Source of the DNA: Beroe ovata
Taxonomy: Eukaryota; Ctenophora; Nuda; Beroida; Beroidae
DNA: 60,501 bases
Direction: 5' to 3'
Assembly (NCBI GenBank): GCA_946803715.1
Contig: CAMPET010000164.1
Coordinates: forward strand, 1 to 60,501
The translations under genes and the position numbers were made by a program. Below the pieces are notes generated by a model. The model was not told the origin of the DNA and made no database searches. It was given only the letters and a program-made list of their open reading frames with translations. Below, one piece after another: positions 1 through 60,501 of this stretch (positions are counted from its first letter, which is position 1; each line of letters opens with the position of its first letter).

Positions 1-417
1 TAGTGTTTTATGATTTTATAGCTGAAAACGAGAGTTTTTGGATATTTATTTGTGACGAAATAAAAGTATCATGACTTATGTAATGTGATAATAGTTTTTA
101 GCTTAGATTTTTTCTGTTTACCCTATATTGTATTGGAATATTTGTGTCTGTTTTGGATGTTTGTTTTTTCATGTATATGTTTTCATGACGATCTGAAGTT
201 CATTCTATTGTGCTTTGCCCTTTGACCAAGTTTCCAATTTAGCAGTTTCGCATAAATGCGTAAAGCACATAATGAAAGAATTTACGGAGAGCATCGTCCT
301 CCGTGTCGTTAGAACGAATCGCCGGTTTAGCGCCGGTTTCACACACGGGAGTGGGGCGCCGACGCCGAATCGCTATCTCAATTCGTTCATTAATTTCCCG
401 TTTACCCCCCCCTGATA

Positions 418-542
418 GGTACATTGCTGGAGTTATGATGGTGGTATGTACTCTGGGTGCTACAGTTGTCGGCATCGGAAACAACTACATGGACACGTTC
501 GATAGCAGGATGCAAGCGCTGCACGCTGAGATTTTCACGTGA
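418..542 (+). CDS. Possible terminal exon of a membrane protein whose 5' part lies outside the window
   Basis: A pyrimidine-rich stretch ending in AG at about 417 precedes an open frame of about 40 codons closed by TGA at 540-542. The frame has one hydrophobic segment (YIAGVMMVVCTLGATVVG) and then a short polar tail ending in EIFT. This would suit the last transmembrane segment and cytoplasmic end of a gene entering from the left. No upstream exon is visible in the first 400 bases, and I do not recognise the family. The alternative is a chance open frame, and the short length keeps confidence low. Confidence 0.35.
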
Positions 543-983
543 CATGTCACGCGTTACCATGACAACACCCGTGACACGGCGACACGCGTGACAGGACACG
601 ATATGTGCAGTAATCGAGGAATGAAGTTAGAGATATTAGTGGAAAATAACAAGATCACGGTGCATGGAATTTAGAATTCAGGTATTTCCAAAATCATAGC
701 TAAGCTCGATATGACTTTTTAGATTAAGAAAGTTTGATTTATTTTAGTTAAGGTCAGTGTATTTTTATCACGTCTATTTATATCTCAACGAAACCCTTTG
801 AGTTGGTATAAAACCAAAGAAGCAATTGTTGCTTAAGTTTTTCATAGTCTTGACAGTGACTTCCAGTACCTAATATTCATTAGACATACAGTTACATCAT
901 CAAGATAGCCTCTACATTGTGTCAAGCCTTGACCTTTCTGAGAGCTATCGAATTGACATGTCTCTTTAGGGGTGTGAAACTGA

Positions 984-2185
984 CTAGTGGTCGGCGGTGG
1001 TTGTTCGTTGTCTCTGAGTTCGGTTGGTTGTCATGCCTGAGGAGTGTTAGGATAAGGACAAATCAAACTTTTTGTTGTTGTTGTTGTTTTTGAGTGTCCA
1101 TCACGCAATGTTTACGATCATCCTGGTGTTGATAAATTTAGTTATTCGTGGTGAAAGTAGCAATTAGGACAATCACTAATTAGGAACCGTTCACGTATTA
1201 CGTAAGCAAAACTTCGGGATTTTTTACCCCTCCCCCCCCCTCCGTAATCATCAGTAATCATGGCTCAAACCCCCCTCTCAGAAGGGAAATATTACGTAAT
1301 CACGGGCCCAACCCCCCCCCCTTCTAACGGAAAGGCNCTTCTGACGGAAAGTCTGAAAGGGACAAAGGAATACGATATATTTTTAAGTTGCAATTCTGTG
1401 ATACCTGGAAGCGGTCCAGATGCTGGTCCCTTGATATGCTCCACGTTATACCCATGTCGGGTGAAGGAATTGAGAACCAGTCTACTGGCTAGAGACTCGT
1501 CCACACTGACCATAACGCATGATACAGGAGATTTATAATGTCATGGTGTGATGTCATATATCGTGACACTGATATCGTGACACTGACAGATGGTTTAGAT
1601 CATGAAAATAGTGGTTTATAAATCATGAACATATATATTGGAACCTGTTATCAGCTTTGCTCTGCGTATTGTCAGCAATAAGATGAATATGTTTGTCGTG
1701 GGTTAAGGTACGGCTCTTCGGTCTGATAGCGAGCACTTCGCCTGTGCGGTGAGTAGCTCTGGTGTATGTCCATGAGGCCGTATTTTTATTAAGTTTTAAA
1801 TCAGAAACAGACACCTCAACAAGATTGATTCAAACTTCTCCAATCTATGGTGAAGAAAAATACACTCACCAGTTCTTTTGTCATAGTCTACAGTAGCATT
1901 AAGCCTCCCCAGTTTTCTGCCCGGCTTCACTCCGAACATCAAATCTAGATCAGCATTCCGGGACGGGGAGAATGGTCGGTGGTCGGCATGTGCTCGTGCC
2001 AACACATGTTCTCGATCGGTTTGTTGCGATGATGATCTTTGGAAGGGCTGCTGCTTCTGATTGGCGGATGAAATACTTGTTTGATTGTGATTGGCGGAAG
2101 TGGATGGCCGGAGATAAGATCGTAGAATGCTGAATTGGTATTCTGATTTCCCAGTCCCACACTGCATCGGTCTATGGAAGTCCAA
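984..2185 (-). CDS. Unrecognised 188-residue protein, four exons
   Basis: Exons on the minus strand are 2185-1870, 1741-1645, 1505-1405 and 1036-984. All junctions are GT-AG, the phases join, and the last exon ends in TAG (986-984). The start is the ATG at 2185, which opens directly into the first exon. The N-terminal half is rich in Ser, Gln, His and Asn and looks disordered. The middle is basic, with a conserved-looking patch (GVKPGRKLGRLNATVDYDKR, then TGEVLAIRPKSR). There is no signal peptide or membrane segment. It does not match a family I know. The small, basic, soluble make-up would suit a structural protein, but that is only a guess. The last exon (17 codons) is the least certain. 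Confidence 0.55.
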
Positions 2186-2988
2186 TCTCTACTAGTAGTT
2201 ATCGCTACCACTATCAGGACTATGAGGATTTAATTTTAAGCAACTTTTTATATCAAGAACAAGATCAAGAACAAGATTCAAGAACAACAGTTCATAACAT
2301 TTTTTTAACTTCTTGGCGTTAGATAAAATAGATAATGCAAACAATCAAGAACGCGTTGCAACTCTTATGAACATACTCCCGAAATGAAGGTCTAAGTCGA
2401 ACATTGAGTCGAAATGAAGGTCTAAGTCGAACATTGAGTTTAACTTTGCATGTAGGTAAAAACTTAAAGTGAGAATGAAATTAAAGTATCAAATTTATAC
2501 TGTTTGAAGGTCGAATCTACTTTTTAATTCTGATTCTTTTTAAATATTACTCAAAGTCAAAAGAGCAACTACATGTACCTATTATAGTATTAGCATTATA
2601 GTATTAGCAAACGGGAGGTAACTTATATTTACGAATGTTACTTATTGTATCAGCATGGACGTGACTGTGGTGTAAATTTCGGTAATTTGATTCTCGTTGC
2701 TATAGTGATATATGATAGAGGCATAGAATTAGAAACCTGATGCTTTCAGTTATTCAGTATCGCAAAATCAGATCATGCACCTTGACCTATACTGCCTTGT
2801 TATGATATCCTATTCGGCTATTCCTATTGTCAGATTTTATCTGACTCTGAGTATCTGACATTTGCATTGTCGGGCGATGCCAGACCGCTGATGCAGTGAT
2901 GCTCATATGCAAGCCGCGAAGTAAGCGGCTTGCGTCAGCCGCTCGCTTATTCTCTTGTAGCGTAGGGTTTCAATTTCACCCTATACCC

Positions 2989-3063
2989 TTGCCGGATGTT
3001 ATCTGTCCACTGTTTCTTGCGCGCGCCGCGCGCAAGAAACAGTGGACAGATAACATCCGGCAA
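2989..3063. mobile_element. 75-bp perfect-palindrome element (TTGCCGGATGTTATC ends)
   Basis: TTGCCGGATGTTATCTGTCC at the left is mirrored exactly at the right, with arms of about 36 bases around a GCGCGC centre. Related arms are found near 35280-35330 and at 49742-49909. Flanks agree at 6 of 8 positions (CTATACCC and CCCTACCC), suggesting an old 8-bp duplication. Confidence 0.75.
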
Positions 3064-3092
3064 CCCTACCCTTGATGGCGGGATTTTATCCC

Positions 3093-3248
3093 TTGTCGGG
3101 CGATGCCAGACCGCTGATGCAAGCCGCGAAGCGCGGGCTTCCGTCAGCAAGGTCTGTCTGAGAATGAGTGTCTGTCGCTGAGAATAATTTTGCGCCGCCG
3201 CGCGCGCGCAAAACGAAATTCTCGACAGGGTCTATCATCGGTCGACAA
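3093..3248 (+). mobile_element. 156-bp miniature transposon with perfect 8-bp target duplication
   Basis: The left end is TTGTCGGGCGATGCCAGACC. The right end read on the other strand is TTGTCGACCGATGATAGACC, so the inverted ends are imperfect. The octamer TTTATCCC lies at both 3085-3092 and 3249-3256. The interior is GC-rich with a CGCGCG run and has no coding capacity. It sits inside an older element whose ends (TTGTAGC at about 2956, CCTACAA near 3307) resemble the 35174 element. Confidence 0.85.
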
Positions 3249-3500
3249 TTTATCCCTGGCCTGGCGGAATGAAAATTGCGCGCACCCACGGTAAGGTAAA
3301 ATCCTACAAGCACAACTTATTCTCTGTCTGAGAGTGAGAATAACTATAAGTTTGCGCCGCGGCGCGCGCGCAAAACGAAATTCTCGACATGGACAGGGTC
3401 TATCGCATCGATCGACAAACCCTTATGCAATGTCAACATTTTAGTTGCTCATGGCTAGCATCAGCGGTCTAAAAACAATCTATTTTGCTATTTGCAGACG

Positions 3501-3702
3501 TAGATATGTATGATTGCATTGCAGATTTGGTTTTGGTCAGTTCTCGAAAAGATAAATTGCAGCTATATATTCAACTGTATTCATCATGACTCATGCAAAT
3601 AGTATTTGCAGTCATGATGAATACGTAGTTGAATATATAGCTGCAATTTATCTTTTCGACAACTGACCAAAACCAAATCTACAATGCAATCATACATATC
3701 TA
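3501..3702. repeat. Long AT-rich hairpin (about 75-80 base arms)
   Basis: The left arm from TAGATATGTATGATTGCATT to about 3575 is the reverse complement of the right arm ending at 3702, with a few mismatches and a loop of about 50 bases that itself contains a shorter inverted pair (TCATCATGAC / GTCATGATGA). It is likely a foldback element, but I found no clean target duplication. Confidence 0.75.
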
Positions 3703-3789
3703 CAATATCTAAATGTCTGCAATATTTGCACTTCTTTGCAAAGGTTGTATCTTAATCCCATTGGAATAAAAAATAGATACAGCAGAAGC

Positions 3790-3848
3790 TTGTCGGGCAA
3801 TGCCAGACCGCTGAAATTCTCGACAGGGTCTATCATCATGATCGACAA
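3790..3848 (+). mobile_element. 59-bp miniature transposon with perfect 8-bp target duplication
   Basis: This is the smallest copy of the 3093-3248 family: TTGTCGGGCAATGCCAGACC at the left joined almost directly to AATTCTCGACAGGGTCTATC and ending CGACAA. GCAGAAGC flanks it at 3782-3789 and 3849-3856. It is nearly all terminal sequence, which defines the minimum ends of the family. Confidence 0.88.
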
Positions 3849-4180
3849 GCAGAAGCCAAACAATATGCTATCTTTTGCAAATTTGTGTTGTACAAACAAC
3901 ATCAATTAAATATATGGATTGAGAAACCATTGGGGTCATAATCTTGAAGAAGTAAAACGAAAGTATTTGGATCATATCCTCCCTAATTCAAAAATCTGTC
4001 CATATAGGAAAATGGTATTTTGGTAACTGAGACTCATCTGTCATGGGATGTGGAGCTTCCTCCTTTGAGGTAACTTGATACAACTACCTGATCAATATCA
4101 TAAATAAACTCATCCAAGTTTTATGCTTATTTCTCTGTTAATTACTGAAGATGCCCTAGGATTGCCGATTCTTTATTCAG

Positions 4181-7100
4181 GAAGACAAATCTAAGGCTAA
4201 AGATAAGAGGAGAAAATCTAGTTCAACTTCCAGCTCTGATTCCTCTGATGAAGAGAATGGAAATTTGGAGCCTACAGATGTCATAACCAAGACCCTACTA
4301 AAGGATTATCTTGATAGGGAAATCAATATGTTAAAACTAGAACTAACACAACCAGAGGTATATCATGTTTCTCCTCCTCCTTGTAATGATTCTTCTGTAT
4401 AAGAAGTCAGGAATTTTGACAAGTTTGCTCTTATTAGGTAGTGCTGAGGCAGCTACTGGACCAGAAAGATCAAACAACAAAGCAACTCATTACCAGTTCA
4501 AAAGCACTGGAAGAGCAGCGAGCTGTATGGTAAGGAATTTTACCAGTAACCCGAGGTCTTATTGATGTCTACACAAAAAGCGCCTGGTCATAACCATCAC
4601 GACTTTCAGCATGAGAGAATACCAGGATCTCACAAATCTGCAGTTATTGATCCAGCAGAAGCAGAAAGTATCTCAAGACACTTGGGACATTGAACAGAAA
4701 GAATACGTGGAAGGTTTGTGATGAAATTCATGGACTTGCAGGGGATTGGAAATTCTAAAATTGTAACTGCCATGAGAGTACCATACCCACCTGAATTTTC
4801 CTTTCCACAGCGTTCAATAAACATAAGCAACTAGAAGAGCAGCATGCAAAGCTTGAGGAACAAAGTCGTGAACTGGACGTGAGGATTAAGTCCACAAATA
4901 AGGATGTCAAGAGACTGTTGAAGCTGAGGAAACGCCAGGTTTGCGCTCAGAATTCGCCAGCCCCATTTGATACTGATTACCTGTCATGTGACAGGACGTA
5001 AGACTGGAGACAATTATGAACTTTTCAAGCTACATCCCTGCTCACCCGCAATCCCCACTCATCTGATCTCTCAGGACCACATCCTGATTAAGACATTTGA
5101 TGGAGGGTACGGGAGTGAGAAGGAGGCGTCAATCGAGGAATACGTTGATAAAATGAAAGAGTATCGCAAGAATATACTTAACACCAAAACACAGTGAGCC
5201 GATAGATAAAATGTCGAATTTACGATGCTAACTGGTATGTTCAGATCGAGCAGGCTTAAACATTTTGCACCATGATTTACCGATTTCACTAATGGTTGAC
5301 TCACTTTTTCAGATGGCACCGGGGACTGGAATTCACGAAGCAAGCAAACCTACAGTTCTGGCGAGCTGTTCAAGTCTGGAGCTCCATCCTCTCACACAGA
5401 CAAATGTCCGTGAGATGGCAGTACTGTTCGTATGTTACCAACTATCTCAATGCAGCTCAGAGCAATAGTAGACAGGCTGTCGGATGTATGAAAGGTGGGA
5501 CAATTTTGTTTTTTGCACGACCTTGATTTATCAATGAAAGATTTAGGTACCTCGCCTTCACCACTTCTTTGGCACAAAAATTGGTATTTTCCGAACAAAC
5601 ATGTCTGACGATATTCTCTTTTTCAGCTCACGCTCAGATTCCGTACTTCACGGAGAAGATGTTCCAAGAGGTGGATATCTCAAGGAGGAATGCTTACACC
5701 GCCTGTCAACCACACTTCCATCCGACATTCCTACAGGTAGTCTAGAGCTGCCGGAAATGTGGCATCATTGGAGTAAACCTGCCCAATGTTTCATTGGCTT
5801 CGCACTACTCTTCCCCGACTCGAAACTATCAGTCCCCTTGTATTGGCCAACATTCTACCTAGATAACTTATTTTTACTCTACCTACCGAAGCAATGAATT
5901 TCGGTATTATCCCCCAGTGGCTTTGGTACTATCAACAAAATGCGGCCTACCTGGAGAAATGGATTGAGAAGACACTCGATCAAACAATCGAAGGGGACCT
6001 GACCAAGGTTTGTACATTAGTCAATTTATAATTAGTCAATTATAGTCAATTATAGTCAATTATAGTCAATTTCGTGAATTCAAAGAAAAAAACGAATATG
6101 AGCATAGAATTATGCACGGTTACACGAGGGATTTCACTTGACTGTTGATTTCATGTCGCTTATCCCTTTTTCAGGTGAATTTAATATCGCCATTTCATGC
6201 TGCCACTCTATGATTGCGAAACCTTTGACCTTTGATCAAATACTCAGGTGAATGGCTATCTTACGGTGGCTGAGGCCGATCTAAGGGCGGAGAGAAAGCG
6301 GCTTATCATTGAGAAAGTAAAGGAGAAGTTTGGCGAGGGAGCAGAGAGTGAAGTGGCTGAACAGGTTTAGTTTTTGCGGGGGAAAATTATATAATTAATT
6401 GATTAATTAGATAATATAATCTCTCTTTCGATAATTGTTCGGGGTTTCCAGTGTACTATAGAGTTTGCCAAGATCGGTAATTCTTTCCCATTTTGACCCA
6501 ATTCTCCAATTATTGTTCTCTTCTAAAACCCCCAATCCCTCCAGGAGGCAGAGGTGGACCGGTTGAGTAAGGAGGTGAGCAAGATGCAGAGCATTTCAAT
6601 CCAGGCTAATGTGATGACAGTGTCAACCGGAGTGGATAGTGGGGCGGGTGAGGGGCCGCCCCCCGCTGCCGGATCACAGAGTCAGCAGAATGTGGCTGAG
6701 GTGAGGAATTGTCCATTTTCCATCTTTCATATTAGATTTTGATCGTTTTTAATCCATAGTTTTGTACTTGAATCCTTCCGTATGTAGTAATTTCTAAATT
6801 TTGTTTCCACAGACGGGGACTGCTACTACTACTGAAGAAGTTACCAAGGTTGATGATGAGCAAGCAAGGTAAGAACTACTAAAGTTCATCGAAACCCCAA
6901 TACCCGACCCAAAACACTGGGATCAATTCAATTTTCAGTCCATGAAATGAGTGTATGAGACTACAAACAAAATCCCCCAGAATTGAAGCACAGAAGAGAG
7001 AAGAGGAAGCATTGGCAGCTAAAGCCGCTGAAGAAGAATCCAGAAAACGTCTGGAAGAAGCCAAAGCTAAGATCGCTTCCATCGAAAGTGCCACAGAACT

Positions 7101-8472
7101 ACTGGAGAAAGAAAAAGCAGAAGCGGAAGCTGCTCAGAAAGAGGCGATAGAGAAAAGGAAGATGGAAGAGGAGGCTGCTGCCGCTAGGGTGGCTGCTGAA
7201 GAAGCCGCCGCAAATGCGGCAGCTGAGCAGAAGGAGCAGTTGCAACGTGAGGCGGCGCTAGCGGCTGAAGCTGCGGCGAAAGCAAAAGCGGAAGCGATGG
7301 AATGGACAAAGAAAGCAGAGGAAGCGGCTAAGAAAGCAGAGTTGGAGCTGGAGGCATCGAAAAAGGCGGCGGAAGAACGAGCAGCAGCTGAGAAGGAGGC
7401 ACAGGAGGCAGAGGAAGGTGCTAGGAAAGCAAAGGAGGAAATGGATAGGCTGGCAGCTGAAGCAGCAGTGAGTTTCGGACAGATTCTTTGGTTGAAAATT
7501 ATTTGTCCTCCACAGCAGATTCATTGTTTCCCAATATTCGAATACGATAACGCCTTTTTTCAGAATGCAGCACCAGCCAAAGAGATGGAAATTGTTGAAC
7601 GACCGGAAAAGGCAGCTGAGGAGAAGCCAGAAGAAGTGAAACCCGAACAAGGTTTGTGAAATGTATTCTTTAGAATTCTGATGAATTTAATATACCATCT
7701 CAAAAGAGGATCATTTAACTGCCCCTTGAGAGTGCTAAGATCACTTATCACAGTCACGCTTCGTCACGCTTCTTGATCATTCGTTTAAAATTCAATTTTG
7801 TCTGCATGATGCACTTGAGTCTGCGACTTTTGGCACAGATTTCTGTTTCAGTGTGACTGTATGGAATACGCGGCTTTAAATTTCATACATTTTGCGCGCG
7901 AAATTAGTACGTTATTTGCGCGGTTGCTACGCGACTAAGTACTGTATTTGCTTGTGGCCTGGATGTTCACATGTGTTTTTCAGAAAGTGCACCGGAACCT
8001 GCACCGAATTTCCAATCGGACATTGACACCATCATGAACGACTACAAGTCGTCAGTGGAACAGTTCAATAGGTAATATCAACGATTGAAATTGAACTGTT
8101 AACCCCTTCTCTCGCCTGGCGATGCTAGGCCCAGCTGACTATCATCGATAGACAAAGCTTCTCCATTGGTTCAAGTCACCATTTCATAATTCCACAATAT
8201 TTCTTAATAATACCACAGAAAACGGGGTACAGAGGAAGCCAGGATGGACCTTGACTTACAGGAAAAGTTAAAAGCTCGACGCCAACGTCGTCGACAACAA
8301 ATGAAACAGAAAATTGAAGAACAGGTATAGAATTTCTTATTACACCGTGTGAAATTTGCCATAGTAAATTGGATTTAATTGCGCGGATACTAAATGATTA
8401 AATAGAACTCATTTGTTAATCACCTCATTTCAGAAATTGTTGGAAAATTCGCCAGAAAATGGAGCTCAGTAA
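4181..8472 (+). CDS. Alanine/glutamate-rich coiled-coil protein, at least 17 exons, 5' end not found
   Basis: Exons are 4181-4357, 4438-4529, 4610-4713, 4811-4938, 5075-5193, 5313-5494, 5627-5736, 5918-6007, 6248-6364, 6545-6700, 6813-6868, 6981-7467, 7564-7651, 7984-8071, 8219-8324 and 8434-8472 with stop TAA, plus at least one missing 5' exon. Every junction keeps phase, giving about 690-710 residues. The N-terminal part is Ser/Lys-rich and then helical. The middle is Trp/Tyr/Gln-rich (LQFWRAVQVWSS; WLWYYQQNAAYLEKW). The 487-base exon encodes an uninterrupted Ala-Glu-Lys coiled coil of about 160 residues. The C-terminus is basic (LKARRQRRRQQMKQK). There is no signal peptide. I do not recognise the family; long helical proteins of cilia or cytoskeleton look like this. 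Confidence 0.75.
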
Positions 8473-9195
8473 ACCACGGACTGGAACTTTCTATCAGATA
8501 ATCGTACATTTTCAGTATCAATGACTTACAAGTATATGTATAGACGGAGTTAAGTGTTTACTTTTACCATCAGATTTTTATTGAGATCTCAGATAAACGG
8601 AACCACTTAGGCGTGAAAATGGTGCCAAACTTATTTTAGTTTTGATCTCTAATGTTGATAAGATTTCTTAAGATAAATATTTGTGCCAGGGTGCCTTTCA
8701 CCTTGTGTATTAACAACTAAAGTGTACATATGATGTAAATAGATAGTTTTTCGATATTAAAATAATTGAGGTTTCGTTATCCAACATTATTCAATATTCA
8801 CTTTCCATACCCCTGAAAGTTCCTGATTTCTTCTGACAAGTCCAAAACGATGATTGGAATGGTGACAAATACTAAATATAGAGTCCATACATTGAACATT
8901 TATCCAGATAACAATAACTATAAAACAACTTAAACCAAAATTTCGCAAGTTTCATCCTAAAACAGCAGTTCTCGAGAGGCCAAATGGAGGGTAAAAGAAG
9001 GTAGTGCCAAATCCAGTATTCGAGAGGTTTCATAGGTTACAAATTAGGTTCCCCAGGCTACACGTTCTGCTAGGCTACAGAAGTTCCAGGTCCACGTGGC
9101 GGATTTCTGGATATTTCCGCTGAAAATCGTTTTTTCAATCAACAAAATGAATTTAAACGAGCGATTTTTCGGCACCAACCATTTTCATACTTCCT
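8473..9195. other. Convergent 3' intergenic region
   Basis: This AT-rich stretch separates the tail-to-tail coiled-coil gene (+) and SLC30A9 (-). It should hold both 3' UTRs. I see no other gene, repeat or RNA structure in it. Confidence 0.6.
8756..8761 (+). terminator. Probable polyadenylation signal (ATTAAA) of the coiled-coil gene
   Basis: An ATTAAA hexamer lies 284 bases after the TAA at 8472 and before the convergent SLC30A9 gene on the other strand. ATTAAA is the commonest variant of AATAAA. No transcript end is known. Confidence 0.4.
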
Positions 9196-12100
9196 TCAAC
9201 AAACCTTGATCAGAGATTCGAGCCTATCAACTTCAAGCGCTAACGTGTCTACCAACTGTTTACACTGCTCCTTCATAAACAAATCCAGATCTGCTTCACT
9301 TCCCAACCCACGCGCTTCCTAGATAGAAGACTACATAAATTTCCATGGAATAAAGAAACAAAATGAGTTCTCGAACTAAAGCAATTTCATGTTTTCTTAC
9401 CTTCAAAAGTGAAGTTGGATCAATTGTGTCCATGTACTTTTTCGTGACGTTATCCGTATCGAAGAATATCTCCGCCTTGAATCGAACGTAGCTGGGACCC
9501 TGTAACAAATAGATATCGTCTACAGTAGATGAATATCTATGCCCAAACGTAATTATCGAATGAGCAAAGCAACTGCACTTGCAGTACATACTCAAAGCCA
9601 AAACTCAAGACATTTGACCAGAACTTACACACTCTCTAATCTTACCAAATCTCACGACATCTTACCTCGACCATGGTTTTGACATCGTTCACAGACAGCA
9701 CGCTCGGGTCTCGCTCTAACATATCCACAATGGTCCGTTGTTTTGCCTGGTCCATAGCCCTGTGAGAACAGTGTATTCATAATATCATGGATAAATACTG
9801 CTCAAGCGCAGAACTGAAAGGTCGTAGAAAGTACGAACTTGGGTCCCGATACACGGGAACAACTGTTCATTCATAGCTGTTTATTGCACAGTTTTCTTTT
9901 CTCGCCGACAGTTACCTTCATCAGTTGCGGTAATAGCTATTCATTGCTCGTCAAAAGTTGTCCGGCAAGAATGAACCGATGGAAATTTTAAAAACATTGC
10001 AGTGAAAGATGATGATTTCACAGTAGATGATGATTACCTGCCGATTAGCGCATCTTTGTTCCGTATAATGATGAAGATGGCCATCCCTCCGAGAAGTGTG
10101 CCAACACCGATACTGCCCAGTGCATCGTAAACTGGATTACCTAAACACAGGGGAATGTCTTGAGTGATTAAACGAGAATGAATCAACTTACTCATCTAAT
10201 TCTAATGAGGATACCTTCGAAAGAATTAAGAAAAATAAATCTATCTTCTTCAGATATCAATTTTGAATGTCCAGAGCGACAACTTTCAAAACACTGACAA
10301 AGCATGATGACAAGGTGTACTTTCAAACAACGACAGGAACTTAATTTATTACCGGTGTAAGCACTGAGACCTATTCCTGCCCCAGCAATCAGAACACCCA
10401 CAGTTGCAGCTATATCCTCTGCGAGAACCGCTATCGTGTTCGGCTCGTATCCTTTGAAAACTGAGAGAAAGGGGGATGTCAGAATAGGGTTATGCATGAC
10501 AACGGAAATTGGCTTCGAATTGAATCTTCTGGAAGTTCATTTCAATTTCTACGACACGTTCTTTCAAATCAAGGATTATTTTATGCAAAAAAGATGGTTT
10601 CAATCTCTTCTTACTGTAGTGACTGAATGATACGCCCTCCATTTTGGACTGAATCTTTGCTTGCTTGTATGCAAACATCAGTGACCATCCCTCGAAAAAA
10701 GCAGTGAATAAGAGCACTGCATATGCCTGAAGATGACAAAAAATTATCAAGGATATTTCAATGGCCTTTCACTCAAACGGTGATATTTTTGATTATTCAA
10801 CGTCACAAAAAGAAATGTACTGACCACACCCAAAGAATGATCCAAAACGAGTGATGGGTGGTAAAGTTGAGATACACCATGTTTGATGGTGAATACAGCT
10901 CCAATCTCGAATATTGACACTCCGGAAATAAGTGCGTACACATACCTGCAAAGAGTTATGCAGTGGTGTCAACAAATCATGACGAAAAGGTACTGTGCAG
11001 CGCACTGGTGTCAACTGTGAACGAATTCAATCGCTTGCATTCCTATGTAAGAGTTACACAGTGGTGTCAGTACGTGACGAATTGGTATTCATTCGTCATA
11101 CGGGCCTGGAGAACTGGTGTCAACGAATTTTATCTTCAGCATTCCTAGGTAGGAATTATGTAGTGGTGTCAGCAAGCTGTGACGAATAGGTGTCTATCTG
11201 TCACACAGGCCTGTTCTGAACTACTTGTGCCCGCGAATTCCATTGTTAGCATTTCTACGTCAGAGTGGCAATGTAATTATAGATGAGCATTGGGCAGCAA
11301 TCGGCAAATTCTGTAATTAGCTACAAATTTGGTACGCGCCGCGCATTTCACTAACTGCAATTTTTGCGCAAGAGTCATCACAAAAATTGGCCCGCGTCCG
11401 CACAAAAGTTATAATTGATTTCGTAATTAGATTTGCCAAATTGTGACACGAACCCTTACCTAGCTTTGTCAAAACCATAGGGATGATCAGAATGTGGCCG
11501 CTTCAAGGAATATATCAGACCAAACGCCAGAAACAGCTGAAAGGAGCTATATCAACGAAACATTGGCGCAAAATCTAAAATCCATTGGTTGAATCCTTCA
11601 CTCCTTCGCGATGTGTCTGTTTCCAATCTTACCTGGTTCATAGTATCGATAACACTGTGTATTGCCTCTGACAACATACTAGCGCTTCCCGTGTACGCAT
11701 AGGATCCAAACTTTGCCACAGCAACGCAGACATTGGTTGCTATACTAAATGTTACCACCTGACAACACTCTCTGTTTACAGAAAACTTGCAGCTATTTGC
11801 CAGCTTAAGTGTTAACAACCGCTCCAAATGTCAACAGCTAAATTGTCAGCATTAATCTAGAAAATTTGGACACAGATCCACAAATCCATCCTACCTTCAG
11901 AGAGGATATGATATGGTTCCGACGGTGAACTTGATTAGCGTGCCAGGATGTGTTCTTCTTATCATTCTTTAGCGACTTATTTTCGTTATACAGGATCCGT
12001 ACTAAACTACTAAGCGCTGGAAATAGTAATCCGAGAATAGTTTCGAATATAGGAACTTTCTCAAATCACAGGTTGAAATCTTGTATCGGTTGCGTTAAAT

Positions 12101-13067
12101 CGAGAAAGATAAGTACAGCTGTAGTCAGTAACGCTGTGCTTATGAATGTCAAAGTGCTCGAATGGTCGCAACAAATCCAATCTGACTAACCATCAGTGAT
12201 ATCTTCTTCAGCTTCGTTACCTTGCTGCTGTTTCCTCCCCTGCTTCATAACGTTGAGTCTGAAGTGGTGTCAATTTTGAAGTGGTGTCAGCAGAAAAGAT
12301 TGACTTGTGTCTAAACTCCAGTGTCAAGGTACAATGCGGTTTCAGTACTCAATAAAGACCAAATGAATGAAGTATAAAAGTGGTGTCAATGACTATCGAG
12401 TAGTGTCAACAGCACAATTAGTGGTGTCAATACCTCGTTCTATATTTCTTCAGAGATCTCTGCACGATGAGGTCTCGTGGATAAAGTCTCCTCTCAAACC
12501 GGGCCGAGGGATACATATTCTCCTCGTGTTCGTACGCGTTACGTAACGTCTTGAATGGGATACCCTCCAGTTCTCTAGGAGAGAAAAGTAGGTTATGATT
12601 GAATTCAATCATAACCTAATTGATACCTACAATACGACTCTTGAATATAACCCCACTCACACAACTTTAGGAGAGAAAGTGGAGGGGTGGGCATGCAATT
12701 TCGAAACTAGCACTCTGCACGTGTACAGACCAAATTTTCATCGATTCTGATAATGAAAAGTTTCTCAATTTTAATTTTGAGGATCGGAAGCATTTCTCTT
12801 ACTTCTCAGTGAGTCCGTATTGTTGTTGTATCTCTGTATCTTTAACATACGTGCTCTGACCCTTGTTTTCGGTAAGATAGAGCGGATGTTTACTGAGACC
12901 TCTCACTGTATCATGGCGGGATGGCACGTGATTAGATAACGCGTTGCTAGGTAACGCGTTGCGAGGTAACGCGCCATCGTTCGCGTGACCATTGTGATTG
13001 AAGCAGTGCTGGATTAACACGTGACCTGATCTCCGCTTCACTGATACATCAATTAACCGGAAACAGC
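9196..13067 (-). CDS. SLC30A9: Zinc transporter 9 (SLC30A9/ZnT9), first exon missing
   Basis: Minus-strand exons: 13067-12803, 12574-12434, 12258-12191, 12055-11895, 11758-11633, 11536-11460, 10945-10825, 10726-10615, 10460-10353, 10140-10038, 9759-9666, 9499-9401 and 9318-9196 (stop TGA). All phases join, giving 531 residues without the first exon, which probably lies near or under the N gap. The cation-efflux core is clear: [16 protein letters not shown] with the HSxxD metal site, [35 protein letters not shown], and [22 protein letters not shown]-terminal cytoplasmic-type domain follows ([17 protein letters not shown]). The N-terminal domain before the core is typical of ZnT9 and absent from other ZnTs. 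In mammals ZnT9 exports zinc from mitochondria, and the Arg/His-rich N-terminus here would suit mitochondrial targeting. The 12055 acceptor is the weakest junction. Confidence 0.95.
10946..11265. repeat. Diverged tandem repeat (about 115-bp unit) in an SLC30A9 intron
   Basis: Three or more imperfect units recur inside the intron between the 10945 and 11460 exons. Each has a block like GCATTCCTAxGTA, then GTGGTGTCA, then TGACGAAT. The first unit starts against the splice acceptor side of the exon at 10945. It contributes several copies of the GGTGTCA word discussed in the findings. Confidence 0.6.
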
Positions 13068-13225
13068 CTGAAGGAAAAGTGCATTTTTCAAGGACAGAAC
13101 AACGGAATAAATGCTATGATCTCCGATACTTATAATCTGTTACTTATAATCAACCTGACAGAAAGAATAAGAAAATCATCATAATTGGATAGATTCAACT
13201 GGAGATGCTACATCGAAATATTTTC

Positions 13226-13264
<39 letters not shown>

Positions 13265-14009
13265 CAGGGCGCTGGCAAGCGCCCGCAGCCACNNNNNNNN
13301 NNNNNNNNNNNNNNNNNNNNNNNNNNNNNNNNNNNNNNNNNNNNNNNNNNNNNNNNNNNNNNNNNNNNNNNNNNNNNNNNNNNNNNNNNNNNNNNNNNNN
13401 NNNNNNNNNNNNNNNNNNNNNNNNNNNNNNNNNNNNNNNNNNNNNNNNNNNNNNNNNNNNNNNNNNNNNNNNNNNNNNNNNNNNNNNNTGTGTGTGTGTG
13501 TGTGTGTGTACCTCGGTGTCTCAGTAACCGTGGAGTCAGATTCATCTGTTCTTATCATTACACTGTGTCACATATCATTTACTAGCTGGAAGAGAGGAAA
13601 ACTATTTTCATTTTCCATTTTAGGGATTTCCGTCATGTTGAGACAGGTTGATCAGTGCATACACTGCATACTGTGGTACGATAAGTCCTGATTATACGAG
13701 GTCAGCTGTAACCGATACTATTGAGTCAAATTGTTTCTTGAATTTATACGATTGATTAGGCAAATGCTAAGCTTAATATCATATCTTCAAAATCTGTCAA
13801 GAAAATAACAATAATCTGATAATTCATCAAAATTGTGAATCTGAAATCAAGAATCTGAACATAAATGTGTACGGAATAAATAATTCTAAGATTACTAGGT
13901 ATAATATGTATCTGAAACAAGCAAACTGAAAAGGATGCGCTTCTCCTGCCAAAAGTCATGGAATTTTGCAAATCGTAATCCAAACCACTGTCTCCCACGC
14001 CTGCCCCAA
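13068..14009. other. Intergenic region with a GT microsatellite and an assembly gap
   Basis: A (GT)n tract runs at about 13227-13262, followed by 196 N at 13293-13488, then more (GT)n to about 13510. The gap interrupts sequence next to a dinucleotide tract. The missing first exon of SLC30A9 may be here or in the gap. The rest is AT-rich with nothing I can name. Open frames through the GT tract are artefacts. Confidence 0.7.
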
Positions 14010-15736
14010 CTAAAGTTCAGGTTGACTGTGAATCTGAATGTCAGCCACCCTAACACTCCCAGTAGGAGTTTCCGAAAGGAGTGGCTCATTGGATGCCGTC
14101 GAATCACATCTTTCCACATCTTCTGATCTGGTATTCACCGCAGCTGGTACGCCTGGTACCCTAGCGACTGGTACCATTGCTCCTGGTACCATAGCTCCTG
14201 GTACCATTGTACCTGGTACCATCGCTCCTGGTAGCTGTGCGACTGGCATAATCATGGGTGCGTTGTGGTATCTAAAGACAGGCTGGTAGTAAGGGTGGTT
14301 CACTTGAAATGATGGGTTGCGGCAACAGCTGTTACACACTTTGCCCCTCACAGCCGCCATTATGCCGCCCGTTATGAAGAAAACAATAAGGCATGGCACA
14401 GCAACAAACAGAGCACCGTGAAGTGCCATGTTCGGGAGATCGTAATACCACCAATAATTACCCCAGTCGGCCGCCTTGGCGACAGTTTCGCCCTTTGACA
14501 CCAATTCGGTGTCCTTGACACCGCAAAACACGTTAGCCCAATCATCGGAACAGATATTCTGGAAGAAGACCAGCGATTCCGTTATACCAGAGTGAGGGGA
14601 ATGTTGTTGAACCCGGAATTGGAAACATCGCCACATGTCCAGAGTCGCGATGTCGGCTAACTCGTGCATCGCCCCCTTCTCACACGGTTGGTCATGGTTT
14701 GGGGAACAGTTACCAGTTTCCAGGGCAAAGTACCAGGCAAGGGTACCACCTGTTACCACGCATTGCATCAACATCTCCATGCTCTGAGCCATCTTCTTCA
14801 CGTAGAAACTCTCGAAATACTCGATTTTCGGCTCCTGAGTTAGAGGCGAAGCAGCATCGAAAACTTCGATACTTTGAACTTGATTCGGATCCTGCTTCCT
14901 ATGTTTGTCGTAGACGTTTTCCGCTCGATCCCCAAAGTGGCATTGATAAACGCCAAGATCCTCCTTCACTACTTTCCGTATGGTGAGGGAAGAGGAAAAA
15001 CACTTCATCTGCTCATAATAGTTGTTGTAATCGTCGTCAGCGTTGTCATTGATACCCCCAAATTGCTTCACCAGATCTGTTAAAGTAGATACTGTTAACA
15101 TCAGATATCGGTAGATTGCAACCATGATAATAAAATTTGAAGAAAAACATACGTTGACTATAATTGAGGTGGTTATTGGTAACATGAGAACTGCTGCAAT
15201 ATTTCCAGCAGGGGGCAATTTCAACAATTAACATCTTACAACAATCAAAATTACAGTACCTGAAGTCCACTCGAAATTCTCGCAATAATCGTAGGTAATC
15301 GTGTTTTTCAACACAAATTTGTCCCCATTTGTCGACGAAATCTCACTTCCGTCAGGCTTCCTCCAAACGTGATAACATGTTCGGTCGTATTCGGGATCAC
15401 AGAACGTCGAATCCATGTAATCGTATTCTTCCTTTGTAATGATCTTCGTGCACCTGACAATGGCGACACTCATCAGGTTGTCATGTGATAAAATGAATTG
15501 ATTTAGGCTCGTAATTTTTTTTTTCATAGGTACATTAGTTTATTCTATTTAGTTCTATTCATATTTTCATTCTATTCTTACATTATTTCCGCTCACCTAA
15601 TCTGAACATCATCGCCTAATGTAGCCGGAACTCTGTCCATCGCGGTATGAGCAAAGTCATCCTCTGTTGACACCACCGACACCAGCACTGACACCAACCC
15701 GGATATGAGGAGCATTGACACCGCCCATGTTAACAT
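14010..15736 (-). CDS. Type I membrane protein with one Ig-like domain and a proline/valine repeat tail
   Basis: Exons: 15736-15597 (ATG at 15736), 15453-15260 and 15076-14010 (stop TAG), giving 466 residues with phases joining. Residues 1 to about 25 form a signal peptide rich in Leu, Val and Ser. An Ig-like fold follows, with the strand-F signature DLGVYQC in exon 3. A Cys/Trp-rich ectodomain of unknown type comes next, then one transmembrane segment (ALHGALFVAVPCLIVFFI). The Cys-rich juxtamembrane stretch (VCNSCC) could be palmitoylated. The cytoplasmic tail has five or six copies of a five-residue unit like MVPGA, made by a 15-base DNA repeat near 14150-14235. No enzyme or kinase motif is seen. 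It is likely an adhesion or recognition receptor, but the ligand is unknown. I cannot assign an orthologue. Confidence 0.85.
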
Positions 15737-16715
15737 ACTGATTTCATTGTAACCTTGAAATAACGAGAGTTACAGAATAATGGATTTTTTTGTCGTCAAA
15801 TTATTTGGTGACAATGTTGAGGATAACAAAAAGTTTGAATGACGTAAGACGTCATTCAATTTTGAGAGAATGACACATATTCATAGCGGAATTAGATAAT
15901 TGTAAAATACAAGATTACATAGAATTATAAGTATGAAATATACATTGACCTGCAAAAACAAAAATCAAACCAGAAAACACTTAAAAACGACACCGAATAT
16001 CAAAGGAAAGCATTGGCGCAACAATTATCACTTCAAATTGACATGATTGCGGATATTTACACAAAATATGGTTTCAGGATTCGGACATTTCAAGAAAAAA
16101 CTTAATTGAAATAGTAACACAATATCGATACAACAGATAATTATACATAACATAAAAACTCTCCAAGAAATATACATATTACACAAAAAGAAAATTAATA
16201 ACCTTCTCGCTACTGTAGAAAGAGAATTATGGGCAAGAGTGTCAAAGCAACTATATAGTATACAATATACTAGGATATACAATATGTATATATCATACTA
16301 CAATATACAGCATATAACACGTAGAGAAATGTCATCGATAGCGCACGGCGCACTCTCATTTCAATTTGAGAGTGAGAACGAAAAGAACATTCGCGATTGA
16401 GGAGAAGAATTCTCAAACTTGTCTTCGTAGAAAAAAAATATATAAATACTTACTATCATACTACAGTGATTGATAACTAATAACTTATTTCATATACCAT
16501 TTCAATTTCAAGTAACTAGTTTCATACATAGCTGGAGACAAACCAATTTTCTAAACTCTCTAACACTCATTCAGATTAGGAAATACCAAGCTACATGAAT
16601 AAACATCATGACAACCAGACCCCTGTTATATACTGGCTCATATCGAGATGTAATCAGGCAAACCCACAGGTTGCATATTTTCCCGTGGAAAAGAATCTGG
16701 ATCTAAGGCTACTTT
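15737..16715. other. AT-rich intergenic spacer, no gene recognised
   Basis: This stretch contains the presumed promoter of the Ig-domain gene (reading leftwards) and the 3' UTR of the TLCD5-like gene. It is strongly AT-rich with short TATA-type runs near 16255-16320. No convincing exon, RNA gene or transposon end was seen. Confidence 0.5.
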
Positions 16716-18423
16716 CTACTCGTCCTTGTCGTGAGATCTAGAGGTTTTCCAAACATATTTCCGCAGGAAGAACATTACAACACCGTACATGAAAGCTATA
16801 CTGATAATGTAAAGGGAGACAGCACCCACTTTCATCGGAGTTTCCACCTGTAGGGATGTCGGGTGCGTGAAGATAGGGAGATAATGGGATATAGGTTTTC
16901 AGGTTACAATGGGATTTAGGTTTTCTGGTTACAAGATGATTATCAATCGATAAGTGTATTAACTTTATGAAATGGAGGTGCAAGACCTCGAACGAACTTC
17001 ATTTTGATTTCGAGTTATAACCTTATCACAGCAAAGTAGGCAGTAGAGAAGATAGGAGCCAGGAATGAACCTCCAGAAGCCAAATGACGCTACAAACAGA
17101 TAATCATTCAACCTTCCGACCTGAAAGAAGAAATCACATGACGAAATGCCCCGCATTCCTCAAGAGAGCGAGGAAGGGTCAAAATGTGACCGGGCATCGA
17201 TTCAGCGCCTTCTAAACCCCCCCCCAAACTTCTCAAGAGGTCTTGCTTGATTTTGCATCTTTAGCCACTAATGTCTACACAAGTTATTCTCAAATTCATG
17301 ATTACATCACAATGGTTTTCTACTCACCACGGTGTTATAGTAACCGTGATGTTTTAGGAACCACCGAAATTGCACCATGGGATTGGTTATCTCTGCCCCA
17401 AGACACACAGCCGTCACTTCAGCACCTGGGACACAGCTTGTGTAAAACTTAACTACTACAGCTCACAGTAAAGATAGAAGTAAAAGAACGTCTTGCAAAG
17501 ATGAAATCAATCTATAATCTGTATAGAATCTATACTTAAAACCTATACTAGGAATCTACAGTGTAGATTCCTAGTATAGACTCTACACTATAGATTCTAG
17601 TGTAGATCTAGTGTAGATCTGCACTTGGAATCTAATTAGTAATCTACTAAGGAATGATACCACTCAAACACTTAATTGACATATAATCTCATACCATATT
17701 TGTGTGCATATGTAGCATAAGAGAATCCCGCTATACTGACAACGTGGTGAGCTAACATAGTTGCAGATTCGCTCCCCACCAAACAGCACCAAGAGAGGTC
17801 AAAGAGGAAATACCCGAGTGACAGGAGGAACACGACGTTGTGAATAGGCCTGAGAGTTAGGAGTATTGTTAAGTAATATGGAATATGATTATATTGCGAG
17901 AAATCATTAGGTAGATGATTAGGCAGCTTTCAGGGTAATAACTCACAAGTTTTCATCATCATTGCACTCCCAGGGGATTGATCCAAGGTAGAAATGAATG
18001 AAGGCAGCAATGGAAGTTACTGTAGAGCCATGAAGGAATGTGATTATCCGACAACAGTATTCAGGAGACTGGTGACTCCAAATCTGAGAGGGATAACTCT
18101 ATTATAGATATAATGACTTGATTGCAAGAGGGCATATCTTATTTGAAATCTTGAGCAAATACTCAATGAATGGATTAGATTCTTACAATCCTAGAAATAA
18201 TGTAAAGTGTGAGCCATAGGGTGAATGTTGCCACCAGCTGCAGGCATGGGACTGTCCCTGAAAGTTATTTTGTATGAAGATCATGATTATTTGTTTCTTA
18301 TCTCATCATGGTTGTTACATGATCTTGATTGTTGTTTTAAAATCTCATCAAGCTATCATCTTAACCTGATTCCCATGTTAAATAAGGAAGAACCATCTCA
18401 ATAACAGCCGCCATTGCATCCAT
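16716..18423 (-). CDS. TLCD5: TLC-domain membrane protein, TLCD5/TMEM136-like
   Basis: Exons: 18423-18366 (ATG), 18257-18187, 18083-17947, 17849-17695, 17425-17328, 17120-17022 and 16847-16716 (TAG). All phases join, giving 249 residues, close to the usual length of vertebrate TLCD5. Recognisable blocks in order are CRIITFLHGS, LGYFLFDLSWC, MLAHHVVSIAGFSYA, LGAEITNPMVQFRWFL, LNDYLFVASF, and a last membrane segment before a basic tail. The TLC fold (TRAM/LAG1/CLN8) is a multipass helical membrane domain linked to lipid sensing or ceramide chemistry; the role of TLCD5 itself is poorly known. Exon 1 and exon 2 also exist as a second copy to the right, see 18508-18985. An ATG three codons further in could be the start instead. 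Confidence 0.88.
17543..17579. repeat. Short near-perfect palindrome in a TLCD5 intron
   Basis: CTATACTAGGAATCTAC is followed after three bases by its exact reverse complement. Related words (TAGATTC, TAGTGTAGATCT) continue to about 17640, so this is a small AT-rich hairpin cluster. Confidence 0.7.
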
Positions 18424-18507
18424 CCACCCCTTCAAATGAGGGTTTCAGTGTAGCTTTTTTCTATCATGATAACAATACCTCAAACTTCAATTATAAATTT
18501 CAGACTT

Positions 18508-18985
18508 NCAGTATTCAGGAGACTGGTGACTCCAAATCTGAAAGGGATAACTCTATCATAGAAATAATGACTTGATTGCAAGAGGGCATATCTTATTTGA
18601 AATCTTGAGCAAATACTCAATGAATGAATTAGATTCTCACAATCCTAGAAATAATGTAAAGTGTGAGCCATAGGGTGAATGTTGCCACTAGCTGTAGGTA
18701 TGGGACTGTCCCTGAAAGTTTATTTTGTATGAAGATCATGATTATTCCTTATCTCATCATGGTTGTTACAAGATCTTAATTGTTGTTTTAAAATCTCATC
18801 AAGCTTTCATATAGTAATAAAAACACTTAGGTCTCAACCTGATTCCCATGTTAGATAAGGAAGAACCATCTCAATATCAGCCGCCATTGCATCCATCCAC
18901 CCCTTCAAATGAGGGTTTCAGTGCAGCTTTTTTCAATCATGATAGCAATACGTCAAAACTTCAATCATAAATTTCAAACTTCAAA
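18508..18985 (-). repeat. Second, diverged copy of the TLCD5 exon 1-2 region (tandem duplication or unmerged allele)
   Basis: From the single N at 18508 the sequence repeats 18054-18506 with scattered substitutions and small indels. It includes the 3' part of exon 3, all of exon 2 (about 18640-18714) and exon 1 with its ATG (near 18900). Reading frames stay open. Exon 1 has Asp for Val, and exon 2 has Tyr for Cys. Splice sites are kept, with donor GTTGAG in place of GTTAAG. The N at the junction makes an assembly artefact, with two haplotypes laid end to end, more likely than a real duplication. Confidence 0.85.
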
Positions 18986-19070
18986 GTATACACCATTTAA
19001 CTTGGAACAACTTAAAAGAGACATAAATATTAATGACAAATTGTTTTACTTCATCATAATATAGAAAATG

Positions 19071-19672
19071 TTATGGTTCTACTTTAGTCTGTTTGATGAG
19101 ATTGTGTGTCAAAGCTATACCACAAAATATTCCAACAAGCAATATTGTACAGCCATATACAGATGACGAAAGACTTTTGAATGAGTGGCTGGCTAAGTAT
19201 AACAGGTTTCTATTCTCGTATTGGTAGGCATGAAGAGATGTCACACCTAACATCCCTATACCAGTAAAAAGTGCACCAACTCCTGCCCCTCTTGTTATAG
19301 CACAGTTTTCACAGTTTAGGACATTGTTTTTAACAGGTTCCTGAACAAGATGTTGGTATGATAAGAATGTCCCAACACCAGTCGAAGCAAGTACTGCCCC
19401 AATCAAAACCCCAGCGCTGCTGCCAGGAAGCTTATTGATGATTTTACTTCCTGCCATCTTACGGTTATACAGGTAGAATACTCCAGCCATATAGCTTGAA
19501 GAGGCTGAAAATAGAAACCATTGAAAATTATTTTGATATTGATTTTGGTCCAAAAAGTAAGTGACAGCAATGAAAGCCAGGAATTTGACATATTACCAAC
19601 AATAAAAGCCATTTCATGACTCTTGTCAGGTTTTTGTATAATACTGAGAATCTTTTGCTGTAAAGCATCCAT
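19071..19672 (-). CDS. Small four-helix membrane protein, 169 residues, distantly TMEM242-like
   Basis: Two exons, 19672-19597 (ATG) and 19504-19071, join in phase at GT-AG. Four hydrophobic segments are visible: EMAFIVASSSYMAGVFYLY, SAGVLIGAVLASTGVGTFL, GVGALFTGIGMLGVTSL, and VYGCTILLVGIFCGIAL. They look like two helical hairpins, each with a small-residue-rich first helix. The order of a MLAG/MLG-type first helix and a second helix ending before a basic tail recalls TMEM242, a mitochondrial assembly factor, but TMEM242 has only one such hairpin. I hold that link loosely. Two CxxC-like cysteines lie between the hairpins (CENC). There is no signal peptide. Confidence 0.75.
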
Positions 19673-21065
19673 AGTTCATATTATCCTCTTCACCTCATGT
19701 CCTGATTAGTGATCAATAATTGACTGGAATAACCTTAGTATTATTAACAAAATCATGTGATGACCCAAATCCGTGTTAATACTAAATAAAGCCCATATGT
19801 ATTACTTTATGTGCTGTATTTGAACTTAAACAACTAACAAATACAAAATGACAGATAAGTTGATGGGCCAAATCTTACTGAGAGACAAAATCAATTAAAT
19901 ATAAATCAAATGAATAGTTTTGATTGAATAACAATTATGCGGCTAATAGTATAGCACTCGCTTGCCTGGCTACGCTGAGCCCTGCCTCTGAGCTTTCGCG
20001 AAAACTTTTATCGTAGGTTTTCCCGTCCACACGTTGCGCGCCCCTATTCTACTTTGTGATCTAAAAGGACCAAACCACGGAGGCTTGAGCCGAGCATGGG
20101 AGCGGCGCGCGCGGAGTATTTGAGTCACGCAGCGCGGTGCAGCGCGGAAGCACAAAATTAAAACAGGTTTCCCAGTTCCCTGCCGTCGGTGTTCGCGCCG
20201 CGCAACTGTTATTTTTCGAAAAAAAATAATGCTGCAGTGGCGCGCAACGTCACTTGCACATATTGATATGAAAATTAGCGTAAATGATTCATGATAGACC
20301 CTGTCGAGAACTTCGTTTTGAGCCCGCGGCGCAGACTTTTTGTCATCAGCGGTCTGACACTCTAACATCGCCAGACAACGAGATGTAGGCCATGTCACAA
20401 TTTTATTTTTGCAGAAAACTCGTGCCAGACAAATGAGTAAAATTTGTTGTAAGTTTGATCTTATTGATATTCATTCACTTATTCATTTGATAATCTATTG
20501 AATTGAATCAAAGATGTTCAAACAAAAACTAGTGTCATTGCAGAAGCATATTATTGATTATGTGAGCAAGTATCTGTAGGATTTCAATTTTTTAGAAAGT
20601 TGTACTTGTTGCCTGGGCACCTAACTCAGGGAATATTGATGAAAACATTGGTTTTCTATTAGTAATTTTTGGGCATCTAACTCATTGGGATTGATTGATA
20701 AGGCCCTGATTGCTGTGTAATTCATTGAGCTGAGTATGCTAACTTTGTGGTTCACTAGATAAGGGGTTTCTCCATGAAACACTTAGGAGGGCAATATGAA
20801 TTCCAAAATGGGAGTTATGATAGCTAATGTTCTGACCACATTTTGGAATATCTAATCAACTAACGCCTTCCCTAGTGTTTTGCAAAGGAGCTCCTGGTTG
20901 AAGTTCACAAATCATACTTTCAAAGAATCCTTCCAAACTGCTAGATTATATGATTGATTCTTATGATATTTTAATGACCATCAAATCTAGTATGATGCCA
21001 TGAGGACTTCACATTGAAGACCTGAGCTGGCTGTATTCACATATTTACATTCAGAGACTCAAGAA
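19673..21065. other. Intergenic region containing GC-rich transposon remnants
   Basis: 19673-19960 is AT-rich promoter-side DNA of the small membrane protein gene. 19960-20380 is GC-rich repeat debris with CGCGCG runs shared with other places in the window (the words GCGCGGAGTATTTG and GTCACGCAGCGCGG recur near 39650). 20380-21065 is AT-rich and should hold the 5' UTR of the sulfotransferase gene. The 142-codon frame on the minus strand through the GC-rich part is repeat sequence. Confidence 0.6.
20286..20378 (-). mobile_element. Degenerate copy of the TTGTCGGGCGATG miniature element
   Basis: Read on the minus strand it starts with a TTGTCTGGCGATG-type end, continues to CAGACCGCTGA, and finishes with CTCGACAGGGTCTATCATG. 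These are the ends and inner words of the elements at 3093-3248 and 3790-3848. The right terminus is decayed and no target duplication is clear. Confidence 0.65.
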
Positions 21066-23575
21066 ATGATTAATCTTAAAAGGATCATCAAATACGTATC
21101 ATTTGCAATCTCAGTGGTGGTTTTGGTGTCATTCATCCTACCATTCAATCCTGATGAAGTATACAATTATCAGTCATCATCAGTGATAGAACTGACAGAT
21201 ACAATTTCCCTGAAAAACATTGAAACAGATGTACCCAAGAAGATGTTTGTGATATTGGTAACAGGCTTCAGGACAGGATCCACATTTTTAGGAGAACTCT
21301 TCAATCAAAATCCTTCAGCTCTATACTTATTTGAACCGTTCCATCAGAGTCATATGAAAGCACTTATGGAGAAAAATGCAATACACAGTAAGATTTCCAC
21401 GTCAAAATTGACATCTTATTTTCAGTTTTCAACAGAAAACTGTCGGAACCATTTTTACTTGTTCTTTCCTCAGATGTTGCAAAGGACAGCACTTTGCTGG
21501 AACAAAGAACAGCTTACTTGGAGCAAATAATGAAGGACTGTGATATAGCATGGCCGATATTTGGGGGAATGAGTGAAAGTAAATAATTTTAAAGATTTCC
21601 ACATCTTGCCCTGACATTATCCTCATAAAAACAGTGTGTACTCCTGTGTACTGATAACGATTCCTATTCCCTCAGTGATGAAGTGTGGTAAAAATGAAGC
21701 TGAAAATCAACAAAGATTTGGAATGTCTACTTGTGACAAGGCAGACGGAAAGTGGACTAGAGCTTGTAATAGGAGGGATATGGTTGTACTGAAGGTAGGT
21801 TTCATCATTGGATTTCACGTGTTTTTCTCTAGACTCATTATTATCCTTTTATTCGTTGGAATATGAAGTCATGAATAAACGGAGATTTAGCCTTTGTAGT
21901 AACTCTTTATACGCTACAGTTGCGTGTGAGAACTGTGAACAGTTCCATGTGATGAATTTGAGCTTTTTCATGTGAATAATCCCGCAACAGTATGATTTGA
22001 GATTTCATCACTATTTCCGTGTTATTTCCATAGTGACATGAATATGAAACGCCGTCATCAGGCATTGTATAAAGCTATTTCTTTAAAATTAAAATGAATA
22101 AAGAGTTATCAACGAATAATCATCAGTTGATGTGTCATATTCTGATTTGGACAAATTTCACCATCATCTTGTCTAGAAATGATAATGCAATTGAATCATT
22201 TATTTCAGTTGATCAGACTACAGCGAATCCAACATCTGGAATTGGTTCCCGGTATAAAAGACTCGAATGTCTACGTTATTCATCTCATCAGAGATCCAAG
22301 GGGTACCATGAACAGTCGCATCGGTTGGGGAACGTTCTATCTAGATGTGAGAACCAAAACAGAAAACGAATATTCTTAGTCCATTTTTTCGATATCTTCG
22401 CGGATTTCTCTCTAATTATTTATACTTTGTCCAGGATATAGAGAATCTGAAAGTCAAGCCGCTGACCCCTGAAAAAATGAAGATCGCATCGGGAAATTTG
22501 TGTGATAGGGAGTGGGAAAATATCATGTACACAAATAATCTTCCCGAGTGGCTGAAGGGAAGGTGAGGTCACTACTTTGGAAGTGATAACCTGTTTCATG
22601 GTTGCTAAGTTTGTGATTCGCTCAAATTTGAGGATTGAGTCGTACAAGCATTCGTACTGATTCAAGCTATGCTGTATTTACATCCTCAATTTCTTATCTG
22701 ACAAATTCATCGTCATTGTCTGATATCTCGAGAAAATTCATCTACTTACAATACCCTTTCAGGTTCTTGCGAGTGACTCACGATGAAATGAGCCTGCAAC
22801 CGATCGAAACAGCTGAGAAAGTGTACAAATTCATTCATAGACAGATTCCGGAATCCATGTCAGAATTCCTGCTTAACCACACCTCTTCAACCCAAAAAGG
22901 TAAGCTTATAAAGGTAGGTTAATTTTAGGTTTAGTGGAAACTATGTAATCTATAGTCATTTTACTAAAATAATAGGCAAATCGAACTCTGAATTTGTTTG
23001 ACTTCAAAATTCATTTGTGGCTATACGACACATGATATTCATGTTTTCTCTCCAAGTAAATAAGTACCCATGTCCTTCAAAATATTGCCGCACGGCACAT
23101 TCGGGTGTCCTGTTTAACTAAAATTTAACTGAAGTAGTTTTCGAAGGTATTCTCCGTTCACATCATAATATGACGTGGTTACGACCCTTTTCCCATGTGC
23201 CCCTTCTCCCATTATTTGCCATGAGCACAAAAATTTGGTGTGTTAGGCGTAACGCGCGAAGCAGTATCAGTGATAGTCTTGGCGCATTATTTCGCGTCAT
23301 TTACAGTACATGTAAATGACATTCATGATTGCATGAACGCGCGCGTGCGACTCGCATTCAACTCGTGCATGACAATTGTCCAAATGTCAACGATTTATTG
23401 AATGTTTTTAATGCAAAAATCTGTTACAGGTATCCTGAACACTCATAGAAACTCAACTGAAGTCCTCGCGAAGTGGCACTCCATGGAGCTCCCCATAATT
23501 AGAGCTATTGAGGAAACATGTAAAAATGTAATGGATTTCATGGGCTATGAACCCTATCAACCTAAAAGTAACTGA
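21066..23575 (+). CDS. Golgi carbohydrate 6-O-sulfotransferase-like protein (CHST1/3/5 family)
   Basis: Exons: 21066-21387 (ATG), 21474-21578, 21676-21794, 22209-22346, 22435-22562, 22763-22899 and 23430-23575 (TGA). All phases join, giving 364 residues. The N-terminus is short and basic, then one hydrophobic anchor (YVSFAISVVVLVSFILPF), as in type II Golgi enzymes. The 5'-phosphosulfate loop of the PAPS site is TGFRTGSTFLGELFNQNP, and the 3'-phosphate site is IHLIRDPRGTMNSR. Both are the hallmarks of PF00685 sulfotransferases that place sulfate on Gal, GalNAc or GlcNAc. The acceptor sugar cannot be told from sequence. The gene converges on SNAP-25. A polyadenylation hexamer is at 24069. Confidence 0.92.
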
Positions 23576-24068
23576 GACATGATTGACTCAACGTTAAAAA
23601 GCAAGCTAAATTAATCTTCATTTTACCAGCTAAATTAATTTTTCAAGCTATATCAGTTGAACAAGCTAAATTTCACGTTAACACAGTTTCACGTTAACAC
23701 AGTTTCACGTTAAAACAAGGTAAATGCCATTTTGTTTGGAAGTGAAGATAATGAGCATATTTCCTTAATGTTATCATGATTTCGTTGTTCATGTATGTTA
23801 TGATAAATCGACAGATAATGATTTTTGTTGTTGGAATTAAATTGTTTTTGCCCAGATTCGGCTTCGAAATTGATTAATTTTCATTCCCAATTGAATTCAA
23901 GTCCCCATCGAACTCAAGCTGATTTTTGGTAACGCTACGAAAGTTTTGGTAATTTTTAATATTTATCCCCAGCCAAGATAATTGCCCTAATTAGTGCAAG
24001 TAGTTGCTGTAAAGTTTGAGATTTATAATTCATTCCCTGCTAACATCGATGTTTCATTTTGTATCAAA

Positions 24069-24074
24069 AATAAA
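24069..24074 (+). terminator. Probable polyadenylation signal (AATAAA) of the sulfotransferase gene
   Basis: A consensus AATAAA lies about 495 bases after the stop at 23575, with AT-rich sequence around it. It lies before the SNAP-25 stop (24564-24566), so the two 3' UTRs converge and may overlap. Confidence 0.5.
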
Positions 24075-24563
24075 ACAAATATTTATGTGTAGAAGACATT
24101 TATCATTATTTACAATCATTGCACAGATGTGAATCAAAATCAAAATGAAATATTCTCTGGAACTTAACTGAGTAGTTATAAGTAAATCACATCAGAGCAC
24201 TGCACCTGCCGTTATACGGCTTCATTTGATAATTTCATGAAATTTTACAATCAACGTGCTCAAGTCTTTGGTCTTCTTAATAACAGATTAACATAAAATT
24301 TGCAAGAAAATTTCGAGGAAACACCAAAATTATCATCTCTCAATCAGTCAATAATAAAATTAAGTAATATTTTGTACATTTAAATCAAAGAACAAAAAAA
24401 GAGTGAAATCATGTCAAAAACAAGCAATTGGCGATGAATTGGAATCAAAAATATATCGCGCAAATAATCAAGAGTAATTCATCTCAATATAATTTTCATT
24501 TTGTCCTAAACGAGCCAGTCGGTAATATGTAATTACTGTGTCGGGTTTCACGTCTAGTAGTGA

Positions 24564-27500
24564 TCAACTGTTTAGGAGCTTGTTCGTTCTGGATTCAGCA
24601 TCGTGGACACGGCCCACGTTACATTCCGTCTGAGATGATAATGAGTGAGATAATTGACTAATTGAGTGAGATAATTGACTAATTGAGTGAGGTAATTGAC
24701 TAATTAAGTGGGATAATTGACTGATTGAGTGAGATATTTGACTAATTGAGTGGGATAATGGGGTTTCAATTCCGGCATAGAGTCAAAGAAGTGATGTTAA
24801 AGTTATCTTGACGTCAATCTCAATTCTGCAAATTCGTTACAACTGCGATTCCCAACAATAAAATTCTACCATTACCTTATCATTGATTCTGTCAAGCTTG
24901 TTATTCTGTCGTGACAGTTCATTGCCCATGTCGAGAGCCATCATTTTGAGATCACCAACAACGTCAGCAACAACCCTGAAATGTTGGTGTCGTTAATTTG
25001 AAGAAATTTCGATAAGAATTAGAATCAATTGAATTTCCCGTGAAAAATCAGCCGAATTTCATTTCAAAAAATCAGTCGAATTTCCCGTGAAATTAAAATT
25101 GTCAACCTTCTGTTTGTATATCTTTTAAAAATAAAACCATATCGGTAACACTTGCACAGTCACTACTTGTTACATTATGTACCATGACACACCATACATG
25201 TGTCACGTGACAAGTATACATGCATTTCAAGCATGTGACCATAGCACGTTTTGTCGCAAGTAGTGTGTACACTCTCTGCTTCTCAAACTTCATGAAGACT
25301 GAAGATAATCGCCGTATACTTACTAGTTGTTTACATTCGAAATTATCAGTATCTCACTATCAGATACTAATGATTTGAGAAGTGAGAATAATTCGCCTCA
25401 CTTTCAATTTTCTCTGTCTTGGACTGAGATGGCTTTCTCTCCTCTGATCTCTCTTCTCCTTCTCGTCTCCCTCCCAACATCCACCCTCTCGTACATCTGC
25501 CACCACGAGAGTCCCTCTTCCGACTCCATCCAGACCGGGTTCTCCTCATCATCCTCGTTACGAACATCTCCTTATATGGTCATCACGTGGCACAACACCG
25601 AGGCAGCAGATGTTGTTCCAGGAAACGTGCTGACTGAGGTTACGGATTATGTGGCAGAAAACGTACTCCTGCCACAAGCATCCACTGCCATTCATCTGTC
25701 TAGAAATTGTCCGGCAACGGGATCAGATTCGGGGATTCAGACTAACTTGCAGACTGATACACATTACTGTGATGAGGAGTGTGCTGAGGTATAGATGAAA
25801 TTCCTTGCCATTCAATTTCGCAAAATAGGGAGGAATAGAGGATGGAAATCTTGCTAGAGTATTTTTTCATTCTTCGACTTGATTCTTTTAACAATACAAA
25901 AGTTCCTGGTACATCTGTCTAACTCCTTAAGTCCCCTCACTCTCACTCTCACTCTGTCTCTACCCAGGAGACGATGTGTGGTCTGGCCCGAGTACCAGAC
26001 GAGCACCTGGGCCGGTGTTACGTGTGCGTAGCCCGACAAGATGGTAAACGGTGTGGTTTCACGGTGGGGAGTGTGCTGGGCGAGGGGATACAGAGTCACC
26101 TGGTGATATACCTCACGAGTAGGGATGTGGAGCGGTGTGGAGTGGATCCAGTGCAAGCCAGTCATTGTCAGGTATCATGGAGTGAATAATATCATAGGGG
26201 GAGTGGGCGAAATATTTCCTTGTGGTTTTGAAAATATCCGAGCTTTTACCATCCGCTGATTTAATTAATTGGATTAATTCAATCCAATATTTCCAGGTTT
26301 CCCCAGTGGATAAACGCCCTATCGCCGGCTATATCAACATCTGTCCCAACCACAACATACCTGAATCCGATCTCCCAAACATCCTCATTCACCAGCTTTT
26401 CCACATCATGGGAATCTCCAAAACTCTGTTCAGTAGTCACAAGACAGGTGCTCTCGTGCGGGGATCAACTCAATGGGGAGGCACGAGGGACGAAGCTGCT
26501 CCTGCTGCAGATCCGTTGTCCTACCGGATGACTGATGTGTTTTATGAAGGAGCAAAGAGTATGGAGCTGGTGGAGAATCATTTTCAGTGTTATGATAAGG
26601 GGTATGGAGTGCTGATGGAGAATCAGGATCCAGAGTGAGTAACGGAATCGAAAACAGATTCCAGAACAAAGATATATTCGTTGATAGTGATACGGATCGA
26701 AAATAGTCATAGCTACTGCTAAAATTCGACTGCGCCATTCGAGAAATTGAACTCTTAGACGATTCATCTGCAGCTCTTCTTATCTCAAAATTCACTTTCC
26801 TCCCAGATACTCGCACATAGAGGAAAGACTATTCAGAGGAGAGGGGATGACTGTGAATGTTACGTCAGATAGTGTCTTCAGTGATCTGACCTACTCAATC
26901 CTAGAGGATACTGGGTGGTACATACCAGGTGAGGAAGACCTCCATCTTACTATTGTTCTGGCTACAATCCAACTCACTCAAAATCACAGTCTAACTTAAT
27001 TATGCAACTCAATTATACAACTTAATTATAGACATTAACTATAGACATTAACTATAGACAACTTAACTATTAGTATTATAGACAAGTTAACTATAACAGA
27101 CATTCAACACCATGATGCCTAAATGTAACGTTTTTCAATCCTACAAAGTACAAACACATCTCTTATCTACCCCTCTCTATACCACCTCTCCCTCTAAACT
27201 CCTCCTCTCTCCTCCCCTGATCTCTCTCTCTTATCTCCTCCTCTCTCCCCCTCTGAGTGATTCTCTCCCTCTAAACTCCTCCTCTCCTCTTCTTTCCCCC
27301 TAGCACGAACTCTGCAACCACCATTTCCTGGGGGAACTGGCTGTGACATCATTGATAGAAGTTGTGGTATCTGGGTGTTGGAACAAACAGAATCTCACGA
27401 CAACACATTCCCCTTCTGCAGTTACGATAGGTTTGCACTATCTCCATCTCTTGTCGATTGTTGAGTATATTGAACTTGAATTTCGATTGAATCATATGGT

Positions 27501-30500
27501 TCCCAAATTTCGATTGTCGCGATTGAGGCTTTTCACAAGAACGTCAATAATAGAATCAATGATTATGATCCATCACATCAGCTCAAAATTGGCACTCAGC
27601 TTATAATCATAGGCGTCATCAGATGCCTCAAAATGCCCCCTGACCCCAGTTACCCCTAGCTGTGTATGACCCGATCGGTCCATGATAGGAATGCCCCATT
27701 ATCAACAGCTTGCTCTAATATCGTGAATCGTGATTCGCGTCACGTGCGCATATCGGAGGCTCTCATTCGTCGGAATCTCTCAGCCAATCAAAACACGCTG
27801 CTACTATCTTTTTGCGCTGACTATATTCCATACACACAGGGAGTACTCGTGTAACAGGGAGTACAGCTCTGTACACCGGTGTCAGAGCACGATGTATGAT
27901 GCTGGCGTTGTGCCAACACAGTTCCAATACCACACTCTCACAGGTTAGTTTTGGGTATAGTTAGTACTTCTGAAAAGTATGTAGGTTTCTCTTACTCACA
28001 ATATTATTTCACCATCTCAAGACTTACTTTTCACTGAGCCCTACAAATGCAATAAATTGAATGTAGACCACACTAGTCAAACCATAACCCAAACCAAAAT
28101 ATCAACCCTGTTCAATTCAGGAGGTCTTTACGAAGCTGGACCGTATGAGTACAGTGACTACTGTATGCTGTTTGATGATCATGATAGGTACCAGTGCAAT
28201 GCTCCCGATAGAGACCTCGCTGACAGTAACAACCTCTACCTTGAGCGGTGAGCAGGGCTTATTTCGATCTTTACTAGGTTCGATTGGATCATGAGTTTGA
28301 TCATAAGATCCAGATTGTTATTGTTCATTCACAAACAGGTTCGGTGAGGATGCAATGTGTGTGCTCCATGACGGAGAATGGGACATCAATGGAGCTGGCC
28401 GATCCAAAGGGGCAGGCTGCTACTCAATCTGCTGTCGCGAGAACAACTTCGATATCATCGACACAAACGGGCAGGTTCACAGCTGCTACAAGCCCAAACA
28501 AACAGTCCACGTTTCCTCCCCTAACAACAACATCCGAGGCTCGCTCCAATGTCCGGACTTTGCGACTGCATGCGGGGGAGGAAATTCGAGACCGGCATGT
28601 AAAACGGCGGGCAAATGCATGACTCCGTCCATTACAAATGGACAGGTCTACAGTAGTCAGGGCATGTATCAGGTGACTATCGGGACGACTCTATCGTATC
28701 TCTGTTACGATCGGTACACCATGAAGGGTTCATCCTCTTCCGTTTGTCTCGGGAATAACCGGTTTTCGGAACCCGCCCCCGAGTGTAAACTCCCGTGCCG
28801 GGAGCCCGTTATCGAGAACGGAGCCGTGATCCGGAAATCTGGTACTTCTGAGATTCTAATCGGGGATGTTCTCACTATCGGATGCGATATTGATCATTTC
28901 CTGGATGGAAGCAGTAGCACGCTCACCTGTACCCTCGACCGAGGGCCATTGTCCGAGGACTACGGTTACTGGTCGCCCACCCCTCCGACTTGTGTTAAGG
29001 GCTATCTTGAGTGGTCGATCTGGGGTCCGTGTTCCGTGTCATGTGGCACAAGGCAGGGCGAGCGGATCAGAACTCGTGGTTGCTCGAATTGTGCCGATTT
29101 CGAGTACGAAAGTGAAGTTTGTTTTGCGAACACGACATGTCAAGTCGCAGATCCACCTACAGGGGCGACAAATCAGAACAAGGAGGGGACAACTGTGATT
29201 CTCATTTCGGTGTTTGGGGTTTTCTTCCTCTTTGCGGTGGTGATCATTATCTTTATTGTGTGGTTTTTCAACAAGGCGCAACAGAACAGGAGTCAGACGC
29301 AACTGTTCAATGAGAGCTATTACTACGCTCAGAAAAGATCGGGCCACGGGCAGATCAGAAAACCGAAGTAAGTTGAAAAAAGTTTGATAGATTTGAAAGT
29401 TTGATGGTCATAGTTCAAGGTATTTCTGTAGGCATCCGCAAAAAAATTTTAGTTTGAATAACCATTAACCATTCTGGTTTGAATAACACTTTTTCCTCTT
29501 CAGGTCAATGGATCTCTCCTCTGAATACAGCATAACAAGTGGTACCGGAAGCATGAAGCAACTCTTTGTCACTCCCCCCACAACCCCACACTCAACAGAA
29601 GCCAAGATAACTTCCCAAAGCTCGGAGGAGAGCGTTTTCAGCGGGAAAAGTTTCCACATTCCCAAAGTAAAGTACAAGAATCGAGCGCGGGTTTTCCCCA
29701 AAAACATCTACCCGCCGTCATACCGAGATTCACTGATTGCAGCCGGTCATGTGCCCCGACCTCTACCTGTACCACAACCTGATCACATCATAATCAACAG
29801 AGATGATCAAAAGATGTGGGCTACACCCGCGGAGCAGCGGGCTCAAGACGCAGCGAAACTGCGGGCTAGTATCCTCGCAGCCCGCAACCGGGTTAGAAAT
29901 CACCCCTCATTCCGGCGATTAGTGGTCCCTGAACCCTTCACCAGTGTCAGCTACAATCCAAACCGAATACCTTTCGAGATATCTGAGGGAGAGGAAGACA
30001 ACTATCTCGAGGACTCGTGGGATAGACGACATCGGGTTGGCGGGCTGAAAATGATCGGTCCCGCTGCGGGAAATTTGGAATCTGCCCGTGTTGCTCCTCC
30101 ACACTTTGAGGAGAGCCCGTTTACGGAAGATGATGTGGTGGCGTTTGAGCTTCCTCCCGGTGTTGTGTCAGAGAGTGGAGGAGCAATGATCAGTGACCTA
30201 ATGATGGTTGATGGTGGGGTGATTGAAAATGTTGCTTTCAATGAAGACATGGTTGGGAATGTTGCTTTAGAAGATCATGGCGAGATTGAGACAGTTGCTA
30301 TTGGCGATCATGGCATCATTGAGACTGTTGCTATTGACGATCATGGCGTCATTGAGAATATTGCTATAGACGATCAAGGCGAGATGGAGACAGTTGCTAT
30401 TGGCGATCATGGCGTGATTATCGTTGACGATGATAGTAGCAGTTTCAAGCAAGCCCGAACCCCTGCTTCTGATAATGGAGACAACACTATGACAGCAGAA

Positions 30501-33201
30501 CTACCAAATCCTGGTGTAGCAACAAGCGTCCCAAATGTTGTGGAGCTAATAACAGATGACAACATGTCGAGTGACACTGTTCCAGAGATCAATATGGCTC
30601 AAGTGCTGCGTGACTTTAGACGAGGGTGAAACGTAGAACTGAAGTGCAGGAGAAACTTTTAAGTAAGCAAATTTTCGAGGATGATGCTAAATGCTTAGCT
30701 AAACAAGCGATTGATTTGAGAAAACGAGGACTTCAGGACATTAATCCAAAGTGAAAAGAATGAGATGAGAAATTTGAAGAAATAATTGGCGACTGCCCTC
30801 ATGTGACCCAATTAAATTCGTAAAATTTCATGACAGTACAGAATGTAGCAATAAGTTAATCTTTAGAATTTTATCTTTAGAATTCCGTTGTCCTACTTAT
30901 GACTACCATCTATGTTATAGGGTTACAATGATCTAACAAGTAGCAACTTAAGCAACTACAATCTAGCAACAACTAGCAACTAAACAACTAAAGCAACTTC
31001 AATTTAGGATTTAAAGCAACTTACGCCAGGTTTTCGTCCATCTCATCTTCCCGAGCATCGTTAGTGATTCTGTTGATGTGCCCAGTTTTAGCAACCTCCT
31101 GTTTTTCGTATCCTGTCCAAGTGGAAATCAGATCCTAGTTCCTCGTGAAAAAGATATAAAACGATCGATAAGTAGGAACCTAAATTTGAAGTCTTTTTAC
31201 CGTGAGGTTGTGTTGTAACTGTTGAGCCATTGTTAACTTTCTGAGCGGCTTTCCACTTTGCATCCCTCGCCTTTGTTCCACCAACACCACTAGGCCTTGT
31301 GGGGAGAAAAGCAATGTGAATAATCGCATGAGTTTGAGAAACTCATAACACATGACAAATTCAGTTGAAAACTTGGAACCTATAAAACCTATAAAACCTA
31401 TAAAACTTGGAACCTATAATATTCTATCTTTTGTCCAAGACTTCGGCAAACAGCAATTCACCAATGACTAATTTCTATTCAAAGATAATTCTGAATTCTC
31501 ATAAGTAATCTGAATGTTGATCCAATATAATTGTGATGTGTGAATTATTGTTCCTGCCTAACCTTGCGCAAGGACACAGACACATTCCACAGCATTGCTC
31601 CATTTTCGTAAGATGTCGCTCTGCTTTCTGCAGATCATCGTTGATCCCGTCGAGATTGTTCTCTATTCTATCCAATTGCTCTGAAAGAGTTCAAATGGAC
31701 AATCATTTTTGAAAAAAGTTTCAGGAAGCAGATTTCTTCAAATAAAGCCATTCGCGCCACAAGGCGCGGCGCGCCACCAAAATTCTGATACGGAAAATGG
31801 GAAACTTCATAATTTGTCCACGCAATTGGCTGTGCGCGATCCGGTGAAAATGAGATTGTGCAATTCAGTTGTTGGACATTTCCAATATCATTGCCAATCA
31901 AGAACACTCTCGGTAAGAAAAACTCGACAAAATAAATAGAAGACTATAGTTTGAGATTCCTACCTCCTTGTTCGTCTAGAGCTTGTGCAGTAGCAGCGCC
32001 TATCTGCTTTGTCTAAACAGAGGAGGGCGTTAAAGTGTTAAAGCTTAGATGCTGGAACGTCTGTGGATCTAATTAGTTCATGTCATTTTAATTTGGGTCG
32101 CCTTTCGATGATTGCTTGGGTGGATGTATCATGTAGTGATTTATCTTTTTGTGTGAATCACTATTCACTTATCGCAATTACCTATAAATTATCTGATCGT
32201 CTTAGTTTAGTATGATCCAAAAGATAATAACCGCGCTTTCAGATGCGTTTAGTACTTGAGAACTTGTTTAAGTTTCCATAGAAACAGATTATACACACAT
32301 TGTGTGTCACACAACGTCCAGTACAAACTGTGAAACAGGAAACGGCTATATTTTCCCTTTACACATTTCAAATTTCGCTTGGGAGTACAGGGTAACATGA
32401 GCCCTTCTATAGCATGATAAACTTACTTGGAAAGATTCCCTGAATTCATTTTGTTACAAAATTTTAGGACAGTTTCAAAATGTCATGTCACCGTTTTGTG
32501 GACTCAAATGAATTAATGAGTTCGGCGTTCGAAAAGTGCCAAAGCAAAGCTTCGATTTGGAAGGAACACTTCTGTCTTTTATCACATATCATACACCTAT
32601 TATGCATCTGTTATAAGCATCATGAAATGAACCTATTCCATCTCAAACCACAGATCCAGAAGTTTTGTCAAAACGTGATTCGAATTCTCAGTTGTGATTG
32701 GTGTATAGAGCTGAAGAAATCTCATATGCGAGCTACACCACCTGCACACACACACACACACATCCATACTTTGTGCTATATTCCATAGGGTAATTATACC
32801 ATATAAGGAAGTATGGCTGAATGAGTCAATATAGCACCCCACTCGTTTCTTCTACTATAGAGTAACATGAATAAGGTAGCATTACTACTGAAGTACTAAG
32901 AACGGCAGGCAATGTCATATGACGAGGGATACTATTATTATAGCCATTCCTATCAAATAAAAATATGTTATTGAGTGCTTGCCATATTTTACAAAATATC
33001 ATGTCATTCCAAAGCTTATTCTGACGTCACAGGTATGATAAATACTCTTGGACCGAAATAAATCCCAAATATACTATATGGAGAGTAATTAATTAGAAGA
33101 TGAGGGTGTAATCTAGGTCGTAAAATCTACAGCATCGAAGGTAGAAGTTTCTTAATTTGTTGCAGATTGAAATGATCTGATACACACATATACACAATTA
33201 T

Positions 33202-33236
<35 letters not shown>

Positions 33237-33786
33237 CAGACGCAGACATACACACACCCTCATATATAATGTGACTGTAGCACCTGTGTGTCATTATTGT
33301 TGTGTACAATTATTGTAGACTCGGGTACACTATTGAAGCCTACATGAAAGCCCCATCATCATCTTACATTTCATATGTTATCAACATTCAACACAGTGTA
33401 AATGCAGCACCTACATAGTACATACTTACTTAATGTTTCAATTCTATGCTTAATTTGATTGTAGTAAATAGATAGGTAGAAACACGAATGGAAAACAAAA
33501 ATCTTGAGCCAGATGAATCTATTTGCTAGATATATTTTCATATTCACTTACCTCCAATGCTATCCTTTTCATATCTCTTGTGGTTTCAAGTGTCTGGAAT
33601 TGAACTTCTGTTAATTCAGATCATGGACAAAAGGACACAATGTGTTCAATGTATTAGTTATACATTGAGATGTCAATCTCTCCAACAATAGCTGTTAATC
33701 ACTTAGTTACTATAACTCACAGAATCTGTGATGGCATTGGCTTTAAACTCTATATCACTCATCTGAACTGGTTGATTTGCAGCCAT
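24564..33786 (-). CDS. SNAP25: SNAP-25-type Qbc SNARE, complete, hosting a nested gene
   Basis: Exons: 33786-33721 (ATG), 33593-33552, 32012-31964, 31680-31563, 31295-31201, 31112-31025, 24975-24876 and 24629-24564 (TGA). All phases join, giving 207 residues, the usual SNAP-25 size. The first SNARE helix includes TAQALDEQGEQLDRIENN with its central Gln. Then comes the Cys cluster CCGMCLCPC, expected to be palmitoylated for membrane anchoring, and a linker. The second SNARE helix starts at RITNDAREDEMDENLA, continues across the 6-kb intron into GDLKMMALDMGNELSRQNNK with its central Gln, and ends NVGRVHDAESRTNKLLNS. In animals SNAP-25 pairs with syntaxin and synaptobrevin to drive vesicle fusion at the plasma membrane. 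SNAP-23-type function in non-neural cells is equally possible. The intron 31024-24976 contains the complete M8-like gene on the other strand. Confidence 0.96.
24641..24760. repeat. 21-bp minisatellite in the last SNAP-25 intron
   Basis: About five to six units of the type ATTGAGTGAGATAATTGACT follow one another with a few substitutions, starting only 12 bases from the last SNAP-25 exon. There are no spacers, so it is not a CRISPR array. Confidence 0.85.
25429..30629 (+). CDS. M8/leishmanolysin-like protein with two Sushi domains, TSP1 and a transmembrane segment; catalytic Glu replaced by Gln
   Basis: Exons: 25429-25788, 25968-26171, 26297-26634, 26807-26928, 27304-27430, 27840-27943, 28121-28247, 28339-29367 and 29504-30629 (TGA). 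All phases join, giving 1178 residues. ATG 25429 is chosen because a signal peptide follows (MAFSPLISLLLLVSLPTS); an in-frame ATG at 25327 would add 34 residues. The M8 zinc site reads LIHQLFHIMG (His220, Gln221, His224), with the third ligand candidate in YSHIEERLF (His304) and a Met-turn candidate GMTV, then LEDTGWYIP as in the family. The usual HExxH Glu is Gln, so peptidase activity is doubtful while zinc binding may persist. Next come two Sushi/CCP modules, a TSP1 repeat (WSIWGPCSVSCG), one transmembrane helix (ISVFGVFFLFAVVIIIFIVW) and a 400-residue cytoplasmic tail with 12-residue repeats. The whole gene lies within a SNAP-25 intron, opposite strand. Confidence 0.9.
27130..27303. repeat. 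CT-rich low-complexity intron tract
   Basis: Repeated CTCCTCTC, CTCTCTCC and CCTCTAAACTCC words fill the 3' part of the intron and act as a very long polypyrimidine tract before the TAG acceptor at 27303. Confidence 0.8.
30270..30425 (+). repeat. 36-bp coding repeat in the cytoplasmic tail of the M8-like protein
   Basis: Four to five units of about 36 bases encode a 12-residue acidic unit like IETVAIGDHGII. Substitutions keep the frame and alternate ETVAI with ENIAI. The repeat is inside the last coding exon. Confidence 0.85.
33181..33257. repeat. (CA)n microsatellite
   Basis: Interrupted CA dinucleotide tract in a SNAP-25 intron; a shorter one is at about 32744-32765. Confidence 0.9.
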
Positions 33787-35879
33787 TATGTTGATCTCTA
33801 CCTAAAGTTGAGAGTGTTAGTCAAGCAAAGGGCTAAAGGCAAAACTCGGTCATAAGACTCAACATAAACTGAATGTATTTCAATATCAGAGCCTCAAGGA
33901 GGCTACATTGGACCAAGGTCTGTAGAACTGCCCTAATCTACATGCAATGTCCAGTACATGGTGAAGAAAAATATTGAATCTGGCAATCATGATTCACTTT
34001 CACAGCTCACTCCTTGTGAAAACGGCTGATGTCAAAATTTTTACTGATAAGTTGCAACTTTCTTCTCTGAAGATGTTGCAATCAATCAGGGAGATTCTTT
34101 AGAGACATACATTTGTTATTGGTAAACCAACTTCCATACAAAAGTGATGTGTATTTAGTATAAGAGAAAAGTCAGTTAAATGCATTATATTGGACTGATG
34201 CAGATTATTCTTGTACACCACTCATCTTGGTGTGATTCATTTTGAACTTGCTTCTCAGTACAATTGATTCACCAAAAAAGATATTGATTCTTGTTGGTGT
34301 TCAGAAGAGTTGTGGAGAAGAGTGATGCAGATTCATGTCTTGAAATGAAAAATAGTATGCAGAATATTGTTCTTATGGAGCACTGTGTAGGTACTGAACA
34401 AGCAAACATTTGCTGAAAGCAAAAGAATCAATATTTCTAATTTGGTGTCTCAAATTTGTGACATAGGAACTATTTTCAAAAATTTCAATCAATGTCTATT
34501 CAGTATTCATAGTGTATCCTTGATCACATCAAAGACATAACGATGGATATTTCCTTTACATCTTTAGATCTTTGCTCTAGACAAGTTGTGATAGTGCAAT
34601 GTCTCTATCTTGCCAAACAGCAAACAACGGCAAACAACACGGCAACAACGGCAAACAACATGGCATGTGGTACTAAACAAGGAATCAAAGCCATCTGAAA
34701 TTCTAACAGTGCACAGACAAAGGACCATTCTTATTTGTTTGAATTTGAATCATGAATGCTCACTGCTCAACTTAGTTCTGATATCATTTCAACATTTTCA
34801 TCATTTATTATTTAACAAAATGCAATGATTTATGATCATATCACTACGAATTGGAGATGAATGAATTATCCATTTCTCACATGCCGTGGCCACTGGCCGT
34901 GATGCTCATGTTCGATGATCAGGCATAGCATTCATGCGCGCGTGCAAAAAAGGTGGCCATAATCCATATATATCCTGACATGACCTGTTTTTCGCGCGCG
35001 CGCCTTTATCGAAGGCCGCGGCGCGAAATTGGAACAGGCCTTTGATGAAGCTGAAGGCGCGCGCAAAAAACAGAGGTCCCGGTCATATAAAATCTGACAA
35101 TTCTGAAAATTCATTAAATAAAAAGTCCAAACCACGGAGACGCGCGGCGCGGGTACAATTTCTGGATGATTGGTTGTAGGATTTTACCCTACCGTCGGTG
35201 CGCGCGATTTTCCTTGCCAGCTGGGATAAAATCCCGCCATGGCAAGGACAGGGTGAAATCCTACAAGATGATTGACGGATGTTATCGATGAAGGCGCGAA
35301 GAAACAGTGGACAGATGACATGCGGCAACTGGATAAAAGTGCAGTTGCGCATGCTGGCCATAATTGAGCCATGCAAACGTCGTGGACACTGCTGACTGCT
35401 TTAGTTTGTAGTTATGATAAGTCACACGAAGAAATAATGATTCAACATTAACATGAAAATACTTCACACAAAATGACAAAAATATTATAACTTCATGGGT
35501 CATAAATCTAGACTAAAGGTGGTTAGAACACTATGGACTCAGATTGAGAGCTTCAAGATCTATTGACCATATTTATCGAAGTGTCAAAACCGCGTGGTAG
35601 GCGTCCATGAAAGCTAAATATAAACGGACCAAAGTTTGTGCCTCTTAAATTTCAAAGAATCATGCAGGAGGTGAAAAGTCGTTCCAAATCCATATTTCCG
35701 CGATATAATGGTTAGCTTTCAAACTCTATGGTCTGATTATCCATGAAATCGAAATATCATATTCTACGACATAACAAAGGGAACAAATTACATTTTTTCT
35801 GATTTTCCGTTTATTCTAAAAGTTTTTCTCATGCACTGGCCAGCAGGGAACTGCTTCGTGAACTCGGTATCGGATGTGC
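33787..35879. other. Intergenic region between SNAP-25 and the V-ATPase gene
   Basis: 33787-34920 is AT-rich and should hold the SNAP-25 promoter and 5' UTR; I see no exon. 34930-35330 is GC-rich transposon debris, including a small element with 8-bp target duplications at 35174-35266 and a partial copy of the CAGTGGACAGAT palindrome element near 35280-35330. 35400-35879 is the presumed 3' UTR side of the V-ATPase gene. Confidence 0.55.
35174..35266 (+). mobile_element. Miniature element with TTGTAGGATTT ends and 8-bp target duplication
   Basis: The left end is TTGTAGGATTTTACCCT, and the right end read on the other strand is TTGTAGGATTTCACCCT. GATGATTG stands at 35165-35172 and again at 35267-35274, with one extra G between the left duplication and the element. 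At 93 bp with no coding capacity, it is a non-autonomous DNA element. An 8-bp duplication fits the hAT superfamily. Confidence 0.75.
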
Positions 35880-37817
35880 TTAGGAAGTTGCTTTGGTGGT
35901 GATCTGAAATCGGTGGTTATCAAAAAACATAATATATTGCAGAGATGGTTGCTATCGTGATGGTTGCCATGGCAACGGTTGCTATTTGCTTGTCACTCAC
36001 CTTAATGTGGAGAATAATTCCAACGATGAATCCGTACAGACCGAGAATTTCAGCGAAAATGAGGATAAGGATCATTCCGACGAAAAGTTTAGGCTGTTGG
36101 GCTGTGCTCCTCACGCCTGAGAGTTGCAGGTGGTGTCAATTTTCAGAGATTTTTAAATTGAAGTATACGCATTGCTCATTTACTTAGGAATCCCACGATT
36201 GGATCCAAATAACTCGCTAATTTGTACTACTAAACGCTCTGAATGCTCCTACAATCGACTCTTGAGGGACGTTATGTCATCAGCAAGGGTGTGCCACATT
36301 AGAAATATGCACAGCGAAAAGCCGCAACTTATGTTATAACAAGGCTCAAGCATTAACTAGTTAGAACTTCTACTCTCCTCTAAAAAATGTGGATAAAAGT
36401 GTAAAATAGTACGAAACATCTTACCAGCATCACCGACAATTCCGATAGCGAACCCGGAAGCGAGACCACAGATACCCACGGATAGACCAGCAGCGAAGTC
36501 ACAGAAAGACATGAACAGTGTGTACTGAGGAGCTGGGTACACTGTAGAGGAAGTTAAGGAACGCTAACAATGTTCATCATGGCTGCGTCATCGAAACATT
36601 CAAACTTCGTAATTTTTTGAAGACCACATCCAAATGACCAACGTACATTGTACTTTGGCAGTGTGAGTAGAGCGAAAGGGGTCCAGTGTGAAACGCAATT
36701 ACAAGCAGATGTGTAAAATTAAAATCTCATTAAGCCGGAAATAGAGAAGACGCGCGCGAACGCGCGCACTGGCCAAATGTTGAAACCTGCACTAGCACTA
36801 CAGCAAGATACGGTTCGGCGGAAACCTTTCCTGAAATAAACGTAGCGCGCTATCGTGGAATGCAGTTATCAGAGTGCAGGATTGAGGCGCATGCTAGAAT
36901 TTCATACTGCTCATACGGTGGAAAATGCTGCCGTGACCTTTCACTAGGCTCAGTGTCTGGAGGTCAAGTGACGTGGCAAGACACGCACACGCCATAAATC
37001 GAGTATGGTGGAGTGTAGAGCGTTTATCCCTTTAATTGAATCGGTTATATCTGATGCTGAATGTGTTTTAGAGAGTGAATAAGTATCTAATTTTCAGAAA
37101 CGCAAGTTTGAACGTTCACCCAGGATTGCATTGGCTGAATCATAGGAATCACACATCTTATGACAGTCATCTGAGAAATTTACGGAACACATTCTTCAAG
37201 AAATACCGTAAATACTTTGATACCGCATGATGTTAAAAATATGATGTTATTGCTGATCAAAAGGATACATGACTGGATGATCAAAGCTGCCACGACCAAA
37301 CCGTAGATAGCAAGAATACCTGTAAATGGCAACAGTTTAGTTACTATAGTTACTATACTTGGGATACACATTTAAAAGTGCAAGTTACACAGACACATAC
37401 GAACTTTGTCACACAGACATAGAAAGTCACACATATACTTATAAACCCATTACATATACACAGACGCAGACAGGTACACACACACAAATGTCAGTTATAC
37501 ACACAACACAGTCAATTACAAAGACAAGCACACACAGAACACAGACACACCCAAACACATTCAAACACGTTTTTACACACCACAGACAAACCCAAACACA
37601 TTCACACCCAAAACCATTCACACACGCACACATTCACAAACACACAACACACTACACAGTCACACACACACACGCACACACACACAATAGAGACACACCC
37701 TAACAGTTAAGGTCCCTAGACCCTAACACACAGACATACCCCAACACGCAGACAGACAAACACACAACACAGGCGTCAGGCACAGTGCACACCCAAACAC
37801 ATTCACACTTACACATT

Positions 37818-37848
<31 letters not shown>

Positions 37849-40019
37849 NGACAACACCTTTTCAAGCACTCCATGGAAATCCTCAGACCGCTTACTAGAC
37901 TGATCACAGGTCACAATAACCTCAACTACTTCCAAAACAAAATAGACTTCAAAACCCCACCATACTGTCGGTTCTGCGACGAAGACACTATAGAAACTCC
38001 TATACATCTAATCTGCAGTTGTCCCAAATTCTCCCAATACCGCATGGACACATATGGAGAAGATCCTATAACAATGAATCAAATTCTCAGATTCATAAGC
38101 CATTCTAGGCATCTACCACTCCAATCTCTACTCTCCTTTACAGAAGGCATCTACCTCTAACGCAACTAGCTAGCATAACAACTAGACAGGGCCGACTGAA
38201 ACCCTAACTACCAAATCTCCATACTAGAGTTATGCTACTATGGGGACGTGCTCACTGAGAGCATTCTATAAATACTGCACGCATACCACGAGGGAAACAC
38301 GTAGGCCCGTGCTCTCCAAAGGGTATGGTCGTGCATATATGACCTCCAATCTCGTGTTGGGGGCACTACGGATGCTTTTTAAGCTTCCATCATCTATCTA
38401 TCTATCTATCTAATATACCCAAAGTTGTATGGTGCATGGGTATATACTGCAAACAAAATACTGGATTTCGATTTTAGACAGTGAATCACCAGAGTTGCCA
38501 TACAGACTTAAGGCCCTCTACATAACAGCATGCTTTTGAAGATTCAACATCGTAGATAAACTAAATTGGGAATAGATCGTATATGCTACACTACCTTGAG
38601 TAAGTCAATAGATAGTGCACGAATTTCAATTAATAGGAGGTTGAGAGGAAGGTTGGGAAGAATACAAAACTTATTCAAAACTAAAGAATGGTATTTTCGG
38701 GGAAAGGTGCAGAACCTCAAAATAAGGTTTCTACCATCTGCAAAACTGCCTCTGGAAAACTATGGGATCTACCTTAAATCAAACTGGCCAATCTTCTCTC
38801 CATGACTCAACTTTGATAACTTTGATGAGATTAGATGCTAAAAGGCTCTTAAATTTTAAACTCTTCCCTATACATATATACACTGCAGTACATTGGTGCT
38901 GAAATTGAATTGAGTTATAGCAGGAACTATCCGGACAAAATATTTACACTGATCCCATCAGATCACTAGCTACCCTGACACTCACCCATCTTCTACTCAA
39001 GCTTAGACACCTACCTCATATGATGTGGAAATGGCCTGATGACAGGGGAAGTGAAGACAACTGGTTGCCATTCATTTGTACAATAGCTCTAAGCACATCA
39101 GTCAAATGAAAGAAAAGCAATAACAATATTCTTCAGTAATAAACTGAACAGTTTACGAAAGAGACCGCTCAGGAGACTCATGGTGGGAATGTATGGCAGA
39201 AATACACCATTACACCTTTCATTAAATTAATCAAAAGGATACATTCAACCTTCAAAGCCATGGCACAAGACTTTGAATTGAATCAATTATTAAGCAGAAC
39301 AAATGTGGAAGATGATGAATGATCCTTTATAATTCATATACAAAAACTAAATAAATGAATAAATAAATATGAATTATTTTGATAACACCGATAAAATTGT
39401 TTATTGTGTTCTGTGCGCACATTTTTTTCCTTCTGTGTGTCTGAGGAGACACGTGGCCGTGTTGTCCTGAAGAATTGCTTGCTCGGCAAAAACTAGCCGC
39501 GCGCGCGGTTTAGCAAGGACAGGAATATTCAAATAATTATTATAACATCATCAACAGCACAAGCGCGGTCAAGCGCATGGCATTAATTTAAAAATGCGCG
39601 CCTGCATTTTCGATAAAAATATTATTAAAACTTTTTTGTTCCCGCGCTGCGTGACCCAAATACTCCGCGCGCNCAGCCATGGCAGAAATACCAACACCAG
39701 ACTTAGCAGTCCCGTATGCTGCACCCAGAGCTGAAAAGTATTGTTCAAGTTAGAGGCACAGTAATGCAAAACCGTGTTTGAATAAGGAGAATTGGATCCG
39801 TATGCCAAATGGTGAACTTGAGGTAGTAGTCCTCAACACAAAACTTTGCGAGAAAGTCAGAAATGAGCATTGATCATGTAATGGGCAATCAATTGATCAT
39901 GTAATGGGCAATATGGAAGTGGTATATTTGTACTCACAACTGAAGATAATTGCAGCAGCTGCTCCCATGGTACCAAAGAATGGGGCATAAGCAGGGGCCA
40001 GGTCAGTTGTTTCAGACAT
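35880..40019 (-). CDS. ATP6V0C: V-type H+-ATPase 16-kDa proteolipid (subunit c), interrupted by an assembly gap
   Basis: Exons: 40019-39938 (ATG), 39730-39674 (cut by the N at 39673), 37319-37269, 36541-36425, 36116-36001 and 35903-35880 (TAA). Blocks match subunit c in order: [72 protein letters not shown], and [20 protein letters not shown]. The proton-carrying Glu in the fourth helix is present ([11 protein letters not shown]). This subunit forms the rotating membrane ring that carries protons across vacuolar and endosomal membranes. The stretch that should follow SAMA (about 20 residues around the second-helix MRPE motif) is absent. Sequence left of the N is repeat DNA, so the loss is probably from assembly, not from the gene. 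Confidence 0.93.
37380..37848. repeat. CA-rich microsatellite region in a V-ATPase intron
   Basis: Degenerate ACACA and CACAxACA runs extend over about 470 bases and end in a pure (CA)n tract against a single N at 37849. Open frames rich in Thr/His or Cys/Val across it are artefacts. Confidence 0.9.
37850..38412 (+). mobile_element. 3' fragment of a non-LTR (LINE-like) retrotransposon
   Basis: 37873-38160 encodes the end of a reverse-transcriptase-type polyprotein: [17 protein letters not shown], then a zinc-knuckle-like [19 protein letters not shown], and a stop TAA. This arrangement is typical of the C-terminus of I/Jockey-type LINE ORF2. A 230-base 3' UTR follows and ends in a (TCTA)n tail at about 38391-38411, as in LINEs that end in short tandem repeats. 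The 5' side is cut at the N. It is inside the V-ATPase intron, on the opposite strand to the gene. Confidence 0.75.
38411..39640 (+). repeat. 1.2-kb dispersed repeat, copy A
   Basis: Starts TAATATACCC and ends around TGCGCGCCTGCATTTT. It is nearly collinear with copy B at 40171-41435, with about 90% identity by eye and several indels. No protein family is recognised. The open frame near 38566 is shared by both copies but shifted. It begins immediately after the tail of the LINE fragment. Confidence 0.85.
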
Positions 40020-40170
40020 TTTAGTTTTTGTGAGGCTAAATGATAGTTATGAAATGTTATGGCTATGAAAAGGCTTAGACCAATATAAATCTTGCACCTA
40101 TGTAATACAAATTATATTATGAAACATAAGTATGACTTGTATGATTGCATTAATCAATAACTTAAAGATG

Positions 40171-41435
40171 TAATATACCCAAAGTGGTATAGTGCATGGG
40201 CAAATACTACAAACATAATACTGGATTTCGATTTTTATACTAAGGACTGACACAAGAAAGGGAAGTTTAGACACCAGAGTTACCCTACAGACGTAAGGCC
40301 CTCTACATAACAGTATGCTTTTGAACATTCAACATCATAGATAAACTAAATTGGGTATATGCTATACTACCTGGGTATATGCTATACTATGGTATATGCT
40401 ATACTACCTTGAGGAAGCCAATATATAGTGCACAAATTTCAATTAATAGGAGCTTGAGAGGAAGTTTGAGAAGAATACAAAACTTATTCAAAACTAAAGA
40501 ATGGTATTTTCGGGGAAAGGTCCAGAACCTCAAAACAAGGTTTCTGCCATCTGCAAAACTGCCTCTGGAAAACTAGGGGATCTACCTTAAATCTTCTCTC
40601 CATGACTCAACTTTGATAACTTCGATGAGATATGATGCTAAAAGGCTCTGAAATTTTGAACTCTTCCCTATACACTACAGTACATTGGTGCTAAAATTGA
40701 ATTGAGTTATAGCAGGAACTATCCGGACAAAATATTTACACTGATCCCATCAGATCACTAGCTACCCTGACACACACCCATCTTCTACTCAAGCTTAGAC
40801 ACCTACCTCATATTATGATGTGGAAATGGCCTGATGACAGGGGAAGTGAAGACAACTGATTGCCATTCATTTGCACAACACCTCTAAGCACATCCGTCAA
40901 ATGAAAGAAAAGCAATAATAATTTTATTCAGTAATAAACTGAACACACCCAACAGTTTACGAAAGAGAACGCTCAGGAGACTTATCACTCATTGTGATGG
41001 GAATGTATGGCAGAAACACACCTTTCATTAAATTAATCAAAAGGATACATTCAACCTTCAAAGCCATGGCACAAGACCTTGACTTGAATCAATTATTTAG
41101 CAAAACAAATGAGGAAGATGATGAATGATCCTTCATAATTTATATACAAAAACTAAATAAATGAATAAATAAATATGAAATATTTTAATATCACCAATAA
41201 AATTGTTTATGGTGCTCAGTGCGCACAATTTTTTCCTTCTGAGTGTCTGACCATGACGAAACAAGTGGCCGTGTTTTCTTGCAACAGCAAAAACTAGCCG
41301 CGCGCGCCGCGCGGTTTAGCAAGGACAGAAATATTCAAATAATTATTATAACATCATTAACAGCACAAGCGCGGTCAAGCGCAATAACTTAAAAATGCGC
41401 GCCTGCATTTTTGAAAAAGATATTATCAGAACTGT
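40171..41435 (+). repeat. 1.2-kb dispersed repeat, copy B
   Basis: Second copy of the 38411-39640 repeat in the same orientation, starting 152 bases upstream of the V-ATPase start codon. Copies A and B therefore flank exons 1 and 2 of that gene as direct repeats. A partial GTTTGCGCC...CTTGACAGGGTC miniature element follows at 41458-41540. Confidence 0.85.
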
Positions 41436-41654
41436 TCGCGGCAGTGCTACATGCTAGCCGAGAATAAGTTTGCGCCGCGCGCGCGAAACAAAATAATTCT
41501 TGACAGGGTCCATCATCAATATAAGGATCGATAAGGTTTTTGGTATCTCAAACTAATTTTTGCGATTTTCATCTCATCAAATCATTTATTTTGTTACCTG
41601 TTTATATAGGTTTTGTTTATTTACTAGGATTTGTTTATATAGGGTTTGTCATTA

Positions 41655-41946
41655 CGCAGCTGCTATTCTGCCTCGTTTGAATCCGCGCACGACGGTACTT
41701 GCGATGCGCCTGCCAGCTTTTATGCTAACCTAACTTTAACCCTAACCTTAACGGTTAGGGTTAGGGTTAGGGTAAAGGTTAGGGGTAGGGTTTGGGTAAG
41801 GGTTAGGGTTAGGGTACTAGGGTTAGGGTTAGGTTAGGGTTAGGTGAGGGTTAGGTTAGGGTTAGGGTTAGGTTAGCATAAAAGCTGGCAGGCGCGTCGC
41901 AAGTACCGTCGTGCGCGGATTCAAACGAGGCAGAATAGCACGAGCC
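41655..41946. mobile_element. Foldback element with long inverted ends, 9-bp target duplication and a telomere-like TTAGGG interior
   Basis: The arms are about 80 bases: the left from CGCAGCTGCTATTCTGCCTC, the right (reverse strand) from GGCTCGTGCTATTCTGCCTC, continuing with the shared CGACGGTACTTGCGA and GCCAGCTTTTATGCTAACC. TTGTCATTA flanks it at 41646-41654 and 41947-41955. Between the arms lie about 130 bases of TTAGGG-type repeats with variants (TTAGGTTAGGG, TAAAGG), preceded by a short CCCTAA-type stretch. It has no coding capacity. Long inverted ends with a 9-bp duplication fit Mutator-like non-autonomous elements. The 49782 copy has the same ends. Confidence 0.88.
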
Positions 41947-42874
41947 TTGTCATTATCATGTTAATCAACTGCGTAATATATTATTATTATTTGTTGTTAT
42001 TGTGTCAGATAATTGAACAATTAACATTGTGGACAGTGATGCCTAGTCAATTGAACCAAACTGTTGACAATAATTTTTAACTTTTGCATGTATGTTTGAC
42101 ACTATAAGCTGTTTTACAAATGTTTTATTCTAGGTGCCCAGATTGTGGTTCTTACTAGTGAAGTCTTGTAGGGATGAGTCTTAAGCGAGTACTGGAGCTG
42201 ATTCATGTTAAAATTACTCAATTCAATTCAATCCAATTCAATGCTGAATTGGCATGATGTGGGTTTAGCTCTTCAAGACTCCAAGTGCTAAGTCCAAGAG
42301 CTGAACTCCAATTGTTTCAGCATCAAAGTTTTCATACAAACAGCAATTATATTTGATTCTTGTAAGCATAGAGACTTGAATTGACAACTTCATACCCTGC
42401 TTTCCTGCAGGGCTCAGGAATCCTAGAATATTCTTCTGGAGATGATATACTAGTTCTCAAGGTGCTACATGAGGGTGTTTCCATAAGGGCGCGTCCATCA
42501 ACTTTTTCCTCTGATGTTTGAAAAGTACCTATTCACTGTTTTCAAAATTAGGCCATCATTGGTCCAGACACCCCAGAATTTCTCCCAAAATTGTCTACCA
42601 TGACCAAAATTATCCCTGAAAGACTTCTTAAATTTAATCCCTGGAAAACCTCTTAAATCTAATCCCTGAAAGAAAGCTTTTGACCCATTCAGACCAGAGG
42701 GTTGGGACTTGGTAATGTGTGATACTACTTCTTGAGCTGTGGTACCATAACAACTTCAAGAGTTGGGGGCTACATCTTGATTTGGTTCACTCTTATCTTT
42801 CAGCAAAACATTATTTTCTTGCCAATAAGCAAGGATTATAATATGTTGTATATATATTGATAACAACCATAGGT
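41947..42874. other. CFAP70 upstream region
   Basis: AT-rich sequence with a run of CAATTCAATT words near 42218-42240. It should contain the CFAP70 promoter. An AG directly before the start ATG (at 42872) leaves room for a 5' UTR exon upstream. No other gene is seen. Confidence 0.5.
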
Positions 42875-45800
42875 ATGGCTGACAAGGTTCCTCCTGGGGA
42901 AGAGAAAAAGACCTCAAGTGTTCAGATCAAAGTTGTTCATGCCAAGAATCTGGTTTGTGTAGAATACAGATTCTTTTCTTGTGTTCTCATATCATATTGA
43001 CCTCTCTCCAGAACCATAAGCTCCCATCTTATCCCATGTTCCTATAATCCTATATAACCTACTGTGCTTAAATAATTCTATAACTATAAGATCAAGTAAC
43101 TTTAACCGATCTTTCTCATAAACCCTTAATTTGAACTTCTCCATTTAGTGGAATGCTTTCATAAAACAAGTATAATAAGATCGCATCAGATCTCATTATT
43201 ACAGCGTGGGGTCAAGGGTGAAGCTGTTACTGCATATACTAGAGTTGAGTTTGGTAAAGTACTGGGAGAGACGAACAAAGCTGAACTCGGTCAAGATGGC
43301 ATGACAAAATTTAATTTTAACACAAGCATTGAAGTAAACCTTGAAGATCCGTCCTCGATTGATGAAATCAGTCACAGGTAAGGAGATGTTTAGTTTGCTG
43401 CAATACCTAGCTCTTAGTTGTGTAATCTGCAGCTAAATCCATGCATTGTTAGAGCAATTACAATCTATCCAAGCGTGTATGTTTCAGGTTAGTCCTCTTC
43501 CATGTGATAGAGGTTCTGCCCAAGGAAAAGAAGGCCAGGGAGGAGAAAACTAACCCTATTGGACAAGGAGTGCTTGATCTTTCCCCTTTACTAAAGGGTA
43601 GGTTAATATTTGATTTGCTTATTTGAAGGACCCCAAATAAATAAGTACGATATTATTCTCCATCCTATTCCGAAAATGCTGACTCAAAGTCTCTGCTCTC
43701 CAGGGGAGAACAGTTTCTCCAGTACTGTAATCATACATGGCGGGACTACGGCAGAAAACGTGGCGGCAAACACAGGACAAAACATTTTACAGGTATCAAG
43801 GCTGTATTGTGCATAGAACGTAAACCATAGTGAATGATGAATATTGAATCTCGACAACGGCAATTTAATTAAGCATTTATCTTGTAGCAGATATGGAAGA
43901 AGGCTCGATGTCAGCTATATCTACTAGTGATTAAAATCGCACCAATCTCAGCCTTTATACATAATGCAACATTTATTGAGAAAGGCTCGAAACCAAATTT
44001 CAGATCAATACACCAATTTACCTCTCCCCATCTCCCCATGCCAGGCTGAATTGCTTGTGGAGGTATCCGCTTCTCGACCTCTCATACCGTCGGATGTGTA
44101 CGCCAGTAGTAACCATATGACCATGAGGATCGACAGTCTCTACTCCCTTCCCGAATCATGGCAACTCTCTCACAACACGGTAATAGTGGAAATCATGATT
44201 CGATTGGTGGGATCATCCTGAATAGTGGAAATTTATCTTGTATTCTAACTTTTAACGAAGTGTTAACGAATTCCATGTTTTTTCAGACACACATGTTTAA
44301 CGCCTGTATGACAGTACCACTCAGTGACACAGTGGATGTGTGTGTTAATGCAGGAGCAGGGTCGATTAAAGGTGCACCCGAGAAAAGTATGGTAAGTGTA
44401 TTGAGTGTGGCACTACACAGTTCAGAGCTACTGTGTCGAATATCCCTACTACCTTTGTACACACGAAAAAAGGTATCATCATATTCGTTTTTTTTTGCGA
44501 TAAAGATGTGATTGCTTGCTAGATTAAAGCATCCCTTAGTGGGGGGGGCGATGTTTGGAAGAATATTGTTTCGCATATGTTGCAAGCCAATTCCCCCCGT
44601 TTTCAGGATACGTCTGGACCGCCACGAACGGTACCAAGACGGTACGCATCCAGTAACGGACTAACCGGTCCGGTGGTTTACATTCCCAACTCGAGCGTTG
44701 AGAGTTACGTGTACGAAGAAGAAGATGGTGACCTGAAAACCAAGGAGGTTTTGGAATTACCCTGGATTTGTTTGATCGTGTCGTGAAGTGAAGCGTGCAA
44801 TGTCACAAATTTTGTATTTCGAGCTAAAACGTATCGCGCGATCGTAATTTTTTGATGCGTCAGCGTACAACTGAGACGCGCACGACACTATTTTTGCGGC
44901 AAAGCCGAGAACTGTCGCTTTGCCTAGCAACCAGTTTTACTAAGAATTTTCAATCGTACAAATTTTGCAGCACCATGCGTTCCGAAAGGAAAGTGAAACT
45001 GAGAAAAGCAGAGTCACGTGGAATTCAGAGAGGAACGTTTTTCTCTTGCCTTCAGCCAGTGATACACTCCAAGAACGGATTGCGAAGTGCCGCGCCTGGC
45101 CACTTGAGGTATATAGGAATGAACTTTTAGTCTTTTAACAACGATTTTGAAACTTTAAGCTCTCTGCGGACTGATAGTCATTAATCTATTTCTCTCCGTA
45201 GATTTACAAGTCTAGTCTCTCGTCCGGAGCTAAGAAAGGCAAGGAAGAAGACTCCTCGACATCTTGTCACGGAGTGGCATGGATTAACCTGGCCCCTCTT
45301 TTATACCCTGGTGTCACACGCGTGAGGGGTGCCGCGTTAGTGCACCCATACGTTGAGAGCGAGGTCCAAGAAAGGGTCAGTACTCAGTATCCTATCTCAC
45401 TGGAATATTAGCTTTTTTTAATTCACTCGACACAGAAGCCTCGTGTTTATCAAATTTCAATGATTGAACCGAGGCAATTGAATTGGTATCTCGCTATATT
45501 GTGATAATGTAGATGCTCATGCTAACAAATCAAGGTGCCCTGGCAGACAAAACGGGCAGCCCGTGCCGGTACAATATCGGGTGAGGATGGCGGACCTCCT
45601 CGAGTTAGTAGTGGGGGGAGTAGGAGAGGGGTGAGCAGTGCGAAGAAGGGAGCCAAGGTACACGCACACACACACTCCACGGGATGCAGACCCGATCACA
45701 GACAACTCATCCGCATTCCTCACCTTCTAACCACTCAACTCACTAACCCCCCAAAATCATACACTAACATCTCAGCCAGCGCAAATCGTGGACGAGACCC

Positions 45801-48800
45801 TTAGATCACTCATTCTCACTCACTCTCACGATCACTCATCCACAGACTCACCGCCAAGAGTCAAGAAACAGCTCTGTTTCCTCTCTTAGCAGTGACCGGG
45901 TAACTCTCTGATCACATGTCATCACATCATCCACTCACATCAAATGATAATTATTATAATTTGAATGATAGTTTATTTGGATGATTCTTCCAAAGATCAC
46001 TCCGTCCTAACGCTTACCCTCTAGCCCACACAGGACTCTAAGAAAGCAACAAAGGAAGCTGCTGAGGGAGGAGAGGGTGAAATGAAGAACTCTGATGCAC
46101 AGATCTATACAGAGGCAAGGAGTTACGTTGTGGTAGATATATTCCTGGAGAAACCACTGGTTTCCAAGCGACCGCCTGAAGAGTTGGCGGCCAAGGTGAG
46201 TAAATTGGGTCAATGGAATTCACAAATTTTACCGCAAGAGCGGTTCATTGAATTAAAGTGAGCAGTAGTTACTTTGTCAATAGTTACAACATTAGCGGCG
46301 CACTAATTAAGTTAACGCAGTGAAATGGTCTCTCTATCTCTCAATAGCTACAACGCAGAGACTTGATATTATCAGGATCTAATATTCCCCAGGTTGCCGA
46401 GTACATACCGAAGAGATCTCCCTTCACCAAACACCAGTGTGGTGCCGATGAGGCGGTGGCCGAATATCACAAACAGATCGGGGAGGTTGCAAATCTCGTC
46501 CTCAACGAATACAGACAGGTTGGAAAGAAGGAGCAAAACCGATTTGTACTCCTTGATTCCCGATCATTTATTGCGAAAAATGGCTTATTTTCTGCAGAGT
46601 GAATCTAGGTTCAAAATCTTGTGGTGAATAAACGAAATTTCGTTTTTTTTTCAGAAATTCGGGCCTTCGGACGATACCGAATCGAGCGATGTGTCCGATG
46701 AAAAGAAAAGAGCTCTCATCTACGATCTGAACTCTACCGGGAAATACTTTGCGTTCAAAGAACAGCTAAAGCAAAGTGTTGTGCGAGTCGTCCGAGAAAA
46801 GTTCTTCAAAACTTCAGCGATCCAAAAGCAGGAGGAGCTGCATCAGTTTTTGAGTGAATTGTGAGTGTTCAAACACAAGAAAATATCTTAATAATTTCAT
46901 CTTATAATTGATCGAGTTACAGTTATTATTCACTCTCAGATATGTGTTCCTGGTAGATCAGATGCACAAGGGCGTTTCCCAAGTTTTTTCACTCCAGAAC
47001 AATTCGGCCCCGCTGCCCTCGCCTCTCGATGAGCAGTCGCTCATTCACTTCGCCAAGGAGGCCGAACTCAACCAAAACTACGAACTCGCGGCGCGCTACT
47101 ACCAGGTTCGGTTTCGAGCAGTATTTAGGAATTTTCAATAGAAGTGAAACGACAAATTAAGATCGGCATATCAATTGATACCTCATCCGAATTCGAAATT
47201 TTCAATTGAAGGATCTTAGCATCAGCAATGATCATGACAAATCCGTTAACTGTAGGAGCGTCTGGCGATGGATCAGAACAACAGTTCCTCCTGGTTTGAC
47301 TACGGCTGTTTTTCCCTGCTCGTGGGGAATGTTTCTAAAGCTGGCGAGTGTTTCAGGTGAGAATTAGAACTGAATTGGAGACATTAATCTCTCGAATTAT
47401 AATAGAGCTGACAGCTGACTTACGTTTAGACATAAATTCCTCGTTTCGGACTTCTCGGGTCTCAGCATCATATTTTCAATGAATCCCGGCTTGAGACTGA
47501 GTTAACGGTAACCCCATTTCCGCAGGGAGTGTTTGGCTTTGGATCAGAAGAATGTACTGGGTATCATCATGTACGGTGTGGTTTGTGTAATTGAGGAAAG
47601 ATACGACGTGGCAGGTGAAGGCACAGTGATTGCGGTGGTCACTGTAAATGGGAAAGCCCAAATTTCTAATTTTCCCTCCCTCCCTCTTTCTCCTGACATT
47701 CTATCCGCAGAAACGTTCTTCGAGGATGCAACGTGTGTTGAACCGGACAACTACCTAGCTTGGACTGTTCTCGGACTTTTCTACGACTCCAGGGATAACG
47801 ATATTGGCGCCGAAATGGCGTTCATCGAGGCGAACAAGCACTTTTCGGGTGAAGGTGATAAGTCCATATTCTTGGCTAGTGCAGCGGTTCTGGTCGATCT
47901 GCACGCGTACACTTTGGTGAGTAATCCTGGCATTTATAGGTTACTATTTTAAGCATTCCTAACTCAAACTTTCGATTGTTTGATGAGGATTACAAATTAC
48001 CCTGTTCCCAATAGCATAATCTCGTTATATCGCAAAGTGCACCGGGTTCTTGCGTTTTTCACCCCCCCCTTCTGTAACTCCAACTCTCCCATCAGGTGGA
48101 AAGTGCTCTCTCCCACGAACTCCTGTCCTCCCCCAAATCACTCAGTCAGGAATACTATCTCCTCCTATCGCGACTCCATCTTGCTAAAGGGGAGCTTGTC
48201 GAGGCAGAGAGTTATGTCAAACAAGCAACCGTGGTGGATCATACCAATGCCGCAGCCTGGGCTCTACTCGGGCATATTCTCTATTTGGGTATTCATATTT
48301 CATCATTTCTGTCCCGAGGCATTTCTATTTTCTGACAATAACGCATGAATCCATCCCCGGAGCCCCAGAACCCCCTACCCCACACGACCCTATCTTAATC
48401 CTCATCGTATATCAGGTGGTGATTTTACCGGTGCTCGAGACAACTACGAACGGACGCTGTCATACGAAACTCCTCCCCCGGATACCCACTCTATCAGACT
48501 GAGACTGGCCAGCATCTACCTCCAGCTACAACAATACGGAGCTGCCAAGAACATGTTCCTACTCGCGTGCAGAGACTCCCCCAGTTGTATAACCTGGCTG
48601 GGTCAGTAACGCGCGACGCGTGTGGGGGGTCACGTGCTCAGTCACGTGATAAGTGGTCAGTCACCCGGTGCGCGTCTTCCTGTCGCCATGGTAACGGGCA
48701 TCATCCTCAGGTGTTGGAATCTCGTGCTACAGACTAGGCGAGTTGAGTGAAGCAGAGCAAGCTCTATCCGAGGCTAACATCCTGAATAATACGGATCCCG

Positions 48801-49107
48801 AAGTATGGGGCTACCTTTCACTTGTCTGTCTGAAGACTCAAAGGTATGATATAATATGTGGTCGCAGCAAACCTCTTGATTTGCCCTGCCTGTATAGAGT
48901 AAGAGAATTCTCATTGAACTTGAAGGTTATCATTCTAACGTCTAATTTACCAGTTTAGACTCTAAACTGGTTACATAATGTTCCAGGAAACTAGAATCAG
49001 AACAGTCGTACAAATACGCATTGAGAGTTGGATTGAAGGACAATGATTTGCTGACAGAGATCAAGAACGTTCAGACTGAGGTGGGATTTGGAGATGCCGC
49101 ATTTTGA
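42875..49107 (+). CDS. CFAP70: Cilia- and flagella-associated protein 70, complete, 21 exons
   Basis: Exons: 42875-42952, 43205-43377, 43488-43597, 43704-43792, 44045-44179, 44287-44391, 44607-44747, 44971-45108, 45202-45375, 45535-45657, 46034-46195, 46393-46518, 46655-46860, 46940-47105, 47256-47356, 47526-47614, 47711-47916, 48096-48288, 48416-48601, 48711-48843 and 48987-49107 (TGA). Every junction is in phase, giving 984 residues. The N-terminal part is C2-like and matches the CFAP70 family ([26 protein letters not shown]). The middle has [14 protein letters not shown]. The C-terminal 400 residues are TPR repeats ([34 protein letters not shown]). In other animals and algae CFAP70/FAP70 sits at the base of axonemal outer dynein arms and is needed for ciliary beating. 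It implies motile cilia in this organism. Confidence 0.96.
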
Positions 49108-49352
49108 CAAACTTAAACTCACGCTGCTTCAGAACTGTCAGACCTATCTTTATTGCATTTCAATAATGATTGCGAGGTAATATTTGGAAATCAGATAAGG
49201 TGACTTTAACAAACGTTTTTATGTTGAGGTTGAACACATTGAGGCTCGGTTCGCCCTTCATTATTCAATTTATCAAAAGCTGAAAAGTAGCTCTCGGATC
49301 CGAGCCTTAGATGAGCTCAGAGCTCATCTAAGTAAAGTATATGCAATGTTAT

Positions 49353-49391
49353 CAACTGTATTAAATGTATATGATATACATTTAATACAGT
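49353..49391. repeat. Perfect 39-bp palindrome downstream of CFAP70
   Basis: AACTGTATTAAATGTATAT is followed by its reverse complement around one central base. A second palindrome (TAGATGAGCTC and its mirror) lies just before it at 49309-49331. They could form 3' UTR hairpins or be small foldback remnants. Confidence 0.8.
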
Positions 49392-49694
49392 TACACTGCA
49401 CAAATGAATCACATAGATCACAACATGTAAATATGTAATTATTGTCCATGATAATGATATGATATAATTGACAAATATCACTTCGGCACTTCCAGTTCCA
49501 CTTCCAGTGCAGCATACAAATTTTATTGGCTATTCATGATCATGCAATGTAGACATGCTGATGCAGTATACGTTAACGTAGCGTATGCTATTGCATTGCT
49601 ACTATACCGCAGTTGTACCGCATCGTTCATTTTTGTTGATTGATAAATTGATGATATTGATAAATGCTTCCCTTGTTTGGCTGTCGATTTATAT

Positions 49695-50123
49695 TTGTCG
49701 GGCGATGCCAGACCGCTGATGCAATTGCAAGCCGCAATGCCTTGTCGGATGTTATCTGTCCACTGTTTCTATATTGCGCAACCCAGCTGCTATTCTGCCT
49801 CGTTTGAATCCGCGCACGNGCGCGGATTCAAACGAGGCAGAATAGCACGAGCCATTGCGCAATGCGCGCGCGCCGCGCGCAAGAAACAGTGGACAGATAA
49901 CATCCGGCAAACGATGCCAGACCTTGTTTGGTGATGCAAGACCGCTGCACTGATGCAAGCCGCGAATAAGTTTGAGCGGCCGCGCGCGCGCAAAACAAAA
50001 TTCTCGACAGGGCCGGGGCTATCATCGATCGACAATGCCAGACCACGACCGCTAAGAACAAGTTTGAGCCACGCGCGCGGAACGAAATTCTCGACAGCTA
50101 CAGGGTCTATCATCAATCGACAA
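49695..50123. mobile_element. Nest of three miniature transposon families
   Basis: The outermost is a TTGTCGGGCGATGCCAGACC element. In it lies a palindrome element (CCGGATGTTATC arms, 49742-49909) whose flanks GCAATGCC and ACGATGCC agree at 6 of 8 positions. In the palindrome's arm lies the foldback copy at 49782-49853. The right side has two successive CTCGACAGGG...CGACAA ends (at 50035 and 50123), so more than one insertion of the first family is present. Confidence 0.7.
49782..49853. mobile_element. Second foldback element copy, 9-bp target duplication, interior lost at a single N
   Basis: Left end CCCAGCTGCTATTCTGCCTC and right end (reverse strand) GGCTCGTGCTATTCTGCCTC match the element at 41655-41946. 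ATTGCGCAA flanks it at 49773-49781 and 49854-49862. The two arms meet at one N (49819) after only 37 bases, so the inner arms and interior are missing, most likely because the palindrome collapsed in assembly. Confidence 0.88.
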
Positions 50124-51127
50124 TATATATATGACGCGGCGACGCGCGCACGGCGTATAGTGGCTTGATCGCTGCACTGCGCGGCGCCAACGCGAATTTA
50201 ATCAGATGAACCGAAAAGATATTAAACCGCAATTTATACGCGCAACAGAAAAATGTCATTAAGAAGAAATTGACCATAAGAACTTATGTCGTTTGGCTTC
50301 AGACAAATAGGTCATCACACTTTTTGTTGGCAGTTACCCACTTCCGGGATTTTGATCAAATCATGAAAATTGAAAGGTCAGAGATTTCAGATGTTTGATC
50401 AAGCCTTATACATTATAGTTTATATAGCATTGATAGCATTGATATATTTATATCTGCGTTATATCTCCAACTGTTAACTACCTGCTACCTTTCTATATTG
50501 GACACCTATGTTAAGGTGGTGTTTTTTAATGGTAGTGAATGCCTAGTTTTTAATATATCGTGAATTGTGATGGTTAGATACCATAACTCTTGTATTTATT
50601 TATTTATCCAATTTTGAATTTTGTATGACATGTAATAACACAGCTCATGGCAGCACTCAGCAAGCAGTACAGCTATTGCTGCTATTAATGGTGGTGAATT
50701 GCATCTATTTCACATTTGCTGTTCATCAAGTCTATAATCCATTCACCATTGTTTGTGTGTTCCTGATATAGACATTTTGCTACAGAGAATTTCAATTTTA
50801 AATTGTATGAGGCACTGTTGTAGCTTATCTACTTGCTTACCCGGTATTCAAAATATGCTAGTTTAATTTAGCGGAGGATGTTACACTTTATGTCCAATTT
50901 TCCCTAAACTTGATATTTAGATTATCTATCAATTCTAGTAATCAAAGAAAATGTACAATCTTATCTCCCATGATAGTGTTATTGCTGATAGATGAAATGG
51001 CATGAGCTTATGTTACATATTCTGCTTCTTTTACTCGTATCTGCCAGGTGATTGACTGAGTCTAGTGATTTCAAACAGTCTATGTATATTAATCATATTT
51101 GTTATTGAATATCTTTTTCCCTGACAG

Positions 51128-54100
51128 GAACTGTGCACAAGAAATCCCTCAGAATGAATTCCCATACCCCCAGTTTTATATTCAGCCAGAAAAACAGTCT
51201 GTCAAGCGTGAGGTAGGATGGCTGATATAATGCTTAGTATGAATATTTATTTTATTGGCATGCCTCTTGCCTAATCCTGGTTCATCCTCCAGATGACAGT
51301 GAGTATCAAGTGTGGTGCCTATGGAGGAATTGGTGATCTAAGTTACAGCTTCTATAAAGGGAATTCACCACAGAACAACATGATGAGCTTAGTAAGTGTA
51401 ATTCTGCTGCTTGATTAACACTGTCTATGCAATGCAAATCTTGTTTGACTCTATTATCCATAGACATTGCTAATTTCTATTCATGCAGCATTATTGATAG
51501 ATGTATCTTACTACAGTCAAATTTAGCTGTAGCCATGTTGATTCTCAAATTAACAGCAATAATACAGCTGCACTAGTTGCACTCATTAATGCTTTACTTG
51601 GGCAAAGTGGCTTGGAACTATTAACACTTCAGTTCAGTATATTCTTATATCATACAGGACATACACTTTTATTACTTATGCACGTGCGTTAAGGTACAAA
51701 ATTTTCTCCCATTTACTCAGCTAAGATTACACATCAAGTAATAGTAATCTGGTCCATGTTTCTCTAATATGGTACCTAAATCATTGAGCATTCCTCCTAG
51801 CAGGTTTCGTGTTCATATCCAGCTGTCATCAAAAAGGAAAGCATCTGATCAATCATGTCACATACCAAGAATAAGCTTGGAAATGAGGCTGATTAATGAT
51901 CCTAAAGTCAATATCAGCTCCTGTATGTTGTGTGTTCCCTTGGCTGTTGTACAGCAGGGTTTAGAATGTTTGAGGCCCAGAATCCAAACTACATAGGTTT
52001 CTCAAGACACCTTGACAACCTTGTACTCCTTTATAAAAGATTTTTCTATATTATAAGCTAGCAAGTCATTATCCTCTTTCAGCAAGTCGTACAAGTTCAT
52101 GTAGCACTTCAAGTAAATGTATGATGGCACATGTTCTTGTGCAAGTAGTAGATCATTACTTCTTTACTGCTTCACTGAAAAGCTGTGTTAGAGAAAATTG
52201 TCAGCAGAATCGTGCCATGGTATAGTCTTGCAAAGATCGTACATTGCAGAAGACATTGGCAGTTAATTAGACATGATGACGAAAATGATCATTAGCTTAC
52301 TACCAAGAATTTTAAACTTTCAATTCAATTCAATTCAATTAGACTTTCAAATAAGGTAAGTTTCTGGTTCGATTGCTCCCCCAATTTTCTTCATACTAAG
52401 AAAAACTATTTGTCATAACCGTTCACTAAACCATGGAATGCATTACAAATAATGCAAGTAGATTGAATAATCTCAATACTTGTTACCTGGAACAAGTCGA
52501 AACGCACAGTTTAACAACTGCTTGTTGACTAGTTGCACGTGTTAGATGCTCCCTGAGTACTGGCAAGAATGGGAAGGCAAGTTGACATCGCATGTAACTC
52601 AAATAAACAACATGAATTCGGTTTAAAAATTCGCCGTGTTTTTGGGATTACTCATCCACTTTGAATCAATTATGTTTTCAAAGTTGAAAGTGGGTCATAT
52701 CCAAGGGAGAGTTCAACCCCACCCCTCTTTCTCCATATCAGTGCTCTCCTTGAGCAATTGTACTAGATTGCTTATGATAAGGGTTGTCCATCTTGCTCTC
52801 AGATCATTAGCGATTTACAGTATATATTTGCTGCATTTCACGTAGAAGCAAGAATCACTACACCTTGCAAAGGCCTGTATATCATATTCTGGTTGTTCTA
52901 AATGATTGTAATTTCAACCGTTTATGAAAGAGATATATACCTGTTTACGACATTTGATTTCTGATATTATATAGCCGTGCTTGTTGAAAACTCTATTGTA
53001 TGCTATTCCAGGGAGAGAGTNTAAAATATGAAAGTATCCTGCTCCTATGAACAACTGTGTGAAATAATTGAAAACATGAAATGTTGTCACCAAGAGTTTA
53101 AATCTTATAGGAGATGATAATATATTCACCAATATTCTTATTATAGATTTCTAAAACATTCGGGCTAAACATGGAATACGGGTCAATTAATTGGCAAGAG
53201 ATCTGTATAATAATTGTTCGTATGTTTGTGCATCTGTAATCTGTATGACGTCTTTACATCAACTGTTTTTGCGTCTCAAAACTTATTTGTTTACTTGATT
53301 AATAGAATAGTCTACGGAAATGTAAAACGTCCATGACAGATGACGGAAATTGGAAGGTCGCTGTCATCAGAATTAAAATTGATCTGAGAGGTCTAATTAA
53401 GATTTTAATTATATCTTGATCGGCCGATGGACAAGGTTCAATCAATGATCAACAACTAACCAAGGATTGAACCTGAGAGTGTGAACAACAACAATATGCT
53501 CAAAATCAATATCATATATACGTATATGCACATTGCACAGATACCTAAACCCCTTCTTATCCAAACCACTAGATTAAGATAGAAATACCCTCTTAACCAT
53601 AACAGCTGATAACCACCTGTTATCATGTGGTTAGCCTATAACTCACTCAAGTCACAACTCAGCCTATACCTTTCACAACTTCCTACTGACTACTACCCTC
53701 ACCTCTAGTTACTCCATATGTCTGATCTCTCCACCTCTCCCCTTCTTCAGTTAACTATGATGAGCGAGGACCCTACTACCCAGCGTGCAGTTTACACCAT
53801 TGCCAGTGTATCGAGTGATGATGCAGGGTACTACCAGTGTATTGTGTCAGATGGGGCAGGAGTGATGATCTACAGTGATGTCATCTACATCAATGTCGTT
53901 GATAACTGTAAGTGATGTGATTATTTTTTCTTGCCTGCTTGACACTTGACACTATCTTAGCCTTGACACCACTTCTTCTCTAAGATGAGATATCCTTCTA
54001 CTTTGACACCACTTTCAGTCGCCATGACCCTTGACAGTTGACCATATTATATCATGTAACACCTTGACACCGGTTATGACCTGGACAGTTGACACCATAT

Positions 54101-57100
54101 TTCAGACTTGACACCAATAGAAGAGATCCCCACCGAGACAGTAAGATTGTTATCAACATCCCGATTACACGTGTTGAAGTGTACAATGCCGGCGTCCAGC
54201 CCACCAGCCCAGCCAAGGTGGTTCAAGGATGGTACCCTCATTGATCCGGTGAGGACTGGAGATTCGGGAAAGTGGGTTTTTGGGGCTGGTAGTAGTTACG
54301 TAGACCGAAAAGTAGGTCTATTTTATCATAGAGACAAATCTTTTCCTGTACCGCCCATTTGTATACAAGTTGAGTTAGACTTGGAATTGTACTCATACAA
54401 TACATACCAGAAAGGAAAGTTGTGGCTAGTAATATACATTCTAGTCAAATGTTGCGAGTCTGCAAGAAGGAATAGCTGGAAAACGATCATAATTATGTCT
54501 GCTTTGATGTATATTTTACATAGCATCTTGAGATAATCATTTGAAAATGGCCACCCAACCAAGTTCAAAGAATCCGCTAGTTTCTCCTAAAAGTTCAAAA
54601 CCTAATAAATATAGAATTATGTCTGTCCCAGCCTGATAATCGTGATAAAATGGTACTTTGTTTTCGCATTTAAACGTGTTGACGTTTCTGGATAATAAAC
54701 TGATGATAACAATCGTTCATTCATCTCAATTTACCGTTATTATTTTGTAATTGGTGCCAGATAATCGAAATCATATTCATTTGCATATGTACAAAATGCT
54801 AATGTATCGTCACATACCTATTAGCAATTATAAAATATTCCTCAAAAAAAGAAGTTTATCGATCATTATTTCAGAACGACCAAAACATGTTTGCTTCATT
54901 TGGTAAAGGAATGTTAGACGGGACAGATATAAACATAGGTAAGTTCCACCGAGATCAATTGTGATTTTCCAGTCACAAATTACTTGGATTTTCAACCATG
55001 ACAACCCAATTTGGTCGGGTTTCATCACAAAACTTATCCCAGGCGACCTGGTCATGTTTTCCCTGACGTACGACCACAGTGGACAGTATACGTGTAGTGC
55101 GTACAATTACGCATTGGAAGAACCGTACAATCAAGTTAATGTCATCAACTACAACGTGACCGTTGCTTCAAGTGAGTTGATAAGTGATAACCGAGAGTTT
55201 GGGGATGTGGGGAATGAATTTGGGAATTTATCTCGAAATCCGTGGCGATATGCTAGAAAATAAGCGAATCTCAAATCGGAATCTCAAATAAAAATCAAAG
55301 ATATAGGTACAAAATTATTTACAAATACACTACAAAACACAAATTCAGAAATCAGTCTCCGTGGTATCCATGACATTCATCCAGGGATGGTAGATAATCT
55401 CCCCCGGCAACATCCTATCCTCAACCCTCTCTGCGAGTAAGTCCCGTAGGAAGTCCCTGGACTGGCTATCCAGACTGGAGTTGAGGAAAGTGAGGACTGA
55501 GTAGTCCCTGACTTGTTGAGTGTTGTGGAAAGGGCAGTCTCCGTTCAGTAGGATGTAGACGAGACACCCGACTGCCCAGGTTGTGCCAGGGAGGGACGGG
55601 TACACGCCGTGTCTGTGGTACTCAGGGGCCACGTACACCGCCGTCCCCTGCAGTTTCGTGTACCCGCCAGTCTCAGGGATCACTGAGGCAGACCCGAAGT
55701 CGATGAGTTTGATCTGTTTGGAGAGGGGGTTGTACAGGATGTTCTCGTCCTTGATGTCCCGGTGGTCGATACCGAGGGAGGTGAGGTAGTTGACCGCGTC
55801 CACCAGCTGGACAGTGATGTTCCGGGTATCGGACACGGACAAGGCCCCACTCCGGCTCACAAACTCGAAGAGGTCCACGAAGTCGGGGAGGAACTCCATG
55901 ACCAGGATCCACGTTCCCTTCTCCAAGTAGATCTCCTCCAGGGTTATGATGTTGGGGTGGTCGAGCATCTCTGAGATGAGGATCTCTTCAGGGATCAACA
56001 CTTCCCTCTCGTCACACCAAGCTTTCCGTGTGCACCGCTCGTCAGCCACAAACTTGGCTGCGTGGAGGGAGTCGTCTCTGAGATCCTGGACCAGCCACAC
56101 CGACCCGAATGCTCCTTCACCAAGTTTTCTGATGGGCTTGTAGAGAGAAGAGAAGTTGAGAGTCATATTGTTGTTTGTGTTGTTGTTATAAGTTGTAGAG
56201 TTGGGTGATTTGATGGTTGGGTGGATTTCGAGTTGGTATTTATACGAAATTATTGGGGAAAATATGTGACGAATTTACCCTAATTCGTCTTGTATTGTTT
56301 TGATCAGATTCCAGTCATTGATCACATGTTTGTCACACGATCTGATGATTAGGAGAATTCCTGTCATACTGATCATCTGATTGGTTACGATTACGGGAAA
56401 GGTCATGTGATCTGTTGGAAGAAATTCCGAGATTTGTGCTTAGGTTTGGAGTTATTCTTCTGAATCTACGTTGACTCATCTCAAACAGAAAAAGGAAAAC
56501 ACTCAAATTAAGTCCTAACACACACCGAGCTAATTGCCTTACAGTGGCCTAGGAATAAGACTCACGACTCTTATATTTCTTGCAATATTGGTCAGTGGAA
56601 CATTAATTCATGTGTTCAACTACGGTTAGGATTTGTCTCTCCTAACAAGGTGTTTGTATCACGTGACACATTGGTGCTAGTCATGTTTCACCATGGCAAC
56701 AAGGCAAATAATAAATCATCCACACGCACATATTGCGATCGTTCTTTCATAAACTTGTAATATACGGCCCGAAACTCTCAGCAACTTGATTATTGGAAGT
56801 GCTAATGACACGTGAAATGATGTTGACATTTGGAAATATGGGATTGAACTATGTGACATGGTACTAGATCACGCATGGTACCATAAGACCATGCCATGGT
56901 CGGTTACCACACGACAGAGGAAATTCAGACCAGTCTGTTATGATGTTCACGGAACATCAAATTTTTATCATCTTACAGCATCATCTGGTGTTGCAATCAC
57001 CTGGTTACAGCTGCTTTGACACCTGTCATACAAAACACCGTTGTGTCAAGTGGCAGTTGTGTGATGGTTGAGGTGGCAGTCGCTATCTACTTCATACGAT

Positions 57101-60100
57101 CATGGTCTTAATAAACCACGAATCTCCCCAAATTCTAATTGTCTAATTTGATCGGAACTGGCAGAATCATCTGAAGATGTAAGTTAGTCGACATCAGTAC
57201 AGAATAATCCGTGTTACAGTGTGTACTTCATCACAGCCATACCTACTACTAAACCAGCTTAGCTCTGAGAATAGGCATACGACCATAATAATAACCACTT
57301 GTTAATAACCAGTTACTATTGTGGCTTGGTAACACATCAGCTAGCACGGCTAAGGCCTGCATAACTAGTTAGCAGAGGTCCTGGTCCCTTAAAAGGCCTA
57401 TTAGATTTATCGCATATTCCTTCTTATAATTCACCAGACACATTGATATGATTCATCATGTATTAGACATTAGTCAGTGATTAGGTATTGTTAAGGCGGT
57501 ACCATCCATAAAATGGGGGGAATAACCAATTAGTATTCAATTAAAATCTGTAATTTTATTATAGGTAAGGCATGGGTGGCAAGGGAATAAGGATCAGGGC
57601 TTACAGGGACCTGGATTAATATTATATTCGCATAATGATGGATTGTATTTATATTCAAAGCGCGCTGCAATCTGCATAATGTCATAATATGTGTATGTGT
57701 GACATGTTATAGGTAGTATAAGCTCAGTGTGATGGGTATTATACATGGTATAAGAGAGGCTCACACATCAGGCATTTACCTATTGAATTAATTTTCGGTG
57801 GATGATAGCTACTACAATCAATTCAAATTATCAAATCATGCCCTTCCACGCCCTTTCCAGACCCTAATCTGCATCCCAGTCACCAATCCCGCCCTTTTTT
57901 TGCCGCTCTACATCCAAATGTTTCACCCTCCCCCTACTCTTCTTCAGTTGGCGATGTTGGCGAGTTCACGTCCCAGGAAGCGATTGTATCCGATATCCGG
58001 ATCAATGTGGGGGAGGAGGGGTACCTCTTCTGTGGGAGTATCGGGAATCCGGCCCCCGCCACAACCTTCCTCACCATTTCTCCGGAAATCGAGGGCCTAA
58101 CGGATAAGAATTCCAGGTAATATGAACGTATGAAGCTTCGTAAAATATGGAGAATGTTTCAATTTTGGGCTGTGAGTTGTGGGTTGAGCGAGAATGGTGT
58201 CAATGGGGTGTCAGTGAATGAGTTGATCGCGAGAATGGTGTCAATGTGTGAGAATTATGTTGTCATTGGAAGTGATGCCAGCGAGAGCGTTGTCGACTGT
58301 CGAGAAAAGTGGGGCCAATGTAAGTTGTGTCAAAAGTGATGTCGATTAGAGTGGTGTCAACTGAAAGTGAAGTTTTTTGGTGTCAAGAAGTGTGTCCGCT
58401 ATTTGTGTCGGCTACGTGTTTCGTGTCAGATTTATCAGCAAAAATTGAAAGCATGCATGACAGACACACAATTTTGAAGAAAATTGGATTGAAAAACATT
58501 TCATCCTTCAATTCATCATTCATCGATTGAAGTTATTACAAAACATCATTGCTGGTATCCAATCAAAGTAATTTGATCTTTCAAGATCAAATCAAGAATC
58601 AAAAGGCTGGTATTCAATCAAAGTAATTTGATCTTTCAAGGTCAAATCAAGAATCAAAACGCTCAAAATGAATTTTGCATAAAAACGAAGATGATATCTG
58701 ATTATATCAAACAAGAAGCAATAACCCGAAAATTTTGAATGTTTTCCAGCACATTTTTCTAACATGTTTTATCTGTTTTAGTGCTGGTGCTATGGCATTT
58801 ACACGGTAAGTGATAGTCTAGTGAAACTTGTAGACATGTATCAATCCTTAATTTGGACACAGGGTGATCCCAAATGATGAATCGTTCTTCTCGAATTGAT
58901 TTTTATAACTATTCTGTTTTAAAATTCATCAGATTTCGAAAAATGATCATTTTGGAATACCCTGTTGTTCTCTTTAGAGCTGCCTCTAAAACTGCATGCC
59001 TTACTGCACATAAGAATGCCTTCTTTATAACTAAACTTACGTTACGCTTGGTATGCAGTTAAACGGCATGAACTATGATTGTAACAATTTGATGTGAAGC
59101 ATGTGTTATGTTGTGAATGTCCGTGAACTGTCATAGATGGAATATCCTGTGATTCTATACATTCATGAAATAGCTCAATTTGTCTTTTTTGTATGTTCCG
59201 TGCTCTCAGTGTAAGATGCATGAGCAAAAACTCATTCAATCATGAAATCTCAGTACGAGAATGATTCCTGGATTTGATTGAGAAACACCGACATACCAAC
59301 CATGCATTGATAACTTTGGGTAGCATCCATATCTATCCTCACCTTTGCTTTGACGACCGAACCCCTTACACCCCTCTTATCTCATACCCCTCACCATCTC
59401 TGACCCTCACCCCGCCTCTCACCTTCTATCAGATAGGTGAAAGAATCTAGGACTCTCATTACCTCTTACCTAGCACACCTCGTCCTGGATTTCCCAATCC
59501 CCACAACTTCTCGCCCCTCGCAGTTGCTTACCTTCACCAACTTCCTCTAACCCCCACCATTCTTCGACCCTTCTCACTCACCCCCGTTGCTCGCCCTCTC
59601 AATCCCCTCACCACTCCCTTCCCCCACAGATTGGTGACAGTATCCAAGTCCCTCACCACCTCACCGAATAGCTACTACTCCACATGCCAAGTGGGGAACA
59701 GCTACTTCACAGCGAAGCTTGTAGTGGTCAGATCTCCAATCAATAGTGTCGGTAAGTCAGTACACAGGATGTATTCGTTAAATTCATAGTTTTTATCATT
59801 AACTTCATCATGGACATGGAAGTTATTCATTCCGACGAATTCAAGAAAAGCGATATATGAGACCCTGCCTTTCTGCACTACGTCAGATAACTGCTGTCTT
59901 CGCTATTTTTAACTGCACGTAGTAAAGCCCTATTCGTTACCTGTTTTGCTCGAGTACGTGTTAAAAATACCGACAGGAACTCAATTTGACATTAATTACT
60001 TGACTGAGAGAATAGGAAAACTTCAAGGGTTGATTCCCGCTTTCCAAGAAATTTGGTGGCCATTTTAAATGTTAGCGTCTAAATGCCAGACCAATTTCCT

Positions 60101-60471
60101 TCTACTCTGTACCAATACCTCACTGGCATTCATATCTCCATGAAATCCCTATCTATAAACCCCTATAGATGTAAAGAGTCTTTAAACTTTTAAAGGTCTT
60201 CATTAAAGACCTTTCAAGGACCCTCTCAGTCCATTAAGTATTATTCAGCACAGTAGTAAGAAAGTAGTAGGTAACCAAAGTAACCTCTCCCCAGATTCAG
60301 TCTCATTCTCGGAAGAGTCCACGTCTCCCATCGTATTCTACTCGGATACGGATACACCGCCCCGTACCCTGTCTTGTGACACAACGGATGATCGGGTTGT
60401 GGCTAAGCAGTGGTTCAAGAATGGGATGGTTTGGAGCAAGGGTCCTTACCACGAGCCAGATCTTAGTTCAG
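51128..60471 (+). CDS. Multi-Ig-domain secreted or membrane protein, both ends outside the recognised exons
   Basis: Exons in phase: 51128-51212, 51293-51391, 53751-53907, 54106-54248, 54973-55171, 57948-58116, 59630-59751 and 60295-60471, and the gene continues past the window. Ig domain 1 runs over exons 1-3 (SIKCGAYGG to DDAGYYQC). Domain 2 spans exons 4-5 (LKCTMPA, PRWFKDGTLI, then YDHSGQYTCSAYN). Domain 3 spans exons 6-7 (GYLFCGSIGNP to YYSTCQVGNSYF). Domain 4 starts in exon 8 (TLSCDTT, KQWFKNG). Such tandem Ig chains are usual for adhesion or recognition proteins; I cannot name an orthologue. No kinase or membrane segment is in view. The 2.8-kb intron 55172-57947 holds an intronless kinase gene on the other strand. 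Reading through the donor at 55172 gives an alternative short end. Confidence 0.85.
55287..55292 (+). terminator. Possible intronic polyadenylation signal (AATAAA) in the multi-Ig gene
   Basis: If exon 54973-55171 is not spliced at GTGAGT, its frame continues 30 codons to a TAA at 55261-55263, and this AATAAA follows 24 bases later. That would end a shorter product after Ig domain 2. Confidence 0.4.
55345..56166 (-). CDS. PIM-like Ser/Thr protein kinase, intronless
   Basis: One uninterrupted frame of 273 residues, ATG 56166 to TGA 55345. Kinase landmarks are all present: glycine loop GEGAFGSV (16-23), ATP lysine in HAAKFV (Lys38), helix-C Glu candidates at 61 or 66, catalytic loop HRDIKDEN (135-142, Asp137), DFG (156-158) and APE (180-182). 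HRDIKDENIL with IKLIDFGSA, and a domain nearly without extensions, point to the PIM family, which is constitutively active in vertebrates. The domain fills the whole protein. The gene is inside an intron of the multi-Ig gene, opposite strand, and lacks introns where its neighbours have many, which suggests a retrocopy. Its codons are GC-richer than the surrounding DNA. It appears functional. Confidence 0.93.
   Translation of the reverse strand: MTLNFSSLYKPIRKLGEGAFGSVWLVQDLRDDSLHAAKFVADERCTRKAWCDEREVLIPEEILISEMLDHPNIITLEEIYLEKGTWILVMEFLPDFVDLFEFVSRSGALSVSDTRNITVQLVDAVNYLTSLGIDHRDIKDENILYNPLSKQIKLIDFGSASVIPETGGYTKLQGTAVYVAPEYHRHGVYPSLPGTTWAVGCLVYILLNGDCPFHNTQQVRDYSVLTFLNSSLDSQSRDFLRDLLAERVEDRMLPGEIIYHPWMNVMDTTETDF
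56237..56244 (-). promoter_or_regulatory. Candidate TATA box of the PIM-like kinase
   Basis: TATAAATA on the minus strand lies about 70 bases before the kinase ATG, leaving room for a start site and a short leader. No transcript start is known. Confidence 0.45.
58551..58659. repeat. Two tandem 54-55 bp units, each with a hairpin
   Basis: GGTATCCAATCAAAG and GGTATTCAATCAAAG start the two units. Each contains TTTGATCTTTCAAGATCAAA or a near copy, a self-complementary stretch. It lies in a multi-Ig intron. Confidence 0.85.
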
Positions 60472-60477
60472 GTACAT

Positions 60478-60501
60478 GTACACACACACACACACACACA
60501 C
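60478..60501. repeat. (CA)n microsatellite at the window end
   Basis: A pure CA tract begins seven bases after the last exon and runs to the end of the window, inside the multi-Ig intron. Confidence 0.9.

Follow-up and report, generated by a model that had tools for sequence, protein, structure and literature searches.

A foldback element family with a telomere-like TTAGGG interior in the genome of Beroe ovata

Introduction

Interstitial telomeric repeats are usually taken as the scars of chromosome fusions or of single repair events. In rodents and primates, telomerase-linked insertions are accompanied by deletions and by nucleotides in register with the repeat, and some of them lie within repetitive elements, as is the case for 16 of the 25 primate insertions tabulated in the sections available (PMC2246262). 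The transposition of telomeric repeats has also been named as a possibility, in the accessible part of a review, for repeats that are flanked by mobile elements.

The closest described systems are found among foldback and Mutator-like transposons. According to the accessible sections of one study, target duplications in the MULE superfamily are of 8–11 bp, and its members Rehavkus and Phantom, in both of which minisatellites were noted, have 9-bp and 8–10-bp duplications and inverted ends of up to hundreds of bases (PMC6446971). The Tm1 Mutator/Foldback elements of root-knot nematodes are described, in the portion of the paper available, as having long foldback arms, asymmetric outer motifs of 7 bp that lie external to the inverted repeat, 9-bp duplications and MITE-like members (PMC3169594), and the available text on Xstir of Xenopus describes a MITE-like element linked to tandem or satellite repeats (PMC6947457). 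The family that we describe here, designated FAM1, resembles Rehavkus, Phantom and Tm1 in the traits listed for them and Xstir in its association with an internal tandem repeat. It was recognized in a 60,501-nt stretch of Beroe ovata DNA (contig CAMPET010000164.1), hereafter the window.

Results

The reference element and a second copy in the window

The reference element occupies exactly positions 41655–41946 (292 bp) and is bordered on both sides by a perfect 9-bp target duplication, TTGTCATTA (Table 1), which confirms the first-pass annotation of this site as a mobile foldback element with a TTAGGG interior and a perfect 9-bp duplication. Its inverted arms show 98.5% inverted identity over 68 bp, and the interior consists of a short C-rich stretch on the left followed by a long G-rich one that reaches the right arm. 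Tandem Repeats Finder assigned to positions 41753–41876 a period of 6, with the unit GGTTAG in 21 copies and 80% matches; the inner arms terminate in CTAACCTAAC, and in the right half of the FAM1 interior an 11-bp rhythm (TTAGGGTTAGG) runs alongside the hexamer period. Folded as single-stranded DNA, bases 41656–41946 are predicted to form one stem of ~90 bp with a loop of G-rich telomeric sequence; the fold energy is −112 kcal/mol, against a mean of −36 for shuffled sequences, and was equalled by 0 of 200 shuffles.

The same annotation had placed a second copy at 49782 with a 9-bp duplication of its own, and ATTGCGCAA indeed flanks positions 49782–49853. The N at 49819 marks an assembly gap within the hairpin, and the interior of this copy is therefore unread rather than short. 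Within positions 49760–49900 the second copy seems to be centred in another palindromic repeat, and the target of copy L025 is likewise palindromic; a preference of FAM1 for hairpin targets is possible. The window also holds, at 35175–35265, a 91-bp copy without TTAGGG of the palindromic element MITE2, described below, and genes including those for a Sushi+TSP1 protein and a protein kinase, a content that would fit an animal genome.

Table 1. Coordinates of the FAM1 copies in the window and locations of the FLYWCH+MULE element
Feature	Position	Strand	Remarks
Left target-site duplication TTGTCATTA	41646–41654	no strand	
A end, polar 7-bp tip CGCAGCT	41655–41661	+	outside the inverted repeat
Left inverted arm	41662–41728	+	68-bp inverted match, 98.5%; arm 30-mer found 132 times in the genome
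Inner left arm, degenerate C-rich telomere-like (CTAACC type)	41729–41752	+	pairs with the inner right side
G-rich telomere-like interior	41753–41872	+	mostly hairpin loop; element has 10 TTAGGG hexamers
Right inverted arm	41873–41939	−	68-bp inverted match
B end, polar 7-bp tip	41940–41946	−	GGCTCGT, read inward
Right target-site duplication TTGTCATTA	41947–41955	no strand	
Left target-site duplication ATTGCGCAA, second copy	49773–49781	no strand	
Second copy, A tip CCCAGCT to B tip	49782–49853	+	interior lost at assembly gap
Right target-site duplication ATTGCGCAA, second copy	49854–49862	no strand	
FLYWCH+MULE element, L079 with L101 and L128	G000:C117		
FLYWCH+MULE element, L080 with L102	G000:C343		

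Copy number, ends and target duplications of FAM1

The assembly searched comprises 77.8 Mb in 534 contigs. An arm 30-mer matched it 132 times with up to 3 mismatches, and a B-end pattern 66 times with up to 2 mismatches, from which we estimate about 70 copies of FAM1; the reversed arm 30-mer, used as a chance control, gave 0 matches and the reversed B-end pattern 1. All 66 B ends lie in the window or in examined loci, while arm positions are those among the matches listed (100 of 132), some of the other 32 also falling in examined loci. The A tip is usually C[GC]CAGCT and the B tip GGCTCGT, so that the family has asymmetric 7-bp tips outside the inverted repeat. Two-ended copies (n = 36) span 126–478 bp, too short for the coding sequence of a transposase.

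A perfect 9-bp duplication, within the range given for the MULE superfamily in the available text (PMC6446971), flanks 22 of the 37 two-ended copies of the first set, and these 22 duplications are 80% A+T. Comparison with empty sites backed the 9-bp duplications proposed from the reference element: for 4 of the 22 duplicated copies, the DNA examined contains an empty paralogue with the 9-mer present once (over 35 bases the match has at most 4 mismatches, and in one case the 9-mer differs by 1 base). Among the 15 copies lacking a perfect duplication, five have mirrored flanks; in four, a junction or an end has an N in it or close by; one copy has its right flank in common with another (L061 and L060, over 146 bases); a further one differs by one mismatch, and the other four lack an explanation. 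The mirrored flanks are those of L014, where the mirror extends for 1851 bases with one mismatch, L020, L039, L041 and L077. A palindromic mode of insertion was considered for them and rejected: the symmetry of L020 and L041 breaks off precisely where the assembly has a one-base gap, for which reason we treat both as misassemblies, and L014, L039 and L077 are probably hairpin misassemblies as well.

Dispersed copies with inverted arms, target duplications and empty sites identify FAM1 as a non-autonomous foldback MITE. An arm 25-mer had no exact match in collections of prokaryote and viral contigs, and hence there is no sign in them of a transfer from prokaryotes or viruses.

The telomeric interior is a standard part of the family

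Telomeric hexamers occur in 35 of 39 two-ended copies, that is, the 37 of the first set plus two gap-collapsed ones, with at least three hexamers in 34; the remaining four copies all have an internal N gap. Of 48 ends without a recognized partner, 25 reach two or more hexamers within 300 bases, and the other 23 stop at a gap (19), stop at a contig end (2) or diverge (2); L009 and L063 are readable ends with no telomeric hexamer. Overall, 60 of 62 readable interiors are telomeric, a count in which two unpaired ends may sometimes be one copy.

For a closer comparison we defined a core of 29 copies from the 36 two-ended ones, leaving out L029 and L050 (N), L053 (composite), L022 and L045 (subtype, see below), L039 (nested insertion) and L056 (126-bp deletion form). 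Core copies have a median of 11 TTAGGG hexamers (3–14) and a median length of 292 bp (205–312); all of them share the AACGGTTAGG-type junction and 22 of 29 the GGGTACTA-type landmark. The G strand is directed from A to B in 26 of the 27 AB copies having hexamers, the exception being L053 (G000:C121:21887–22364), a copy of 478 bp in which TTAGGG and CCCTAA arrays stand head to head and a palindromic element is nested. Since the repeat is nearly universal in readable copies, with a common polarity, junction and landmark, we consider it a standard, inherited part of FAM1 rather than a single accident, the alternative that the first-pass annotation had named. In total, about seventy copies seem to carry a short stretch of telomeric repeat.

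Copies L022 and L045 form a short-arm subtype, both with 9-bp duplications and the usual FAM1 right arm. On the left, they have the tip CGCTAGC and just 22–29 bp in common with the FAM1 left arm, followed by ~105–110 bp of other sequence and then by GGTTAGGG repeats; the repeat is thus bounded by a left segment unique to the subtype and by the right arm. In a genome search, the left segment of L022 matched only L022 and L045.

FAM1 and other inverted-repeat families among the genomic TTAGGG tracts

Exact (TTAGGG)4 gave 84 matches with 49 separate starts, or 47 loci after merging two double entries, and 30 of these 47 belong to FAM1 as judged by a distance of less than 330 bp to an arm. Likewise, exact (TTAGGG)6 had 11 matches at 8 loci, six of them FAM1, and both reversed patterns had 0 matches. 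These counts agree with the earlier proposal that a transposon spreads telomeric repeats to internal sites.

Eight of the 17 non-FAM1 (TTAGGG)4 loci sit between inverted sequences of four other families, and representatives of the five families, one from each, showed no mutual similarity when compared with the hexamer masked. FAM2 has two (TTAGGG)4 loci and a third copy, L118, with a longer but interrupted tract; its outer tips are unequal (GGTAAAC and GATTCAC), and a perfect 9-bp duplication, ATTTAGCGG, flanks L109, with 8 shared bases at L118. FAM3 accounts for four loci and has 23 candidate places in the genome; in the part of the family that was read, nine of ten aligned stretches have at least two hexamers and L121 only a remnant. 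FAM4 has one locus (L112) and four further matches. Hexamers occur at the same place in L112 (a run of 5) and in the three relatives read, L125 (2), L126 (2) and L127 (1), which suggests that this tract grew stepwise by slippage. The eighth locus, L111, belongs to MITE2. The remaining nine loci consist either of short tracts embedded in other DNA or of degenerate arrays of greater length. Among the latter, L116 (G000:C472:10450–10566) lies where contig C472 ends, at one end only, in a TTAGGG array with telomere polarity, possibly a true telomere. According to our grouping of loci, there were about five independent origins in inverted-repeat elements against about eight elsewhere, and hairpins other than FAM1 are thus not proven to be enriched in telomeric repeats.

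MITE2, a palindromic element of ~95 bp, provides a comparison of states before and after the gain of a repeat; when up to 2 mismatches are allowed, its ordinary centre has 136 matches genome-wide. At L111 (G000:C252:81540–81730), the ordinary sequence GGCAAGGG-GCGG-ATTGAAAATCG has become GGCAAGGG-(TTAGGG)5-ATTGAAAATCG, an exchange that added 30 bp and removed 4 bp, with AGGG in register and ATTG directly after the repeat. This is a single case against 136 ordinary centres, in a search that took in only tracts with at least four hexamers. The one-step gain of TTAGGG, the deletion and the in-register nucleotides are like those of the rodent and primate telomerase insertions, as described in the available sections (PMC2246262). 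For FAM1 itself we found neither a before/after pair nor an empty form.

Search for a transposase

A search of the genome for the MULE domain (PF10551) returned seven loci, none of them on a contig bearing a B end or, among the matches listed, a FAM1 arm. Six of these loci were examined and had no FAM1 ends, apart from a single B-like match (L082) that, with 5 mismatches, is at chance level. Fourteen further B ends, all of which match the FAM1 tip, were read for an autonomous parent and none was found: 12 stop at a gap, one at a contig end, and L096 reaches telomeric repeats past a nested element. Another interior could hide in the 12 because the gap comes after 24–36 bases. In L096 (G000:C281), the nested element is a MITE2 within the FAM1 arm, with an apparent 9-bp duplication (ATTCTGCCT).

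The genome does contain an element whose open frame of 542 aa includes FLYWCH and MULE domains. Its inverted ends of ~83 bp are 90% alike and fold back with 15-bp repeats; it has unequal tips and a 9–10-bp duplication (Table 1), and contig C343 also includes an empty site for it.

The Mutator-like source put forward in the first-pass annotation is plausible. The 9-bp duplications, the Tm1-like tips and the FLYWCH+MULE frame fit it, but the full-length copy with a MULE-type transposase that was looked for, one with FAM1 ends, was not found in the assembly. Because FAM1 has features in common with Tm1 but no transposase with its ends was found, we speak of Mutator-type foldback behaviour, with membership unproven. 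The autonomous partner may lie in gaps or beyond the assembly.

Discussion

Origin and spread of the telomeric interior

On balance, we lean towards FAM1 being a non-autonomous Mutator-like foldback element, in the style of Tm1 and Phantom, in which telomerase patched a break and transposition amplified the patch. FAM1 copies have moved, as their duplications and empty sites attest, and a transposase from elsewhere would act on the polar ends and leave the 9-bp duplication. In the ancestor of the L022/L045 subtype, a 5′ segment and a 3′ segment would have been joined through TTAGGG repeats, the most likely source of which, by analogy with L111, is telomerase extending a break inside the element, presumably at the centre of a hairpin, before rejoining. 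The right arm would then have been copied to the left side, as the near-perfect inverted copy suggests, giving rise to the long hairpin and the short C-rich stretch. The simplest order is that telomeric joining of the two segments came first and the foldback arose later by this leftward copying, although the opposite order, with the foldback first, is not excluded. Transposition multiplied the telomeric packet to about 70 copies, so that most (TTAGGG)4 tracts in the assembly are transposon cargo. A search with the telomerase profile PF12009 had no match, and its control likewise had no match anywhere. We count against a telomerase patch the stepwise runs of FAM4, the 11-bp rhythm, the failure to find an empty form of FAM1 and the tally of about five origins in inverted-repeat elements against about eight elsewhere.

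It is possible, but in our judgement rather unlikely, that slippage within the foldback expanded an ordinary minisatellite from the seed GGTTAGC at the inner arm, the telomere likeness of the interior being coincidental. Slippage would account for the CTAACCTAAC at the end of the inner arms, the coexistence of 11-bp and 6-bp periods, the spread of the 29 core copies in length (205–312 bp) and hexamer number (3–14), and the FAM4 run, which goes from 2 hexamers in L125 and L126 to 5 in L112; moreover, arms containing tandem repeats are described for Tm1 and other foldback elements in the text available (PMC3169594). It does not account as well for the same hexamer in four other inverted-repeat families with representatives that are dissimilar once it is masked, for the clean 30-bp gain at a 4-bp loss that separates L111 from ordinary copies, or for the 0 matches of reversed (TTAGGG)4 against 84.

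A less probable origin still is capture, by which the element, or a parent of it, first landed in telomeric or subtelomeric DNA and afterwards took flanking repeats between two ends. Mutator-like elements do take up host sequence as Pack-MULEs, as noted in the accessible part of one paper (PMC8277862), and the repeat of L022 and L045 lies between two transposon segments; however, core FAM1 copies contain arms and telomere-like repeats and nothing more, and capture would need the same DNA to have been hit in several families, plus L111. We dismiss as highly improbable an assembly artefact in which telomeric reads were misplaced between hairpin arms, since, although single-N gaps and mirrored flanks indicate that these hairpins are difficult to assemble, there are gap-free copies with 9-bp duplications and the core copies share their junction (29/29) and the GGGTACTA-type landmark (22/29).

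Extending the telomerase-patch reading beyond FAM1, foldback centres in general might repeatedly gain telomeric repeats through breakage and telomerase patching, with patched forms sometimes winning, a generalization that we regard as doubtful. (TTAGGG)4 forms G-quadruplexes, as reported in the accessible text of one study (PMC9071541), and a telomeric loop, as a G-quadruplex former and a potential target of telomere proteins, perhaps aids replication, escape from silencing or avoidance of damage; such a role in FAM1 is speculation. The case links hairpin fragility, telomerase and transposon evolution in a testable way and, if this generalization holds, transposition would make the scars of telomerase repair the main source of interstitial telomeric repeats. 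A transposon, rather than chromosome fusion, seems to explain most of the longer telomere-like tracts at internal sites of this genome, and tract counts used as evidence of fusion would mislead, because FAM1 holds 30 of the 47 loci and the four other families eight.

Comparison with known systems

The component parts of FAM1 are known, and we did not find their combination described in the literature searched. Titles and beginnings of abstracts, drawn from outside subscription papers and Repbase, yielded no MITE or foldback family carrying TTAGGG, and the portions available of work on Oikopleura and nematode chromosomes contain nothing on a transposon family of this kind. The Xstir unit is not known to be telomeric, whereas the internal unit of FAM1 is the animal telomere hexamer. 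Unlike in FAM1, some members of Tm1 encode a Phantom-like transposase and some carry a histone-hairpin motif, as stated in the sections available, and the string "telomer" is absent from the text of the Tm1 paper (PMC3169594); in turn, FAM1 does not have arms built of tandem repeats, and we found none of its members to be coding. No telomeric interior is described for Rehavkus or Phantom in the accessible sections of their description (PMC6446971), in which FAM1, for its part, differs by the absence of any transposase found. With regard to the possibility raised in the accessible part of the review, the repeat of FAM1 is not flanked by mobile elements but lies inside a defined family with target duplications. 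Finally, the rodent and primate insertions, as far as described in the sections available, represent a separate event at each locus (PMC2246262), whereas in FAM1 copies of a transposon have inserted the repeat into about 70 places.
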